From contig NZ_JACLHY010000003.1 in the NCBI RefSeq assembly GCF_014397245.1, positions 124,001 to 188,000 of the forward strand: a stretch of DNA of 64,000 nucleotides. The letters are read 5' to 3'. The notes beneath the pieces were generated by a model. It saw only the letters and a program-made list of their open reading frames with translations. It was not told where the DNA came from and made no database searches. The DNA comes from Arenibacter arenosicollis (lineage in GTDB: Bacteria; Bacteroidota; Bacteroidia; Flavobacteriales; Flavobacteriaceae). This document shows, in pieces, positions 1 to 64,000 of this stretch. Both the position numbers and the translations under genes were made by a program. How positions within the stretch are numbered: the first letter of the stretch is position 1; each line of letters opens with the position of its first letter.

Positions 1-832
1 CTACAACGCAAATATCCTCGGGAATATTAAGTCCACTTTCCTTAATTTCCTGAATAGCTCCCAAAGCAGCAAAATCGCTGGAAGAAAATATAGCGTCTGG
101 TGGTGTTTCCATATCCAAAAGTAACCGCGCGGCTCTTCTACCATCAAGAACGTTACTCTGTGTCTCAATGACTAAGCTTTCATCAAAATCAATTCCATTA
201 TCGGACAAGGCCTGCTTATAACCCAAATATCTATTCCTAAATATTTCAAAGTTCCGATCGTTGGACAAATGTGCTATACGCTTGCAACCTTGGTCCAACA
301 AATGTTTGGTAGCCTCGTAACCACCTTTAAAATCATTTATGGTTACAGAACTGATACCTTTTATATCTTTCTTCCTATCAAAAAAGACCAATGGCGTTTT
401 TTTATTTTTTAGAAGTTTATTAAACCCCTTATTTTCCTCCAGATTGGCATTGGAAATAGACATTAGTATGCCATCCACTTGTACATTTACAAGCGAATTT
501 ATTTTTTCGTTCTCTATATTTTCCTGGTTGTGGGTCTGACAGATTATTACGTGGTAACCCTTGGGGTACAATTCTTCTTCAATACCACGTATAACCGATG
601 AAAAGAAATTACTATCTATTCTAGGAACAATGACGCCTACATTATAACTCTTGCCGCTTTTAAGGGCCAAAGCCAACTTGTTCTGCTCATAATTCATTTC
701 CAAGGCAGTCTCCAGGACCAGCTTGCGCGTATTTATACTTATTTTGGGATTATTGTTTAAAGCCCTAGAGACGGTTGCAGCTGTGAGACCTAGTTTTGCC
801 GCTATGTCATATATGGTCGTTTTCTTTTTCAT
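1..832 (-). CDS. LacI-family transcriptional regulator (C-terminus outside window)
   Basis: The reading frame starts at the ATG at 832 and is open to the window edge, giving about 277 codons; the end is missing. The N-terminus has the LacI helix-turn-helix (TIYDIAAKLG, then TAATVSRALNN, residues about 6-27), followed from about residue 60 by the periplasmic-binding-protein-like effector domain (VGVIVPRIDSNFF). The last visible residues (GLNIPEDICVV) fit the conserved segment before the family's G-F/Y-D motif, so some 60 residues are likely lost. It should bind DNA as a dimer and respond to a sugar or sugar derivative; the target cannot be read from this window. A palindrome at 927-940 upstream suggests autoregulation. 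Confidence 0.93.
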   Translation of the reverse strand, partial: MKKKTTIYDIAAKLGLTAATVSRALNNNPKISINTRKLVLETALEMNYEQNKLALALKSGKSYNVGVIVPRIDSNFFSSVIRGIEEELYPKGYHVIICQTHNQENIENEKINSLVNVQVDGILMSISNANLEENKGFNKLLKNKKTPLVFFDRKKDIKGISSVTINDFKGGYEATKHLLDQGCKRIAHLSNDRNFEIFRNRYLGYKQALSDNGIDFDESLVIETQSNVLDGRRAARLLLDMETPPDAIFSSSDFAALGAIQEIKESGLNIPEDICVV

Positions 833-926
833 GAATTATCTAACTTGGTTCTTATAACAGTTAGCCTCTGCGTAAATAGCATATTCAGATTTATTCTTTA
901 CAAGTATACTATTTTATCTAATCAAT

Positions 927-940
927 TGTAATCGATTGCA
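927..940. promoter_or_regulatory. Candidate LacI-type operator
   Basis: TGTAATCGATTGCA is a 14-bp inverted repeat centred on ATCGAT with one mismatched pair. LacI-family sites are typically palindromes with a central CG. It lies 95 bp upstream of the LacI-family start at 832, and no other gene start faces it, because the LytTR gene ends at 1033. Autoregulation is inferred. Confidence 0.45.
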
Positions 941-1032
941 TATTAATCTGAAAGAATATTTTGATAACGCCTGGTTTGCTGGGTCTTAGATAAAATTGTC
1001 CATAACTAACTTGATGGTAGTACACACCCCTA

Positions 1033-1737
1033 CTACAAGTACTTTTCCACAAAATCCTCCTTGAAGGCACGCCCAATAGGCACATATGTTTCTTGGTCAA
1101 AAAAGATACGGTTGCCCGATACTTTCTCGATTTGTCTTGTATTAACAATATAGGATTTATGTACCTGTGTAAATTGATCCGTCGGCAAGGTCTGCAGCCA
1201 ATATCGTAAGGAATGGGAGGTTAAATGTTTTCTGTCAGTAGTATAAATTTCGGTGTAGTCCGCTTCAGATTGGATATAAAAAATATCTGCAAGGGCAATT
1301 TTAAGATGCTCGTAGCCCGACTTAATGAAAATTACCTCTGGAACTGTCTTCCTTTCCACCTCCTTTTCTATGGAAGACCTTTGTAAATTAGGCGCCGGAA
1401 TCTTGGAAACGGCCATTACAAAGCGTTCAAAAGAAAATGGCTTTAACAAATAATCCAACACATGGTATTCATAACTTTCCAGTGCGTATTCTGAGAAGGC
1501 AGTTGTTAATATTACATGAGGTTTCTTGTTCAGGGCCTTTAAAAAATCCATTCCCGAAATCTTGGGCAAATGAATATCCAAAAAAATAAGGTCTACCTCT
1601 TCGGCTTTTAGATAATCCATGGCTTTGAGGGCATCTGCAAAAGTAGCCTTGAGCTCCAAACTCTTCATTTCACCTATATACTTTTGTAGTACACGCTGTG
1701 CGGGAGGTTGGTCCTCTATGATGATGCAACGGATCAT
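1033..1737 (-). CDS. LytTR-family response regulator
   Basis: 234 aa. An N-terminal receiver domain has the acidic pocket (EDQ at 8-10), the phospho-acceptor Asp54 in FLDIHLPKISG and the conserved Lys99-Pro100. A C-terminal LytTR DNA-binding domain follows (about 130-234, with the family-type segment FTQVHKSYIVN). It should receive phosphate from the membrane kinase encoded just upstream and bind paired direct repeats. The start overlaps the kinase stop by 4 bp (ATGA), so the two are translationally coupled. The divergent receptor gene at 2957, with a LytTR-like repeat pair upstream, is the best candidate target. Confidence 0.95.
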   Translation of the reverse strand: MIRCIIIEDQPPAQRVLQKYIGEMKSLELKATFADALKAMDYLKAEEVDLIFLDIHLPKISGMDFLKALNKKPHVILTTAFSEYALESYEYHVLDYLLKPFSFERFVMAVSKIPAPNLQRSSIEKEVERKTVPEVIFIKSGYEHLKIALADIFYIQSEADYTEIYTTDRKHLTSHSLRYWLQTLPTDQFTQVHKSYIVNTRQIEKVSGNRIFFDQETYVPIGRAFKEDFVEKYL

Positions 1738-2750
1738 ACGCTTCCCTTATTAATATCAATGTTCAACTTAACAGAATAGGTGGTATCTGTTTCCTCTATT
1801 GACAAACTATGGGCTCCAGGATAAATAAGCCCTAAACGTTTTTTTACGTTCTGAAGACCAATACCGCGGGAGAGATCATCTGTATTGGTTTCACGCCGAA
1901 AGGAATTGGAGCATTCAAATTGTAATAGGCCATTTTCAGATACTTTGATATCTACGCTGATAAAAATATCCTCTGATTGACTAGCGGTACTATGCTTAAA
2001 GGCATTTTCCACGAATACCGTCAATATTAAAGGAGCAATTCGGTATCCCGACCCAATGATATCTGTTTTAAAATCCACGGTTCCCCTATTTTCAATCTGC
2101 AATTCACTTAATTGGGTATAGTTTTTCAAGTGTTCTATTTCCTTGGAAAGCGGCACATACTTTTCCTTGCAATCGTATAACATATACCGCAATACCGAGG
2201 ATAGTTCTAAAATAATGGTAGGCGTTTTAGGCGAATTATCAATGGCATATGAATAAAGATTGTTAAGGTTGTTAAACAAAAAATGGGGATTGATCTGCGA
2301 TTTTAAAAATTGTAGTTCATTTTCCTGTGCAGACGTTTTTAACTTTTCTACTTCGCTTTGGGAACTTATCGCATCCCAAGCAAACTTAAATCCCGACAAA
2401 ATTGCAATTACCGGCAATACATCGAAGATGGCATAATAGATTCCAGGAACTATTCTTGCTCTTTTGGTTCCTGGATAAAAAACCAGTTCCAAAAGTTCTT
2501 CGGCCCAAATCACGCCAAACAATACCAAGACGACCATTCCTAAAAACTGCCAATATTTTTTTCGATATAAAAATTTGGGCATTAGATAGTAGGTGATAAA
2601 AGCGGCAAAAATAGTATAGACCAAAAAGAAAACTAGTTGGGCGACCGTAATCCCCGGATTATTCTTGTCAAAGGAATAGAAAAGCAGCACCAGGATATGG
2701 AGCACGACTTGAAAGAACAGTTCCTTCCTGGAAATCATGGCTTTTTTCAT
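1734..2750 (-). CDS. LytS/YehU-type membrane sensor histidine kinase
   Basis: 338 aa. Four hydrophobic segments lie in residues 10-125, followed by a short coiled linker and the His_kinase box SQINPHFLFNNLNNLYSY with His156 as the likely phosphorylated residue. A HATPase domain with N-box VFVENAFKHS and a G-box near GIGLQNVKKRLGL completes it. There is no recognisable extracellular sensor domain, so the signal is probably sensed in or near the membrane. It is the first gene of a two-gene operon with the LytTR regulator and is divergent from the outer-membrane receptor gene. The ligand is unknown. Confidence 0.94.
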   Translation of the reverse strand: MKKAMISRKELFFQVVLHILVLLFYSFDKNNPGITVAQLVFFLVYTIFAAFITYYLMPKFLYRKKYWQFLGMVVLVLFGVIWAEELLELVFYPGTKRARIVPGIYYAIFDVLPVIAILSGFKFAWDAISSQSEVEKLKTSAQENELQFLKSQINPHFLFNNLNNLYSYAIDNSPKTPTIILELSSVLRYMLYDCKEKYVPLSKEIEHLKNYTQLSELQIENRGTVDFKTDIIGSGYRIAPLILTVFVENAFKHSTASQSEDIFISVDIKVSENGLLQFECSNSFRRETNTDDLSRGIGLQNVKKRLGLIYPGAHSLSIEETDTTYSVKLNIDINKGSV

Positions 2751-2851
2751 AATCCAAATCTAAGCTATTGCTCCCATTTCAAAAAATAGTGCTACGTCAA
2801 CGGCAAAATTAAACCCCTAAACGGCGTATGCCCTAAGTAAAATCTACTGGC

Positions 2852-2881
2852 TGTCGTTCAATGGAATACTTTTGTCGTTCA
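2852..2881 (+). promoter_or_regulatory. Paired direct repeats, candidate LytTR binding site, with weak promoter at 2916-2923
   Basis: TGTCGTTCA occurs at 2852-2860 and again at 2873-2881, a spacing of exactly 21 bp (two helical turns). LytTR proteins such as AgrA bind two 9-bp direct repeats separated by about 12 bp, which is the geometry here. A near-consensus element AATCTTTG (2916-2923) follows 34 bp downstream, without a TTG at the proper upstream distance, as expected of an activator-dependent promoter for the gene at 2957. Functional assignment is inference. Confidence 0.5.
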
Positions 2882-2956
2882 CAGAAAATACCCTACTCTT
2901 CTCAATAAAAAAATGAATCTTTGTAATTCTTACAATTAAAATTAATTAAGGAAGCC

Positions 2957-5329
2957 ATGAAAAAAAATTTGGTACAATTGTTAATCGCTACTTCATTCAT
3001 ACTCTATTGCCCTGTTACCATGGCACAGGTAACCATAAAGGGAACTGTGGTGGAGGAATCTAGCGGACAGCCTATTGCCTATGCAACGGTAATGGTCGGC
3101 GATAACGAAACCAAAAAACCAATAGATGGCACCACCACTATGGATGATGGCAGTTTTAGCTTGGAGACCGATGCGTCCGACTACTATATAGAAGTAAGTT
3201 TTCTAGGCTTTCGGACCAAAACATTTGGACCGCCACCAACACAGGGTAAAACTATAGATTTAGGGAAGATTGCCCTTACAGAGGATGCAGAACAACTACA
3301 GGAAGTAGTGGTACAGGGCGAGGTTTCACGTACCGAATTTAAATTGGACAAACGTGTATTCAACGTAGGGAAAGATCTTAGCACTACTGGGGCAAGTGCC
3401 TTGGAAGTTTTAAATAACGTGCCCTCCGTTAACGTTAACATAGAGGGGCGTATTAGTCTTAGGGGGAGCCAGGGAGTACAGATTCTCATCAACGGAAAGC
3501 CATCCATCATTGCTAGTGAAGAAGGAAATGCCTTGGGAACCATTACGGCAGATATGATTGAAAAGATTGAGGTGATGACCAACCCATCAGCCAAATATGA
3601 TGCCGAAGGAACATCGGGCATTATCAATATAGTCCTTAAAAAGGAGGAGCGCAAAGGACTCAATGGCTCCATCTCGGTGAATACTGGAGCACCTGACAGC
3701 CATAGTGTTGGGGTAAGCCTAAATAGAAGAACAGAGAATTTTAACCTTTTTACCCAGTTGGGAATAGGACTTCGCGATATGCCCAATGATCTTGAGACCC
3801 GAAACGTTGATTTGGAAAACAACACCACCATTCTTAGTAATGGTACCGAGTACCGAAATGAAACCTATTATAATATAGTCCTTGGAACGGATTATCACAT
3901 TAATGATAATAACGTACTGACACTCTCTGGCAACTTTGCCATGGAAATAGAGGAACAACCATCCAACACTAGTTTTGTGTCCCTGGATTCCAACAATGCC
4001 ACTATCTCAGAATGGGAACGTACCGAAGTTACAGATGCAAAAAACCCTAAGTTGCAGTATGAATTACAGTACAAAAAGGAATTTGAAAACAATGAGGACC
4101 ATACCCTACTTTTTAGTGGCTTGGGAAATTTCTTTGGTAAAGACCAATCCTCAGAATTCTTGAACAACACTATTGCCGGAGAGGATAAGGACAGTAGACA
4201 ACAGACCCGAACCGATTTCAAAGAGGCTATTTTTACCTTTAAACTGGATTATACCAATCCCCTTACTGAGGAATGGACCATAGAGACAGGGGCCCAATAC
4301 GTCTTTAACGATGTAAGCAATGATTACGAAGTAAATAATTTCACCGACGGTGCCTTTGTTAACGACCCCGGTCTGACCAACGTCTTTGAATTCGATCAAA
4401 AAGTGCTAGGTCTATACGGTACCGGTTCCTATGAAGGAAAAAAATGGGGCATTAAAGGAGGATTACGCTTGGAACAAACCGATCAGAGCACATTTTTGAT
4501 TACAACAAACGCGGCAAATGATCAAAACTATGGCAACTTTTTTCCCAGTCTTCATAGCTCATATAAATTTAGTGACAAGGTATCCGTTCAAGCTGGTTAC
4601 TCCAAACGTATCTACCGACCCAGAATGTGGGATTTGAATCCCTTTTTCAATATCCGAAACAATTATAGCATACGCCAGGGTAATCCCGACCTACAACCGG
4701 AATTTACCGATTCCTATGAAATTACCAGTATATACATTTTAGGTCCTGCCAGTATAAATTTTGGGATTTATCACCGCTATACTACAGACGTCATAGAGCG
4801 TATTACCACCTTCGAAAACAACGTTAGCACCACTAGGCCAGAAAATATTGGAACCAATAAAGCTACTGGTATAGAATTCAATGCAAAATATAGCCCTGCC
4901 AAATGGCTTACCCTGAATGGGGATTTTAATTATAATCAATTTCAAAGGGATGGTATCTTCGAGACCACGATTTTCGATTTTAGCAACAAACAATGGACTT
5001 CCAAATTAATGACAAAAATTAAACTTCCATCCGATTTCGATGTGGAAATGACAGGCAACTATCAATCCAGCTACCAAACGGTACAAAGTGACGTTAGTGA
5101 TATGCTGTTTATCGATATGGGCCTACGAAAAAATATAATGAAAGGCAAGGCCGTCCTCAATTTAAGCGTAAGGGACCTATTCGCCTCTAGGGTGGACGAG
5201 AGCCAAATTGCCCAGGCCAACTACGAGGTTTACAATCGCCGTCAAAGAGGCACATTTGTGGCCCTTGGCTTTAGCTATGGCTTCGGCAAGGGAGAGGCCA
5301 TGCAATATTCTGGACAACGTAGGAGATAA
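2957..5329 (+). CDS. Outer-membrane beta-barrel receptor, CarboxypepD-reg/plug type
   Basis: 790 aa. A Sec signal peptide ends near residue 23 (VTMAQ). Next come a carboxypeptidase-regulatory-like beta-sandwich (about 25-110), a TonB plug-like domain (about 115-230, ending in a segment like TSGIINIVLKK) and a long beta-barrel typical of the OMP_b-brl_3 group. The C-terminus (GQRRR) lacks the terminal aromatic residue common in classical porins. Proteins of this group are often encoded beside LytS/LytTR pairs, as here. The substrate is unknown; no SusD partner is adjacent, so a polysaccharide-uptake role is not supported. Confidence 0.9.
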   Translation: MKKNLVQLLIATSFILYCPVTMAQVTIKGTVVEESSGQPIAYATVMVGDNETKKPIDGTTTMDDGSFSLETDASDYYIEVSFLGFRTKTFGPPPTQGKTIDLGKIALTEDAEQLQEVVVQGEVSRTEFKLDKRVFNVGKDLSTTGASALEVLNNVPSVNVNIEGRISLRGSQGVQILINGKPSIIASEEGNALGTITADMIEKIEVMTNPSAKYDAEGTSGIINIVLKKEERKGLNGSISVNTGAPDSHSVGVSLNRRTENFNLFTQLGIGLRDMPNDLETRNVDLENNTTILSNGTEYRNETYYNIVLGTDYHINDNNVLTLSGNFAMEIEEQPSNTSFVSLDSNNATISEWERTEVTDAKNPKLQYELQYKKEFENNEDHTLLFSGLGNFFGKDQSSEFLNNTIAGEDKDSRQQTRTDFKEAIFTFKLDYTNPLTEEWTIETGAQYVFNDVSNDYEVNNFTDGAFVNDPGLTNVFEFDQKVLGLYGTGSYEGKKWGIKGGLRLEQTDQSTFLITTNAANDQNYGNFFPSLHSSYKFSDKVSVQAGYSKRIYRPRMWDLNPFFNIRNNYSIRQGNPDLQPEFTDSYEITSIYILGPASINFGIYHRYTTDVIERITTFENNVSTTRPENIGTNKATGIEFNAKYSPAKWLTLNGDFNYNQFQRDGIFETTIFDFSNKQWTSKLMTKIKLPSDFDVEMTGNYQSSYQTVQSDVSDMLFIDMGLRKNIMKGKAVLNLSVRDLFASRVDESQIAQANYEVYNRRQRGTFVALGFSYGFGKGEAMQYSGQRRR

Positions 5330-5731
5330 AATAGGGTGATTTTAACCAATAAAATATACTAAAAACAGAACAGTATTTCCATTTAGTCCTTGTAGTGTAT
5401 AAACCGTTATTGGCCTAAGTTAAAATCCAACGCCGATAAACGGTTTAATCGGCTTATTTTCGAACAGTATAACCATTCTACCCAACATCTCTTCTTTCCT
5501 TAAAGGGTTATGACGAATATTCACCTTAAAACTTTTACCTCGATTCCTACCTATAAAGAGGATAAAACCTAAATCCTAATACAGAGAGTCGAGGGAAAAT
5601 TCCACATTAATTCATTGAAGTTAAGGCAAAGCCCGTTAGGGTCAATCATTTAACAAACGGTTTAGTATCTTGAAATTGTTATATGTCAACCGGTAGACAT
5701 TTCGTATAAGTTACCGTTAAAATATAAATCA
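5330..5731. other. Non-coding stretch between receptor and four-helix-bundle genes
   Basis: No convincing gene seen in 402 bp. CCGAT (5433-5437) and ATCGG (5448-5452) can form a short hairpin followed by CTTATTTT, a weak terminator candidate for the upstream receptor. The remainder is AT-rich and presumably holds the promoter of the gene at 5732. Confidence 0.4.
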
Positions 5732-6184
5732 ATGAATAAGGATATTAAAAAAATCGAGGACAGGATAAAAGATGTCATCAGAAAAAATGAAGATGCCGTA
5801 AAAGGTTTTGACAATGCGGCTGAATATGCCAAGGATGTAGGCATACAAAATTACTTTGAAAATAAAGCCAGGGAAAGAAGGATGTTTATAACGACTTTAA
5901 AGAATTCATCGCCCGAACTTAAATTGGGAGATAACGAAATTGATGGCAGTGCAGCAGGTACCGCACATCGGGCTTGGATGGATATTAAGGCGTTTTTTTC
6001 CGGTGACAAGGACGAATCCATGTTGGAAGAAGCTGTGAGGGGAGACAAATCGGCTATTGAGGAATATAATGAGGTTTTGGCTGAGACTTTAGTCCCACAT
6101 AGGGTAAAAGAAATTTTACTTGAACAGCGCAATGCCATTCAGAACGATTTGGAAACATCTAAAATCTTGGAAGATTTTAGGTAG
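5732..6184 (+). CDS. PA2169-type four-helix-bundle protein (DUF2383-like)
   Basis: 150 aa, soluble, no signal peptide. The almost wholly helical sequence and the pattern of AFDNAAEYA-like first helix, RERRMF second helix, AGTAHRAWMDIK and a charged third and fourth helix match the ferritin-like PA2169/DUF2383 family. The biochemical role of that family is not established; members often lie among stress-response genes. The next gene is an MscS channel, which would suit an osmotic or general stress context, but a hairpin terminator at 6208 separates the two transcripts. Confidence 0.85.
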   Translation: MNKDIKKIEDRIKDVIRKNEDAVKGFDNAAEYAKDVGIQNYFENKARERRMFITTLKNSSPELKLGDNEIDGSAAGTAHRAWMDIKAFFSGDKDESMLEEAVRGDKSAIEEYNEVLAETLVPHRVKEILLEQRNAIQNDLETSKILEDFR

Positions 6185-6207
6185 TTTTCCGCCTTTGTCA
6201 AAAATAG

Positions 6208-6235
6208 AAGAACCCTTTTCTAAAAGGGTTCTTTG
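6208..6235 (+). terminator. Rho-independent terminator
   Basis: AAGAACCCTTTT (6208-6219) and AAAAGGGTTCTT (6222-6233) form a long perfect stem 24 bp after the stop codon of the four-helix-bundle gene. The structure is symmetric, with T residues on the downstream side. Confidence 0.8.
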
Positions 6236-6425
6236 TGCCATGTTTAGTTTTACTATGCAAACTACACAAGGTTTCTAAGCCACGCTCATGGCTTTATGAC
6301 TATTAAGACATTCCTGCATCTTTTCTTTTAGCTACGCAATGTTCGTTCTAGGGCGTTCACCCAATCAATATGGGGGGAATGCTGAAGTGTTCCCTTAGGC
6401 ATCGCTTTTTTATTAAATAAGACCA

Positions 6426-7328
6426 ATGGAAAATACCGACATTACTTTAACGGAGTCCCTAACCTCTTTTGTGGACCGGTTTATTCAACAATTACCTGGA
6501 ATTGGATTAGGTATTCTAATCATTATTCTGGGTTTATTAATTGGTTCATGGTTAGGACAATTTGCAAGGAGGCGTATTGTTGCTTCAACACAGGATCCGC
6601 TCATGAGCAAATTTCTTGGAAAGGCCTTAAAGTACACGCTTATAGTAATTGCCATTATGCTGGGGCTTCAGGCTGCAGGCCTTGGTGGTATCGCTACAGG
6701 AATCCTGACAGCCGCCGGAGCGAGTGCCGTAATTTTGGGCTTTGCATTCAAGGATATCGGTGAAAATTTTATAGCTGGAATCATCCTAGCATTTAGTCGG
6801 CCCTTTGAAGTCAACGATACTGTTGAAATAGGCGATAATTTTGGAAAGGTTAAAGCTTTGGAATTTCGTTACACCAAACTAAAGACTTTTAATGGCAAAG
6901 ATGTTTATATTCCCAACAGCGATGTCCTTACCAAACCAGTTACCAACTATACTGAGGATGGTTTTTTTCGTTGGGATTTTATCATCGGCATAGCTTATGA
7001 AGATAATATTGAAGGCGCTAAAGAAACTGTAATGAAGGCTTTGAGGGAAGCACCTGATGTTATTGAGGATGAAGAACACGAAAACTTCGTTATAGAAGAC
7101 GAATTGGATACCAGTACCGTAAACCTCAAAGTTTTTTTCTGGGTAGACACTAAAGATTTCAGGCGTATGGCCCTTATCACCAAGGGAATCGTAGTGAAAA
7201 ATGTAAAAGAAGCTTTGGAAGATGCAGGTTATTACATGCCCGCCGATATTCAAGAAATTAAGTTATATAGAGGGGAAACCGATTTTCCATTGCGGTTGAA
7301 CCAGCAACAGGAAGTAGAGAAAAAGTAA
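6426..7328 (+). CDS. MscS-family small-conductance mechanosensitive channel
   Basis: 300 aa, about the length of E. coli MscS. Three membrane segments lie at about 20-45, 67-88 and 92-112. The third is the Gly/Ala-rich pore helix (TAAGASAVILGFAFKDIGEN), followed by the beta-domain signature (GIILAFSRPFEVNDTVEIGD) and the alpha/beta C-terminal domain. It releases solutes when membrane tension rises after osmotic downshock. The ATG at 6426 starts directly before the amphipathic N-terminus; no better start is seen upstream. Confidence 0.93.
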   Translation: MENTDITLTESLTSFVDRFIQQLPGIGLGILIIILGLLIGSWLGQFARRRIVASTQDPLMSKFLGKALKYTLIVIAIMLGLQAAGLGGIATGILTAAGASAVILGFAFKDIGENFIAGIILAFSRPFEVNDTVEIGDNFGKVKALEFRYTKLKTFNGKDVYIPNSDVLTKPVTNYTEDGFFRWDFIIGIAYEDNIEGAKETVMKALREAPDVIEDEEHENFVIEDELDTSTVNLKVFFWVDTKDFRRMALITKGIVVKNVKEALEDAGYYMPADIQEIKLYRGETDFPLRLNQQQEVEKK

Positions 7329-7525
7329 AGTAATAATTGGGTTGTGTTCCGAATCTAGTAGAACATTGAAATGATGGTTGGCTTAAACCGAGGCCTTTTG
7401 CTAATCGATTAAAACGGTATGGCTCATAAATTTTCAATGGATAGAACTAAAACAGAAGGAACAGGGCGGTCTGGGCAAAATACATTTACTTGAAGTAATT
7501 CATATAATCCTGCGCATTTATAATT

Positions 7526-7903
7526 TTAAGATTGGTCATTTGTAGTTAAAGACCATCCCATAATTTCCTTACGTATCTCTTCTGGGCTACGTTGTCTACT
7601 TTTTGCTATAGAATCGATAACCTTATAGAAGCTTCCCTTTTCATATTCGGTGTCTTCCTCCTTTATAGCAGGATAATGTGAAAGGTATTCGTCCCTTACC
7701 GCTAGCCATTGCGATTCTAAATGCAAGTCAAGTTTCGTTGTATCTACTCCTCCATTATTAACGGGTTTTCCCAATTCCTCTGCTGAAATCCCAATGGATT
7801 CTCTTTCATGGTAGTCCTGGCCTAAACCATGGTTTTGCGGAACATTGTTTTCCAAGCCTCTGAAAGGCTTTTCTTTATCTTGATTCTTTCTATCTGTAGT
7901 CAT
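7526..7903 (-). CDS. Small hydrophilic protein, possible CsbD-like C-terminus
   Basis: 125 aa, no signal peptide or membrane segment. The first 45 residues are Gly/Asn/Gln-rich and probably disordered. The second half (W66 onwards: VRDEYLSHYP, then EEDTEYEKGSFYKVID, then SPEEIRKEIMGW) is predicted helical and resembles the W...D-D/E-Y-x-E-G...I pattern of CsbD-like stress proteins, but the match is by eye only. Nearby genes (four-helix-bundle protein, MscS) would fit a stress role. Function not known. Confidence 0.6.
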   Translation of the reverse strand: MTTDRKNQDKEKPFRGLENNVPQNHGLGQDYHERESIGISAEELGKPVNNGGVDTTKLDLHLESQWLAVRDEYLSHYPAIKEEDTEYEKGSFYKVIDSIAKSRQRSPEEIRKEIMGWSLTTNDQS

Positions 7904-8048
7904 TTGAAAATATATTAGATTAATATTCCTTGATTGGGTAAAATTACAAATTGGACAATATTAAGCTTGCTCAAATGGAGTTATTAATAACCTTAAAACC
8001 TTGATAATTAATTAAATCAAAACTGGGTAGTTATAAATATGTCTTAAA

Positions 8049-8085
8049 CAAAAAAATCCAACCTATTTAACTTGGTTGGATTTTT
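8049..8085 (-). terminator. Terminator of the glycoside-hydrolase-like gene
   Basis: AATCCAACC (8055-8063) pairs with GGTTGGATT (8074-8082). On the minus strand the hairpin is followed by a run of T. It lies between the GH-like gene stop (8171) and the gene at 7526 and could act in both directions. Confidence 0.75.
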
Positions 8086-8170
8086 ATTGTTCAGATCGTC
8101 GTGAACTGATTTGGTATAATACCCCAGTTCTCAATGGTGCCAACAAATTTTTGGTGGGGCCGCCTTCCTT

Positions 8171-9208
8171 TTATTTCATTTCGAAACGCTCTAGGTAAAC
8201 AACGCCTCTTTTGCCCTTTAGGGAAATACCCCATCCCGGAATTTCATTGGCCTGGTTCCCATCCTCCAAATGTGGACGATAAAGGCCTGGAGCTATTGGA
8301 ATCTTCTTTAGATTTTCTTCCATTGGGGAAAAATTTATTCCATCCTTGGCCCAATGTATGGTTTTGCTAATCGATGCCAGGGATGCAATTCCCCCATTAT
8401 GGTTCCAGATCAATACTTCATGTCCCCTATCAATCAAGGGTTCGGGGTGCTTTTTATAAGGTCCCTCTGGTTGGTCGGCCATGGCGACCCCCATTTTAGT
8501 GAGCCCGGGCCCTTTTTTTCCATGAACAATAGAGCGACCCTTGTAATACAACCAAATTTTACTATCCTTTACCAACAAACTGGCATCATCTATACGGTAG
8601 CTATCAAAATCCTCGGCCACCTCACTAACCTCCAAAATTGGATTGTTTTTTACCCTAACGAAAGGACCTTCGGGACTGTCGGCAACTGCCAGACCAATGG
8701 CAGTAAAATCGTTCGTTGTATTATTTTCAAACTCTTTTTTTGCATTACCGGGAGTAGGTTGTACACCCGTATAGTACAAATAATATTTTCCCTTATGGGC
8801 CAATATATTGGGGGTAAAAACAGAATGGCTATCAAATTCGCCCTGCTGACCCACATCCAAGGCCATGCCCTGCTCTTCCCAGGTACGCCCCTCATCTTTA
8901 GAGGTAGCATACCATATGGTTGCCCAATAGCCTGCCGTTGTTGGTCTATCCATTCGAGAATACCACACATAATAGGTGTCCCCAACTTTTATAACATCAC
9001 TATTGTCCCGCCTATTGTACAGACTATCTATTCCAATTCCCGGAATCTCCTGATAGGTAAATTTTGTAGGCGTATCGGCCACTTCTGCAACACTGACCTC
9101 TTCTTTTGGTTTCTCTTCGCTTTTAGACTTACAGCTCACCATAAACATCAGTGCCACTACGGTACAAATAGGGAATAGATACCAGGTTTTTCCAATTGAT
9201 TTTTTCAT
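8171..9208 (-). CDS. Lipoprotein of the GH43/GH117-like beta-propeller glycoside hydrolase group
   Basis: 345 aa. The signal peptide ends in a lipobox (MVSC, Cys26), so it is anchored in a membrane. The body has repeated blade motifs typical of five-bladed propeller hydrolases: NSDVIKVGDTYYVWYSR, WATIWYATSKDEGRTW, FTPNILAHKGKYYLYYTG, DDASLLVKDSKIWLYYKG, GVAMADQPEGPY. The GHEVLIW segment recalls the His-Glu pair of GH117 (3,6-anhydro-L-galactosidases of agar-degrading bacteria), but family and substrate cannot be fixed by eye. It stands alone, with no SusC/SusD or other carbohydrate enzyme beside it, and ends at the hairpin at 8049-8085. Confidence 0.78.
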   Translation of the reverse strand: MKKSIGKTWYLFPICTVVALMFMVSCKSKSEEKPKEEVSVAEVADTPTKFTYQEIPGIGIDSLYNRRDNSDVIKVGDTYYVWYSRMDRPTTAGYWATIWYATSKDEGRTWEEQGMALDVGQQGEFDSHSVFTPNILAHKGKYYLYYTGVQPTPGNAKKEFENNTTNDFTAIGLAVADSPEGPFVRVKNNPILEVSEVAEDFDSYRIDDASLLVKDSKIWLYYKGRSIVHGKKGPGLTKMGVAMADQPEGPYKKHPEPLIDRGHEVLIWNHNGGIASLASISKTIHWAKDGINFSPMEENLKKIPIAPGLYRPHLEDGNQANEIPGWGISLKGKRGVVYLERFEMK

Positions 9209-9579
9209 TCGTTTTTAATGTTTAATTACAATTATTCTAAAATATAATACTCTTTTGTTCGCTCAGTTTTTCGCCTTCTCCTAATCCTCTTTCATCCGTT
9301 TCCAGCCTTCACTAAACTTTGTACATCATGTCCCGACTCTAGGCCTATTAAACCTTTGCCAGGGATGGTATTGAACGGCTATAGCTACTCCAGGCCTATT
9401 TTTCAAAAGCAAGCACTACTTTATCTAGAATTGGTTTTGATTCGTTTTCAGTTGCATCCGCATATTGATGTTGCCACTAGTAAAACAACCACTTGTAATA
9501 CTTTTTGTGCATGTACAATGAAAATATGAGTCTTTATTTCTTAAATAGTACATTTATACACTGTAGAATATGCCTAAAA

Positions 9580-9613
9580 CAAAAAAATCCAACCTATTTT
9601 CATAAGTTGGATT
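9580..9613 (-). terminator. Ancestral terminator of tRNA-Asn, now stranded at attL
   Basis: AATCCAAC (9586-9593) pairs with GTTGGATT (9606-9613), with a T-run on the minus strand. It sits just past the 24-bp tRNA 3'-end copy at 9627-9650, so before integration it must have followed the tRNA. It shares 23 identical bases (9573-9595) with the terminator at the other element end (27902-27924). Confidence 0.75.
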
Positions 9614-9626
9614 CTATTTTTTGATA

Positions 9627-9650
9627 CCCCTCTTGGGCTCGAACCAAGGA
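9627..9650 (-). repeat. attL: partial copy of tRNA-Asn 3' end
   Basis: A 24-bp exact match to 27957-27980, covering the T-arm and acceptor 3' strand of tRNA-Asn (read TCCTTGGTTCGAGCCCAAGA on the minus strand). The rest of the tRNA is absent here, which marks it as the distal attachment-site duplicate produced by a site-specific recombinase. Confidence 0.92.
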
Positions 9651-9675
9651 GAGTAACCTTTTGTAATCCAACTAT

Positions 9676-9693
9676 TTGACAACTTGCCAACTT
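9676..9693 (+). repeat. End motif, left copy (CAACTTGCCAA)
   Basis: TTGACAACTTGCCAACTT. The 11-mer at 9680-9690 recurs exactly, inverted, at 27832-27842 near the right end, and related copies lie at 20838-20868. Possible integrase arm-type or regulator site; inference. Confidence 0.45.
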
Positions 9694-9749
9694 AATGGGT
9701 AACCGAATTGTATGCCTTTAAATTTCATACTAAAAATAATGAATAATTC

Positions 9750-10880
9750 TTAAAGTGGTGGATTTTTCAAAAAGGTCATCATTTTTTTTCTTCTAAATTC
9801 TAAGAATAATTCTAAGTTTTTGACTTCACCAACCGTGTTGCCCCATTCGAAATTTGAATAATGCCATTTACTCGATGTATCCTCCTTAATTTTAATATTT
9901 GGCGGTAAAATATTACAAAAATCACCATATAAATCATTTGCCTTTTCTATTAAAATTTTTCGAACTATTGGTGAAAAATCCGAGGGTCTGATAAGACTTG
10001 CTGGCAAAAACACAGTATTTGTAGGTGCCGTATAAAGCCCATAAATAGGAGTATTATCCTCAATATCTACCATCTCGAATTCCTGATACATTCTGTTCTT
10101 ATAATCCTTGTGGTCTGCTAAATGGGCCATTGCGTATCCTCTAGGGCCATGTTTTGGAAATGGTTTTCCTCTAAATACAAAGGACCACAAATGTTTTGGA
10201 TAATCATTATCATCTAGTTGCAAGGCGTCTGGAACTAAACCATCCTCAATTTCAGTATGTTTACGGAAATAGGCGATTTCTTTACCACCTGAATGTCGCC
10301 TTATACCAGGAAAAGCACAGGGTGATTTATGCCACAAATAAATATTGGGATTGATGTTATGTAACCTTAAATTTGCCCTCCATACCGTCCAATTTTTGTT
10401 GTTATCCTCAACAAGTACCTTAACTATATCTGGATGTAAAAATTTAGCAAATCTGGCGTTTAGTTTCACTAAATCGTATAAATCATCATTTGAAGGGCGA
10501 GACCATTCTGGCCAGTCCTGTTTAGGTCTTTTAACTTTATGACTTATTCGGTTACTTGCAATGGGGTTATTTTCAGAAACTTGGGTTGGCTCTTTACCTT
10601 TTCTAAATTCAACATATAGTTTTATGGCTTGCTTTAGGGTAGCAGAACCAGTGTATATATCTCCATCAATTTTCAATGGGTGTCGCTTAGGTGTATTATT
10701 ACGTTGGTCTTTTTTAGTATAGGTTAATTTTTCTATTAGACCATTGCATTCATCGCTATTATAATGCTGATCTAAATCACCCATTTGATCTTCCACCCGA
10801 ACACAATTGGAGTACCTAGATTGTGCAACATTTCTTTTAAATTTTAATAAGAGCCACGACTTAAATTTCTCCTCTTTCAA
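9750..10880 (-). CDS. Unknown 376-aa protein, last gene of the type I RM operon
   Basis: I do not recognise a domain with certainty. The N-terminal 70 residues (helical, with RYSNCVRVEDQMGDLDQHY) resemble N-terminal regions seen in some restriction-type nucleases. The centre contains CAFPGIRRHSGGKE and a His/Asp/Lys-rich stretch (AMAHLADHKDYKNR) that could be a nuclease-like or metal site. No signal peptide or membrane segment. It follows hsdR by 122 bp on the same strand at the element edge. The start is a TTG at 10880; upstream the frame is closed by TAA after four codons and no ATG lies before GDLDQHY. A defence accessory role is inferred from position only. Confidence 0.7.
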   Translation of the reverse strand: MKEEKFKSWLLLKFKRNVAQSRYSNCVRVEDQMGDLDQHYNSDECNGLIEKLTYTKKDQRNNTPKRHPLKIDGDIYTGSATLKQAIKLYVEFRKGKEPTQVSENNPIASNRISHKVKRPKQDWPEWSRPSNDDLYDLVKLNARFAKFLHPDIVKVLVEDNNKNWTVWRANLRLHNINPNIYLWHKSPCAFPGIRRHSGGKEIAYFRKHTEIEDGLVPDALQLDDNDYPKHLWSFVFRGKPFPKHGPRGYAMAHLADHKDYKNRMYQEFEMVDIEDNTPIYGLYTAPTNTVFLPASLIRPSDFSPIVRKILIEKANDLYGDFCNILPPNIKIKEDTSSKWHYSNFEWGNTVGEVKNLELFLEFRRKKMMTFLKNPPL

Positions 10881-11002
10881 GCGTTCTATTTCTTAAATTA
10901 TTTTAATTAGTTTGCAAACCCCTCCTTATTCCATTTTATTAGGTTTGGCGATTATCTGCTAAGTTCTTTAGACTGTTTATACCTTAATTAGCGTAAGGAC
11001 TT

Positions 11003-13387
11003 TCATCTCGCCGCACCACCGTACAAATAACTTTGAAATCCTATAAACGATTCTCTTATGGTTTTAATAGCCCCCAACTCACGTTTTGCATCGGCAATAG
11101 CCTTGTATTTCAGTTCCAGTAAGTCGGGCAGTTTAGCATCGTCGAGTTCGTCCACACCTTCTTTTACATACTGATCCAAAACAAAATTCAAGAAATCCTG
11201 TTGCTTGGGATTGTAATCTCCTAATTGGACCTTGGCCTTCTCTGCCCTTTCTATGCGTGGAACCAAGTCTTTATGATAAGCCACATAGTTTAAAACATCA
11301 TAGAGGTCACTATTTTCGCCATGAACCAAATTACGTAGATCTTCCAATTGCGAATTGTTATAGCCCTTTTCATTCAGCTCTTCCAATAACTTCTTTCTTG
11401 TAGTGGGCAAGCTCCAAATCCTTCTCAGTTCTTCTTCATTTTTAAAGAATGAGGGCAAGTCCCCGAACAGCTGTTCTATAAACTCTTTGGCTGAAATAGG
11501 CATGCCTGAAGGGCTCCAGAAAGAAGTTTTAACCATGGAATCTATTTCACGAACCTTATTGTCCGACAACCTTACCTTTATCATTTTCTTAGGAGGGACA
11601 TCACAAACACAAGGGTCATTTTTACAGACCTCACAGATTGGGGGTGGTTCATTAACGCAAGAACATGGTTTTGGTTGCCCACATACTTTACAGTCACCTT
11701 TACCTCGTTTGCCTTTTTCATAAGGTTCTGGTTCCAATGGCTCACCATCCCATTCAGGGTCTTTAAAATGGTCGTGAGCATTTACAAAATCAAATACTGT
11801 GAAATATTCTTTTCCATCAAATAAACGAGTGCCTCTACCCACAATCTGCTTGAACTCCACCATGGATTTTACTGGACGTAATAGCACAATATTTCTTATC
11901 TCAGGTGCATCCACCCCTGTACTCAACTTCCTGGAAGTGGTCAAAATGGTAGGGATATTTTTTTCATTATCCTGAAAATCCCTTAAATGCTTTTCTCCCA
12001 CCTTGCTGTCATCCGCGGTAACCCTATGACAGTAATTGGTGTTTTTACTATTTGAATATTGATTGATTAAATCCCTAATGGCAGCAGCATGCACTTGGGT
12101 GGCACAGAACACCAAGGTCTTCTGGTTCTGGTTAATCATATCCATAAAAATCTTCACCCTATACTCCTCACGCGCCTTGATTTCTATAATTCGATTAAAG
12201 TCAGCTTCCGTATATTTCTTGTTAGTTTCAATCTCACCTGTTTCTACATCATCATCCCCAGTATATTCATATTCGTCTATTGTGGTACTGATCTCTTTCA
12301 CTTTAAAAGGGGTCAAAAAACCATCGTTGATACCTTCTTTAAGGGAATAGATATAAACTGGATCCCCAAAATACTTATATGTATCACCATTTACATCTCG
12401 TCTTGGAGTTGCTGTTAAGCCCAATTGCACTGCTGGACTGAAGTATTCCATTATTGCCCTCCATGTACTTTCATCATTGGCACCGCCCCGATGACATTCA
12501 TCTATGATAATAAAATCAAAAAAGTCCTTTGGATACTCACCAAAGTTGGGTGTTTCATTTGGTCCAGACATAAAGGTCTGAAATATGGTAAAGAAGATAT
12601 TTCCATTCTTTGGCACCTTACCTTGCTTTCTAATTTCGTCCGGTGCAATACGCACTAATGCGTCTTCTTCAAAGGCATTAAACGAGTTAAAGGCCTGGTC
12701 AGCCAAAATATTACGGTCAGCCAGAAAGAGTATTCTAGGCCTACGTTGCCCATCTCTTCTAATATTCCATTTGGCATGGAACAATTTCCAGGCAATTTGG
12801 AAAGATATGGCTGTTTTTCCTGTCCCTGTGGCCAGTGTCAATAGAATTCTATTCTTTTTTTCAGCAATAACCTCTAACACCTTTGTAATGGCATTATTTT
12901 GATAATATCGAGGTTGCCAAGTACCACTTCTATCCTCAAATGGCACAGCAAATAAGCGTTCCTTCCAATTTGCAATTTCTACCTTATATTCTTCTTTGGG
13001 AGTCGGGAAGGTCATTTCCCAAAGTTCGTCTGGTGACGGAAATTTACTAACATCACCTTCCGTACCTTCATCCATATCTACACCATAGATTTTTAGTCCA
13101 TTAGTAGCATAGGTGAATCGAATCTGTAGGCGTTCAGCATAGTCTTTAGCTTGCCCAAGTCCATCTGTATAATATTGATCACGTTTTTTTGCTTCAATAA
13201 CACCGATACGCCTATTTTTATATTCTAAAACATAATCAGCACTTAGTTGAGAATAGTTCCTTACACCTGGTTTTTCTTTATTAGTGATTGGAAATTCAGG
13301 AATAACACGACTACCAGGAACAGTGTTCCAGCCTGCCTCCCTAAGTTTAGGGTCTATTAATTCATATCTAGTTTGTGCTTCGTTCAT
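11003..13387 (-). CDS. hsdR: Type I restriction enzyme R subunit, EcoEI-like
   Basis: 794 aa, the short EcoEI type. An N-terminal nuclease core has Asp51 and the E-A-K triad at 65-67. SF2 translocase motifs follow: LATGTGKT (185-192), DECH (296-299), TATP (325-328) and VGRGTR (516-521). A Cys-rich insert (566-595, eight Cys in C-x2-C/C-x-C spacing) lies between motor and C-terminal domain and looks like a metal-binding knuckle. It cuts DNA after ATP-driven translocation when the methylase complex finds unmodified sites. It is separated from hsdM/hsdS by an ATP-binding gene but lies on the same strand. Confidence 0.95.
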   Translation of the reverse strand: MNEAQTRYELIDPKLREAGWNTVPGSRVIPEFPITNKEKPGVRNYSQLSADYVLEYKNRRIGVIEAKKRDQYYTDGLGQAKDYAERLQIRFTYATNGLKIYGVDMDEGTEGDVSKFPSPDELWEMTFPTPKEEYKVEIANWKERLFAVPFEDRSGTWQPRYYQNNAITKVLEVIAEKKNRILLTLATGTGKTAISFQIAWKLFHAKWNIRRDGQRRPRILFLADRNILADQAFNSFNAFEEDALVRIAPDEIRKQGKVPKNGNIFFTIFQTFMSGPNETPNFGEYPKDFFDFIIIDECHRGGANDESTWRAIMEYFSPAVQLGLTATPRRDVNGDTYKYFGDPVYIYSLKEGINDGFLTPFKVKEISTTIDEYEYTGDDDVETGEIETNKKYTEADFNRIIEIKAREEYRVKIFMDMINQNQKTLVFCATQVHAAAIRDLINQYSNSKNTNYCHRVTADDSKVGEKHLRDFQDNEKNIPTILTTSRKLSTGVDAPEIRNIVLLRPVKSMVEFKQIVGRGTRLFDGKEYFTVFDFVNAHDHFKDPEWDGEPLEPEPYEKGKRGKGDCKVCGQPKPCSCVNEPPPICEVCKNDPCVCDVPPKKMIKVRLSDNKVREIDSMVKTSFWSPSGMPISAKEFIEQLFGDLPSFFKNEEELRRIWSLPTTRKKLLEELNEKGYNNSQLEDLRNLVHGENSDLYDVLNYVAYHKDLVPRIERAEKAKVQLGDYNPKQQDFLNFVLDQYVKEGVDELDDAKLPDLLELKYKAIADAKRELGAIKTIRESFIGFQSYLYGGAAR

Positions 13388-13493
13388 TTGCTTACAAAAT
13401 TCACCAAGGAGTTAATAATTTCCTCTTATAAACATTTTACCCCAACTAAACGTTAATAACTTCATCTTAATTGTTAATAACTATCACATGACC

Positions 13494-13570
13494 ATCACAT
13501 AAGAATTCCCCTGTAAATCAAGAGCTTGCAATTCATTTAATACTAAAACGCACTAGCCTATCACATAAGA
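13494..13570. repeat. Two 11-bp direct repeats between hsdR and the AlbA-type gene
   Basis: ATCACATAAGA is at 13494-13504 and 13560-13570, with a partial third (ATCACATGACC) at 13483-13493. They lie in the 183-bp gap, the largest in the RM operon, directly beyond the stop of the AlbA-type gene. They may be a regulatory site for hsdR or an insertion scar. Confidence 0.4.
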
Positions 13571-15019
13571 CTATGCCCAAAATGGCACATAACTAGCATA
13601 TTTTCTTGACTTATTAGAAGGGTCCACTTCCTTAATTACGTTTTCTTCAAGCGCATCCCTAATTATTCTAGAGGCAATTGAGTAATTTTTAGCATCTATT
13701 TTAAAGCGTTCTCTTAAACTCTGATTTGTCATCTTTTCGTTGGATACGTATTTTAAACACGCATGTTGATAGCACGCCCTAATCTTCTCCTTTTTATCCA
13801 AATCGTTCAATGTCCTGTAAGAATACATAGAAACCCTTGTTCTGGTTTCATCTATAATCACATTAACTGGGGGCAATTGATAAAGCTCATTAAATGCTAT
13901 TACCTTGTCCATGCCACTACCTTTTTCTTCGCAATAACCCATTCTCCGCATTAAATCTGCAAGCCTATCGTTTCTTGAGACATAGCCATCAATGAACCTT
14001 TCCGGAGTTATTAAGGGCTTTCCAGGATTAGAGATTTCAATCCTATCAGAAAAAATCTCGATCATCGGAAATCCTTTATAGGTGAAATCCTGATGAATGA
14101 TGGCATTTGCAATCAGCTCTCTAATGGCTATTGCTGGATACATAGTGGTTTCATGTCGCAAGGCCTTACCTATTTCCTCATTGGCAGGTAGTTGACTATT
14201 TACCCAATCTACAAGACCTTCAAAACCAACAGCATAGCCCTTTTGCCCTATTTGTTCCCGTATGGTTTCCACCTTGTTTTTTCCCTTATAAACTATTACC
14301 CGAACGGATTTCCGTTCCAATCCTTCGAAATCTTTAAAATTTTTCGCGAATAGAATTGCAGCTATATTAAGAATTTGATACCCTTGCCTTCCTTTTAACA
14401 AAAGCTTCTCCTCCAAAAACTTTTCTATCACACCATTTTGGTTTGTAGGATATGGCATATTCAATAATTCAAAATACGTTTGCGTATTCAACAAACCAAT
14501 AACATCACTTGCTGAAACTCCTGCAATCGCTATTTCTTGTTCAAAAGGAACAGCATTATTCTTCCAAATTTTACGTTCTTTTTCTGGAAACTCGTTTAAT
14601 TTTCTTGTAATTGTATTAATGCGTATGTAAGCTTGGTGTAAAAACTCTACAGGTTGGTTCTTAGCAGCTGGTATGATGTATAAAGATAAATTTAAGTCTT
14701 CTTTGGTTTTAAACTCATAGACTTCAAAGTCTATTTTTGGATTAATTCGGGTTGCCAGCCAATGTTCTAAATCTTCTTTTCCCTTTTTATGTGATTTTGC
14801 TTTGAAGTTGGTTCCCTTTATGACATGTGATCCATCTTCTATACCAAAAACCAAATATCCAAATTGCTGATTATGAATACATGCACCATTGGCCAAAGCA
14901 GAAATTCGGTCACCTATTTCATTTTCAGAATGAAAGTTAAGCTTAAACTCAACCCATTCGCTTTCATTGGGTTGTTTTACCAATTCGTTCACTAATTCTA
15001 TAAGCTGGGTTCTTGTCAT
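13571..15019 (-). CDS. AlbA_2/Schlafen-like ATP-binding protein linked to type I RM
   Basis: 482 aa. The N-terminal AlbA_2 (AAA_4) domain begins with the family-type motif NESEWVEFKLNF (18-29) and continues to about 130. A HATPase_c_4-like domain has RELIANAIIHQDF, the ISNPGKPL segment and EKGSGMDKV. A C-terminal winged-helix-like stretch follows. Such proteins are often annotated as transcriptional regulators and recur inside hsd loci as restriction-linked ORFs (rlo genes in Campylobacter). It lies between hsdS and hsdR, all on the minus strand, 52 bp after hsdS. It may regulate restriction or act as an additional defence effector; this is inference. Confidence 0.85.
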   Translation of the reverse strand: MTRTQLIELVNELVKQPNESEWVEFKLNFHSENEIGDRISALANGACIHNQQFGYLVFGIEDGSHVIKGTNFKAKSHKKGKEDLEHWLATRINPKIDFEVYEFKTKEDLNLSLYIIPAAKNQPVEFLHQAYIRINTITRKLNEFPEKERKIWKNNAVPFEQEIAIAGVSASDVIGLLNTQTYFELLNMPYPTNQNGVIEKFLEEKLLLKGRQGYQILNIAAILFAKNFKDFEGLERKSVRVIVYKGKNKVETIREQIGQKGYAVGFEGLVDWVNSQLPANEEIGKALRHETTMYPAIAIRELIANAIIHQDFTYKGFPMIEIFSDRIEISNPGKPLITPERFIDGYVSRNDRLADLMRRMGYCEEKGSGMDKVIAFNELYQLPPVNVIIDETRTRVSMYSYRTLNDLDKKEKIRACYQHACLKYVSNEKMTNQSLRERFKIDAKNYSIASRIIRDALEENVIKEVDPSNKSRKYASYVPFWA

Positions 15020-15071
15020 GTATTAATCCGTATATTCTATTTTTGCCCCTAATCTGGTAAATTACAAATAT

Positions 15072-16280
15072 TTAATATTTTAATTTGTACCCAACATTTT
15101 CTTCTGCCACAGGCTGCATCCCACTTTCCACCCAATTCTTTGTCAAATCCCCAGCAAAAGCCTTTTGAAAAATAGATTTTTTGAGTTCTTCTAAAGATTG
15201 TAATTTTAAAACATATAGTTCTTTAATACTTTTCTGATACAAATCTAGACTTGATATGACCTTCAACACCTTATTTTGTTTATCAATAGTAGGAAATGGA
15301 ACTGGAATTGAGTTCAACATTCTTTGATTTAGTTTTGGTTGTGCCATACCGCTTACGTAGTCATCCAATTTTATCGAATTTAAATAATACTCAATGAATT
15401 TTTGACTAATCTGGCTACTAAATCGTAATACATGTGCATGATTATTAACCCAATTTTTACCTGATATAGAAAAGGCAATTGGATAAGTACGGGCTAACAA
15501 GTTAGCGCCATCCTCAGATACCAAAAGTAAATCTTCATCAAAAAGATAATCTGCAACGTAATCAACTATACCTGAGGCTCCGTAGTAAGGTATTTCCCCT
15601 GCTATTCTTTTACTTTTTGTTATCGGAACTCTTTTACTGTCCAAATTATCACAAACCTCTCCCAAAGTCCTTTCATCCCAACCTTCACATTTTTGTGAGA
15701 AGATCTCATTAAGTTTGGATTGAAAGAGTTCTTTCGCATTTTCTATATTTTTCTCAATATTGGCTTTGGCCTGGTCTATGGCTTCAACGGCTTCATCTAA
15801 TAGGGATACGATTTTTTTTTGTTCAACAAGTGATTTAGGATATGTAATATGAACCTTGTCAAAACTATTGTTATTTATTTGAGGGATAGAGGTTCCGTTA
15901 CTTAATTCTTGTAAATCAATAGATTGAAACCAATAATATAAATACTCAGAATCTAACTTTGCAGTCGGTACAATGGCCATTGTATTTAAATCAACAATAG
16001 TCGGTCTAATTACCTTCCTTTTTTTATTCGTAGCAATTGCGCCTCCTCTTTTAGGAAAAATAACTGACCCTATGGGAATAATTTGATTACCATTTATATC
16101 ACTTAAATCAACAAATCTAGACGAAGTTGTAATATTTACTTCATTTCCTTTTAGATTCATATCTCCAACTTTAGCATAGATAACTGCACCCGAATCCTTT
16201 TCTATGTCCTTACTAACCGTTTTACCGCTTTTAAAAACAGTTACCTTTTTTAAAATTTCCCGTTCCCAGCCCTCTCTCAT
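15072..16280 (-). CDS. hsdS: Type I RM specificity subunit S
   Basis: 402 aa. There are two target-recognition domains (about 1-150 and 200-340), each followed by a conserved helical spacer: EQKKIVSLLDEAVEAIDQA near 155-175 and KQNKVLKVISSLDLYQKS near 335-350. The C-terminal SIFQKAFAGDLT motif is typical of HsdS. The two half-domains define a bipartite target; the sequence bound cannot be predicted by eye. Its start overlaps the hsdM stop by 4 bp (ATGA), so M and S are co-translated. Confidence 0.95.
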   Translation of the reverse strand: MREGWEREILKKVTVFKSGKTVSKDIEKDSGAVIYAKVGDMNLKGNEVNITTSSRFVDLSDINGNQIIPIGSVIFPKRGGAIATNKKRKVIRPTIVDLNTMAIVPTAKLDSEYLYYWFQSIDLQELSNGTSIPQINNNSFDKVHITYPKSLVEQKKIVSLLDEAVEAIDQAKANIEKNIENAKELFQSKLNEIFSQKCEGWDERTLGEVCDNLDSKRVPITKSKRIAGEIPYYGASGIVDYVADYLFDEDLLLVSEDGANLLARTYPIAFSISGKNWVNNHAHVLRFSSQISQKFIEYYLNSIKLDDYVSGMAQPKLNQRMLNSIPVPFPTIDKQNKVLKVISSLDLYQKSIKELYVLKLQSLEELKKSIFQKAFAGDLTKNWVESGMQPVAEENVGYKLKY

Positions 16281-17731
16281 ATCAACTCTTTGATGGATTG
16301 TAAAATTGATTTGGTTTCAGTATCTAAAGCATCCATTTCAGTTAAAATATCTTCTGGACTACGCAATGGAGCTTCTTCTGGTGTGTTTGGGTTTTTAACG
16401 CTAAGGTCATAAGTATTGGTATTGATTCCAGCAACACTAAAATTCCATGATTGCTCCGATTCAGGTCTGATTTTATGCAGTTCCACAAAACTTGCTAAAT
16501 CGGCATCATTCAAGGAATTTGTCTTACCCATGTTTCGTCCAGGATCCAACTGATAGTACCAAATATTCTTAGTAGGTTCCCCTTTTTGAAAAAACAAGAC
16601 CACCGTTTTTACTCCTGCACCCAAAAAGGTTCCCCCTGGCATATCTAACACAGTATGGAGATTACAACTCTCCAACAACAATTGTCTTAATGCTACAGTG
16701 GCATTATCGGTATTACTTAAAAAGGTATTCTTTATGACTATAGCAGCACGACCTCCTGTTTTTAAACTTTTTATAAAGTGCTGTAAAAACAAAAAGGCGG
16801 TTTCCCCTGTTTTAATATCAAAATTCTGTTGTACCTCCTTACGTTCCTTTCCACCAAAGGGTGGATTGGCCAATATCACATGGAAACGGTTTTTCTCTTG
16901 GATGTCCCTTATGTTTTCACCCAAGGTATTAGTGTGGATAATGTTGGGCGCCTCTATCCCATGCAATATCATGTTCATGATACCTATGACATAGGCCAAG
17001 TTCTTTTTCTCTTTACCAAAGAAGGTCCTTTCTTCCAAAGTAGCCAGATTGTCCGTGTTTTTATCCATACGCTTATACATGTAATCATATGCCTCGCATA
17101 GGAAACCACAGGAGCCTGCCGCTCCATCGTAAACCTTCTCACCTATCTTTGGGTCCACTACATTTATCATGGCCCTAATAAGCGGCCTGGGAGTGTAATA
17201 TTGCCCACCATTACGACCAGCATTACCCATATTCTTAATCTTGGTTTCATACAACTCGCTCAGCTCATGCTTATCAGTTGATGACCTAAAGGGAAGCTCG
17301 TCAGCATATTCAAGAATATCCCTTAAAATATATCCACTTTGAATCTTATTTTTTAGCTCAGAAAAGATTTCACCTATCTTGTATTCTATGGTCTGGGGAT
17401 TATCTGCTGTAAGTTTGAATCCAGCTAAATACGGAAATAGCTTCTGGTCCACAAATTGGATAAGGTCCGGTCCTGTCATTGCAATGTGATGGTCCAATTT
17501 GCCATCATCCCCTTTTGGCATGGCCCAAATTGGCCAACGGTATTCCAGGTCTAGTATGTATTGGTATTCTTTGCCTTTTAACTCTGCTTCATCTGCTTTG
17601 TCTTGCTCTAGTTCATCCAGGTATTTTAGAAACATAACCCATGAGGTCTGTCCTATATAATCTAATTCACTATCTGCACCTGCATCTTTATATAAAAGGT
17701 CGTCAATATTTTTAAAAGTTTGTTCGAACAT
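16277..17731 (-). CDS. hsdM: Type I RM DNA methyltransferase subunit M
   Basis: 484 aa. An N-terminal HsdM_N helical domain (about 1-130) is followed by an N6-adenine methylase core with SAM motif I as YDGAAGSCGF (201-210; the usual form is DPAxGSGGF) and catalytic motif IV NPPF (289-292). It methylates adenine in the target chosen by HsdS and forms the M2S core of the restriction complex. It is the first gene of the RM operon. The GIY-YIG gene upstream ends in its own terminator at 17757-17785, so hsdM likely has its own promoter in the short AT-rich gap. Confidence 0.95.
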   Translation of the reverse strand: MFEQTFKNIDDLLYKDAGADSELDYIGQTSWVMFLKYLDELEQDKADEAELKGKEYQYILDLEYRWPIWAMPKGDDGKLDHHIAMTGPDLIQFVDQKLFPYLAGFKLTADNPQTIEYKIGEIFSELKNKIQSGYILRDILEYADELPFRSSTDKHELSELYETKIKNMGNAGRNGGQYYTPRPLIRAMINVVDPKIGEKVYDGAAGSCGFLCEAYDYMYKRMDKNTDNLATLEERTFFGKEKKNLAYVIGIMNMILHGIEAPNIIHTNTLGENIRDIQEKNRFHVILANPPFGGKERKEVQQNFDIKTGETAFLFLQHFIKSLKTGGRAAIVIKNTFLSNTDNATVALRQLLLESCNLHTVLDMPGGTFLGAGVKTVVLFFQKGEPTKNIWYYQLDPGRNMGKTNSLNDADLASFVELHKIRPESEQSWNFSVAGINTNTYDLSVKNPNTPEEAPLRSPEDILTEMDALDTETKSILQSIKELI

Positions 17732-17756
17732 CGGTCATTTTGAATTTGTCTCTAAA

Positions 17757-17785
17757 AATAAAAAAAGGCAGCTATTAAACTGCCT
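17757..17785 (-). terminator. Terminator after the GIY-YIG/NUMOD1-like gene
   Basis: AGGCAG (17766-17771) pairs with CTGCCT (17780-17785); on the minus strand the hairpin is followed by seven or more T. It separates the replication-type genes from the RM operon. Confidence 0.8.
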
Positions 17786-17807
17786 CTTTATTGGTTTTAT
17801 TTAATAT

Positions 17808-18458
17808 TTAAACATATTTCCAAATAAATCCGCCACTCTGTTCACGTTCTCCCCTGCAGCACCTTGCAATACAGGTTTTGGATATTCCTGTTTCCTTTGC
17901 GGCATCTGCAACAGAAATATATTTAGCAACCAATTCACCATCTGTTTTAAATTGGCAAACTTCCTTCTTTCTTTGATCCTTATCTGGAATAAATGGTTCT
18001 GTATAATCATAACTCCAATAGAACCCTCTACAGGTAACATTGTAACCCAGACATGCATTACTTATGGATTTTCTAGAAGAATTAACCGCCTCAGCGGCTT
18101 TTTCCAATGAATCATAGAACCCTACCAATTTACCTTCATCCATATTATATTGGTAAACATTCTTTTGAACTCCACCGCCGCAATCGGAATTATAGCCATT
18201 GACATTGCTATTGTATTCCATAATGTACCTTTTTTCTTTAGCAGCCATTTCATTTACATCATTGGCAGTATCTATTTGTTCCCAAGCAAAAGCCTCGGGA
18301 CCATAAGTCCCGATAGCTTCTTGAAAATAACCTCCTAAACCTTTATTGGATTTTTGCACATGGTCCTGCATACGTTCTTCCAAACTTTTGCCAGTCGCAC
18401 CAATATACACTTGACCAGTTTCAATAAACGTTGCCTTATAAATTATCTTCTTAGACAT
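17808..18458 (-). CDS. GIY-YIG endonuclease with two NUMOD1-like modules
   Basis: 216 aa. The N-terminal GIY-YIG nuclease fold (about 4-90) has a divergent first half (IYKATFIETGQVYIGATG, so K-A-T replaces G-I-Y) but keeps YIG, the Arg/His helix (SLEERMQDHV) and a Glu-containing segment (MAAKEKRYIMEYN). Two similar C-terminal modules follow (about 101-150 and 167-216), each with a beta strand, an SLEKAAEAVNSS- or SVADAAKETGIS-type helix pair and a closing FYWSY/FIWKYV strand, as in NUMOD1 DNA-binding modules of homing endonucleases. The start overlaps the primase-helicase stop by 8 bp. A free-standing homing endonuclease or element-defence nuclease is plausible. Confidence 0.88.
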   Translation of the reverse strand: MSKKIIYKATFIETGQVYIGATGKSLEERMQDHVQKSNKGLGGYFQEAIGTYGPEAFAWEQIDTANDVNEMAAKEKRYIMEYNSNVNGYNSDCGGGVQKNVYQYNMDEGKLVGFYDSLEKAAEAVNSSRKSISNACLGYNVTCRGFYWSYDYTEPFIPDKDQRKKEVCQFKTDGELVAKYISVADAAKETGISKTCIARCCRGEREQSGGFIWKYV

Positions 18459-19857
18459 CCTTCACCTCTTTTTTAATTCTAAAAAGATAATTTCCTCCTG
18501 AAGATTTCTGGTCAAATGAAGCGGAGTTCTCTATTGCAAATGAACACAACCATTTTTTAAAAATATGGGGACTCCTAACTTCGACTTCTGGATGTGACTC
18601 TTGAAATAAAGTCTCAAAAACCCTTTTATCCTGCCATTCATTGAACTCTACGAATTCATTGGCAAACTCGACAAATTCTTGACAACTCCCATCTACCAAT
18701 TTAGCTCTTTTCAGGTTGATCGGTTCTACTTCAAACAATCCATGTCTCAAATAATCCTGTACACAGGACATCATAAAATAAAAGAATCTACTCCATTCCT
18801 CTTGGTTCCATGCATTCCCAAAAAACCTGTTTCCAAATTCCATCTCTGGAGTGAAATTTGCATCGTAGTAATTAGACAATTCAAACTCATGCCTACGCCT
18901 AACATCCGACGAACCGCCTGGTCCCTTTACAGGATAGTTGGATGTGATTAAGATTTTAGGGGAATCTTCATGTTTAATGAAGTAAGATTGTTGTCTCTTT
19001 TTCTCCACCTCTATTCCAGAAGTAATCATGGCGTAAAAATTTTCGAGGCTTACATACTGGTTTAAGTCATCATACACCAATACATCCGTAGTAAGTTCAA
19101 TTCTTTGATTTTTAAACCAGCTTCCTGTTTTAATTTCCTTGCCATCAAAAATTTCCACTTCTCTACATTTTGAAATTGCTTGACTTAGAAGTGTCTTACC
19201 AGTACCTCCATGAGCTTGATTATTAAGGCACATATTCTCGTCATAAAAAATAATAGCCTTGGATTCACCTACTTCTTTATTTCGGTGCAAGAGGTACCCT
19301 AAAATAGTTTTCAAAGCTAGTAAACGTTCATCCTGGTTGCCAGTAATGTTTTTACTAAACTGTTCAAACTGACCAGCACCTGGTTCATTCATATGCACAT
19401 ATTCCTGCTTTAGAATGCGATTTTCCCATATAGGCATTTCTAAACTATCATAACCTAGCACTTTAATTTCCTTATCTGTTATTTTACCGTAACAATTAGG
19501 AAAGTAAAAATTTGAACTTTCACTTTTATCCCTATCCTTAACTAATTCGATCTGCGGTAATAGATTGGATTTCCTTTTAGTAAAATAGCCCGCCATACCT
19601 TTGGCATAGGTTTCCAATATCTTATCTTGTCCACAAGAAACTAAATGCTCTTGAATAATTTGATCGACTAAGGTTTCGTCGACCCTGGACATTCTGTTAT
19701 TAAACATTTTGACCAAAATTTGGTCGGTTTCTGAAACCTTGGCCATTGCGAATCCATTTCTTTCTAAAAACCCCAATAATCCAATATTTGAAATTTTTGG
19801 CTTTCCTTTTTCGTCTTCCTCCCAAAATATTGGGTAATCCACTTTTTTTAATTGCAT
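18451..19857 (-). CDS. Primase-helicase-like protein with SF3-type ATPase
   Basis: 468 aa. The N-terminal 170 residues are of unclear fold; a polymerase-type primase domain is not obvious. The ATPase core has Walker A GGTGKT (217-222), Walker B VLVYDD (259-264), a sensor-like ITSN (304-307) and Arg residues near 320-322 as candidate arginine finger. This order is typical of phage and plasmid SF3 helicases (D5/DUF5906-like). It probably initiates or drives replication of the excised element. It is co-transcribed with the GIY-YIG gene. Upstream, about 200 bp of AT-rich sequence separates it from the gene at 20067. Confidence 0.82.
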   Translation of the reverse strand: MQLKKVDYPIFWEEDEKGKPKISNIGLLGFLERNGFAMAKVSETDQILVKMFNNRMSRVDETLVDQIIQEHLVSCGQDKILETYAKGMAGYFTKRKSNLLPQIELVKDRDKSESSNFYFPNCYGKITDKEIKVLGYDSLEMPIWENRILKQEYVHMNEPGAGQFEQFSKNITGNQDERLLALKTILGYLLHRNKEVGESKAIIFYDENMCLNNQAHGGTGKTLLSQAISKCREVEIFDGKEIKTGSWFKNQRIELTTDVLVYDDLNQYVSLENFYAMITSGIEVEKKRQQSYFIKHEDSPKILITSNYPVKGPGGSSDVRRRHEFELSNYYDANFTPEMEFGNRFFGNAWNQEEWSRFFYFMMSCVQDYLRHGLFEVEPINLKRAKLVDGSCQEFVEFANEFVEFNEWQDKRVFETLFQESHPEVEVRSPHIFKKWLCSFAIENSASFDQKSSGGNYLFRIKKEVKDV

Positions 19858-20066
19858 AGTACAAATTTTTAAAAAATTAAATATTTAACTTTAGCAATGA
19901 AGCGATTCCATTGCTGCCGACTAAATGAAAGTGAAGAGTGGGCTTTGAGTGCTTTAATCGTTGACTTCAAAACTATTCCGACTGCGACTGAATTCTCATT
20001 TAATCTGCAGCAAAGAACTTGATAGATAGGACTAAAATTTGAGGACGATTTTCCGTCCCTAAGGAA

Positions 20067-20816
20067 TTATTCTTTATAAAAATCTGATTTACAGAGTATT
20101 GACATGAGTCTTTTTTTGGACTCGGTAACTATAGGTGGGGTCTGTTGATTGTACGCACTAAGTCTTTTTCTAGAATCATTGATAGGTGAAAACGTATCAC
20201 CATCGTTATATTCTACCAAATTGTCTATAATTTGTGAAAAGGCTGAATTGGAAAGATATTCTATTTGTTTATTTTCTCGTAGAAGGTGAAAAAAATAAAG
20301 CACATCGGCCTTATTCCATTTAAATTTTAATTTAGCTTCGGCATAAGGAAGGGGGTATTTTACATGATTTTGAATATCCTGAGTCAAACGTTCTAATTGT
20401 TGTAATACCCTTTTTTTAATATCCCCTTCTAGATAAAGAGCTTCCTCTATTTCGCTAAACCATTTAAGTTGGTCATTGATGACTTTTTTTGCATAATTCT
20501 CCAAGGCTTCGGTATGGTATATAGATTTTTCATCAATATCCCTTTGGAATTTCTTATAGTGAAGATTTGCCATTTTTGTGATATTGGGATATAAGTAATC
20601 CTTCAAGAAAAAAAAGATTTGCTCTTCTATTCTCCCAAATTCGTCAATAAAATCATCCATTTGGATTTTAAAATCAGGCATTAAACACACCATTTCCAAT
20701 TCTTGTAGGCTGGGCTGGTCTCTTAATGGTAACAAACGGAAATCTCCTTTTAAGGATTGAAAGTCTTTTTCAGTAATAAAATCCGTGAACTCTAATTGTC
20801 TAGTTATATATCCCAT
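20067..20816 (-). CDS. RteC-like helical protein (tentative)
   Basis: 249 aa, no signal peptide. It is largely helical with many charged residues. The C-terminal part (KFKWNKADVLYFFHLLREN, then DSRKRL and KKRLMSIL) resembles the C-terminal region of RteC proteins, which control excision of Bacteroides conjugative transposons. The resemblance is by eye and moderate. It is preceded by a cluster of CAAGTTG/TTGACAA repeats (20838-20868) that could be its operator. If RteC-like, it would regulate element excision. Confidence 0.6.
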   Translation of the reverse strand: MGYITRQLEFTDFITEKDFQSLKGDFRLLPLRDQPSLQELEMVCLMPDFKIQMDDFIDEFGRIEEQIFFFLKDYLYPNITKMANLHYKKFQRDIDEKSIYHTEALENYAKKVINDQLKWFSEIEEALYLEGDIKKRVLQQLERLTQDIQNHVKYPLPYAEAKLKFKWNKADVLYFFHLLRENKQIEYLSNSAFSQIIDNLVEYNDGDTFSPINDSRKRLSAYNQQTPPIVTESKKRLMSILCKSDFYKE

Positions 20817-20837
20817 AAGGCAATTACATTAAATTTG

Positions 20838-20868
20838 TTGACAAGTTGTCATTGGTCAAGTTGTCAAG
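20838..20868. promoter_or_regulatory. Repeat cluster upstream of the RteC-like gene
   Basis: TTGACAAGTTGTCA (20838-20851) is a near-perfect inverted repeat, followed by TCAAGTTGTCAAG (20856-20868). The shared CAACTTGnCAA unit (reverse strand) also occurs at both element ends (9680-9690, 27832-27842). It sits 22 bp from the start codon at 20816, where an operator would lie. Confidence 0.45.
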
Positions 20869-20884
20869 TTTTTTATAAAAATAA

Positions 20885-20924
20885 AGAACCCTCCCATATT
20901 TCATTATAGGAGGGTTCTATTTTC
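20885..20924 (-). terminator. Terminator downstream of the 21024-21275 gene
   Basis: AGAACCCTCC (20885-20894) pairs with GGAGGGTTCT (20909-20918), with T-rich sequence on both sides. On the minus strand it would end transcripts of the DUF3871/AAA group before the RteC-like gene. Confidence 0.75.
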
Positions 20925-21023
20925 TTGAATTCAATTCATTTTCAGTGGTTTTTTGGTTTAGGAGAAACCGTCTCAAAAGCTTGATTATCCAAAATACAGC
21001 ATAACTCCTTTTCTTAATGGTAA

Positions 21024-21275
21024 TTAATCCGTTAATATATCAAAGTGATGGTAGTAGTATGCTCTCCCATGGATGATATATACCGTCTTTAATTCCTTAG
21101 TGACTTTTACCTCTTCCACCCATACCACCTGCCCTTTTGCCAATTCCTCTAAATCATCCGAAACAATTACCTTAAAGGGGGTAAACAGGAGTTTCAACAA
21201 GTTGTTCCATGTAACTATATAAAGTTCGTTTGGGGAGCTGTATTTAAGCAATTCTGCCAGTTGTCTTTCATTCAT
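21024..21275 (-). CDS. Small protein of unknown function
   Basis: About 83 aa from the ATG at 21275; the frame is open to a GTG at 21314, but the ATG gives a more natural N-terminus (MNERQLAELLKYSSPNELY). No signal peptide. Mixed alpha/beta with a hydrophobic centre (LLKLLFTPFKVIV) and an aromatic/His-rich end (GRAYYYHHFDI). It follows the DUF3871 gene on the same strand after 66 bp and precedes a terminator. Probably an accessory of the element's replication genes; function not known. Confidence 0.6.
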   Translation of the reverse strand: MNERQLAELLKYSSPNELYIVTWNNLLKLLFTPFKVIVSDDLEELAKGQVVWVEEVKVTKELKTVYIIHGRAYYYHHFDILTD

Positions 21276-21341
21276 AACATTATTTTCTAGGAGGATATTT
21301 TCAAGGTATACCACTCCAATAAACTGGAAATAGCTATATAA

Positions 21342-22325
21342 TTAATTTGAGAGCAACCAATTTGAGGTGTTGTTTTCCATCGAAATACCCATGTTATTCA
21401 CTAACTCGAATGCATTGACATTACGTTCCAAATTATTATCTATGTAGGAGGACTTGTTGGCTTCCGTAAACATATTGTACAAGTTCCAGAGGTTAATGGA
21501 CCCATCAGTTTCTCTACTAAAATTTTGGCCAACATAGTACTCCTTGACCACATTGCTTATTTGGCTGTCATTGAGTGCCACAGGAAACACCTCCCTTTGC
21601 TCCATTTTATCCATATGCGGGTACATTCGAAGTTTCCCTATGAAATGAGCAAACTGCCTTTCAGACAATTTATAATTACTTAAACGCTTCATAGCACCAA
21701 TATGCCTTTCCTTATCATAACCTTGAAATAGCTGTTCCATTCGTTGCTCCATATCCAGTATGGAACCAATACGTATATCATTGGAGAACCCATCTGTGCT
21801 TATACAAAGATTGGTACAAACCCTATTTTTAAAACCAATAAAAACTTTAAATTTTTCCAAGGACTTTTTACTGTAAAGATTTTCCTGGTTATAACTCCTT
21901 ACCCCTCCAATGCTTAGATTAAGCTCATTGCCATTCACTATCTCCTTAACACTTGGCAGTTCAATTAAAAAGGCACATCGCTCATAATAGATGGTCTTTT
22001 CGTGTGGTAATAATTCCTTGGCGGGTTTACCTACTGCTGAAGGTATCCTTCCCTTAATAACATGGCTCACCCTAATGTTTGGCTGCTTAATTTCCATATC
22101 AGGGAATAATTTCTGAACCACCTCCTGAGCTTTATCAATAAATTGATAATGGGAAATGGTAGATTCATTGTCCTTGCTAAACACTGGTATAACACAGTCA
22201 TTTTTCAAATGCTCCAATGTTACCTTCTGCGTATTGGCCTCAATAAAGCTGCTTATTGGTCTATTGGATACTTTTGAGGCATCCTGTATCATTTCTATTG
22301 GGTTATGATTGGCTATTAATTCCAT
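21342..22325 (-). CDS. DUF3871 family protein
   Basis: 327 aa. The whole protein follows the DUF3871 pattern known from Bacteroidota mobile elements: FIEANTQKVTLEHLKNDCVIPVF near the N-terminus, NLSIGGVRSYNQENLY in the middle, FKVFIGFKNRVCTNLCISTDG, then FAHFIGKLRMYPHM and INLWNLYNMFTEANKSSYID. Function of the family is not established; it is commonly paired with an AAA ATPase, as here (23-bp overlap with the upstream gene), which suggests a joint role in replication or recombination. Confidence 0.88.
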   Translation of the reverse strand: MELIANHNPIEMIQDASKVSNRPISSFIEANTQKVTLEHLKNDCVIPVFSKDNESTISHYQFIDKAQEVVQKLFPDMEIKQPNIRVSHVIKGRIPSAVGKPAKELLPHEKTIYYERCAFLIELPSVKEIVNGNELNLSIGGVRSYNQENLYSKKSLEKFKVFIGFKNRVCTNLCISTDGFSNDIRIGSILDMEQRMEQLFQGYDKERHIGAMKRLSNYKLSERQFAHFIGKLRMYPHMDKMEQREVFPVALNDSQISNVVKEYYVGQNFSRETDGSINLWNLYNMFTEANKSSYIDNNLERNVNAFELVNNMGISMENNTSNWLLSN

Positions 22326-23199
22326 TGCTTGTAATTATATTAGGTTCAACAATATTGTCCTGGTCAATCACTTGGTTATTCAAGTTTTCAATTGACTGTT
22401 TTCGCTTTAGTAGTAAAGGATGAATTTTAGTCTGCATACTCGTGTATTTAGTGTAAAGCTCCCTTAAACCCTCTACAGTATCACATGATTCTATTTCATG
22501 TTTGACATCTTCTAGGGATAATCCCAGACTGCACCATTGCATCAGTTTTTTACCTGTAGACTGGTTTATTATAAATTCTGGTTTGTCCATGAAAAGTCCT
22601 GTTCTGTCCTTGGATGCCTTTGCTAAATGTTTGTCATTGATAAGTTCAAAATTCACGGTAAGTTCATATTCAAACCCTTCCCTCGTGATTTCCTTTGTAC
22701 CATGTTTAACAACCTTGGTCCTTCCATTTTGATCACTATCCAAGGAGTAATCTATTTTACTTCTTACAGTGGTGATAATATGGCACTTGGACTGTAATAT
22801 AGCATCAATAAAACTTTGGTGTCTTGGAGAAACTTTGCTCCAATCCTGAAACCTACCTCCCAATTGTTCATGTATTTGTAAACAGCCTCCCTTCCCTTGC
22901 CATTCATGGGTTATACTATCAATGATTATAACCTCAATTGAGGCTTTCTCGCACGTTTTAATGGCATTAATATATCTTTCCGGACTGTAGGGCTCATCTA
23001 GAGAAAGCACGTTAAAATTGCCCAAATGCGCATATAAATTGGCACTATTGTTCTCTGTATCTATAATGGCTATTTTGGACCAATCATTGGTAATACCATT
23101 TGCCAGCAATAGTGCAGAAAATGTCTTTCCAAAACCACTGGCTCCACTTAATCCAAGCCTTAATTTCACTTGGTGCCGTTGCGCTGTTTTTAACTCCAT
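22303..23199 (-). CDS. AAA/RecA-like ATPase of mobile elements
   Basis: 298 aa. Walker A is GASGFGKT (19-26) and Walker B VIIIDS (90-95), set in a compact RecA-like core (residues 10-220), similar to phage nucleotide-binding (AAA_24) proteins that act with single-strand annealing or replication modules. The C-terminal 80 residues form a helical tail. It overlaps DUF3871 and follows the 114-aa gene after a terminator, so expression of the two halves may differ. Probably acts on DNA in element replication or recombination. Confidence 0.85.
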   Translation of the reverse strand: MELKTAQRHQVKLRLGLSGASGFGKTFSALLLANGITNDWSKIAIIDTENNSANLYAHLGNFNVLSLDEPYSPERYINAIKTCEKASIEVIIIDSITHEWQGKGGCLQIHEQLGGRFQDWSKVSPRHQSFIDAILQSKCHIITTVRSKIDYSLDSDQNGRTKVVKHGTKEITREGFEYELTVNFELINDKHLAKASKDRTGLFMDKPEFIINQSTGKKLMQWCSLGLSLEDVKHEIESCDTVEGLRELYTKYTSMQTKIHPLLLKRKQSIENLNNQVIDQDNIVEPNIITSNGINSQS

Positions 23200-23263
23200 A
23201 ATTTCTATTTTTAGGGTTTATAATCAATATTATTATACTTTATACTTTTTGAGAATTGCACAT

Positions 23264-23294
23264 AAAAAAAGGACCCCTACTAGTGTAGAAGTCC
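23264..23294 (-). terminator. Terminator after the 114-aa gene
   Basis: GGACCCCTAC (23271-23280) pairs with GTAGAAGTCC (23285-23294) around a TAGT loop with two internal mismatches; on the minus strand seven T follow. It lies between the 114-aa gene and the AAA ATPase gene. Confidence 0.8.
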
Positions 23295-23323
23295 CTCTAT
23301 TATCTAGTTGGGTCTTTACTTTT

Positions 23324-23668
23324 CTATGCCACCACTTCACTGTTAATAACGTTGTTCCTCAAAATATCCTCCTGAGCTGAAATGAATTCATTACGATAGT
23401 TCAAAGTGATAACTTCACCAGTATCCTGATTGGTATACTGATAAGGTTCTGTTTCTACCCTTTCAATCCTACCCTCCAACTCCGTCCCAATGGCAGCTTT
23501 GCACATATCTTCATTAAATGTACAAGCCACCTTAGCTTCCTTGATTGTAAGGTAGGTTCTGTTGGTTTCTTGACTTGTAACCGCCTCAATACCTCCTTGC
23601 ACCACAAGTGCATAAAATTCTTTCCCATCCTCTTTTTGATAGGTTTTGTAATCCACAATTTTTACCAT
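23324..23668 (-). CDS. Small unknown protein, possible OB-fold/ssDNA-binding
   Basis: 114 aa, no signal peptide. Short beta-strand-like segments (MVKIVDYKTYQ, EFYALVVQGGIEAV, TYLTIKEAKVACTF, LEGRIERVETEPYQYT) could form an OB fold, and the position next to a RecA-like ATPase would suit a single-strand DNA-binding protein. This is inference; no family was recognised with confidence. It is the first gene of the minus-strand replication-type group and is followed by a strong hairpin. Confidence 0.6.
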   Translation of the reverse strand: MVKIVDYKTYQKEDGKEFYALVVQGGIEAVTSQETNRTYLTIKEAKVACTFNEDMCKAAIGTELEGRIERVETEPYQYTNQDTGEVITLNYRNEFISAQEDILRNNVINSEVVA

Positions 23669-23809
23669 GGTTTTAAATTTTTAAGATTAAACAATACGGG
23701 GGTAACCCCAAAACCTAAAGAGAGTGGGGGGTGATTTCTAGGTTAATCCGCATTCACCTTGAAAAAAGTTCAAAAAAATTACTGGGAAAAAATTTTTTAG
23801 TTAGGGCGT

Positions 23810-24220
23810 CTACACTCCCTTCTTTTTAATGTCAATTAAGCTTCCTTCCTTAAACTTTAGAAGGAATTCATCTTCATATTCCGTTAAATAATCTGCATGA
23901 ACATATTTAATCACCTTTCCATGTGGCACACGAATGGTTCCACTAAACCACTGGGCAAATACCCTCTTCTTTCCTGGGAATAAATAATCAAGACCAACAT
24001 CAACAATCTTTTCATCTTCAATCTTACCACTAAAGTCAACGAGGTAAAGCCGATTATTAATTAACTCCCAACTCCCAATATATCCTCGCCAACAAGCAGT
24101 ACTAAACAATATAAGTTTCGGCTTAGGTTGCAATTCTTGAAGATATACTGCCAGCGGCTCAGTAGCCATGCCATATTCTTCTCCGTCAATTAGGAGTCTT
24201 TCTTTTATTTGGGCGGTCAT
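23810..24220 (-). CDS. Unknown 136-aa protein coupled to a lipoprotein
   Basis: Cytoplasmic-looking, beta-rich, with RLLIDGEEYGMATEPLAVYL near the N-terminus and CWRGYIGSWELINNRLYLVDF in the middle, then WFSGTIRVPHGKVIKY. The W-x-G-Y/W-E-I-x-x-x-x-L-Y-L pattern occurs in small Bacteroidota proteins of unknown role. Its start overlaps the stop of the lipoprotein gene upstream by 4 bp, so the two are co-translated. Probably element cargo. Confidence 0.65.
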   Translation of the reverse strand: MTAQIKERLLIDGEEYGMATEPLAVYLQELQPKPKLILFSTACWRGYIGSWELINNRLYLVDFSGKIEDEKIVDVGLDYLFPGKKRVFAQWFSGTIRVPHGKVIKYVHADYLTEYEDEFLLKFKEGSLIDIKKKGV

Positions 24221-25227
24221 TGTTTTGAGATTACTGAACCATCATCCATAACAATGCTGGTAATTAAACCCAGACTGACAATAGAATTTTTTTCAGCATA
24301 TTTTCGAGCCCTTTCTATAGCGGCAAAATTTGGATTATAGATATTGTAACTTACATGATAATTCATATCATTGTTTGTGTCGGACCAAAAAACATCATCA
24401 GGATAATAAGAAGCCAGGTGTTGTGGTCCAAGTGGAGAATTTAATTCCATTGTTAAGTCAACATTTCTGAACAACTCATTATTAAATAAGTCTTGGATGA
24501 CCAAATCATATCTAATGGCGGTAATTTTCCTTAAATCATACTTTTCACTTCTAGAAATGGAAATATCGAATTTAAACTTTTTTTGAGTTGCGCTTATATT
24601 TTCCCATCTACAATTTGGGTTAGCAATCTTAGCCAGCTTTTTTATGCTTTGATTTAACTCAATAGAATCTTTTATTCTTTTATTTCTCTCCTTAAAATCA
24701 GCAGGCATATAATGAAGATTATATGAAATAAAGTCCCCATATATGGTGTGATCTAGGTTAACAATTATGCTTTCATTTTTCCATTTTAAATCATACAATA
24801 TTTCAGAATCTCCTTCATTCCAAGGTGAAATTAAAGAATCAGGTTTACCGTACCATTCTGAGTACTTGGCAATGACAGCTTTCTTGACCTGTTCAGAAGA
24901 ATTCTTAGGATCCAATTCAAAAGCCTGGATTTTTCCAAAGTCATATTCACTTTTATTGAAGCGCATTGAAAATGATATGTTAACGGTATCCTGACTTAAG
25001 ATATATGTGTACCTATTTATTATACCAATCAGATCTAATGACTCTGTACTATCTGACTGCATATCCTTTTCTGTCAAGAGCTCCATGTCCTTTAAATGGC
25101 GTATAAAAGTGTCCTTTGGCATTTCGCCTAATTTAACAGTCCCAAGTGGATCCTTAGATTCATAACAACTAATCATGCAAAAAAAGAAAAGCCATAAATA
25201 AATTAAGGTGTATTTTTTGTGTTTCAT
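24217..25227 (-). CDS. Lipoprotein of unknown function (element cargo)
   Basis: 336 aa. The N-terminus has a clear lipoprotein signal (hydrophobic stretch then MISC, Cys21). The mature protein is about 315 residues of mixed charged sequence with no domain I recognise. It is first in a two-gene unit with the 136-aa gene (4-bp overlap). A surface or periplasmic role such as exclusion of competing elements or phage is possible but only a guess from location inside a mobile element. Confidence 0.7.
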   Translation of the reverse strand: MKHKKYTLIYLWLFFFCMISCYESKDPLGTVKLGEMPKDTFIRHLKDMELLTEKDMQSDSTESLDLIGIINRYTYILSQDTVNISFSMRFNKSEYDFGKIQAFELDPKNSSEQVKKAVIAKYSEWYGKPDSLISPWNEGDSEILYDLKWKNESIIVNLDHTIYGDFISYNLHYMPADFKERNKRIKDSIELNQSIKKLAKIANPNCRWENISATQKKFKFDISISRSEKYDLRKITAIRYDLVIQDLFNNELFRNVDLTMELNSPLGPQHLASYYPDDVFWSDTNNDMNYHVSYNIYNPNFAAIERARKYAEKNSIVSLGLITSIVMDDGSVISKQ

Positions 25228-25334
25228 AATTATAAAATTTTAAAATATGATTAGTGTACCATTCTGGAGATTTTTTAGGAAATACACCTTAGCAGAGTCT
25301 AACAATGTTAAGTATGACGTGCTGAAATTAACTC

Positions 25335-26105
25335 CTATAAATATGTAAATAGTACTGTGCCATTTGATTCTCCTGTGCTTGAATACTTTGTATAACTGCA
25401 ACTCATTGGATAACCCTCGTTATCATATGTATAGCTAATTTCAAACTCCAGTTCATTATCTTCATAGATTTTCGTAGGATTGTGCTTGAAATTCAAAGGT
25501 ATAATATCATAGGGGTAAACCTCTAAATCTACAAAGAATCCAAATTCTGACCACAGTGAGTAAAAAGGGTTAATCTTATCATCAAACTCAAAAGTATAGA
25601 CAGAAGTATGTTCAGTATTTTCTGGACCTATCCTATAAGTTACTACATCCCCCTTGTAATTATATGTTGTGAAGGTACTTTGATTATACTCCCCTTCAAC
25701 TGTTTCAATAACTGAGGTTACGTTCCCATTTTGATCATAGGTGAACTCATCATTTTTATCACCATCCGAAATCATTTTTAATCTTCCCTTTTCGTAGAAA
25801 AATTCCTTTATCTCGTCAAACTGGTTTGTGGAATTTGACACTTTATTATCTGAATTATACTCTATGAATTGCTTCTCACCAATATCATCGAATGTTTGCA
25901 TAAGATTATTCGTGTAGGTAATTCCTATTGAATCATCAATATCTGTCCATTCTCTATTGTCTACAACACTTTTTAGTAATTTAATGCTCACAACATCTTC
26001 TTCATTATTTTTCTCCGATTCGAGAGAGTCACTATCTGAACATGATGTAATGATTAAAGGCATAAGGACTACAAAGCTTAAATAACTTAAATAAGTTTTG
26101 ATCAT
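25335..26105 (-). CDS. Lipoprotein with YD-type repeat segments
   Basis: 256 aa. Signal peptide with lipobox ITSC (Cys22), then an acidic linker (SDSDSLESEKNNEED). The body has tyrosine/aspartate-rich short strands (FTYDQNGNVTSVIE, TTYNYKGDVVTY, YTFEFDDKINPFYSLW, ISYTYDNEGYPMSCSY) like YD/RHS-type or DUF4595-like repeats of Bacteroidota surface lipoproteins. It is separated by 107 bp from the next lipoprotein gene and is divergent from the XRE regulator gene. Function not known. Confidence 0.72.
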   Translation of the reverse strand: MIKTYLSYLSFVVLMPLIITSCSDSDSLESEKNNEEDVVSIKLLKSVVDNREWTDIDDSIGITYTNNLMQTFDDIGEKQFIEYNSDNKVSNSTNQFDEIKEFFYEKGRLKMISDGDKNDEFTYDQNGNVTSVIETVEGEYNQSTFTTYNYKGDVVTYRIGPENTEHTSVYTFEFDDKINPFYSLWSEFGFFVDLEVYPYDIIPLNFKHNPTKIYEDNELEFEISYTYDNEGYPMSCSYTKYSSTGESNGTVLFTYL

Positions 26106-26265
26106 AATACTTGGATTTAGTTTTTACAATAATAGTTTTTTGCTGTGTTTGGTTTTTGCGGTTTACCGTATTGTGGAACTTTTTAAATTTCAAATATGGA
26201 AAATTAAATTATCAAAACACATATGTGTGTCCGAATTATTTTGCAGTAAACTACACCTTTAGCGT

Positions 26266-26484
26266 GTGTTTACAGTTGAAGAAAAAGAAATATTGCTCAG
26301 GTTAGGCATGAAAATTAGATCTCTTAGAGAAGAGAAGGGCTTGTCGCAATTTCAGTTAGCAACTGAGGCTGATATTCCCAAAAATCAAATAGGTAGAATA
26401 GAAAGGGCTGAAATAAACACTACCATACTTACCCTTTCCAATATCGCGAAAGCTTTAAATGTCGATGTTAAAAAATTCTTGTAA
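26266..26484 (+). CDS. XRE-family helix-turn-helix regulator
   Basis: 72 aa, a single HTH_3 domain: LGMKIRSLREEKGLSQFQLA, then NQIGRIERAEINTTILTLSNIAKALN. The start is taken as GTG 26266 because the family usually has ten or so residues before the first helix; ATG 26308 would remove part of it. It is the only plus-strand gene of the element, divergent from the lipoprotein gene and convergent with the integrase gene (10 bp between stops). Likely represses element or cargo promoters. Confidence 0.88.
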   Translation: MFTVEEKEILLRLGMKIRSLREEKGLSQFQLATEADIPKNQIGRIERAEINTTILTLSNIAKALNVDVKKFL

Positions 26485-26494
26485 ATAAATTAGT

Positions 26495-27721
26495 CTACCA
26501 GCCCTTATCTAATTGTTTGTTTTTGTCCATAAGCCTTGTCATCTCCTCACTCACCCTTTTCTGAACCACCTTCCCATAATACTCCTGCGTAATCTTTATA
26601 CTGGAATGCCCCAATAACTCACTTACAATTTCCATAGGAACATCATTGTAAAGTAGCACAGTAGATGCAAAAGTTTTCCTAGCCATATGATGGCTTATAG
26701 GTTTATTTATTCCTGCTATTCCAGCAATTTCTTTTAGATAAGAGTTAATCTTTTGGTTGCTAAATTTGGGTAATGCAAAACCTTCAGTTTCATTGTCATA
26801 TTTATCTAGAAGGACCTTGGCTTTAGGCAATAAAGGCACAGATATTATTTTACTTGTTTTTTCCCGTTTCATTTGGATCCATTCATTGCCATCAAAGCCC
26901 TTAACTATGTGCTCCTTTTTAAGGTTTGCCATTTCATGGTATGCCAATCCGGTATAGCAACAAAAAACAAAAAGATCCTTAACCAGTTCAAGTCTAGGTT
27001 GGGCAAATTGATGCTCTTCGAGCAGCTTTAACTCATCTGTAGAAAGAAATACTACTTCTTTCCTGACCCGACCTGGTTTGTGTTGTGCAAATGGATCTTT
27101 ATCCAAATATCCTTCCGCTACGGCCACCTTAATAGGCTTTCTAAGACGCTGTACTGCTTTATTTACTGTTACTTGCTTCTGATCCTTTACAGTCTTTAAA
27201 TAATGCTCGAAATCAGCTAAAAATTGAGGATTAAGTTTGTTCAATGGAAAATCCTTCTTTTTATACTCTGAGAAAATAAATGCCTCTAGGTCATTGCAGA
27301 CATATTCAAATTTTCTCCATGTAGCCTCCTTAATATCCTTATCGATTAATTGCGATTTTTTAGCAAGGAACCTTCTAAAATAGTTAACCACATTGTCCTC
27401 CTTCTTTACTATTTTGCCTGCGTACCTGTCAAAAATGTCATTAATACTATAGTCATCGGAAGCAAGTTCCAAAGAGAGAAGAGCATTATTGAGTTTCTGA
27501 CATATTAAGGACATCTGTCCATTTTTCGATTTACTTTCCAAGTCCTTGCTAAGTACTATTTGCCTTTTAGCATTCCAATAATCTAGATTTACAAATAGAC
27601 CTGTGGCAAAAGCAAGTCTTTTCTTTTCAAAAGTAATCCTGCAGGAGATGGGGCATAAACCCCTTTGATTCATTTTCGCCTTACTAATTACAAAGCGAAT
27701 AGATAATTTGTTTTGATTCAT
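26495..27721 (-). CDS. Tyrosine recombinase (integrase) of the tRNA-Asn element
   Basis: 408 aa from ATG 27721; a TTG two codons upstream (27727) is less likely. The N-terminal arm-binding (about 1-90) and SAM-like core-binding (about 110-205) domains are followed by the catalytic domain. Visible active-site residues are H345-x2-R348, H372 of LLGHSS and the Tyr pair 381/382 in QEYYGKV. The usual first Arg in TGLR is Ala here (CYTGLAYHEM), a known peculiarity of Bacteroidota integrases such as IntDOT. It lies 233 bp from the tRNA 3' end, as expected for the gene that made attL and attR. Confidence 0.95.
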   Translation of the reverse strand: MNQNKLSIRFVISKAKMNQRGLCPISCRITFEKKRLAFATGLFVNLDYWNAKRQIVLSKDLESKSKNGQMSLICQKLNNALLSLELASDDYSINDIFDRYAGKIVKKEDNVVNYFRRFLAKKSQLIDKDIKEATWRKFEYVCNDLEAFIFSEYKKKDFPLNKLNPQFLADFEHYLKTVKDQKQVTVNKAVQRLRKPIKVAVAEGYLDKDPFAQHKPGRVRKEVVFLSTDELKLLEEHQFAQPRLELVKDLFVFCCYTGLAYHEMANLKKEHIVKGFDGNEWIQMKREKTSKIISVPLLPKAKVLLDKYDNETEGFALPKFSNQKINSYLKEIAGIAGINKPISHHMARKTFASTVLLYNDVPMEIVSELLGHSSIKITQEYYGKVVQKRVSEEMTRLMDKNKQLDKGW

Positions 27722-27772
27722 AACCAATTGATTTTAGTGTTAAACAATTGGCATGCAATTCGGTTTCATTAA

Positions 27773-27817
27773 ATGGGAACCTCGAGATTTTGAATGGGAA
27801 CCTCCACGGGAACCTTT
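27773..27817. repeat. Three GGGAACCT direct repeats upstream of the integrase gene
   Basis: GGGAACCT begins at 27775, 27796 and 27808 (spacings 21 and 12 bp). The first two are longer matches (ATGGGAACCTC). They lie between the integrase start and attR; arm-type integrase sites or an excision-factor site are possible. Confidence 0.5.
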
Positions 27818-27831
27818 TTTCTCAAAATAAC

Positions 27832-27842
27832 TTGGCAAGTTG
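27832..27842 (-). repeat. End motif, right copy (CAACTTGCCAA on minus strand)
   Basis: Exact inverted copy of the 11-mer at 9680-9690 at the other end of the element; 115 bp from the attR core. Confidence 0.45.
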
Positions 27843-27907
27843 ACTTTTTGTTGGAAAGTGTTCTTATGGTCTTAAACAAAGGTATTCCCAATGTTTACTG
27901 ACCTAAA

Positions 27908-27942
27908 ACAAAAAAATCCAACCTAAACAAATAGATTGGATT
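27908..27942 (-). terminator. Element-borne replacement terminator of tRNA-Asn
   Basis: AATCCAACCTA (27915-27925) pairs with TAGATTGGATT (27932-27942) with one C-A mismatch; on the minus strand a T-run follows. It lies 12 bp past the tRNA 3' end and belongs to the element side of attR. It shares 23 exact bases (27902-27924) with the ancestral terminator at 9573-9595 but differs in the loop and distal strand. Confidence 0.75.
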
Positions 27943-27953
27943 TCTATAAAAAG

Positions 27954-28027
27954 CTCCCCCTCTTGGGCTCGAACCAAGGACCCTCTGATTAACAGTCAGA
28001 TGCTCTAACCAACTGAGCTAAGGAGGA
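27954..28027 (-). tRNA. tRNA-Asn (anticodon GTT)
   Basis: 74 nt without encoded CCA. Acceptor TCCTCCT pairs with AGGGGGA (one T-G pair), discriminator G. The D-arm contains AGCTCAGTTGGTTAGAGC. The anticodon stem TCTGA/TCAGA encloses loop CTGTTAA with anticodon GTT. The T-arm is CTTGG-TTCGAGC-CCAAG. The 3' part is the integration target of the 18.3-kb element. Its 5' end lies only 6 nt after the stop codon of the GIY-YIG gene at 28034, so it must be cut out of a nuclease-gene transcript or use a promoter inside that gene. Confidence 0.97.
27957..27980 (-). repeat. attR core within the tRNA-Asn 3' end
   Basis: A 24-bp exact copy of 9627-9650. It covers T-stem, T-loop and acceptor 3' strand of tRNA-Asn, leaving the tRNA intact after integration. 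Confidence 0.92.
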
Positions 28028-28035
28028 GTGTATTT
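28014..28035 (-). repeat. 22-bp direct repeat, inner copy (tRNA-Asn 5' end plus leader)
   Basis: The 22 bases here match 28365-28386 exactly. Read on the minus strand they are the 8-nt leader AAATACAC plus the first 14 nt of the tRNA (TCCTCCTTAGCTCA). The two copies flank the small GIY-YIG gene. Confidence 0.93.
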
Positions 28036-28318
28036 AAAATTCTCTTTTTAACTTAATGATCATTTCAGGATACTTTTTTAAATTTTCTATGTATACCTTA
28101 CTTTTCATTTTTTTAATATGGGTTTCAATTTTTCTGGCTATGACCCTAGTCTCAACCTCGAAACTCAAATACAGCTCCCAATCATTGGATTGAGAAGTAA
28201 ATGAACCTTGATATATTCCCATATTGTGCTCATGTATTCTTTGTACTATATCAACCGTTTCTCCAACGTAATATTTTTGAAGACGTTTTGAATACAAAAC
28301 ATAAACCACATAATTCAT
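28034..28318 (-). CDS. Small GIY-YIG nuclease of a tRNA-inserted cassette
   Basis: 94 aa, a lone GIY-YIG (UPF0213-type) domain: VYVLYS (5-10), YYVGET (16-21), Arg/His helix (IVQRIHEHN) and a conserved Glu in RKIETHIKKMKS. Single-domain GIY-YIG proteins are abundant in Flavobacteriaceae; their cellular role is not established. The stop codon TAA (28034-28036) falls partly inside the inner tRNA repeat. The gene lies between two copies of the tRNA 5' end and downstream of an 18-bp perfect palindrome. Transcription would start at the tRNA promoter (28404-28433) and run through this gene into tRNA-Asn. Confidence 0.92.
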   Translation of the reverse strand: MNYVVYVLYSKRLQKYYVGETVDIVQRIHEHNMGIYQGSFTSQSNDWELYLSFEVETRVIARKIETHIKKMKSKVYIENLKKYPEMIIKLKREF

Positions 28319-28338
28319 AATCTCTTAAAGAACGTTTC

Positions 28339-28386
28339 CTCTAACCTCCCGATAGCTATCGGGATGAGCTAAGGAGGAGTGTATTT
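28339..28386 (-). pseudogene. tRNA-Asn 5' remnant interrupted by the palindrome (outer repeat copy)
   Basis: Leader AAATACAC plus tRNA nucleotides 1-14 (28386-28365), then the 18-bp palindrome, then GGTTAGAG of the D-arm (28346-28339). Beyond that the similarity to the tRNA stops and the GIY-YIG leader begins. It lies 18 bp after the tRNA promoter element and is probably transcribed but cannot form a tRNA. Confidence 0.88.
28347..28364. repeat. Perfect 18-bp palindrome TCCCGATAGCTATCGGGA
   Basis: Self-complementary over all 18 bases and directly abutting the outer 22-bp repeat at 28365. On its other side GGTTAGAG (minus strand, plus 28339-28346) continues the tRNA D-arm, so the palindrome interrupts a tRNA 5' fragment in place of GTT of the D-loop. 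It looks like a REP-type unit. Confidence 0.9.
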
Positions 28387-28403
28387 TATCGCCTAAGCGG
28401 GTG

Positions 28404-28433
28404 CAAATATAAATGTTTTTTCAAATACGCCAA
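28404..28433 (-). promoter_or_regulatory. Bacteroidota-type promoter of the tRNA/GIY-YIG unit
   Basis: On the minus strand TTG (28433-28431), 19-nt spacer, TATATTTG (28411-28404) match the TTG-N19-TAnnTTTG consensus. It lies upstream of the tRNA remnant, so it was presumably the original tRNA-Asn promoter and now drives the GIY-YIG gene first. Confidence 0.75.
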
Positions 28434-28481
28434 ACAAAAAATGGCTGTTTTACACCTAAATTTTAAAAATATTTATTTATC

Positions 28482-29798
28482 CTATAAAAACTTCTTGATG
28501 ATATTCCAGATATCGTTTCCAAATACCACTGCCATAAGCCCCATAAGTATAACAAAACCAATTATTTGACCGGTTTCCAATACTTTTTCGCTTGGCTTTC
28601 TGCCAGAAATTATTTCGTACAATAAAAACATTACATGCCCACCGTCCAATGCCGGAATTGGTAGAATATTCAAAAATGCCAACCAAACAGAGAACATGGC
28701 CATAAAATTCCAAAAGAAAATCCAATTCCATTTTTCAGGCATCAATTCTACAATTCCAATAGGCCCTTTTACCTGTTTGTAAGCTCCCGTCTTAGTGTTA
28801 AATATTACCTTAAATTGCCTTATTTGATCCGTCAATACCTGTATAGTCCTGTTATAACCTGCTGGAATGGCCTCAAGAAAACTATAATTATCGGTAACCC
28901 TAAGATCGGTAAGATCTAATTCTATTCCTATTATTCCTTCCTCTGGAACTGTTAGTTCCAAATGCTCGGTAGTACCATTCCTTAAAACGCTAATGTCCAA
29001 TTTCTGATTTGCCGATGCCCCTATCTTACTTCTAAATTCGTCCCAAAATTTGGTATCCACTCCATTAACCCCTATGATTTCATCACCTGGCAATAGACCA
29101 GCCTGCTCCGCTACAGACTCCGGCTGCACCTTGGCAATAATGGCTTTTGATCTATATCCTAAGAAATTTTTACCCTGAGTAGCAAAAACGGTCTCCTTTC
29201 CTTCATCCGATAAGGGAACGGTAATTTCCTGTCCATCCCTTTTAACCGTTACCTCATCACCAAGGATAATATCCAAAACCGCCTCGTTGAATTTTCTGGT
29301 TTTCTTATCATCTACCCTCAAAATTTGATCCCCCGTCTTCAACCCCAACTGTTCTCCAATAGAGTCTACTACTATCCCGTATTTCAAACTATCCGAAGGA
29401 ATATAGGTGTCACCATTACTTGCCAACATCGCAGTATATATTACCCAAGCCAACAAAAAGTTGACAATAACCCCACCGGTCATTATGATAAGACGTTGCC
29501 ATGCCGGTTTGCTCCTAAATTCCCATGGCTGTGGTTCTTGCTTCATTTGCTCGGTGTCCATGCTCTCATCGATCATCCCCGCAATTTTTACATAACCTCC
29601 CAAGGGCAACCAGCCAATTCCGTATTCCGTATCCCCAATTTTCTTCTTGAAAAGGGAAAACTTAACATCAAAAAACAAATAGAATTTTTCTACTTTGGTC
29701 TTGAAATATTTTGCGGGAAGAAAATGGCCCAATTCGTGTAGAATTACCAAAATGGATATGATAAGTACAAACTGTACAATCTGTATTGCTAACGTCAT
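28482..29798 (-). CDS. rseP: Site-2 metalloprotease RseP
   Basis: 438 aa inner-membrane protease. Zinc site HELGH (21-25) is in the first membrane helix and the LDG motif (384-386) in a C-terminal helix (NILPIPALDGGH). Two PDZ domains lie between (about 135-190 and 215-290). Four membrane segments in all. It performs intramembrane cleavage of anti-sigma factors and signal-peptide remnants. It is transcribed toward the tRNA-Asn locus; the gap of about 90 bp contains the tRNA promoter. Confidence 0.95.
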   Translation of the reverse strand: MTLAIQIVQFVLIISILVILHELGHFLPAKYFKTKVEKFYLFFDVKFSLFKKKIGDTEYGIGWLPLGGYVKIAGMIDESMDTEQMKQEPQPWEFRSKPAWQRLIIMTGGVIVNFLLAWVIYTAMLASNGDTYIPSDSLKYGIVVDSIGEQLGLKTGDQILRVDDKKTRKFNEAVLDIILGDEVTVKRDGQEITVPLSDEGKETVFATQGKNFLGYRSKAIIAKVQPESVAEQAGLLPGDEIIGVNGVDTKFWDEFRSKIGASANQKLDISVLRNGTTEHLELTVPEEGIIGIELDLTDLRVTDNYSFLEAIPAGYNRTIQVLTDQIRQFKVIFNTKTGAYKQVKGPIGIVELMPEKWNWIFFWNFMAMFSVWLAFLNILPIPALDGGHVMFLLYEIISGRKPSEKVLETGQIIGFVILMGLMAVVFGNDIWNIIKKFL

Positions 29799-29962
29799 TA
29801 AGTATTTTTTTTAAACTTTTAAAGCGCACAAAAGTACATTATTACGTGGTCTTAAAAAAAAAACTATTATCCCCGAGGGTATTTTTAAGAAAGATTTAGT
29901 AGGGATCCCTGTAAACATCCTTGAATAATCTTTACATCTATCCTACCTTTACCAAAAAAAAC

Positions 29963-30637
29963 ATGCGTTCGTTTTTTGCCAAATTCAAATTCTTCGGCAT
30001 TGTTCTACTCATTATTTCCGGGGTAATCATTTCCCTTTTCTACAATGCCCTCCAACCCAAAAAAATATTGCCCGTTTACCAACCTGCCATGGTAAATTTC
30101 GAATTGGTGGATAGCACCCTGCAGCATGTAAAAAAATACCATACCATTGCCGATTTTGCCTTAACCAATCAGAATGGAAATTTGGTGACCCAAGAAGATT
30201 ACCGCAACAAAATTTATATCGCCGATTTTTTCTTTACTACCTGCCCCACAATTTGTCCTATTATGACAAAAAATATGGCCGGAATTCAAGATAAAATTAT
30301 AAATGACAATGATGTATTACTACTATCCCATTCCGTGACCCCGGACATTGACTCCGTTCCGCAATTGAAAAAATATGCCCTGGAAAAAGGGGTCAAGGAT
30401 AGCAAATGGAATCTGGTTACGGGCGACAAGCAGCAGATCTATGAACTGGCCAGAAAATCCTATATGGCCGTTAAGACCAGTGGTGATGGTGGTCCTTATG
30501 ATATGATCCACACCGAAAACTTTATTCTGGTAGACAAGGAGCGTAGGATAAGGGGATTCTACGACGGTACCAAAACGGAAGAAATGGAGAAATTACTAAG
30601 CGATCTGGAAATATTGAGATCGTCCTATAAGGATTGA
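29963..30637 (+). CDS. SCO1/SenC-family copper/thiol protein
   Basis: 224 aa from ATG 29963; the frame extends to a TTG at 29921, but the ATG gives a clean membrane anchor (FFGIVLLIISGVIISLFY). The thioredoxin-fold domain has CPTIC (Cys94, Cys98) and the conserved His183 in IHTENF, the three copper ligands of SCO proteins. It acts in the periplasm, probably in copper delivery to cytochrome oxidase or in thiol control. It stands just before the feo operon without an obvious shared promoter. Confidence 0.92.
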   Translation: MRSFFAKFKFFGIVLLIISGVIISLFYNALQPKKILPVYQPAMVNFELVDSTLQHVKKYHTIADFALTNQNGNLVTQEDYRNKIYIADFFFTTCPTICPIMTKNMAGIQDKIINDNDVLLLSHSVTPDIDSVPQLKKYALEKGVKDSKWNLVTGDKQQIYELARKSYMAVKTSGDGGPYDMIHTENFILVDKERRIRGFYDGTKTEEMEKLLSDLEILRSSYKD

Positions 30638-30818
30638 TATTTCAAGTAATTCTGGAAAATTAAAAGAACAGAATGATATTTGGCCTTTTGCCATTACAAA
30701 ACTTCAATTACCAGCTCTGCTCATTTAAAAAAACAGCTACTGCCCACCATTCCAAAGCAACAGGTCATTAAAGCGTCAACTTTTTATAGATTTACCTGAT
30801 TACTTCATCTTTTTCTTT

Positions 30819-30826
30819 TATTTTTG
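30819..30826 (+). promoter_or_regulatory. Candidate promoter element of feoAB
   Basis: TATTTTTG matches TAnnTTTG 30 bp upstream of the feoA start. No TTG at the proper distance upstream, so the promoter would be weak or activator-dependent. Confidence 0.4.
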
Positions 30827-30855
30827 TGCTTAATTAAAATCAATCTAAATAAAAA

Positions 30856-31098
30856 TTGACTACAACTGTAGCACATTTAAGGCGAGGGCAAAAGGGAATC
30901 ATCAAGGAATTTGCTGATGGAATACTTCCTATTAAATTATTGGAATTGGGTTGCCTTCCCGGCAATGAAATAGAATTGGTACAGGTAGCCCCTCTTAAAG
31001 ACCCCATATATATTAACGTTAACGGCACTCATATCGCTATTAGGCGTTCCATGGCCGCCTTAATAGAGTTAGAAATTACTGAAGATTTCCCACTATGA
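30856..31098 (+). CDS. feoA: Ferrous iron transport protein A
   Basis: 80 aa, a small SH3-like FeoA domain (VAHLRRGQKGIIKEF, then IKLLELGCLPGNEIELVQ, then INVNGTHIAIRR). It helps FeoB function at the cytoplasmic face. The start is a TTG at 30856: no ATG is available and the family's N-terminal pattern begins here. The stop overlaps the feoB start by 4 bp (ATGA). Confidence 0.93.
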   Translation: MTTTVAHLRRGQKGIIKEFADGILPIKLLELGCLPGNEIELVQVAPLKDPIYINVNGTHIAIRRSMAALIELEITEDFPL

Positions 31099-33332
31099 GC
31101 AAACAGATCAAGGTTGCGCTTATAGGCAATCCCAATACTGGTAAAACTTCGGTCTTTAACCAACTTACCGGTTTAAAACAAAAAGTTGGGAACTACCCAG
31201 GTATTACCGTCGAGAAAAAGGAAGGCGTCTGTAAACTTCCCCGTGGCGTAAAAGCACATATTCTTGATTTACCCGGTACCTATAGCCTTAATACTACTTC
31301 CTTGGATGAAAGTGTGGTGGTAGAACTTTTGCTCAACAAGAATGACAAGGATTTCCCAGATGTTGCCGTCGTCATCAGCGATGTTGAAAACCTTAAAAGA
31401 AACCTTCTCCTTTTTACCCAAATCAAGGACCTTAAAATTCCCGTTATCCTGGTCATCAATATGGCCGATCGTATGTCCAGAACGGGCATTTCCTTGGACA
31501 TAGAACTTCTGGAAGAAAAGCTGGATACCAAAATTGCATTGGTAAGTACCCGAAAAGGAACGGGTATAGACCAAATTAAGGATTTGATCGCCGACTATAA
31601 AAACCTATCCATTACTCCCAATGTTGATACGACGGTAATTGCGCCGGATTATTTTGAAAAACTGAAATCAACTTTTCCAAAAGAGGATCTTTATAAACTA
31701 TGGCTTGTAATTACACAGGATGTAAACTTTATGCCCATAGAAAAGAATCCGATCACCATTGCCGCCTCTTTTGCCACCAAATCCAAATCCGAACTAAAAA
31801 GGCTGCAACAAAAGGAAACCATTCTTAGGTATCAATTTATAAATGGTATCCTAAAACAGGCCTATAAAGTGGATATTAATGCCGCTAAGGGACTCAGGGC
31901 CACGTTGGACAAGATTTTGACGCATAAAATATTCGGTTATCTTATCTTTTTCGTCATCCTACTGACTATTTTTCAAGCCATATACGATTGGAGCAGTTAC
32001 CCAATGGATTTTATTGACGAATCCTTTGCTTCTGCCAGTGAATGGGTCAAGGACACTTTACCCCCAGGAGTATTTACCAATTTAATAGCCGAAGGAATCC
32101 TTGCCGGGATAGGTGGAATTGTAATTTTTATCCCCCAAATAGCCTTTTTGTTCCTTTTTATTGCCCTCTTGGAGGAATCTGGCTATATGAGCCGGGTTGT
32201 TTTTTTAATGGACAAATTGATGCGTCCGTTTGGCTTAAGCGGCAAGAGCGTTGTGCCTTTGATTTCGGGAACGGCATGTGCAATTCCAGCTATTATGGCC
32301 ACCAGGACCATCGAAAACTGGAAGGAGCGACTTATAACCATTTTGGTTACCCCCTTTACCACCTGTTCTGCCCGCTTACCAGTTTATTTGATCATTATTG
32401 CCTTGGTTATACCTGAAGGAAGATTTTTAGGGCTGAGCTATCAGGCATTGACATTAATGCTCCTATATCTTATGGGATTTGGAGCCGCTATATTTTCGGC
32501 GATGATCTTGAACAAGATCATGAAGATCAAGAGCAAGACCTTCTTTGTCATGGAAATGCCCAATTATAAACTCCCACTCATTAAGAATGTGGTGTATACC
32601 GTTTGGGAAAAAACTAAAAGTTTTGTGCTAGGGGCCGGGAAGATTATTTTGGCCATCTCCATTATACTTTGGTTTTTGGGATCCAATGGGTTTTCGGATA
32701 ATTTTGCCAATGCCGACGAAATTGTAAGTGAGCAAATTGAAAAACAAGGATTTTCGGATTTTAATAAAACCAATATTGAAAGTACGATGGCTTCCTACAA
32801 ATATGCACTTCAGGATAGCATTGAAAAAAAAGCTTATGCTTTGGACCACGTTGCTATAAGCGACTCCCTAAGATTGAAAGAAATGGCCTTACAAGAAAAG
32901 GCCACCAATCAGGAAATTGCTAGTTATAAACTGGAAAACTCCTATATGGGCTATATGGGCAAGGCCATAGAACCTGTGGTACGCCCATTGGGGTATGACT
33001 GGAAAATTGGTATAGCCGTACTTACTTCCTTTGCGGCACGGGAGGTATTCGTAGGTACCTTAGCCACAATATATAGTGTGGGTAGCGATGAGGAGGATAC
33101 CATAAAGAACAGAATGGCCGCCGAAATAGACCCTAGAACAAAAAGACCCCTATTTAATTTGGCTTCTGGTATTTCCCTATTACTTTTCTATGCTTTCGCC
33201 ATGCAATGCATGAGTACGCTTGCTATAGTAAAACGTGAGACAAATACCTGGAAATGGCCAGCTGCACAACTAGTATTTATGAGTCTTTTTGCGTATATTG
33301 TAGCATTGATTGCATACCAGATTCTAAAGTAA
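31095..33332 (+). CDS. feoB: Ferrous iron transporter B
   Basis: 745 aa. The N-terminal G-protein has G1 GNPNTGKT (11-18), the switch segment GNYPGITVEKK, G3 DLPG (58-61) and G4 NMAD (122-125), followed by a GDI helix domain. The membrane part (from about 275) has Gate motifs (LEESGYMSRVVFLMD, ISGTACAIPAIMATR, TTCSARLPVY). A long hydrophilic insert (about 540-620) separates the last membrane blocks. It imports Fe(II) through the inner membrane. In operon with feoA and the small Cys-rich protein at 33438. Confidence 0.96.
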   Translation: MSKQIKVALIGNPNTGKTSVFNQLTGLKQKVGNYPGITVEKKEGVCKLPRGVKAHILDLPGTYSLNTTSLDESVVVELLLNKNDKDFPDVAVVISDVENLKRNLLLFTQIKDLKIPVILVINMADRMSRTGISLDIELLEEKLDTKIALVSTRKGTGIDQIKDLIADYKNLSITPNVDTTVIAPDYFEKLKSTFPKEDLYKLWLVITQDVNFMPIEKNPITIAASFATKSKSELKRLQQKETILRYQFINGILKQAYKVDINAAKGLRATLDKILTHKIFGYLIFFVILLTIFQAIYDWSSYPMDFIDESFASASEWVKDTLPPGVFTNLIAEGILAGIGGIVIFIPQIAFLFLFIALLEESGYMSRVVFLMDKLMRPFGLSGKSVVPLISGTACAIPAIMATRTIENWKERLITILVTPFTTCSARLPVYLIIIALVIPEGRFLGLSYQALTLMLLYLMGFGAAIFSAMILNKIMKIKSKTFFVMEMPNYKLPLIKNVVYTVWEKTKSFVLGAGKIILAISIILWFLGSNGFSDNFANADEIVSEQIEKQGFSDFNKTNIESTMASYKYALQDSIEKKAYALDHVAISDSLRLKEMALQEKATNQEIASYKLENSYMGYMGKAIEPVVRPLGYDWKIGIAVLTSFAAREVFVGTLATIYSVGSDEEDTIKNRMAAEIDPRTKRPLFNLASGISLLLFYAFAMQCMSTLAIVKRETNTWKWPAAQLVFMSLFAYIVALIAYQILK

Positions 33333-33437
33333 TCCGGACGAGCAAAAAAAGAAAAAAATGTAACGGACTTTAGTTCCGATAAGTAAACAAGCGGCTATAA
33401 ACTTTTATCGGTTCAACGCCCAAAAAGAGTAATAAAA

Positions 33438-33587
33438 ATGAGTATTCTTCAACACATACTGGTCTATATCACAGTGGTCTTGGCATTCGGGTACCTAGTA
33501 AAAAAATTCCTGTTGCCAAAATCATTGTTTGCAGGAAAAAAACGCAACTCCAAAGCTTGTGGTGATGGGGATTGTGGATGTCATTAA
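33438..33587 (+). CDS. FeoB-associated Cys-rich membrane protein
   Basis: 49 aa, too short for routine calling. It has one membrane helix (HILVYITVVLAFGYLVKKF) and a short tail ending in CGDGDCGCH. This matches the small FeoB-associated Cys-rich proteins of Bacteroidota, thought to assist Fe(II) transport. It lies 105 bp after feoB on the same strand. The cysteines face the cytoplasm if the positive residues K22-K23 follow the inside-positive rule. Confidence 0.85.
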   Translation: MSILQHILVYITVVLAFGYLVKKFLLPKSLFAGKKRNSKACGDGDCGCH

Positions 33588-33719
33588 TCCTAATAAAAAA
33601 CATATTTATCTGCTATTCGTGCTTAATATTACTTTTTGTTAAGTAAAATAAATCTGTCTTAAAATAATCACAAGTGCATTGCTTTCAGAAATCCAATTCC
33701 TTAATTTGGCGTTCATTAG

Positions 33720-35261
33720 ATGACTTGTATGCTCAATTTTAAAACCTTATTTCCTATTTTTTTAGTTGCGTTCGCATGCAATTTTAATCAGGCCCAAGTA
33801 ATTTCCTCTGTAGTAAAAGACTCCGCCACACAACAACCTATTCCCTACGCCACCATCCTACTGTCCAATAAAAAAGGGGTTATTACCAATGAAGAAGGCC
33901 GATTTAGCTTGCTCTTAGACAAAAACAGTAAAGACACCGACTCCCTTTTTATTTCCTGTATAGGCTATGAGGGTTTGCGCAAGCCATTGAATCAATTTAC
34001 GGAATCGGTCATTTTTCTAAGTGCAAAACCCATAGAATTGAATCCTGTAATTGTTAGTAACAAACAATATACTGCCGAAGAGCTTATAGAGCAGGTAAAA
34101 GAACATATCGACAAAAATTACAGTACAGCCCTTACCAAAAAACGATTGTTCTTCAGGGATTCCTATCATCAAAACCTTACCAAATCCAATTATACCTTCA
34201 AAGAATCCACCATAGCTGCACTCAACGAGAAATTCTTGGACAGTGTCCTGAATACCATCCCAAAAAAATCGAGTCGTTATACCGAAATCTTAGGTGACTT
34301 TTATGGCAAATATGAAAAGGACAATCAAAAACTAACACTGATAAAAGCTTCAGAACTATATGATAAGCAAAGTGAGCTGGACATAACGGCTTTGGAAGAA
34401 AAGTTCAATGATATTCTAAAGAAAAATATAAAGCACGATTCCTATTTCAAAATTAAATCGGGTCTATTCGGTACAAAAGTGGATGTTGACGAAATATTTA
34501 CCCCCGAGAATGAAGGTGCAGATGCCGAGGCCTTGAAAAAAGAATTGGAAGAAAAGAAAAAGAAGGAAGAAAATCGAAAAAAGAATTTCGCTTCCTTTAA
34601 AAAAGGAAGCTTGGGGAAGATAATGGAAAAACAGTTTTTTCTGAAAGATTCAGACCTCAATTTCATCCATAAAGACAATCGGTACAGTTTTAAAATGGTA
34701 GATTTTACCTATATAGGGGATGATGCGGTCTATATCCTGGATTTTGAGCCTAAAAGATCTGCCGACTACAAGGGTAGGCTATATATCCATGCAGATGATT
34801 TTGCTATAATCCGTTTAGATTACAGCAATGTTAAATCCTTGAGGACCTTTAAGCTTTTGGGAGTTTCTTTGGACCAACATTTGGACAAGGGCAAGATGAT
34901 ATTTTCCAAGAATGAAGAAGGAGTTTACCATTTACGCTATTTTGAAGAAGAACTGGGCGCAAAGGTGGCCATAAAAAGGCCTTTGAAAATCATTGAACTG
35001 AACAAGCGTGTAAAGGGAAGGAACAAACAGAACGAGCTTTCCTTAAAAATAGATATGGCGAGCAGTGGGGTAAACAGGCACGAGGTGATCCTGTTCGATT
35101 CAGAAACCATTACTTCCCAACAATTCAATGCCGTTCAGGAAAACAATACAGTACTTCCTACCTATATGCCCAACTACGATCCGGAATTTTGGAAAGGCTA
35201 TAATATAATAGAACCCAATCAGGCCATAAAGGATTTTACAGCGCAAGTGGAGGTTAATTAG
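33720..35261 (+). CDS. Secreted protein with CarboxypepD-reg-like domain
   Basis: 513 aa. Signal peptide to about residue 25 (NFNQAQ), then a carboxypeptidase-regulatory-like beta-sandwich (VVKDSATQQPIPYATILLSN to about residue 110). The remaining 400 residues contain a strongly charged coiled stretch (LKKELEEKKKKEE, about 265-295) and a beta-rich C-terminal half with RRLYIHADDFAIIRLDY-like strands, similar to other Bacteroidota carboxypeptidase-like outer-membrane-associated proteins. No plug or full barrel. Function not known. It converges with the DUF423 gene (3 bp between stops). Confidence 0.82.
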   Translation: MTCMLNFKTLFPIFLVAFACNFNQAQVISSVVKDSATQQPIPYATILLSNKKGVITNEEGRFSLLLDKNSKDTDSLFISCIGYEGLRKPLNQFTESVIFLSAKPIELNPVIVSNKQYTAEELIEQVKEHIDKNYSTALTKKRLFFRDSYHQNLTKSNYTFKESTIAALNEKFLDSVLNTIPKKSSRYTEILGDFYGKYEKDNQKLTLIKASELYDKQSELDITALEEKFNDILKKNIKHDSYFKIKSGLFGTKVDVDEIFTPENEGADAEALKKELEEKKKKEENRKKNFASFKKGSLGKIMEKQFFLKDSDLNFIHKDNRYSFKMVDFTYIGDDAVYILDFEPKRSADYKGRLYIHADDFAIIRLDYSNVKSLRTFKLLGVSLDQHLDKGKMIFSKNEEGVYHLRYFEEELGAKVAIKRPLKIIELNKRVKGRNKQNELSLKIDMASSGVNRHEVILFDSETITSQQFNAVQENNTVLPTYMPNYDPEFWKGYNIIEPNQAIKDFTAQVEVN

Positions 35262-35264
35262 ACC

Positions 35265-35651
35265 CTAAACCAAATTTTGAATAAAGGAATAAAACAATAA
35301 TCCCCAGCCAATTACCAAAAGTAATCCGCCCAGCGGAGTAATAGGTCCCAGAAACCTGAGTTTTTTACCTTTGGCCGCACTTATGGAAAGACCATAAATA
35401 CTAAAGGAAAATAGAAACACACCAATTATAAAGCAATAAATCATATAACGTTCCAAGGCTGTTTCCAGATTAAAATTAAATCCTAAAACCAGCAATAAAA
35501 TGGCATGGTACATTTGATATTTTACTCCAGTTTCAAAACTTTTCAACTGCTGTTCGTTCAAGGTTTTTTTAAGCGCATGTGCACCAAACGCTCCAAAAAC
35601 CACCGCTAAAAGTCCATAAAGGGAACCCATGATATGAGCTATAAGTACCAT
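35265..35651 (-). CDS. DUF423 small membrane protein
   Basis: 128 aa with four membrane helices. Conserved family features: LYGLLAVVFGAFGAHALK near the N-terminus, a QLKSFETGVKYQMYHA segment and a glycine-rich end (FLGPITPLGGLLLVIGW). Similar to YgdD/YwdK. Role unknown. Last gene of a minus-strand run that starts with the DtxR-type regulator. Confidence 0.92.
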   Translation of the reverse strand: MVLIAHIMGSLYGLLAVVFGAFGAHALKKTLNEQQLKSFETGVKYQMYHAILLLVLGFNFNLETALERYMIYCFIIGVFLFSFSIYGLSISAAKGKKLRFLGPITPLGGLLLVIGWGLLFYSFIQNLV

Positions 35652-35684
35652 AAAAATATTTTAAAAAGGGATTAAACTATTAAG

Positions 35685-36125
35685 CTAATTGAACTGCATC
35701 ATTAAATCCAGATCCTTGTTCAAATCAAAAGCGCATTCCTTATAACTTGGAGGACCAAAAGTCTTTAATTTGGCGTTGGAAAAGGCTATGGATTCCTTAG
35801 GAATTCCCAACCAATTGGTATCCAGCTTATCGTTGCCGTTTTCATCATGAAAAATGGCCACGGCATATTCCCCTTTGGGAAGATCGAAAATCTTGAAATG
35901 GGTGCTTGCCTCTTTAGCCGCTATGCGGTCTACCTTGTATACCTCTTCAAACATTAAAAACCCGTGGGATTTATTGTAAATGGCAATATTGATTTTACCA
36001 GTGGAGGATCTAACCCCGCGCACTTCCACAGAGAGACTATATTGGGACATCCCGGAGAAAGGAAGTAAGGTCAGCAGAAGCCAACTATATTTCCTCAAGA
36101 AAACGACCAATTGAAAACAGCACAT
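35685..36125 (-). CDS. DUF2141 secreted protein
   Basis: 146 aa; a hydrophobic signal-like stretch (WLLLTLLPFSGMSQ) precedes the DUF2141 domain: SVEVRGVRSSTGKINIAIYNK, GEYAVAIFHDENGNDKLDTNWLG split over strands, then YKECAFDLNKD. The domain is a small periplasmic beta-sandwich of unknown function. The ATG directly follows the stop of the upstream gene (TAGATG), so translational coupling is likely. Confidence 0.88.
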   Translation of the reverse strand: MCCFQLVVFLRKYSWLLLTLLPFSGMSQYSLSVEVRGVRSSTGKINIAIYNKSHGFLMFEEVYKVDRIAAKEASTHFKIFDLPKGEYAVAIFHDENGNDKLDTNWLGIPKESIAFSNAKLKTFGPPSYKECAFDLNKDLDLMMQFN

Positions 36126-36557
36126 CTATTCTTTTGGGGGATTAATTTTGTTCGACAAAAACCGATACATAGATTCCGTTTCCGTACTATCTGGCATGTT
36201 CAAAAATAATTTCATGGAATCTTGATATACCAACCTTATTTTGGGTTGGGATAGTCGATCCACATAAACATACACCTTATTTAGATTTAGGCTATCTTCT
36301 TTAAAAACACCTTTTTCCCTTTCCTTAACTGAAAATCCATTGATCCGTTCCATGGAAGGAATCTTTTCCACCATAGTAACACTGTCCATGTCCGTATATG
36401 GAATCTTAACGAAATAGATTCCGGATAATATTTCCAATTCCTCCTTTTCGGTCTTTATCCAATTTTTGTAATGTGCCGTAAATGCCAGGGCAACTACAAT
36501 TATTGTGACCACAATAAGCACGTTTAAAAACCAATGCCTTTTTTCAGTATTTCCCAT
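36126..36557 (-). CDS. Membrane-anchored protein of unknown function
   Basis: 143 aa. One N-terminal membrane helix (FLNVLIVVTIIVVALAFTAH, residues about 11-30) and a periplasmic domain of about 110 residues with no recognised motif. Coupled to the downstream DUF2141 gene and 44 bp after the ZIP transporter gene, so probably part of the same operon. Confidence 0.75.
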   Translation of the reverse strand: MGNTEKRHWFLNVLIVVTIIVVALAFTAHYKNWIKTEKEELEILSGIYFVKIPYTDMDSVTMVEKIPSMERINGFSVKEREKGVFKEDSLNLNKVYVYVDRLSQPKIRLVYQDSMKLFLNMPDSTETESMYRFLSNKINPPKE

Positions 36558-36601
36558 AATTTAAATGAAGATAGATGATTACACTAACAAACCAAAATTT
36601 A

Positions 36602-37423
36602 TCAACTAAGGCCAACATCGAGCATCATCATAATTATAAATCCTCCTATAAAACCCATGGTGGCTATGTCCGTGTACTTGTCCTGTTGGGTTTCCGGGAT
36701 TACCTCTTCCACCACTACAAATATCATAGCTCCTGCCGCAAAAGATAGCGCATAGGGCAAAATTGGCTGAAAAGTCAGAACCGCCCAAGCACCCAATACC
36801 GCAGCGATAGGTTCTACCAAAGCTGAGGCCTGACCGTACATAAAACTCTTTCTTCTACTTAAGCCCTGCCGCCTTAATGGCATGGCAACCGCGAAACCTT
36901 CGGGAAAATTCTGAAGCCCAATTCCAAGCGCCAGGGCAACTGCCCCGCCAATAGTGGCCCCGTCAAAACCTGCGGCAACACCCCCAAACAATACCCCAAC
37001 AGCAAGTCCTTCCGGAATATTGTGCAAAGTAATTGCCAAAGTTAATAAGGTAGTTCTATGCCAGGGTGTTTTAATACCTTCCTTTTCGTTTTCCTTAAAG
37101 TTAATATGTAAATGTGGCAATACCTTATCCAAACCAAATAGAAACAATGCTCCCATTAGAAATCCAACCGCGGCCGGAATCACCTTTACGAATCCTTCCC
37201 CAGGACTCATTTCTATACCTGGCGCCAATAAACTCCAGAAACTGGCGGCAACCATTACCCCTCCCGTAAAACCAAGCATGCCATCCAATACGGCGCGGTT
37301 CATGCCCTTAAAGAAAAATACCAATGAAGCGCCCAAGGCCGTAAGTCCCCATGTAAACAAAGTGGCATAAAATGCAGCTAAAATTGGGTCTATAGATTCA
37401 AAATAGTCTATTATCTGATTCAT
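36602..37423 (-). CDS. ZIP-family divalent metal transporter
   Basis: 273 aa with eight predicted membrane helices. The signature metal-site motifs are HNIPEG (134-139) in helix 4 and NFPEG (172-176) in helix 5, as in ZupT/GufA-type ZIP proteins. It imports Zn, Mn or Fe. It overlaps the DtxR-type regulator gene by 4 bp, so the two are one transcription unit and the regulator probably senses the imported metal. Confidence 0.93.
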   Translation of the reverse strand: MNQIIDYFESIDPILAAFYATLFTWGLTALGASLVFFFKGMNRAVLDGMLGFTGGVMVAASFWSLLAPGIEMSPGEGFVKVIPAAVGFLMGALFLFGLDKVLPHLHINFKENEKEGIKTPWHRTTLLTLAITLHNIPEGLAVGVLFGGVAAGFDGATIGGAVALALGIGLQNFPEGFAVAMPLRRQGLSRRKSFMYGQASALVEPIAAVLGAWAVLTFQPILPYALSFAAGAMIFVVVEEVIPETQQDKYTDIATMGFIGGFIIMMMLDVGLS

Positions 37424-38082
37424 ATTTCATCATTGGTTTTAATGTACAAATTAGCTGCAATTACGTGTGAAATTTGCAGATTCCTTCCATCTATCTCAAT
37501 ATTTAATGAACCATCGAACTCCTCTCTCTCCTTCACCCTTATTTGGTTTCCCAAGGCTATCCCGTTCTTGTCCAAAAATTTTAAAAATGTGGCCGATGAG
37601 TCCTTGACCCCAACACATACCCCCACAGTATTTATTGGGACTTCACTTAGCAAATCCCTATCCCTTTCTTTAAATCCTCCATTCTTATCCGGTATGGGAT
37701 CTCCGTGCGGATCAAATTTGGGAAAAGCCAAAAGACGGTCAAGGCTATCTATTAGTTTGTCACTTTTAATATGCTCCAACTGTTCCGCTACCTCATGGAC
37801 CTCATCCCAGGAAAAATCCAGCTTCTCCACTAGGAAAACCTCCCAAAGCCTATGTTTTCTGATAATCCCCAATGCCGTCTTTGTACCTAAAGAAGTTAAG
37901 GAAACCCCTTGGTATCGTTTGTAGTTTACCAAATTTTTTTCGGATAGTTTTTTAATCATGTCGGTAACTGAAGAAGGCTTGGTTTCCATTAGCTCCGCTA
38001 TGGCATTGGTGGCTACTTCCTGTGTCCCTTTTCTGCCTAAATGAAAAATAGTCTTAATATAATTCTCTTCTGAACGCGTCAT
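37420..38082 (-). CDS. DtxR/MntR-family metal-dependent repressor
   Basis: 220 aa from ATG 38082; a TTG 18 bp upstream is less likely. The N-terminal winged helix is TRSEENYIKTIFHLGR...SSVTDMIKKLSEKNLV. The dimerisation/metal domain has HRLWEVFLVEKL, HEVAEQLEHIKS and HGDPIPD with likely ligands, and a C-terminal FeoA-like SH3 domain (INTVGVCVGVKDSSATFLKFL) is present, as in DtxR/IdeR rather than short MntR. It should repress when metal (Mn or Fe) is plentiful. It is divergent from the TonB receptor gene, with a palindrome in the shared gap. Confidence 0.93.
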   Translation of the reverse strand: MTRSEENYIKTIFHLGRKGTQEVATNAIAELMETKPSSVTDMIKKLSEKNLVNYKRYQGVSLTSLGTKTALGIIRKHRLWEVFLVEKLDFSWDEVHEVAEQLEHIKSDKLIDSLDRLLAFPKFDPHGDPIPDKNGGFKERDRDLLSEVPINTVGVCVGVKDSSATFLKFLDKNGIALGNQIRVKEREEFDGSLNIEIDGRNLQISHVIAANLYIKTNDEI

Positions 38083-38112
38083 TAAATACAATTTATGCAA
38101 AAATACATTTTT

Positions 38113-38128
38113 ATTTGTACAAACAAAT
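38113..38128. promoter_or_regulatory. Candidate DtxR-type operator between regulator and TonB receptor
   Basis: ATTTGTACAAACAAAT contains the inverted arms ATTTGT/ACAAAT and the perfect palindrome TTTGTACAAA (38114-38123). It lies in the 78-bp gap between the divergent starts at 38082 and 38161, where one site could control both. Confidence 0.45.
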
Positions 38129-38160
38129 TTTTAGATTTGCCTAAAATTTAATTTAATTTA

Positions 38161-40464
38161 ATGAAAAATATAATCTGGATATTATTCCTTTTACCACTGT
38201 TCCATCTTTTTTCCCAAACCGGAACACTGGAAGGCACGGTTATTTCCAATGGAGATGTATTAGCTTGGGCCACCATACAGCTTAAGGGGACCCAAATTGG
38301 CACCACTACGGATGAATCGGGAAAGTATAGGCTAAACGCCCCGTTTGGAACCTATACCGTGGTTTGCCAAAGCATAGGGTACAAATCCAACCTAAAAGAA
38401 ATTACCCTGGACAATTCCCGACCCTTGCAATTAGATTTTGAATTAAAGGAGGATGTTATGGGTCTGGAACAAGTAGTGGTAACAGGTACCCGGACAGACA
38501 AAAGACGTACAGATTCCCCCGTAATCGTAAATTTGATCAATAGCAAAACCTTGGATAATGTAGTGGCAACCAATCTTTCCGATGGCTTAAGATTTCAACC
38601 AGGCCTACGGGTAGAAACCGATTGCCAGACGTGTAATTACACCCAATTGCGTATAAACGGACTACAAGGAGGATATTCACAAATATTGATCAACGGTCGA
38701 CCCATATTTAGTCCGCTTACCGGCTTATACGGTATGGAGCAAATTCCTACCAATATGATAGAACGCATTGAAATAGTCCGTGGAGGTGTTTCAGCACTCT
38801 ATGGATCTAGCGCCATAGGCGGAACCGTGAATGTGATAACCAAGATTCCGCGGCAAAACGACTATTCCTTTACCTATACCTATCAAAATATGGGGAACAA
38901 TGCCAACGACCACCTTCTGGTAGGAAACGCAACTGTAGTTAACCCAAAGCGGAATGCCGGCGCCACCTTTTTCGTCAGTAAGCGGGATCGTGACACCTAT
39001 GATGCCAACGGCGACAATTTTTCAGAGCTGCCACAGCTCATAAACAATTCCTTTGGCACCAACTTCTTTTATCTACCTCAGGAAAACCAAAAGTTGGAGG
39101 TAAGCCTTAGTAGCATAAATGAATATAGATATGGTGGTGAGGTAGTGGACAAACCTGCCCACTTGGCACAACAATCTGAAGAACGGACACATAATGTACT
39201 TATGGGCAGTTTGGATTATCAAATAAATTTTAATGAAGAAAAAAGTGCACTGATCCTTTATTATGGGGGACAATATACCGACCGTGACCATTATACGGGC
39301 ATAATCCCAGACGATGAGCCCCAATTGGGGGAATTTTTGGCCGACCCGCCCTATGGCATATCCAATGTTACCACACATCAGGGTGGCACACAATACAATC
39401 ATAGGTTTAATGAATTTCTAGGGGGCAAAACCGTATTGACCTTTGGATCCGAATTTGTATATGACCAGGTGTTGGATGTTATTGAACCCTATAATTACAA
39501 GATAGACCAGACGACTAGGAATTTAAGTGGGTTTGTACAGAACGACTGGGATATTAACACCAAATTAAATTTTCTTTCCGGTTTTAGAGTCGATGACCAC
39601 AACCTGGTAGACAAAACCATATTTAGTCCAAGGCTCTCATTGCTCTACAAGTGGAATAAGGAAACTCAATTGAGATTGGGATGGGGTACCGGTTTTAGGG
39701 CGCCGCAAGCCTTTGATACCGACTTACACATTGCCTTCGCCGGAGGAGGCATCTCCCGTGTTTCACTTTCCGACGCACTAAAGGAGGAACGTTCAAATAG
39801 TTTTACCGGATCTATTAATTACGATAAGGCCTCAGAACACTTTATTGCCGGTTTTACCCTAGAGGGATTTTATACCCAACTAAACGACGCCTTCTTTCTC
39901 TTCCCCTTGGGAGAAGACGAATTTGGACAACGATTTGAAAAGCGGAATGGTAGTGGTGCTACGGTCAAAGGCATTACCCTGGAAACAAGGGCCAACTTTG
40001 ATTATTTGCTACAGATCGATGCCGGCTTTACCCTACAGTCCAGCCTCTTCAATGATCCCGTGGAGAATATTGAAGGTCTGGAGGCAAAAAGAGCATTTTT
40101 GAGAACCCCAAACGACTATGGTTATGCTACTTTTACTTATACACCCACAAAAAAACTAAGTGCCAGCGCCAATATTGTATATACGGGACCTATGGAAATT
40201 GCCCATTTTAGTGGAGAAGGAACAGGTCAGGAGGTAGATGAATACTCCAAATCCCCATCGTTTACGGAACTCAGTCTCCGTTTGGGTTATAACCATGAAT
40301 TTCCTAAAATAGATACAGGAATAGAGATATTTGGAGGTGTAAAAAATTTAACAAATGCCTATCAGGACGATTTTGATATGGGCAAAAACAGGGATAGCAA
40401 CTACGTCTACGGCCCTGGAGCCCCAAGAACTGTTTTTATAGGGCTAAGAATAAAATCTTTGTAG
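38161..40464 (+). CDS. TonB-dependent receptor, probably metal-chelate uptake
   Basis: 767 aa. Signal peptide to residue 19, CarboxypepD-reg beta-sandwich (about 22-105), plug (about 115-225: QVVVTGTRTDKRRTDSPV, then QLRINGLQGGYSQILING and GVSALYGSSAIGGTVNVIT) and a 22-strand barrel with FRAPQAFD in the usual place. The pair of Cys in ETDCQTCNYTQ within the plug is typical of one Bacteroidota receptor group. The divergent DtxR-type gene and ZIP transporter make an iron/manganese chelate the likely substrate; inferred. Confidence 0.9.
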   Translation: MKNIIWILFLLPLFHLFSQTGTLEGTVISNGDVLAWATIQLKGTQIGTTTDESGKYRLNAPFGTYTVVCQSIGYKSNLKEITLDNSRPLQLDFELKEDVMGLEQVVVTGTRTDKRRTDSPVIVNLINSKTLDNVVATNLSDGLRFQPGLRVETDCQTCNYTQLRINGLQGGYSQILINGRPIFSPLTGLYGMEQIPTNMIERIEIVRGGVSALYGSSAIGGTVNVITKIPRQNDYSFTYTYQNMGNNANDHLLVGNATVVNPKRNAGATFFVSKRDRDTYDANGDNFSELPQLINNSFGTNFFYLPQENQKLEVSLSSINEYRYGGEVVDKPAHLAQQSEERTHNVLMGSLDYQINFNEEKSALILYYGGQYTDRDHYTGIIPDDEPQLGEFLADPPYGISNVTTHQGGTQYNHRFNEFLGGKTVLTFGSEFVYDQVLDVIEPYNYKIDQTTRNLSGFVQNDWDINTKLNFLSGFRVDDHNLVDKTIFSPRLSLLYKWNKETQLRLGWGTGFRAPQAFDTDLHIAFAGGGISRVSLSDALKEERSNSFTGSINYDKASEHFIAGFTLEGFYTQLNDAFFLFPLGEDEFGQRFEKRNGSGATVKGITLETRANFDYLLQIDAGFTLQSSLFNDPVENIEGLEAKRAFLRTPNDYGYATFTYTPTKKLSASANIVYTGPMEIAHFSGEGTGQEVDEYSKSPSFTELSLRLGYNHEFPKIDTGIEIFGGVKNLTNAYQDDFDMGKNRDSNYVYGPGAPRTVFIGLRIKSL

Positions 40465-40469
40465 GAATA

Positions 40470-40958
40470 ATGGGATCCAAGACAACAATTTTAATATTGA
40501 TGGTGAATATAATGCTGCCCTGGTCAAATGCTCTTGCCCAGGAAAAAAAACAAGTTAATTGGATCAGCTTTGAACAATTGCACGATTCCCTAAAAGCAAA
40601 TCCCAAAAAAGTTTTCATCGATTTTTATGCGGATTGGTGTTCACCCTGTCTAAAAATGGATGAAGTAGCTTTCAAAGACCCTAGGGTGGTAGAATTACTA
40701 AATAAGGATTTTTATGCTATAAAATTTAATGTGGAAACCACAGATACCATTGTTTTTGGGCAACAAAGCTTTTCTAATCCAAGAGCCAACAGACGTAATC
40801 CCGTACATGAAATACCCCTTCTATTGGCCAGTAGAAAGGAGGCGCCCTTTACCCTACCTGCCTTAGTATTAATGGATTCTACTTTTACTGCCCAAGCACG
40901 GTATTTCCAATATCTGGATGCCGAACAATTACTGGGGATACTTGAAAAAAAACCTTAA
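40470..40958 (+). CDS. Secreted thioredoxin-like protein
   Basis: 162 aa. Signal peptide (ILMVNIMLPWSNALAQ), thioredoxin fold with DFYADWCSPC (Cys57, Cys60). It resembles DsbD-gamma-like thioredoxins that reduce periplasmic disulfides. It starts 5 bp after the TonB receptor stop, so it is in the same operon; it may maintain the plug cysteines of that receptor in the needed redox state, which is inference. Confidence 0.9.
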   Translation: MGSKTTILILMVNIMLPWSNALAQEKKQVNWISFEQLHDSLKANPKKVFIDFYADWCSPCLKMDEVAFKDPRVVELLNKDFYAIKFNVETTDTIVFGQQSFSNPRANRRNPVHEIPLLLASRKEAPFTLPALVLMDSTFTAQARYFQYLDAEQLLGILEKKP

Positions 40959-41093
40959 AAATACCTTATATTTCACCTTTATCGGATTTGTAAATTCTAC
41001 CAATAGAATTTGTACTTTTGGATTACATCCCGAAGACAGAAGCAAAATCATTCCTTAACTCGACTTTAATCCTTGAAACCAGAGCGCATTCCC

Positions 41094-42242
41094 ATGGCAA
41101 CCTACGATTATATTATTATTGGCGCAGGGGCCTCTGGCCTGTTATTGGCCGATGCTTTGGGCAAGGATAATTTCTTTGCACAGAAAACAATTCTGGTGTT
41201 GGATAAGAATTTGAATAAACAAAATGACCGTACCTGGTGTTTTTGGGAAATTGGCCAGGGAGATTTTGATGCTATCCTTCACAAAATCTGGGACCATATT
41301 TTTGTCGCAGATGACAAATTTTACAAACGCACTCCAATTGCCCCATATAAGTATAAGATGCTACGTGCAGAGGATTTTTACCATACTTACCGCAACAAAA
41401 TAAATGGCCATTCCAACATCACTTTTTTGGAAGGGAATGTAAATGAAATTAAGGAAATGGGCCATGAAGTATTGGTCACAACCGATTCCGATACGTTTAA
41501 AGGGAAAAAAATATTCAGTAGCATTTTTGATTATAAACCCCTGTTGAAACAAAAAAAATATCCGGTCTTACAGCAACATTTTATAGGTTGGTTTATAAAA
41601 ACAACGAAACCCATTTTTGATAGGGACCAAGCTACCTTTATGGATTTTTCAGTCCCTCAGAAAGAAAACACCCGCTTTATGTACGTATTGCCATTTTCCG
41701 AAACTGAAGCTTTGGTGGAATACACCTTATTTTCTAAAAATGTACTGCCCGACCATGAATATGAAGAGGCTATAAATTCCTATCTTAATGAAGATCTAAA
41801 TTGTAAAGAATACGAAATATTGGAAAAGGAAAAAGGAAGCATCCCCATGAGCTGTTATAATTTTAATGTCCACAACAGCAAAAACATTTTGCATATTGGG
41901 ATTGCCGGAGGATGGGCAAAGCCGAGTTCGGGCTATACCTTTATGCGGACATATCAAAAAACAGGAGCTTTGATCCCGTTTTTGAAAAAAGACAAACCGC
42001 TAAATACTTTTTTTAAAAAGGATCGATTTTGGTTTTATGACCTATTACTATTGGATATACTCCATAGGAACAACAATAAGGGAAGGTTAATTTTTGGACA
42101 ACTGTTCAAACAACGGAAAGCCCAAAATATCTTTAAATTTTTAGATGAAAAAACCAGTATTTGGGAGGACTTAAAAATTATAGCGGCCTGCCCCAAAAAA
42201 GAATTTATCCAGGCCCTCATACGTAGGGTGTTTTTAATTTAA
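41094..42242 (+). CDS. crtY: Lycopene beta-cyclase
   Basis: 382 aa from ATG 41094; an in-frame TTG at 41073 is less likely. N-terminal dinucleotide-binding motif GAGASG (10-15), the CrtY hallmark NDRTWCFWE (44-52), and GWAKPSSGYTFMRTYQ near residue 280. It converts lycopene to beta-carotene, the precursor of zeaxanthin in flavobacteria. It stands alone; other crt genes are not in the window, though a polyprenyl synthase and dxs are. Confidence 0.93.
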   Translation: MATYDYIIIGAGASGLLLADALGKDNFFAQKTILVLDKNLNKQNDRTWCFWEIGQGDFDAILHKIWDHIFVADDKFYKRTPIAPYKYKMLRAEDFYHTYRNKINGHSNITFLEGNVNEIKEMGHEVLVTTDSDTFKGKKIFSSIFDYKPLLKQKKYPVLQQHFIGWFIKTTKPIFDRDQATFMDFSVPQKENTRFMYVLPFSETEALVEYTLFSKNVLPDHEYEEAINSYLNEDLNCKEYEILEKEKGSIPMSCYNFNVHNSKNILHIGIAGGWAKPSSGYTFMRTYQKTGALIPFLKKDKPLNTFFKKDRFWFYDLLLLDILHRNNNKGRLIFGQLFKQRKAQNIFKFLDEKTSIWEDLKIIAACPKKEFIQALIRRVFLI

Positions 42243-42309
42243 CAGGCTATATTTTATAATATTGATATATACCCGTATATTTTACTCTTTATTAAAACCA
42301 AAAATTGCT

Positions 42310-45300
42310 ATGCGCACCATAACCACCTTCAAAACTGCCTTAATTTTATCCCTTTTTGGCGTTTTTGCCATATCCTGTGACAAAAAACCCAAGCAACCTC
42401 AGGAACCCCTGTTGGTAATAAAAGAAGATACTACAACTGCCTTAAGTAGGTTTAAGGAAATAAGGGAAAGTGTTCCCGCCCAAGTCGCAGAAGGGTTAAC
42501 ACTGACTTTATGGGCTTCGGATTCCTTGGCTCCCGATCCGGTGGCCATGTCCGTTGATGACGAAGGAAACATTTACCTCACCAGGACCAACCGTCAAAAA
42601 AACTCTGAATTTGATATCAGGGGATTTAGACATTGGATGACCCCGTCCATTGCCCTACAATCCGTGGAGGATAGAAAAAACTTTTTACATGAAACCTTCG
42701 CTACCGAAAAGAGCAAAGAAAACGAATGGTTAAAAGACCTAAATAATGATAATATTCATGATTGGAGGGACCTTACCGTACAAAAGGAGGAAATCTGGAA
42801 ATTGGAGGACCAAAACGCTACTGGCTATGCCAATATCGCCACTAGAATTGTGAATGATTTTCACGAGGAACAATCGGATGTTGCCGGAGCTTTATTGGTT
42901 AGAAAAAATGATATGTTCGTAGGTATTGCGCCGGATATGTGGAGAATTACCGATGAGGACGGAGACGGAATAATGAACGATAAAACCTCCATTTCCCATG
43001 GTTATGGGGTACATATCGGATTTGGGGGACATGGAATGTCTGGAGCCATAGAAGGTCCTGACGGAAGAATCTATTGGGGAATTGGAGATATAGGGGCCAA
43101 TATTACCACCGCTGACGGAACACATCACAAATACCCTAATCAAGGGGTTATTGTAAGGTCCAATCCCGATGGCAGCGATTTTGAAGTTTTTGCAGCCGGT
43201 GTGCGCAATACCCACGAATTTGTATTCGACGAATACGGCAATATTATTACCGCCGATAATGATGGGGATCACCGTGGAGAAAGCGAACGATTGGTATATA
43301 TTGTAGAAGGATCCGATGCAGGTTGGCGGTCCAACTGGCAATATGGCAAGTACACCGATCCAAAAAACAATGGATACAACGTTTGGATGGACGAAAAACT
43401 TTTTGTTCCACGTTGGGAAAACCAAGCTGCCTATATTATACCGCCCATTATGAACTTTCATAATGGTCCTACAGGAATGGCATACAATCCGGGTACTGCC
43501 CTGGGAAAAGAATGGAAAAACAAATTTTTCCTAGTAGAGTTTGTTGGCAATCCAAGTAGATCACACATATGGAGTTTCGACCTTAAACCAAAAGGTGCCT
43601 CCTTTGAACTAAATACGGAACAAGATATTTTAAGCGGAATTCTCCCCACAGGTATTCGTTTCGCTCCGGATGGAGCACTTTATATTGCAGATTGGATGAA
43701 CGGCTGGGACACCAAAAATTACGGCCGGGTATGGAAGTTGGATGTTGCAGCGAACAAAAACGACCTGAAGGCTGAAAGGAAGGAAACAGAGCGCTTAATG
43801 ACTTTGGACTATACAGATCAGAACGTTGAAAAATTAATCCAATTCCTTTCCTATCCCGATATGCGCATTCGACAAAAAGCACAATTCGAATTGGCAGATA
43901 GGGACAATAAGGGCCATAAAGCATTTACCGCTGCAATTACACAGAAGGAAAACCAATTGGCCCGGGTCCATGGAATTTGGGGCATTGGACAATTTGCGCG
44001 TAAAAATTTGGACAGAGCCGATCCTTTAATGAATCTTTTAAAGGATAGTGACCCAGAAATTGTGGCACAGGCTGCCAAAACCTTGGGAGACGTTAAATAT
44101 GGTAATGCTGGCAAGGAATTCATATCCTTACTTAAGCATGAAAACGCACGGGTACGATTTTTCGCCGCCCAAGCCCTAGGTAGAATTGCGGAAAAAAATG
44201 CAGTTCAGCCGCTTTTGACAATGTTGGAAGCCAATAAGGACGAAGATCTGTATTTAAGACATGCTGCTGTATTGGCGCTGGCAAGAATAGGGGAAACCGC
44301 ACCGATAATTGCCTTGGCCGACAGCAAAAACAGAAGTTTGCGCATAGCCGCCGTATTGGTATTGAGACGACTACAGAATGAACAGTTAGCCCTATTTTTA
44401 AAGGACCAGGATGAATATATAGTTACCGAGGCCGCAAGGGCAATCAATGATGATTGGTCTATTGAACCTGCCTTGCCTGCTTTGGCCTCCTTACTGAAAG
44501 AGGAAAGATTTACTTCTGAACCATTGTTGCGAAGAAGTATAAACGCAGCACTTAGGGTTGGAGGCGATAAGGAGCTGGACCTACTTATCGACTTTGCAAG
44601 GAGAACCACTGTGTCCAGCACGCTTAGAGGTGAAGCATTGGCAGCCATAGGCACTTGGGCCTCCCCTTCTGTTTTGGATAGGGTAGATGGCCGTTATAGG
44701 GGCGAAATTAATAGGGATGCCATTGCCGTAAAACATAAAATAGAAAAATATATTCCCGACTTTTTAAAGGATAGAAACCCGGATATTTTAGTGGCCGCAG
44801 CCAAGTCCATAAGCGCCCTCAAGATAAATGGTTACAATGCCCAATTGGCAACTATCATGAAAAACAATACTTCCCCAGAGGTGCGTTCGGCCATGTTAAT
44901 GGCACTTGGAGACTTAAATTATAGCAATATTGAAGAAGCCATGAGGATCGGTATGGCAGATAAAGATCGGGATGTCCGTACCGTGGCAGTAGGATTGGTA
45001 ACCCAAGTAGATATTCCCAAAGAAAAGTTGCCCGCTATTGTGGAGCCTATATTTAAAAGTGGATCCATTATTGAACAACAAAAAATGCTGAGCGTGTTGG
45101 GGGAAATGCCACTTGAAAAAAGTAAGGATGTACTAAGCTCCTTAATAAAACAAGGAAATAACAAGAAGCTGTCCAATGGGGTTATTTTGGATTTAACGGA
45201 GGCCGTTGAAGCCACCCAATCCAAAGAACTAATTGCCCAACTGGGCAAACTTAAATCCCAAGGAGATGGTTTGCAGGCCTATTCTGAAACTTTAAACGGA

Positions 45301-45720
45301 GGAAACAGAAGGGATGGCTATCAGTATTTCAATACTAATTCTACCGGGCAATGCGTTAGATGCCATGCCGTTGGAGGCGCGGGCGGATCGGTAGGTCCTG
45401 CTTTGGACAATATTGGAAACATATTAAGCAGGGAACAGATCCTAGAGGCCTTGATCAATCCTAGTGCACGTTTATCCCCTGGTTACGGTATGGTTACCGT
45501 TACCCTGAAGGACGGACAAACCATAACGGGAATTTTGGAAGAGGAAACCGAGGACGAGCTTATACTAAAAACCTCCGATGCAGAACCCATGGAAATTGCC
45601 CTTTCCAGAATAGACAAAAGACAAAATATGGCCTCAGGGATGCCACCTATGGGAACCATAATGTCTAAAAGGGAAATTAGGGATGTAGTGGAATTCTTGG
45701 CTGGAATGAAAAAGGAATAA
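42310..45720 (+). CDS. Large lipoprotein: dehydrogenase propeller, HEAT repeats and PVC-type cytochrome domain
   Basis: 1136 aa from ATG 42310, which gives a lipoprotein signal (LILSLFGVFAISC, Cys22); the frame is open to a TTG at 42262 but that would bury the signal. Order: propeller of the membrane-bound dehydrogenase type (about 55-470), HEAT-like repeats (about 490-960, e.g. SDPEIVAQAAKTLGDV), and a C-terminal cytochrome c domain with CVRCH (Cys1015, Cys1018, His1019) and a distal Met in MASGMPPMG. It should oxidise an unknown substrate in the periplasm. Confidence 0.9.
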   Translation: MRTITTFKTALILSLFGVFAISCDKKPKQPQEPLLVIKEDTTTALSRFKEIRESVPAQVAEGLTLTLWASDSLAPDPVAMSVDDEGNIYLTRTNRQKNSEFDIRGFRHWMTPSIALQSVEDRKNFLHETFATEKSKENEWLKDLNNDNIHDWRDLTVQKEEIWKLEDQNATGYANIATRIVNDFHEEQSDVAGALLVRKNDMFVGIAPDMWRITDEDGDGIMNDKTSISHGYGVHIGFGGHGMSGAIEGPDGRIYWGIGDIGANITTADGTHHKYPNQGVIVRSNPDGSDFEVFAAGVRNTHEFVFDEYGNIITADNDGDHRGESERLVYIVEGSDAGWRSNWQYGKYTDPKNNGYNVWMDEKLFVPRWENQAAYIIPPIMNFHNGPTGMAYNPGTALGKEWKNKFFLVEFVGNPSRSHIWSFDLKPKGASFELNTEQDILSGILPTGIRFAPDGALYIADWMNGWDTKNYGRVWKLDVAANKNDLKAERKETERLMTLDYTDQNVEKLIQFLSYPDMRIRQKAQFELADRDNKGHKAFTAAITQKENQLARVHGIWGIGQFARKNLDRADPLMNLLKDSDPEIVAQAAKTLGDVKYGNAGKEFISLLKHENARVRFFAAQALGRIAEKNAVQPLLTMLEANKDEDLYLRHAAVLALARIGETAPIIALADSKNRSLRIAAVLVLRRLQNEQLALFLKDQDEYIVTEAARAINDDWSIEPALPALASLLKEERFTSEPLLRRSINAALRVGGDKELDLLIDFARRTTVSSTLRGEALAAIGTWASPSVLDRVDGRYRGEINRDAIAVKHKIEKYIPDFLKDRNPDILVAAAKSISALKINGYNAQLATIMKNNTSPEVRSAMLMALGDLNYSNIEEAMRIGMADKDRDVRTVAVGLVTQVDIPKEKLPAIVEPIFKSGSIIEQQKMLSVLGEMPLEKSKDVLSSLIKQGNNKKLSNGVILDLTEAVEATQSKELIAQLGKLKSQGDGLQAYSETLNGGNRRDGYQYFNTNSTGQCVRCHAVGGAGGSVGPALDNIGNILSREQILEALINPSARLSPGYGMVTVTLKDGQTITGILEEETEDELILKTSDAEPMEIALSRIDKRQNMASGMPPMGTIMSKREIRDVVEFLAGMKKE

Positions 45721-45761
45721 CTTATATAAGCACGGTAAAATTGTTGTGGTTATATAATACC

Positions 45762-46736
45762 CTAAACATCTCGTTTCATTAAGGCAGTACCAAACTGCCT
45801 TAATATTTCTTTTTTTCCAGGTTCAATGCTCAGCATTTCCAAAATATTAAATGCCTTATCGGTGTAACTTTCTATTTCTTTTATAGTAAGGGACACAGCT
45901 CCCGTTTCTTGGAATAATTCTTTAACCGTGTTTATTTTATTGGTGGCATCCTTTGGTTTAATGGAAAAAAGATGTTCCAACTCCTGGGCCTGATCAGGGC
46001 TTCCCAATTCCAAAGCCTTCAAGTACAAATAGGTTTTTTTGTTTTCAATAATATCGCCCCCAACCTGTTTTCCAAAGCTCTTGGGGTCTCCAAAAGCATC
46101 CAAATAATCGTCCTGTAATTGAAAGGCAATCCCTAGATTAATACCAAAATCATAAATCAAATCTTGGACATCGTCCGATTCATCGGCAATTATAGCTCCC
46201 ATTTTCATGGCCGCGGCCACTAAAACAGCCGTCTTATTTTGGATCATAATCAGATATTCAGGAATGCTGACATCTTCCCTGTTCTCAAAGTCCACATCAT
46301 ACTGTTGTCCTTCACAAACCTCCAGGGCAGTTTTACTGAACAATTTCATCAATTTCTTATAAGTGGCTGCAGGATAAGTTTCCAGCAACTGATAACTATA
46401 TATCAACATAGCATCCCCCGAAAGAATCCCGGTATTCATATCCCACTTTTTGTGCAATGTCTGTTTCCCCCTTCTCAATGGCGCCGCATCCATTATATCA
46501 TCATGTACCAAAGAAAAATTATGAAATACTTCTATGGCCAATGAAGCATCCAAGGCCTTTTTATAATCTCCCCCAAAAATATCGGTGGTCATTAAAGTTA
46601 AAACAGGCCTTAGTCGTTTTCCTCCCAAATGGAGAATATAGGAAATAGGCTCATACAGATTTACGGGCTCTTTAATTTTAAACCTGTCCTTCATATGGGT
46701 CATAAAATCCGACCTGTATTGTTCAATACTCTGCAT
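45762..46736 (-). CDS. Polyprenyl diphosphate synthase
   Basis: 324 aa from ATG 46736; the frame extends to a TTG at 46799 but without family similarity. First Asp-rich motif DDIMD (79-83) and second DDYLD (209-213), with LHLGGKRLRPVL near the N-terminus. It condenses isopentenyl diphosphate into C15-C20 or longer chains for carotenoids, quinones or undecaprenyl-type products; chain length cannot be read with confidence. It is opposite in strand to its neighbours. Confidence 0.93.
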   Translation of the reverse strand: MQSIEQYRSDFMTHMKDRFKIKEPVNLYEPISYILHLGGKRLRPVLTLMTTDIFGGDYKKALDASLAIEVFHNFSLVHDDIMDAAPLRRGKQTLHKKWDMNTGILSGDAMLIYSYQLLETYPAATYKKLMKLFSKTALEVCEGQQYDVDFENREDVSIPEYLIMIQNKTAVLVAAAMKMGAIIADESDDVQDLIYDFGINLGIAFQLQDDYLDAFGDPKSFGKQVGGDIIENKKTYLYLKALELGSPDQAQELEHLFSIKPKDATNKINTVKELFQETGAVSLTIKEIESYTDKAFNILEMLSIEPGKKEILRQFGTALMKRDV

Positions 46737-46858
46737 AACGGCAATTTTTCTCAAAAATACATTAAAAGAAATCACATACCATAAAGAAACAATTCCCAAT
46801 GTAAAAAGAAGGAAATGGACTGAAATGTTAAGAAAACGTAAAACTTAGGAAACTTTTT

Positions 46859-46888
46859 TTGTTTTATAAGTTTCCAATGCTATCTTTG
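46859..46888 (+). promoter_or_regulatory. Promoter of the efflux operon
   Basis: TTG (46859-46861), 19-nt spacer, TATCTTTG (46881-46888): a full match to the Bacteroidota consensus, 8 bp before the TetR-family start at 46897, so the transcript is nearly leaderless. Confidence 0.75.
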
Positions 46889-46896
46889 CCAGCTAT

Positions 46897-47502
46897 ATGA
46901 AAGAAAAAATACTGGAAAAGGCGACGGATATGTTTTTGAATCTCGGATTCAAAAGTGTAACCATGGACGATTTGGCAACTGAAATGGGAATATCCAAAAA
47001 AACGATTTACACCCATTTTGAAAATAAGACAAAGTTGGTGCAGGAGTGCACATATAGTCTATTTAACCAAATTAATACAGGAATTGATTTTATATGCGCC
47101 AATGACAAGAATCCAATTGAGGAATTGTACGATATTAAGAGATTTGTCATTTCCCATTTAAAGGATGAAAAATCTTCCCCCCAATACCAGTTGCAGAAAT
47201 ACTATCCCAAAATTTTTGCAAATCTTAGGAAAAAGCAATACGAACTAATGCAGGAATGCACGATAAAAAATATTAAAAGAGGTTTGGAACTTGGAATTTA
47301 CAGGGAAAATTTGAACATCGAATTTGTATCGCGCATCTATATTTCGGGCGTGGCCAGTATCAAGGACGAACGCTTTTTTCCTGAGGGCAATTTCTCTCCA
47401 AAAGAATTACAGGATTATTTTCTTGAATATCATTTGCGTGGAATTGTAACACCAAAGGGCAGACAGATACTAAATGATATCATCAATTCTACACATGAAT
47501 AA
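46897..47502 (+). CDS. TetR-family repressor of the efflux operon
   Basis: 201 aa. The N-terminal TetR helix-turn-helix (KILEKATDMFLNLGFKSVTM, then LATEMGISKKTIYTHFENKTKL) is followed by a helical ligand-binding domain. It is the first gene of an operon with TolC-, adaptor- and RND-type genes and most likely represses it until an inducer binds. The start is fixed by the near-leaderless promoter. Confidence 0.93.
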   Translation: MKEKILEKATDMFLNLGFKSVTMDDLATEMGISKKTIYTHFENKTKLVQECTYSLFNQINTGIDFICANDKNPIEELYDIKRFVISHLKDEKSSPQYQLQKYYPKIFANLRKKQYELMQECTIKNIKRGLELGIYRENLNIEFVSRIYISGVASIKDERFFPEGNFSPKELQDYFLEYHLRGIVTPKGRQILNDIINSTHE

Positions 47503-47546
47503 AATACCATTAAATGACCCAATCAAAAAACATTAAATCGAATCTT

Positions 47547-48887
47547 ATGAAATACAGCTTTTTAGCACTTTCGATGCTATTTACGGTTACTTGGACCTAT
47601 GCCCAAGAACAGACATATAGTTTCAGCTTGGAGGAAGCTATTGCCTTTGCCTTGGAGAACAATTATAGCGCCATTAATGCCGATCGGGATTTGTTGGACG
47701 CAAAAAAACAAAAATGGGAAACTATTGCGACCGGACTTCCACAAATAGATGGGGCTGTTAGCTATCAAAACCAATTAAAGCAACCCGTATCCCTGCTGCC
47801 AGGTGAATTGGCGGGCCAGGAGCCAGGAACTTTTATTCCCATTGTGTTTGGACAACCCCAAACCGCCAATGCCACGGCGACCCTTAAACAACAAATTTTT
47901 GACGGGTCCTATCTTGTAGGCATTCAAGCAGCAAAAACCTTTATTGCCTATAGCAATAACAACAAAGAGAAGACTGAACTGGAGGTGCGTAAATCTGTTG
48001 TTGAGGCCTATGGTAATGTTCTATTGTCGCAGGAAAGCGTTGCCATTTTGGAAAAAAACAAGGTTAATTTGGAAAAAAATCTTTTTGAAACCGAAAAGCT
48101 TTTCGAAAATGGGCTTGGCGATGAAGAAAGCGTGGAACAATTACAGATTACCTTATCCTCCGTTGACAATCAATTAAAAAACTCACTCCGGTTGCAGTCG
48201 ATTACCCTTCAGATGTTAAATCTCATTATGGGGCTGGACATAGATGCTCCTACACAATTAAAGGAAAAACTTTCCGATTTGGCCCAGGCAACGATACGTT
48301 TAGACCTGTTGGAGGAAGATTTGGTATTGGACAACAACATCGATTTTAAAATAGTGAACAATCTAAACCAGCAAAGGGAATTGGAACTTAAGCTTCAAAA
48401 AAGTTTGGCCCTACCAACCTTAAATGCCTTTGTTAATTACGGAAGCACCTCCTATAGTGATAAGTTCAACTTCTTTAGTAACGATACCGATTGGTTCGAT
48501 TCATCGGTGCTGGGGTTAGACCTTCATATTCCAATTTTTAGCTCCTTCGGAAGAAGCGCTAAGACCGCTAGAGCAAAAATTGCTCTTGAAAAAGCCAAGA
48601 CTCAAATGGCGGAAACGGAACAGAACATTCGCCTCCAACATAAAACCGCGAAGAGCAACTACCTATTTTCTATAGAAGAATACAACACTGCAAGCGAAAA
48701 TTTGGCCTTGGCAGAACGCATTGAATATAAGAACGAGGTAAAATACACAGAAGGCCTTGCCTCCAGCTTCGAGCTAAGACAGGCGCAAACTCAGTTGTAT
48801 AATGCACAACAGGAATACCTGCAATCCATGGTAGAGGTAATAAACAAGAAAACCGAATTGGAAACCGTACTTAATAGAAAACTATAA
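47547..48887 (+). CDS. TolC-like outer-membrane efflux protein
   Basis: 446 aa from ATG 47547, whose product has a clean Sec signal (FLALSMLFTVTWTYAQ); an ATG 33 bp upstream (47514) would add 11 residues. Two OEP repeats with long coiled helices (VAILEKNKVNLEKNL and KTAKSNYLFSIEEY) form the trimeric channel-tunnel. It is the outer-membrane partner of the adaptor and RND pump encoded next. Confidence 0.93.
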   Translation: MKYSFLALSMLFTVTWTYAQEQTYSFSLEEAIAFALENNYSAINADRDLLDAKKQKWETIATGLPQIDGAVSYQNQLKQPVSLLPGELAGQEPGTFIPIVFGQPQTANATATLKQQIFDGSYLVGIQAAKTFIAYSNNNKEKTELEVRKSVVEAYGNVLLSQESVAILEKNKVNLEKNLFETEKLFENGLGDEESVEQLQITLSSVDNQLKNSLRLQSITLQMLNLIMGLDIDAPTQLKEKLSDLAQATIRLDLLEEDLVLDNNIDFKIVNNLNQQRELELKLQKSLALPTLNAFVNYGSTSYSDKFNFFSNDTDWFDSSVLGLDLHIPIFSSFGRSAKTARAKIALEKAKTQMAETEQNIRLQHKTAKSNYLFSIEEYNTASENLALAERIEYKNEVKYTEGLASSFELRQAQTQLYNAQQEYLQSMVEVINKKTELETVLNRKL

Positions 48888-48918
48888 ACGCAAAACATCA
48901 ACCTATCAATAAAACATT

Positions 48919-50088
48919 ATGAAAAAAATATTTCAAATATTCGCTCTGGGTGCCATTCTGGTCTCTTGCGGTTCTGATAATCAACAAACAGTAGATCAGC
49001 TTATTTCCAGCGGAGACCTCAACGCATTACGCGCTAAAAAAAGTGAGCTGTTCGAGAAGCAAAAAGTCATGGAGTCCGAACTTAAAAAGTTGGATTCGGT
49101 AATAGGATCAATGAGCGGAAATGAAAATCTTCCCTTGGTTACCACGGTTATAGCCAATCCTGTAAAATTTGACCATTACCTGGATCTGCAAGGTGATGTA
49201 AAAACGAAACAAAATGTACTTATCTATCCAGAAATGCAAGGTGTATTGCAAAAAGTATATGTAAAAGAGGGCCAAAAGGTGATTAAAGGCCAAATTTTGG
49301 CCAGCATAGATGACGGTGGAATGGGCAGTCAACTGGCGCAATTAAAAACTCAAGCACAATTGGCAAAAACCACTTTTGAGCGTCAAAAAAGATTATGGGA
49401 CCAAAAAATAGGTTCCGAAATTCAGTATCTGCAGGCCAAGACCAATTATGAAGCTACTGAAAATAACGTTAAGCAAATGCAGAGTCAATTAGGGAAATCG
49501 ACTATTAGAGCGCCATTTTCCGGAATTATAGACAACGTTATCAAGGACCAAGGTACCGTAGTTGCCCCCGGTCCGGGATCAGAGGTATTCAGAATTGTAA
49601 ACCTATCGGATATGTATATCGTGGTAGAGGTACCCGAAACTTATTTGGGCAGTATAAAAAATGGAAAGGAAGCCAAGGTATATTTCCCTGTTTTGGGTGA
49701 TAGCGTTATGACCAGTATAAGACAGACAGGAAATTTTATTAACCCTGGCAACAGATCATTTACGGTAGAAATACCTGTTCCCAATGAGTCGGGAAGCATT
49801 AAGCCCAACCTTAGCGCCAAGGTACAATTAAACGATTATACCAGCGAAAATGCCATTCTTATTCCACAGAGTATTGTTTCCGAAAATGCAGAAGGGGAAC
49901 AGTATGCCTATGTAGCTCAAGAATTGAACGCCGACAACGAAGCGGTGGTTAAAAAGATGATTATCACCACTGGCAAGACACAAAACGGATATGTGGAAGT
50001 ACTTTCCGGCATCAGTAATGGCAATCACATCATAAAAGAAGGAGCCAGAAGCGTAAAGGATGGTCAAAAAGTTAAAGTTTTAAACTAA
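48919..50088 (+). CDS. RND efflux periplasmic adaptor lipoprotein
   Basis: 389 aa. Lipobox LVSC (Cys17). A coiled-coil stretch occurs at about 27-65, then the lipoyl halves (YVKEGQKVIKGQILASIDDGG and STIRAPFSGIIDNVIKDQG), helical hairpin, beta-barrel and membrane-proximal domain. It links the RND pump to TolC. The extra N-terminal coiled coil before the first lipoyl half is common in Bacteroidota adaptors. 31 bp after the TolC-like gene. Confidence 0.94.
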   Translation: MKKIFQIFALGAILVSCGSDNQQTVDQLISSGDLNALRAKKSELFEKQKVMESELKKLDSVIGSMSGNENLPLVTTVIANPVKFDHYLDLQGDVKTKQNVLIYPEMQGVLQKVYVKEGQKVIKGQILASIDDGGMGSQLAQLKTQAQLAKTTFERQKRLWDQKIGSEIQYLQAKTNYEATENNVKQMQSQLGKSTIRAPFSGIIDNVIKDQGTVVAPGPGSEVFRIVNLSDMYIVVEVPETYLGSIKNGKEAKVYFPVLGDSVMTSIRQTGNFINPGNRSFTVEIPVPNESGSIKPNLSAKVQLNDYTSENAILIPQSIVSENAEGEQYAYVAQELNADNEAVVKKMIITTGKTQNGYVEVLSGISNGNHIIKEGARSVKDGQKVKVLN

Positions 50089-50095
50089 AAAGTCC

Positions 50096-53000
50096 ATGAG
50101 CAAACTACAAAAAAACGCAGACAAAGAATTTAGTCTATCGTCATGGGCTATAGATAACCCTTCCGTTATTTACGTAATGATAGGTATCTTTTTATGGATT
50201 GGATTATCGTCTTACTTTGCCATGCCAAGGGAAGACTTTCCGGAAATAATAGAAACGAAGATATATATCAGCACCCCTTATCCAGGTAATACAGCCGAAG
50301 ATATTGAAAGGTTGATAACGGACCCTTTGGAAGACGAATTAAAGAATATCAGCAATGTGGTGGAGATAGTATCGACATCACAGGAAGATTATTCTATCAT
50401 CACTGTTGAATTCAATGAAGAAATTACAGTCGAGGCTGCCAAACAAAGGGTTAAAGATGAGGTTGATAGTGAAAAAGCAAGCGAAGACTGGCCTACTTTT
50501 AACGGCGCCAAAGTAGAACCCAATGTATTCGACCTCAATTTTTCTGAAGAAGTTCCCATCATGAACATCAACTTTACCGGGGACTATCCAGTGGAAAAAT
50601 TAAAGGAATATGCGGAGTACCTGCAGGATGAAATTGAAAACCTTCCTGAGGTAAAAAAAGCCGACATCCGTGGAGCCCAGGAAAAAGAAGTTGAGATAGC
50701 GGTTGATGTTTATAAAATGATGGCGGCAAAGGTAAGTTTTGACGATGTTATGCAGGCCATTGGCAACGGTAACATGACCATGTCCGCAGGGAATTTGAAG
50801 ATCGGTGGACAAAGACGTACCATACGCATATTGGGCGAGGTAGAAAATCCAAGCCAGCTGAACGATTTTGTAGTAAAATCAGAAAACGGGGCCGTATACC
50901 TAAAAGATATTGCCGAAATACATTTTGATGAAAAGGACAAAACTACCTATGCCCGGGAATTTGGAGAAAGTGTAGTGATGTTGGACGTGAAAAAGCGAGC
51001 TGGTCAAAATTCCATATCGGCATCCGATCAAATTAAGGAAATTGTAAAAACCACCAAGGCCAACTATTTTCCTCCAGATCTTCATATTTCCATAGCCAAC
51101 GATTCCTCAACCAGAACTCTTAACCAGGTAGATGATTTGGTCAACAATATAATTTTTGGAATTATATTGGTGGTAGGCGTCCTAATGTTCTTTTTAGGCT
51201 TCCGCAATGCCCTATTTGTTGGTTTTGCCATACCCATGTCCATGTTTATGTCCTTTATGATCCTATCGTGGTTGGGCTATACCCTGAATACCATGATTCT
51301 ATTTGGAATGATCATGGGATTGGGAATGTTGGTGGATAACGGTATTGTGGTAGTGGAAAACGTATATCGTTTAATGGACGAGGGCATGCCCCGTATTGAG
51401 GCGGCGAAAAAGGGTATTGGTGAAATTGCCTTTCCAATTATCATTTCCACCGCCACCACAGTTGCGGCCTTTGTTCCCTTAGGATTATGGCCAGGGATAT
51501 TTGGTCAATTCATGATTTATTTTCCAATAACCTTATCCGTGGTGTTGGGGTCGTCCTTGTTTGTAGCCATATTTATGAACTCCATGCTGGTTTCCAATTT
51601 TATGGATACCGAAGAAAAGGAATTGACCCTAAAGCAGTTGGTACGAATTAGCATCATTATGGGCGGACTCGGGTTATTGATCTTATTGTTCGGTGGAGCC
51701 GTGAGAGGTTTTGGCTCGGTAATGATACTTACAGCCGGGATGTTCTGGATATACAAATACGCAGTAAAAAAATGGGCTACACGCTTTCAAAAAAATACCA
51801 TGACACGTTTCGAAAACTGGTATGAGAAAAGATTGATCCATGCCTTAAGGGGAAAAAATGTATACTGGTATTTTGGAATTACAGCAATGTTGTTGGTAGT
51901 TGTTTTTATGCTTTTCGGAATGTCTGTTGGCAGTGGAAGAACAAAAATAGAATTCTTTCCGGACAATATACCCAATGAAATATATGTCTATATAGAGTAT
52001 CCGGAAGGAACAGCTATAGAAAAGACAAATGAAATTACCCTGAATATTGAAAAAAGGGTCTATGCCATTGTAAATGACAAGGCATATATGGACAATGGGG
52101 AAAACTTTATGATGACTACTGCAGTATCGCAAGTAGGTGAAGGAGCGGGTAATCCCTTGGCCGATGGAGGTTCTGCTGCCGAAATGCCCCATAAAGGCAA
52201 AATCACTGTCAACTTTAGTGAATTCAAGTATAGGAGAGGGCTGAGCACGGAAGACATCCGTGCCAAGGTTCAGTCTGGACTCAGCGGTATTTATCCTGGT
52301 GTTGCCATATCTGTGGAAAAAGAGGCCAATGGCCCACCAGCCGGTTATCCCATTAATATTGAATTGGAAGGGAAGGATTACGATCAGTTGATCAATACAG
52401 CAGAGGATATAAGAAACTTTATAAATACTAAAAACATCGCTGGTATTGAAGAAATAAAGATCGATGTCAACAAGAGCAAACCATCCATGCAAGTCGTAGT
52501 AGACCGTAAAAAAGCGGGTGAACTTGGGGTTTCTGTCGGACAGGTCGGAAACCAATTGCGTAGGGCCTTATTTGGTGAAAAGGCCGGTATTTTTAAGGAA
52601 GATGGGGAGGATTACGATATAAATGTTCGGTTCAGCGAGGATTTAAGGTACAACAAAAGTGCCCTATTCAATCAAAACATCATTTTTAGAGATCAATCCA
52701 CCGGAAAAATCAAGGAAATTCCTGTTTCTGCGGTGGCTACCGAAAGGAATACTTCTGGTTTTAGTGCTATAAAGCACAGGGACAATAAACGTGTGGTTAC
52801 CGTATATTCCGGTCTACAACCTGGTTTTACCGATGCTGCAGCCATTGTGGCGGAGATTCAAAAGGAAATGGAGGAGTTTAAGAACCTTCCAACAGGCATA
52901 AAAATAGATTATACCGGGCAAATAGAAGAGCAAAACAAGCAGATGATGTTCTTGGTAGGTGCATTTTTTACCGGATTGGGACTTATTATGCTGATACTAA

Positions 53001-53584
53001 TATTTCAGTTTGGCGGTATTTCCAAACCACTTATTATTATGATTGCCATTTTCCTAAGTTTTATAGGGGTATTTGGAGGATTAATGATTACAGGATGGTC
53101 GTTTGTGATTATGATGACAATGATGGGCATAATTTCCTTGGCGGGAATTGTAGTAAATAATGGAGTGGTACTTTTGGACTATACCCAGATTCTTATTGAC
53201 CGTAGGAAGGTAAAACTTGGAATGGATGATAAAGCCCTATTGACTAAGGAAGATGCCACAGAAGCCATCATTAAAGGCGGAAAGGCAAGGCTTAGGCCAG
53301 TTCTTCTAACCGCAATTACCACTGTTTTAGGATTGATTCCTTTGGCAATAGGTTTAAATATCGACTTCTTTGCGTTATTTTCGGAATTTAATCCACACAT
53401 TTACGTGGGAGGAGACAATGTGGTATTCTGGGGTCCTTTGGCTTGGACCGTAATCTTCGGATTAATTGTAGCCACCTTTCTTACTTTGATTATTGTACCG
53501 GTTCTATTTAATATTAGCTATAGGATGAAAATTGCCCTTAGAGGAAGCGGCAAGGCTAAAAATGAGGTAGTAACCGCAGCTTAA
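50096..53584 (+). CDS. RND-family efflux permease
   Basis: 1162 aa with twelve membrane helices and two periplasmic porter/docking loops. Helix 4 carries the Asp in GLGMLVDNGIVVVENVY expected for proton relay; the second half repeats the pattern (GIISLAGIVVNNGVVLLDY). About 100 residues longer than AcrB, with a hydrophobic insert near 520-600. It exports drugs, lipids or metabolites driven by the proton gradient. Last gene of the operon, followed by a strong terminator. Confidence 0.95.
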   Translation: MSKLQKNADKEFSLSSWAIDNPSVIYVMIGIFLWIGLSSYFAMPREDFPEIIETKIYISTPYPGNTAEDIERLITDPLEDELKNISNVVEIVSTSQEDYSIITVEFNEEITVEAAKQRVKDEVDSEKASEDWPTFNGAKVEPNVFDLNFSEEVPIMNINFTGDYPVEKLKEYAEYLQDEIENLPEVKKADIRGAQEKEVEIAVDVYKMMAAKVSFDDVMQAIGNGNMTMSAGNLKIGGQRRTIRILGEVENPSQLNDFVVKSENGAVYLKDIAEIHFDEKDKTTYAREFGESVVMLDVKKRAGQNSISASDQIKEIVKTTKANYFPPDLHISIANDSSTRTLNQVDDLVNNIIFGIILVVGVLMFFLGFRNALFVGFAIPMSMFMSFMILSWLGYTLNTMILFGMIMGLGMLVDNGIVVVENVYRLMDEGMPRIEAAKKGIGEIAFPIIISTATTVAAFVPLGLWPGIFGQFMIYFPITLSVVLGSSLFVAIFMNSMLVSNFMDTEEKELTLKQLVRISIIMGGLGLLILLFGGAVRGFGSVMILTAGMFWIYKYAVKKWATRFQKNTMTRFENWYEKRLIHALRGKNVYWYFGITAMLLVVVFMLFGMSVGSGRTKIEFFPDNIPNEIYVYIEYPEGTAIEKTNEITLNIEKRVYAIVNDKAYMDNGENFMMTTAVSQVGEGAGNPLADGGSAAEMPHKGKITVNFSEFKYRRGLSTEDIRAKVQSGLSGIYPGVAISVEKEANGPPAGYPINIELEGKDYDQLINTAEDIRNFINTKNIAGIEEIKIDVNKSKPSMQVVVDRKKAGELGVSVGQVGNQLRRALFGEKAGIFKEDGEDYDINVRFSEDLRYNKSALFNQNIIFRDQSTGKIKEIPVSAVATERNTSGFSAIKHRDNKRVVTVYSGLQPGFTDAAAIVAEIQKEMEEFKNLPTGIKIDYTGQIEEQNKQMMFLVGAFFTGLGLIMLILIFQFGGISKPLIIMIAIFLSFIGVFGGLMITGWSFVIMMTMMGIISLAGIVVNNGVVLLDYTQILIDRRKVKLGMDDKALLTKEDATEAIIKGGKARLRPVLLTAITTVLGLIPLAIGLNIDFFALFSEFNPHIYVGGDNVVFWGPLAWTVIFGLIVATFLTLIIVPVLFNISYRMKIALRGSGKAKNEVVTAA

Positions 53585-53604
53585 GATATTTCTAACCAAA
53601 TAAA

Positions 53605-53636
53605 AAAGTGCCTATTTAGAAATAGGCACTTTTTTT
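53605..53636 (+). terminator. Terminator of the efflux operon
   Basis: AAAGTGCCTATT (53605-53616) pairs with AATAGGCACTTT (53621-53632) around TAGA, followed by T residues. Confidence 0.9.
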
Positions 53637-53715
53637 GTGCCATATTTTGACTTTGGAGATAAGCACTAAAATAAAACTAATTTTAAACCATATTATCGCC
53701 TGATCATAAACAAAA

Positions 53716-53738
53716 AACCCGACGAATATCGCCGGGTT
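53716..53738 (-). terminator. Terminator of the YwqK-like gene
   Basis: AACCCG (53716-53721) pairs with CGGGTT (53733-53738); on the minus strand six T follow the hairpin. Confidence 0.8.
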
Positions 53739-53758
53739 CCCATTTATATAATTGTACT

Positions 53759-54112
53759 CTACTGTTTATGAATTGCCAATTCTCCAACTCCGTTCCATTG
53801 GGTAACATTGGCGATTTTACCATCCAAAAAATCTACCTCCTTAAGCTTCTTAGCATCCCAGAAGAACCATTTCCCAGTTTTCTTTCCTTGGGTATATTCA
53901 CCCATGGCAATTTTCTTTCCATCCTCATTAAACATCTTCCATTCACCATGAAGTTTTCCTTGTAGAAAATGACCCTCTTGGGAAACTACTCCATTGTCAT
54001 GAAAATAAGTAGCCTTTAAGACATCACCATCTTGTTCAAAAACTGGTCTTATGTCTTGTGCATTAATTACAACTGAAAATATAAGTGCGAAAACTAGGGT
54101 AATTCCTTTCAT
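53759..54112 (-). CDS. Secreted YwqK/MORN-like repeat protein
   Basis: 117 aa. Signal peptide (LVFALIFSVVINAQ), then three short repeats of the type YFHDNGVVSQEGHFLQGKL, HGEWKMFNEDGKKIAMGEY and TGKWFFWDAKKLKEVDF. Such repeats are annotated as YwqK-family antitoxin, but in secreted Bacteroidota proteins the antitoxin role is doubtful. Single gene with its own terminator. Confidence 0.88.
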   Translation of the reverse strand: MKGITLVFALIFSVVINAQDIRPVFEQDGDVLKATYFHDNGVVSQEGHFLQGKLHGEWKMFNEDGKKIAMGEYTQGKKTGKWFFWDAKKLKEVDFLDGKIANVTQWNGVGELAIHKQ

Positions 54113-54250
54113 TTTATTCGGGTTTTAAATTTATCTATAATCTATCAACGTTTTAAAGATACATATATTTTACACAAAATATACATTTAGTTAACATTAA
54201 ATTTACATTGGAATATTATTTTATTGTGTTTCAATTCCTTGCAAATAAAA

Positions 54251-54273
54251 AAACTCCCTGAAATAGGGAGTTT
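54251..54273 (-). terminator. Terminator of the broken TonB receptor gene
   Basis: AAACTCCCT (54251-54259) pairs with AGGGAGTTT (54265-54273); on the minus strand a T-rich run follows. It lies 47 bp after the receptor stop. Confidence 0.85.
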
Positions 54274-54319
54274 AATTTTTAATCGGGAATAAGCGCTTCT
54301 GATAATAGCACATCAATCC

Positions 54320-56914
54320 CTAAAATTTAAAGGAAAGTCCGGCGTTTATAATAGTTCCAGCAAATCCGAACTGATTTACTTCCCATGGGTACTTAAACCT
54401 TCCTCCAAGATCAGTAATAACATCCCCTTTCGGATCCAATTCATCAGGATAAACATTCAACAAATTATTTACGGCTATAGTAGCAGAGATTTTTTGTGAA
54501 AATTCGTATCCCAATATTAAATCGGTTATAACCTTGCCTGCAAAAACTTGGTCTTTTAAAGGATCCGAACCATGATCCCATTTAACCTCCCCAAAATATG
54601 TGTTATTTAATATAAAATTCCATTTTTCAATATTGTAATCAAACCCAAGAAGTATTTTAGATTTAGGACGAACCGTGGTGATTCTAGCTTGTTCCTTTCT
54701 ATTGAAAATCTCATAACCATTTGCAGCCAATAAACTAGGAGTTTTAATTTGTCCGTCAATCTCAGTTTTATTGAAATTGGCAGCAATAGTCGCTCCCAAA
54801 TTACCAGCACCCATAGTGATATTCTTATAACTGGCCACTATATCCACCCCAGTGGTATTGGTGTTTACTGCATTAACAAAGAATTTTAAACTAGTTATGT
54901 CATTCGCTAATAAAATCTCCTCAACTGGATTATTGTTTGCCTCATCACCATCAAATCCGATTTCGTTGGTAAAGAGCACCCGATCATCTATTTTAACATT
55001 ATAGAAATCAACTGCAAAAGATAAATTCGTCAATGGACTGTATGTAAAACCTGCGGTGACATTTTTAGAGGTTTCGGCGGTTAACTGTGGCACCCCCAAA
55101 CCGTCTCTTATTATTGGGTCCACATTATTAAACGTTCCCTGATTGGATATCGTCCCCCCGGACACCAAAGTTTGTATATTGCTCAAATAAATTTGATGTA
55201 ATGCAGGAGCTCTCCCAGCAGATACCGTCCATTAACCTTCCAAGAAGTATTATCGCCAAAATCACTGAAATCTTCGTATCTCAGTGCCCCTCCTAGGAGT
55301 AATTTATCGGTAGGCTCCCACTCCATATCTCCATAAAGCCCATAATTATCTCGGGTAGCTTCAACAGCGTTACTGGGCTGCAATCCTGGAAAAGATACCG
55401 CACCCTGCCCAGCATAAGAAGCAGACTCCCCTGCCATGGCAGTAAAACGTTCTCCCCTAACCTCAGCTCCAAAAGCAATGTTGACAGTTCCCAAGTTTTT
55501 TGAAAAATCCAAATTGGCTAAGGTGTTGCTAAATGAATAGGCTCCAACATTAAAGGTGGTTGGACTATTGGCTCCCAATGCAACATTTAGGGTGTTTCTA
55601 ACATCGTAATTAACAGCATTCCTACCATAAGTTCCACTTAAATCTACATCAAAGGAAAACAATTTCCACTTACACCTACCGTGGCATTGTTGTCTCTAAT
55701 ATCCGTTTCAAAAGTTGGTTGAAATCCTTGATAATTAGTCCCAGGTTCATGCAATAAATTAAATGGATCAGAAACCCAGTATGGTGGTCTGTACAAGGCA
55801 AAACTTTTACCCTTTCTATAAGTAAGCCCGCCAAAAGTATAAACCTCTCCGTTGCCATTTTTAAACGGAACTCCTGCATTAAAAAATATATCCATTTTTT
55901 CAAGGTCTGGCTGACCTATTGTCATTCCCAAATCAGGATTTTCAGCCAACCATGAGCCCCAGTCAGGATCATTTGCAGGCACTCCAAATAAACCATCCTC
56001 ACCAGGTGTAGCCGACCTGTCCGTTTTTTCCTGGTTATAATAGCCAACGGTTAAGTTCAAATAACCCCCATCTTCTCCTAGTTTTATTGCACTGTTTACA
56101 TCTGCGGCAAAATTAAAACCATCACCTTCCGTGGTAATTCCGGAACTAATCCCAACTGTAGTGAATTCAACATTTCTTTTCAAAACCATATTAATAACCC
56201 CGGCAATGGCATCTGACCCATATTGGGCAGAAGCACCATCACGCAAAACCTCAATCCTTTCTATAGCGGCAGAAGGAACACTTTTAAATCTACCCCTACT
56301 TCCCCCTTTCCGGGAGTATCGTTTATATATACTAATGCACTCAAATTTTTACGCTTACCATTTACCAATACCAAAGTCCTACTGGGACCTAACCCCCTTA
56401 AATCTGCAGGGTCGAAATGTGCAGTACCATCGGAGATTGCCTGAGTGGTAGAATTGAAAGACGGTACTTTATACGTCAGCATTTTGTCTACGGTAGGTTG
56501 ACCAGTGCTTTTCAGTTCGGCAACACCTATATTATCAATTGGTACAGGGGATCCTATGACTGTTCTCGGTTTGGAACGGTTTCCCAATAACACCACCTCT
56601 TCCAAACCTGTTGCCGATTCCTCCATGGCAATATTTAAAGTGGTTGGACCGGTTACCTGCATTTCCTTTACGGCGTATCCCATTGATGAAAATACCAAGG
56701 TTGCAGGAAAGTTATCCACTGAAATTTCATAATTACCATCAAAATCTGTGGTAGTACCGGTTGTGGTACCTTTAATTACCACATTGACACCTGGAAGTGG
56801 ATCCCCTTGTCCTGAGTCTGTTGCCTTTCCCTTAACAACTCCCTGAGCTACCAAAAACAGAGGTGCCATTAAAAAAAATAAGAACATGTTTTTCTTAATT
56901 AATTTCTGTTTCAT
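54320..56914 (-). pseudogene. TonB-dependent receptor gene with three frame breaks
   Basis: Four consecutive open frames on the minus strand (56914-56261, 56246-55644, 55662-55183, 55186-54320) together make one receptor: signal peptide, CarboxypepD-reg domain, plug (RDGASAQYGSDAIAGVINM) and barrel. The frame moves the same way at each break, equal to loss of one base (or 3n+1): near 56284 in a short A run (DLK then SVPSAAIERI expected), near 55665 in an A run (GVSG then KLFSFDV) and near 55200. At the last, WKVNGRYLLG runs directly into RAPALHQ, so about 14 residues of the usual STGF-type segment are also gone. This indicates true decay there, while the first two could be sequencing errors. 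Confidence 0.85.
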
Positions 56915-57061
56915 ATTAGTAAGTTTCGTTAGATTTATATACTAAAATACTTAAGTTTTGTTAATATTCTCTAAAAAATTTTAGAATATGATAAAAATTT
57001 ATAGCCAATATTTCGAATTTCCCAATTGCAGATATTTTTTTCAGCTTACCCTATTACTTCT

Positions 57062-57069
57062 TACATTTG
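57062..57069 (+). promoter_or_regulatory. Candidate promoter element of aspS
   Basis: TACATTTG fits TAnnTTTG 25 bp before the aspS start. No TTG at the standard spacing. Confidence 0.45.
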
Positions 57070-57093
57070 CCTTTTCATAGATGAAACAAAAAA

Positions 57094-58842
57094 ATGTATA
57101 GAAGTCATAATTGCGGTGAATTACGGGAGGCCCATCAACAGGAACAAGTTACCTTATCTGGCTGGGTACAAACGGTTAGGGACAAAGGTTTTGTGATATG
57201 GGCCGATTTACGCGACCGATACGGAATTACCCAGCTGATTTTTGATGAGGAACGCTCCTCCAAGGAGATTATGGAAATTGCAAGATCCCTAGGTCGGGAA
57301 TTTGTAATACAGGTTAAGGGAACCGTTATTGAAAGAACCTCCAAAAACCCAAATATTCCTACCGGAAATGTAGAAGTATTGGTATCGGAAATTAAAATAC
57401 TCAATAAATCCTTAACCCCCCCTTTTACCATAGAAGACCAAACAGACGGCGGGGAAGATATCCGAATGAAATATCGATATCTGGACATTCGTAGAAATCC
57501 AGTCAAAAACAACCTTATTTTTCGACATAAAGTAGCCATAGAGGTCAGGAAACATCTATCCGACCAAGGTTTCATTGAAGTGGAAACGCCATATTTGATC
57601 AAATCCACACCAGAGGGTGCCCGTGATTTTGTGGTGCCCAGTAGAATGAACGAAGGTCAATTTTATGCCTTGCCACAATCACCTCAAACATTTAAACAGT
57701 TATTGATGGTTGGAGGAATGGATAAGTACTTCCAGATCGTTAAATGTTTTAGGGATGAAGATCTTAGGGCGGATAGACAACCCGAATTCACCCAAATAGA
57801 TTGTGAGATGGCCTTTGTGGAACAAGAAGATATCCTAAATGTCTTTGAAGGACTTACCAGACATCTTTTACAGGAGATAAAAGGGGTTAGCGTGGACAAA
57901 TTCCCCAGAATGACCTACGATGAAGCCATGAAGAAATATGGTAACGACAAGCCCGATATCCGTTTTGGAATGGAATTTGGCGAGCTTAATGCCTGTGCAC
58001 AGCATAAGGATTTTGGCATTTTTAACGAGGCCGAATTAGTTGTTGGCATTGCCATTCCGGGAGCAGCTACCTTTACTAGAAAAGAAATAGATGCGCTAGT
58101 AGACTGGGTACGTCGACCACAAATAGGGGCAAAAGGTATGGTCTATGCCAAATACAATGAAGATGGTTCCTTTAAGTCTTCGGTTGATAAATTTTATGAC
58201 CAGGAAGATCTTGAGAAATGGGCAGAGGCCACTGGAGCAAAACCTGGCGATTTAATATGTGTACTGTCTGGAGACATCAACAAAACCAGAACTCAGTTAA
58301 GTGCACTTAGAATGGAAATGGCAGAACGTTTGGGACTGCGTAAAAAAGATGAATTTGCTCCTCTTTGGGTAATAGATTTTCCATTATTGGAACTGGATGA
58401 GGAAACGGGTCATTACCATGCCATGCACCATCCCTTTACCTCACCAAAACCGGGACAGTTGGAATTGTTGGATACCGACCCTGGCGCAGTAAAGGCCAAT
58501 GCTTACGATCTGGTATTAAATGGCAACGAAATTGGTGGAGGCTCTATACGTATTCATGATAAACAGATACAGGCTACAATGTTCAGACATCTTGGCTTTA
58601 GCCCAGAGGAGGCAAAGGCTCAATTTGGATTTTTAATGGATGCCTTTCAATTTGGCGCCCCTCCCCATGGAGGTTTGGCATTTGGCCTAGATAGATTGGT
58701 GGCCATTTTGGGCGGACAAGAAACTATACGGGACTTTATTGCTTTTCCAAAAAACAATAGTGGCCGCGATGTCATGATCGATGCCCCTGCCCCAATAGAT
58801 GATACTCAGTTACAGGAACTTCATCTAAAATTGGATTTATAA
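57094..58842 (+). CDS. aspS: Aspartyl-tRNA synthetase
   Basis: 582 aa, the bacterial class IIb form. N-terminal OB-fold anticodon-binding domain ([21 protein letters not shown]), catalytic motif 2 ([18 protein letters not shown]), the bacterial insertion (about 285-420) and motif 3 ([13 protein letters not shown]). It charges tRNA-Asp with aspartate. Whether it also charges tRNA-Asn was not judged. The C-terminus is complete and a terminator follows. Confidence 0.97.
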
Positions 58843-58854
58843 TCATATCTTTAA

Positions 58855-58889
58855 AATCCTGCTACCTCATTGGATAGCAGGATTTTTTT
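58855..58889 (+). terminator. Terminator of aspS
   Basis: AATCCTGCTA (58855-58864) pairs with TAGCAGGATT (58875-58884), then a T run. The upstream alternative start of the ClC gene (TTG 58870) lies inside this hairpin, which argues for ATG 58897 as the true ClC start. Confidence 0.9.
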
Positions 58890-58896
58890 CAAAATC

Positions 58897-60690
58897 ATGG
58901 CAGCATTAAAAAAATCCTGGCTAAACAACTTTTTGGTTTGGCGCGCAAAACATATCTCCCAAAGGCAATTTATTTACATCCTTAGTATTTTGGTTGGGTT
59001 TACTTCTGGGATAGGTGCTGTTGTCCTTAAAAATTTAACCCACTTTTTTCAACATCTATTGGAAGGTAATTTGGTGAGATATTACCACAACGCCTTTTAT
59101 TTTGTTTTTCCTATAATTGGTCTTACCCTTGTTTATTTGATTATTAAATATGTGATTCGCAACAAAGTGAGCCATGGTATTCCTTCCACCCTCTTTGCCA
59201 TTTCCAAGATGAAGGGAATAATGCGGAAATATCAGATGTTTGGATCAATTCTAACAGCTCCCATTACAGTTGGTTTCGGAGGATCGGTTGGTTTGGAAGG
59301 ACCTACGGTGGCAACAGGAGCGGCAATAAGCTCCAATATTTCAAGAATGTTCCACGTTAACCAGACCACAAGGAATTTACTTATAGGCTGTGCGGCCGCA
59401 GGAGCCATGTCTTCTATATTTAAAGCTCCCATTGCAGCCATTATTTTTGCCATTGAGGTCTTCAGCCTGGATCTAACCATTGCCTCCATGTTACCCTTGC
59501 TTTTGGCTTCCCTTTCAGGAATTATAACATCCTACTTTTTCTTTGGGAGCGATGTACTTTTGCCTTTTAAAATTGAGGACGAATTTATAATATCGGACGT
59601 TCCCTTCTTTATAATCCTAGGCTTGTTTGCAGGTCTAACCTCCATTTATTTCACAGAAGTATATGAGCGGATCCAAAAAATATTCGACAAAATAGGATCT
59701 CCCATCAAAAGGTTGCTCTATGGCGGAATTGCCATTGGAATTTTGGTCTATTTAGTACCCCCATTGTACGGTGAAGGTTTTGATGTGATCAACAACCTAA
59801 TCAAAGGTAGCCCTGAAAAAGTATTGGAAAACAACATTTTTAATTTAGACCTTTCTCAGGTGTGGGTAGTAATAGGCCTACTTGCCGGATTGGTTTTTTT
59901 CAAAATTATTGCCTGTGCCCTGACATTTGGAGCAGGAGGGGTTGGCGGAATCTTTGCCCCAACACTTTTTATGGGAAGCATAATGGGCAATTGCATTGCC
60001 AAAGTAATCAACAGTATCGGAATTTTTCCTTACCAAGTTTCTGAAAGTAATTTTACGTTGGTAGGCATGGCCGGACTTATGGCAGGCGTTCTCCACGCTC
60101 CCCTTACTGCAATTTTCCTTATAGCAGAGGTCACCGGAGGATATGAATTATTTATCCCTCTAATGATAACCTCTGCAATCTCTTATTCCATTACCAAATA
60201 CGTGCACCCACATTCTGTCTACAACATGGAATTGGGGCGTAAAGGAGAATTAATTACACATGATAAGGATCATGCCGTACTGACCTTGATGGACATCGAT
60301 AAGGTAATTGAGGATACTTTTATCCCTATTTATCCTGAAATGAATCTAGGGGAAATTTTGCACGAGGCGGTCGTAAAATCCAACAGAAATATATTCCCGG
60401 TAATTGATAGGGAGGACAACACCCTTCTTGGCATCATTTTATTGGATGATATACGCCCCATAATGTTCGATCAGAAATTGTACAAGGAAGTAATGGCCGT
60501 TGACATCATGAACACCCCTCCGGATATTATTGAATTGGACAAAGATAAAATGACGGATATTATGGAAAAGTTTCAAAGTAGCGGGGCCTGGAACCTGCCC
60601 GTTATTAAGGATGAAAAATATATCGGTTTTATTTCCAAATCCAAGCTGTTGACCGCTTACAGAAGAAAATTAATAAATTTAACCTCCTAA
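58897..60690 (+). CDS. ClC-family chloride channel/transporter with CBS domains
   Basis: 597 aa from ATG 58897. About ten membrane helices with the selectivity motif GSVGLEGPTV (gating Glu134), a later AAAGAMSSIFKAPIAAI, and GAGGVGGIFAPTLFMG. The C-terminal 150 residues hold two CBS domains (VIEDTFIPIYPEMNLGEIL, then VDIMNTPPDIIEL). It moves chloride or exchanges it for protons. Right after the aspS terminator. Confidence 0.94.
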   Translation: MAALKKSWLNNFLVWRAKHISQRQFIYILSILVGFTSGIGAVVLKNLTHFFQHLLEGNLVRYYHNAFYFVFPIIGLTLVYLIIKYVIRNKVSHGIPSTLFAISKMKGIMRKYQMFGSILTAPITVGFGGSVGLEGPTVATGAAISSNISRMFHVNQTTRNLLIGCAAAGAMSSIFKAPIAAIIFAIEVFSLDLTIASMLPLLLASLSGIITSYFFFGSDVLLPFKIEDEFIISDVPFFIILGLFAGLTSIYFTEVYERIQKIFDKIGSPIKRLLYGGIAIGILVYLVPPLYGEGFDVINNLIKGSPEKVLENNIFNLDLSQVWVVIGLLAGLVFFKIIACALTFGAGGVGGIFAPTLFMGSIMGNCIAKVINSIGIFPYQVSESNFTLVGMAGLMAGVLHAPLTAIFLIAEVTGGYELFIPLMITSAISYSITKYVHPHSVYNMELGRKGELITHDKDHAVLTLMDIDKVIEDTFIPIYPEMNLGEILHEAVVKSNRNIFPVIDREDNTLLGIILLDDIRPIMFDQKLYKEVMAVDIMNTPPDIIELDKDKMTDIMEKFQSSGAWNLPVIKDEKYIGFISKSKLLTAYRRKLINLTS

Positions 60691-60704
60691 ATCCGCTCTT
60701 GAGC

Positions 60705-60956
60705 ATGAAATACATCATCACCTTAATTCTTTTGGCTTCCTTGGCTTCAATTATTTATGGGTTTAACATCAATGAGGAAAATAAGGCCTTATCCGATAAA
60801 TGTATCGGTTTTGGCACCGTAGGAATATTTTTGGTGGCCATGCCCTTATTTCTAATTAAGGTTAGTAAAGGAAAAAAAATGAAGGATTATATGCTTACGG
60901 AGGAAAACATCAAAAAAATGCAAGGCAAGGAAAAGAAAACTCCTGATAATCAGTAA
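60705..60956 (+). CDS. Small membrane protein of unknown function
   Basis: 83 aa from ATG 60705 (the frame also has a TTG at 60699). Two membrane helices (ITLILLASLASIIYGF and IGFGTVGIFLVAMPLFLI) and a charged lysine-rich tail. 14 bp after the ClC gene on the same strand, so probably co-transcribed. No family recognised with certainty. Confidence 0.78.
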   Translation: MKYIITLILLASLASIIYGFNINEENKALSDKCIGFGTVGIFLVAMPLFLIKVSKGKKMKDYMLTEENIKKMQGKEKKTPDNQ

Positions 60957-61049
60957 TTTTTGAAATTTTTTTTAAATCGATTATATTCAGTTTTGCCAAA
61001 AAAAACATAAATTAGTAATCTAAACGATTATTATTTTAATTTCATTGCA

Positions 61050-61244
61050 ATGATTGGAACAGTAAAATTTTATAATGAATCCAAGGGATATGGCTTCATT
61101 ACCAACGACGACACGGGTAAAGACATTTTTGTTCATGCAACTTCATTAAACGGCACTGAACTTAACGAAGGTGACAAAGTAGAATACCAGGAAGAAGAAG
61201 GCCGAAAGGGAATAGTTGCTGCACAAGTACAAGTAATTGGCTAA
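61050..61244 (+). CDS. Cold-shock-domain protein
   Basis: 64 aa, one cold-shock domain: KGYGFI (RNP1, 12-17) and DIFVHA (RNP2), followed by LNEGDKVEYQEEEGRKG. It binds single-stranded RNA/DNA. The A/T-rich upstream region (60957-61049) contains CAGTTTTG at 60988-60995, so a leader of about 50 nt is possible, as in other csp genes. A hairpin terminator follows at 61267. Confidence 0.95.
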   Translation: MIGTVKFYNESKGYGFITNDDTGKDIFVHATSLNGTELNEGDKVEYQEEEGRKGIVAAQVQVIG

Positions 61245-61266
61245 TACTATTTATTAAACAAAAATG

Positions 61267-61297
61267 AAAAACCCTTCGCGAGCGCTAGGGTTTTTTT
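61267..61297 (+). terminator. Terminator of the cold-shock gene
   Basis: AAAAACCCT (61267-61275) pairs with AGGGTTTTT (61287-61295), followed by T residues. It may also serve the convergent lipoprotein gene at 61327. Confidence 0.85.
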
Positions 61298-61326
61298 GCT
61301 TTTATCCCCTTAGTTCAGTTCTTGGA

Positions 61327-61746
61327 CTATTTTTCCAATACAAGAATAAATCCATCTGCCCCACTGCCGGAAGTAGAGCTATTTTGATCCAGGAGCAATT
61401 TTGTTTCCTCAACCAAAATTCCACCCATCTCCTTGTCGTTTACCAATAAATAATATTTGTCCTTCTCTTGTAGAACTGAATAGGTATAGGTTCCGGTTGA
61501 CAAGCCGTTATATATTGAATTGGACTCGTCATTATTGACTACCATCAAAGTTCCACCCTTGGCATCGAATTTCCAGACGATTTTCCCTTTTTCAAAATCG
61601 TCATCAACGCCTGCGAAACCACCACTTACATTGGTCAGGTTCCAACTCCCTCTAACCAGATCATCGTTCCCATGGCCATTCTCAGTGGTACAACCCAATA
61701 GTACGAGCAGTATTCCCAAAGACACTACTATTCCAAGAACCTTCAT
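61327..61746 (-). CDS. Lipoprotein, lipocalin-like
   Basis: 139 aa. Lipobox VLLGC (Cys19). The mature part begins LVRGSWNLTNVSGGFAG and continues with alternating short strands (KIVWKFDAKGGTLMVV, GTYTYSVLQEKDKYYLLVND), a small beta-barrel of the lipocalin-like type common in Bacteroidota. Ligand not known. Single gene; convergent with the cold-shock gene. Confidence 0.82.
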   Translation of the reverse strand: MKVLGIVVSLGILLVLLGCTTENGHGNDDLVRGSWNLTNVSGGFAGVDDDFEKGKIVWKFDAKGGTLMVVNNDESNSIYNGLSTGTYTYSVLQEKDKYYLLVNDKEMGGILVEETKLLLDQNSSTSGSGADGFILVLEK

Positions 61747-61821
61747 ATTCCAAAAGATTATATATAATTAGACCCATATTCCTTGAAATGGTTGCGTAGT
61801 GGATTCTATAATAAATATTAA

Positions 61822-62271
61822 CTAATTCAAATTGCGTTTTTGAATAAAGAACCGTTTTAGAATTTCAGAGGCTTCCTCTTCCAAAACCCCGCTCTGTAAT
61901 TCTGTTTTGGGGTGTATTTTGGTTCCCATGGCTACAAAACCCCTATCCACGTCCTTTGCCGCATAAACAATCTTTGAAATTTGACTCCAATACAAGGCCC
62001 CTGCACACATTTGACAGGGCTCCAAGGTGACATAAAGGGTACAATTGTGCAGGTATTTCCCGCCCAGAAAATTGGCTGCCGCAGTTATGGCCTGCATTTC
62101 GGCATGTGCAGTAACATCGTTCAATCTTTCCGTTAAATTGTGTGCCCGGGCAATGATTCTATTCTCAACCACAATAACTGCCCCTACTGGAACCTCCCCT
62201 TTTTCAAAAGCGGCCTCTGCCTCTTGTAAGGCTTTTTTCATGAAATAAGTATCATCGAACGGATTGATCAT
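61822..62271 (-). CDS. tadA: tRNA adenosine(34) deaminase / nucleoside deaminase
   Basis: 149 aa from ATG 62271; an upstream TTG at 62319 is less likely. Zinc site HAE (56-58, Glu58 catalytic) and PCQMC (85-89). It converts A34 to inosine in tRNA-Arg(ACG). The length and CAGALYWSQI segment fit TadA rather than guanine deaminase, though separation by eye is not absolute. Divergent from dxs. Confidence 0.92.
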   Translation of the reverse strand: MINPFDDTYFMKKALQEAEAAFEKGEVPVGAVIVVENRIIARAHNLTERLNDVTAHAEMQAITAAANFLGGKYLHNCTLYVTLEPCQMCAGALYWSQISKIVYAAKDVDRGFVAMGTKIHPKTELQSGVLEEEASEILKRFFIQKRNLN

Positions 62272-62399
62272 ATGAAACATTTTAAGGCACAATAGTAACA
62301 AATATTGGCGTAGGGACAAAAAAAATACTATTTGTTTAAAATTTCCAAAAAACCGTTAATGATACCCTAAGAAATATTCAATTCAACATTTAAATACCT

Positions 62400-62407
62400 T
62401 AGTTTTG
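62400..62407 (+). promoter_or_regulatory. Candidate promoter element of dxs
   Basis: TAGTTTTG fits TAnnTTTG 16 bp before the dxs start at 62423. No TTG at the standard spacing. Confidence 0.45.
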
Positions 62408-62422
62408 CGTAACATTTTAAGT

Positions 62423-64000
62423 ATGCCTAGCGGAATTCTACCACATATAAACGACCCTAAGGATATTAGAACCTTAGAAGTAGTCGATTTAATACAACTT
62501 GCCCAAGAATTAAGAGGGTTCATAATAGATATTGTAGCTACTAAAGAAGGACATTTAGGAGCCAGCTTGGGAGTTGTGGAACTAACTATTGCCCTACACT
62601 ATGTATTTGACACCCCTACCGACAAACTAATTTGGGATGTGGGACATCAGGCATATGGACACAAAATACTGACAGGCCGTAGAGAAACATTTAACACCAA
62701 CAGACAATTAAGGGGCATAAGCGGGTTTCCCAAACGTTCTGAAAGCCCTTATGACGATTTTGGTACCGGACACAGCTCTACTTCCATTTCGGCCATTTTA
62801 GGGATGGCATTGGCTTCACAGTTAAAGGGCGAAAAGAATAGACAGCACATTGCAGTCATTGGTGATGCTTCCATTGCCAGTGGTATGGCCTTCGAAGGAC
62901 TTAACCACGCCGGGGACACCAATGCCAACATTCTTATAATTCTCAATGACAATGCCATAGGAATTGACCCCAGTGTAGGGGCCCTGAAAAAATACCTTAC
63001 CAATGTTAAAAAAGGGACCGCCAAAGATGAAAACATATTTGAATGTTTAAATTTTAACTATTCAGGCCCTATGGACGGCCACGATTTGGCCTCCTTAATC
63101 AATGAATTGAAGAGACTAAAATCTATTGAAGGCCCCAAGCTGCTGCATATTATAACCACCAAGGGAAAAGGTCTCAGAAAAGCCGAGGAAAATCAAGTAG
63201 TGTATCACGCCCCTGGAAAATTCAACAAGGAAACGGGTGACCTTTTACCGAAAAATTCGGAAAAGCAGCCTCCGAAGTATCAAGATGTATTTGGATACAC
63301 CATAGTGGAATTGGCTAAAAAAAATAAAAACATAGTAGGTATAACTCCGGCCATGCCTACAGGAAGCTCCTTAAAATACATGATGGAACAATTGCCCGAT
63401 AGGGCATTTGACGTTGGTATAGCGGAACAACATGCGGTAACCATGGCAGCGGGTATGGCAGCAGAAGGACTAGTGCCTTTTTGCAACATCTACTCTACTT
63501 TTTTGCAACGTGCCTATGATCAGATCATCCATGATGTGGCACTACAGAATCTCCCAGTTATATTCTGTTTGGATCGTGCCGGTATCGTGGGTCAGGATGG
63601 CGCAACCCATCATGGCATCTATGATATGGCCTATTTAAGATGTATTCCAAATCTTATTATTTTTGCCCCTATGAACGAAATTGAGCTTAGGGATATAATG
63701 TATACTGCCCAACTGGGATTGGGACAACCTATAGCCATAAGGTATCCAAGAGGGAGTGGTGTAATCCTGGATTGGAAACGGGATTTTAATAAAATACCGA
63801 TAGGAATATCACAAGAATTAAAAAAAGGAACGAAAATTGCGGTACTTTCGATCGGTCATATTGGGAATATGGTGAGCAGTTTGCTGAACAGCCTTAAAGA
63901 CAATAGCCTTATTGGTCATTACAACATGCGATTTGTAAAACCATTGGACACTGTTATGTTGAACAAAGTTTTATCTACCTATGAGCAGGTCATCACCATA
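62423..64000 (+). CDS. dxs: 1-deoxy-D-xylulose-5-phosphate synthase (C-terminus outside window)
   Basis: 526 codons visible from ATG 62423; the frame is open to the window edge, and about 60-110 residues are missing by comparison with the usual 590-640. Thiamine-diphosphate domain: WDVGHQAYGHKIL, FGTGHSSTSISAILG, GDASIASGMAFEGLNHAG. Transketolase-type pyrimidine domain: DVGIAEQHAVTMAAGMA and DRAGIVGQDGATHHG. First enzyme of the MEP pathway, feeding isoprenoids to the polyprenyl synthase and carotenoid genes in this window. Confidence 0.97.
   Translation, partial: MPSGILPHINDPKDIRTLEVVDLIQLAQELRGFIIDIVATKEGHLGASLGVVELTIALHYVFDTPTDKLIWDVGHQAYGHKILTGRRETFNTNRQLRGISGFPKRSESPYDDFGTGHSSTSISAILGMALASQLKGEKNRQHIAVIGDASIASGMAFEGLNHAGDTNANILIILNDNAIGIDPSVGALKKYLTNVKKGTAKDENIFECLNFNYSGPMDGHDLASLINELKRLKSIEGPKLLHIITTKGKGLRKAEENQVVYHAPGKFNKETGDLLPKNSEKQPPKYQDVFGYTIVELAKKNKNIVGITPAMPTGSSLKYMMEQLPDRAFDVGIAEQHAVTMAAGMAAEGLVPFCNIYSTFLQRAYDQIIHDVALQNLPVIFCLDRAGIVGQDGATHHGIYDMAYLRCIPNLIIFAPMNEIELRDIMYTAQLGLGQPIAIRYPRGSGVILDWKRDFNKIPIGISQELKKGTKIAVLSIGHIGNMVSSLLNSLKDNSLIGHYNMRFVKPLDTVMLNKVLSTYEQVITI

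Follow-up and report, generated by a model that had tools for sequence, protein, structure and literature searches.

Why is the tRNA-Asn gene of Arenibacter arenosicollis parted from its promoter by the gene of a small nuclease, and why does the 5' end of this tRNA stand on both sides of the nuclease gene? The window, that is, the whole stretch of DNA analysed, comprises 64,000 nt (NZ_JACLHY010000003.1, 124,001-188,000; GCF_014397245.1), and its coordinates are used throughout. All parts of the locus are oriented on the minus strand, where they follow one another in the order promoter, outer 22 bp, palindrome, GGTTAGAG, GIY-YIG gene and inner 22 bp/tRNA-Asn:

28404..28434, minus strand: tRNA-Asn promoter, TTTG-N19-TATATTTG (TTTG at 28431-28434, TATATTTG at 28404-28411; read from the sequence)
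28365..28386, minus strand: outer 22-bp repeat, an 8-nt leader plus tRNA-Asn positions 1-14; the 5' part of the broken tRNA copy
28347..28364, no strand assigned: 18-bp palindrome TCCCGATAGCTATCGGGA, which interrupts the D-loop of the broken tRNA-Asn copy (read from the sequence)
28339..28346, minus strand: GGTTAGAG, where the broken tRNA copy resumes (about tRNA positions 18-25; the alignment spans tRNA bases 1-25)
28034..28318, minus strand: GIY-YIG nuclease gene, 94 aa, catalytic domain only
28014..28035, minus strand: inner 22-bp repeat, the leader plus the first 14 bases of the intact tRNA; exact match to 28365-28386
27953..28027, minus strand: intact tRNA-Asn(gtt); the assembly has no other full-length match to tRNA-Asn

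The first-pass annotation had recorded the gene, an exact 22-bp direct repeat, the palindrome, a stop codon falling inside the repeat and a tRNA starting 6 nt further on, with a promoter beyond the outer copy, and all of this holds on re-reading. The stop codon (28034-28036) shares two bases with the inner repeat. The GIY-YIG gene is the sole open reading frame of at least 60 aa between the two direct repeats; no recombinase is encoded by frames of that size inside the repeat-bounded unit, which does not meet the criterion of a tRNA island with a tyrosine recombinase. A self-splicing intron around the nuclease was considered and rejected, as no group I or group II intron family matched 27700-28700 at E<=0.1. 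Other known RNAs were searched for in the same interval with three matches, of which only the tRNA scored above its gathering score, and the leader region shows no unusual stability in its predicted RNA fold (z=-1.67). The 16-bp core of the palindrome has a single match in the 64-kb window at up to three mismatches, against an expectation of 0.09; one was present in 9 of 100 shuffles. As far as sequence comparison can tell, the architecture is more than chance, and it recurs in well over a hundred loci.

According to ARAGORN, tRNA-Asn is the sole tRNA in the window. Just past its 3' end lies a tyrosine-recombinase integrase gene (Phage_int_SAM_5, Phage_integrase; 26495-27953, minus strand), and bases 48-71 of tRNA-Asn recur without a mismatch, over 24 nt, at 9627-9650. 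Together these probably represent an ordinary, independent island of ~18 kb on the tRNA 3' side, and mobile DNA therefore flanks tRNA-Asn on both sides. A second GIY-YIG match of the window (18189-18449, minus strand; 217-aa open frame) falls within this presumed island.

The 94-aa protein matches the Pfam profile PF01541 (E=3.8e-11) and thus meets the profile criterion for GIY-YIG proteins, while a search of NCBIfam returned no family for it. All 18 aligned members match PF01541, 12 of them also the T5orf172 model, and eight domain positions are invariant in 18/18, among them Y6, Y17, G19, R27, H31 and E65. What we take to be the catalytic residues, the two motif tyrosines, Arg and Glu, are all kept. 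AlphaFold2 models the whole protein with confidence as a single GIY-YIG domain (pLDDT 91.5), with 1zg2 as the best fold match in the PDB (E=2.5e-4) and the sole one at E<=0.001. Ranked by sequence, UPF0213 domains come closest among solved proteins, followed by Slx1 and, at the end, the I-TevI catalytic domain; the fold search keeps this order, but its TM-scores for Slx1 and I-TevI are alike. No HUH (Y1) transposase domain was found in the protein, which matched PF01541 only, so that the criterion of a REP/RAYT system is not met. A dN/dS value could be computed for 21 of 22 nuclease pairs and was 0.09-0.32 (dS exceeded 1 in six pairs, which makes these rough, and one pair rests on two differences), and codon comparison establishes that the nucleases are under purifying selection.

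Is the tRNA-Asn locus alone in its genome? A search with the 94-aa protein gave 8 matches and one with the Pfam GIY-YIG model 19. Five tRNA genes, tRNA-Asn, tRNA-Pro(ggg), tRNA-Pro(tgg), tRNA-Arg(tcg) and tRNA-Leu(caa), have a small GIY-YIG gene immediately ahead of them, and at all of these loci but Pro(tgg) a hairpin-broken tRNA copy precedes the nuclease gene. On contig C37, the nuclease gene at Pro(tgg) is truncated by the contig end, and a three-copy array at the start of contig C5, carrying the same nuclease, has visible broken Pro(tgg) copies. A stop lies inside the Arg nuclease and inside one array copy. At five further GIY-YIG places (L013-L017), no tRNA was found within the 1.8-2.2 kb examined. 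Contigs C5, C37 and C45 (L006, L009 and L008) end inside or beside nuclease/tRNA arrays, whose copy numbers are thus undetermined, and assemblies may break often at such arrays.

The first-pass annotation had proposed that small GIY-YIG genes and palindromes form a widespread, tRNA-targeting unit in Flavobacteriaceae. For a first sample, a protein pattern from four nucleases, blind to tRNAs, matched 144 stretches; a relative is encoded in 101 of them, and the 80 best make up the sample. An intact tRNA on the same strand lies within 800 nt in 70/80, and within 100 nt in 56 of those 70; in many of the loci the tRNA starts 9 or 14 nt before the ORF end. A family search covered 397 genomes, of which 32 matched at E<=1e-16, and contributed another 29 loci; 26 of these have an intact tRNA. 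In a phylum search, 209 of 395 Bacteroidota genomes had a relative at E<=1e-12, a figure that counts relatives and not verified tRNA-linked elements, with a profile built from tRNA-linked members and the best matches listed first. The phylum sample (n=69) combines 29 fetched loci with 40 picked one per genome among the best matches listed, and leaves out the window's own locus (L248), which was the 30th in this search. An intact same-strand tRNA was present within 700 nt in 63/69, and for the 40 picked loci within 100 nt in 30 and within 500 nt in 38. The proposed unit is indeed recurrent, but it is not confined to Flavobacteriaceae, given relatives in 209/395 Bacteroidota and a nearby tRNA in 63/69 of the loci examined.

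These counts depend on how misses were scored. Loci without a tRNA that passed the T-loop filter were taken as misses (10/80, 3/29 and 6/69), some of them at contig ends; one of the ten, L025, has a tRNA-Arg 37 nt upstream that the filter rejected. Of the six tRNA-less phylum loci, five (all but L258) were read by eye; each contained tRNA-like pieces plus a palindrome, and the counts leave them out. A frequent neighbour, tRNA-Ser(gct), was excluded in the 80- and 29-locus counts and in an earlier upstream-only scan, and kept in the phylum sample. The samples overlap in at least one locus (L154/L262), and genome G755 contributed two loci. If the count is limited to loci with a second tRNA copy, the elements occur at tRNAs with 22 different anticodons:

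Asn gtt; Pro tgg, ggg, cgg, agg; Arg cct, ccg, tcg; Leu caa, taa, cag; Ser gct, tga, gga
Ala ggc; Phe gaa; Met cat; Asp gtc; Val tac; Gly gcc; Thr tgt; Lys ttt

In a MAG labelled Deltaproteobacteria (L065), a series of repeated tRNA 3' fragments, all bearing a TTCCGAAGGATTTCGGAA hairpin, stands between tRNA-Asn and the nuclease that follows; this is either an element outside Bacteroidota or a mis-binned contig. No relative was found at E<=1e-5 among 50,697 phage records and 72,556 plasmid records, and five distant relatives on viral contigs had no tRNA in the stretch examined. Phage or plasmid cargo was rejected on these grounds.

A tree of 113 nucleases requires 14 changes of tRNA label (54.5 on average after shuffling; minimum 11). 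The tree rests on 93 columns only, with 62 of 109 inner branches open, and L157 (9 aa) was dropped. Within these limits the phylogeny establishes that nuclease lineages mostly keep to one tRNA, with few switches, and the site fidelity expected of homing elements is met by the 14 against 54.5 label changes. Vertical descent and site-specific transfer were not separated.

What does the recurrent unit consist of? A second tRNA copy was called at z>=5 against shuffled tRNAs, across the gene from the intact tRNA. It was present in 62/70 loci of the first sample, in 22/26 of the family search and in 3/3 testable own loci (of the five, Arg was rejected by the filter and Pro-tgg lies at a contig edge), giving 87 from the 80, 29 and five own loci, and in 57/62 assessable loci of the phylum sample. 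Copies below the threshold were scored as absent, which concerned 5/62 phylum loci (plus one edge case) and 12/99 in the other sets, including L018, where the fragment is plain by eye. The layout that the first-pass annotation had described, with the gene before the tRNA, holds for what we call the D form, which starts with the broken copy and ends with the intact tRNA, as at the Asn locus (56/70 in the first sample, 9/26 in the family search). It is not the sole layout, since a mirror-image U form is common (14/70 and 17/26), in which the intact tRNA and its terminator are followed by the gene and then by the broken copy, often with a second terminator. In two U-form loci (L020, L021) the palindrome, as read from the sequence, also replaces the loop of the duplicated terminator. 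In the genome of A. arenosicollis, tRNA-Ala(ggc) and tRNA-Arg(cct) (L211, L213) have tRNA 3' fragments downstream, with no nuclease in the stretch read, and these are possibly scars of U-form elements.

In the arrays that were read, one end holds the intact tRNA, and it is the nuclease and the broken copies rather than intact tRNAs that have been multiplied; an exception is L283, an array with an intact tRNA-Val at each end. In L147 the outermost broken copy is decayed and the inner ones are fresh, which, from the state of the copies, looks like successive rounds. Four to five near-equal-scoring nuclease units at regular spacing were observed in three genomes (G691:C1:2945597-2947090, G633:C1:120138-122171 and G586:C1:2899223-2900419), which suggests recent amplification.

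Arrays could also be understood if the nuclease had a domesticated or defensive role. Co-transcribed with the tRNA, it might protect the tRNA gene, for instance if it cleaved integrative elements that enter the cell with an attachment site copied from the tRNA, or it might amplify tRNA dosage as SegB does. In the part of the source available to us, SegB is described as driving tandem amplification of a tRNA segment via microhomology of a tRNA 5' region with the segB 3' region (PMC13096335), and ORF ends often overlap tRNA starts here. The integrase gene beyond the 3' end of the same tRNA-Asn would likewise fit a defence of the tRNA. We regard such a role as improbable: the element is patchily present, with empty sites and scars between sister species, and the arrays read multiply the nuclease and broken copies, not intact tRNAs.

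The palindrome was the second half of the proposed unit. An initial test, which all 87 broken copies passed (87/87), was discarded, as 60/87 intact tRNAs also passed via their own stems. With an arm of at least 6, a loop of at most 8 and the tRNA's own stems excluded, a foreign palindrome was found in 86/87 broken copies, against 11.8 in shuffles, and in 50/57 of the phylum sample, against 6.7 expected, with 7/57 lacking one by this test. Across loci it sits in the D, anticodon, variable or T regions of the tRNA. Elements of D form at tRNA-Asn carry the identical 18-mer right after tRNA base 14 in A. arenosicollis and at eight other Flavobacteriaceae loci (L018, L146-L152), with one base different among tRNA bases 1-14 before the palindrome in L018. 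At Pro(tgg), a hairpin takes the place of the T-arm, with arms GTCACGC/GCGTGAC in 33/34 anchored loci and loops in 17 forms. Without an anchor, 12 of 46 Pro(tgg) loci went unscored, and in five of these (L054, L055, L064, L085, L092) it is the anticodon arm that holds a hairpin, one with TCCCGC.

As an exclusive hallmark of the element, the palindrome had to be rejected. The exact 16-mer core occurs at three places in the genome, and TCCCGA-N3-7-TCGGGA at 21 sites in 5.4 Mb (L001-L003, L175-L192; one for a reversed-pattern control), of which only 1/21 is near a tRNA, the other 20 having none within 500 nt. The TCCCGA class, with 2 to 42 sites in each of 18 Arenibacter genomes, is a separate small repeat family. 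Palindrome and nuclease counts over 18 genomes are moderately correlated (Spearman 0.50, p=0.034). The pairing of palindrome and nuclease proposed by the first-pass annotation therefore survives in part: a foreign palindrome accompanies nearly all broken copies, but the exact Asn palindrome also occurs elsewhere and other elements use others. Judged from their distribution, palindromes are tied to the elements as a class, and some of the sequences also live elsewhere in the genome.

Could the whole arrangement be a neutral by-product, in which a nuclease gene was caught in a tRNA duplication and the redundant copy then collected independent mobile palindromes? Palindromes of the same class do occur genome-wide, and an insert in an intact tRNA would be lethal, so that only a spare copy would show one. 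Yet 21 TCCCGA sites in 5.4 Mb amount to about 3 in 10,000 per 80-nt stretch, against 86/87 broken copies with a foreign palindrome, and one and the same nuclease family, under purifying selection, recurs at many tRNAs. We consider a neutral origin very improbable.

A different reading of the palindromes is that the element is guided by structure, with an Slx1-like nuclease reading hairpins (the palindrome, or tRNA arms extruded as single strands or cruciforms) and the palindrome serving as its cognate end, so that movement would be hairpin-guided rather than classical sequence-specific homing. The closest solved relatives, UPF0213 and Slx1, point in this direction, as does the near-universal occurrence of palindromes in broken copies, the constancy of the Pro-tgg arms beside variable loops, and the range of positions occupied, from the D, anticodon, variable or T regions to the duplicated terminator loop of L020 and L021. 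Palindromes of the form TCACGC-N2-7-GCGTGA are, moreover, nearly confined to elements in the genome of A. arenosicollis, with three of four sites at tRNA-linked nuclease elements. Against this, TCCCGA palindromes are mostly away from tRNAs (20/21), the arms could be conserved because each clade goes back to one founder, Slx1 and I-TevI are not clearly separated by fold scores, and there are no binding data. Guidance by structure is thus an explanation that we keep in mind but think unlikely.

Does the element come and go at its site? The rseP/tRNA-Asn site was compared over 18 Arenibacter genomes, with one full element (that of the window), four nuclease-less scars and 13 element-free sites. 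The scars, a broken tRNA plus palindrome without the nuclease, are found in G015 and G005 and, decayed and judged by eye, in G017 and G004. Two of the element-free sites (L135, L136) have two intact tRNA-Asn genes, with starts separated by 323 and 377 nt and no nuclease in between, and three others (L132, L140, L144 of G013, G003 and G002) a different, unrelated-looking insert of about 35-45 nt with GC-rich inverted repeats between promoter and tRNA-Asn. In a DNA tree of the rseP region the sister of the window is G015 (93% DNA identity), which has a scar, and scar-bearing G017 is sister to the empty G011. In the genomes compared, presence is patchy between sister species, with empty sites and scars. 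The piece missing from the scar is, as read from the sequence, bounded by AAGAGA repeats, which suggests that the nuclease was lost by deletion between them; insertion into a pre-existing scar is not excluded in the genome of A. arenosicollis. A nuclease at a defined site with empty alleles in relatives is what homing calls for, and this is met without the direction of change being shown. Gain and loss cannot be polarised at the Asn site, because a perfect empty site may also result when the 22-bp repeats recombine.

What would the insertion mean for the host? The motif TTTG-N19-TATATTTG was assigned as a Bacteroidota-type promoter from what we take to be the consensus. In the 400 nt on each side of the gene start, TANNTTTG occurs on the minus strand in the upstream promoter only. 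Promoter and tRNA-Asn are now ~380 nt apart at this locus, and the same leader directly abuts tRNA-Asn in empty-site relatives (e.g., G008). A search of the assembly with the tRNA-Asn sequence gave one full-length match, the other six being partial tRNA matches of 77-87% identity plus one 24-nt fragment, and tRNA calling around 37 Rfam matches returned tRNA-Asn once; the element therefore separates a tRNA-Asn that is single-copy in the assembly from its promoter. That this tRNA is made by transcription through the nuclease gene remains an inference, with no joint transcript data. Across 63 D-form loci, TANNTTTG lies within 80 nt before the broken copy in 30 and before the intact tRNA in 10, so that the general case for read-through is, by motif position, only weakly supported.

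To summarise what the comparisons establish, the anatomy of the unit, its recurrence at many tRNAs, the fidelity of lineages to their tRNA, purifying selection, tandem arrays, empty sites and scars are all secured, albeit by sequence evidence alone. We posit, with moderate confidence, that the unit is a minimal homing-type selfish element that parasitises one particular tRNA gene and regenerates its target; cutting, homing, read-through and the role of the palindrome are inferred. It would consist of a single-domain GIY-YIG nuclease and enough tRNA sequence for one complete tRNA at one end. The nuclease would cut the tRNA gene in element-free alleles, in the D-arm in the case of the Asn element, and repair from the element-bearing copy would insert the palindrome, the rest of the fragment, the nuclease, and the leader and tRNA 5' part. 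The displaced tRNA 5' part would remain upstream, broken by the palindrome, and the full tRNA would be rebuilt downstream without splicing. The host would thereby keep its tRNA but transcribe it through the nuclease gene, and loss of the promoter side would therefore be costly. Recombination between the direct repeats would remove the element and restore the exact empty site. The palindrome may act as a hairpin recognised by the nuclease, or as a lock against cutting, folding or recombination of the spare copy.

Several points speak against this homing account. The element retains an intact tRNA, and the immunity of its own allele is not obvious; a homing element is expected to interrupt its own recognition site, and here one tRNA copy is interrupted and the other is intact, with the recognition site unknown. 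The 94-aa protein has, as modelled, no separate DNA-binding domain, the absence of which is unusual for sequence-specific homing enzymes, and by sequence similarity its nearest solved relatives are UPF0213 and the structure-specific Slx1, not I-TevI. Further points are the lack of a relative at E<=1e-5 in the phage and plasmid records searched, a TCCCGA class that stands apart from the element, loci without a second copy or palindrome, unpolarised gain and loss, weak general read-through, the two intact tRNA-Val of L283, and stops in two copies of the genome itself. On the other side, the search for single-domain GIY-YIG genes beside tRNAs, flanked by tRNA fragments and palindromes and with empty-site relatives, was carried out as the first-pass annotation had envisaged, and neither of the outcomes that would have refuted it, relatives with the gene but without tRNA fragments or palindromes, or a repeat that predates the gene and arose independently, was seen. 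Its interpretation is supported, with insertion, selfishness and dependence on read-through still being inferences. More speculatively, and we hold this to be possible but doubtful, the elements could be phylum-wide parasites of tRNA genes in which an Slx1-like, structure-reading GIY-YIG nuclease and its cognate palindrome constitute a new hairpin-guided mobility, the palindrome marking the cut site in the spare copy and each lineage being locked to one isoacceptor, here one whose only gene is held hostage.

If the homing-type reading is true, many Bacteroidota carry one to a dozen copies of a ~350-bp parasite on essential tRNA genes, largely unnoticed, and target regeneration without splicing, known in fungal mitochondria, works on bacterial chromosomes too. 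It could also account for small GIY-YIG genes beside tRNAs and for assembly breaks at tRNA genes, and would offer a testable system for how a 94-residue domain locates one tRNA gene, in which the role of the palindrome is directly testable. In the literature, no description of tRNA-linked GIY-YIG elements in Bacteroidota was found by title or abstract among the best-ranked entries, with few subscription journals covered, which is weak evidence of novelty.

How does the element compare with known systems? REP hairpins are small palindromes tied to one nuclease gene, in that they serve RAYT transposases, which are HUH enzymes; the tRNA-linked element differs in its GIY-YIG domain, its tRNA fragments and its direct repeats. 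Genomic islands of tyrosine recombinases use a tRNA as their site and restore it, whereas the present unit has no recombinase and the duplicated part is the tRNA 5' end. With UPF0213 and Slx1 (1zg2, 1ywl and Slx1 structures) the nuclease shares its catalytic domain, and with UPF0213 also a similar size. Slx1 is a structure-specific repair nuclease that works with a partner, and we know of no tRNA linkage of UPF0213 proteins.

SegB resembles the present system in being a GIY-YIG nuclease whose gene adjoins tRNA genes; it is a larger protein than 94 aa. In phages T4 and T6 it is a free-standing homing endonuclease among tRNA genes (PMC2988022, PMC13096335; both consulted in part). Unlike the element described here, SegB is phage-borne and lies between tRNAs, no palindrome-broken tRNA copy is described for it in the portions of these sources available to us, and no phage record matched the 94-aa protein.

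A close parallel is found in fungal mitochondria, where mORFs of Glomus (atp6, atp9, cox2, nad3) and Allomyces (atp6) place a nuclease ORF inside a host gene (PMC3630166). According to the accessible part of that work, the nucleases are LAGLIDADG proteins, or GIY-YIG in atp9, and a substitute gene end is brought in while the native end is displaced (PMC3630166). The targets of mORFs, as far as described there, are mitochondrial protein genes whose carboxy-terminal end is replaced, whereas here they are bacterial tRNA genes, the spare tRNA copy is broken by a palindrome, and both 5' and 3' forms exist. What the two have in common is a nuclease ORF together with a duplicated host-gene end, one of which is displaced, and in this sense the tRNA-linked element works like a mORF without being one.
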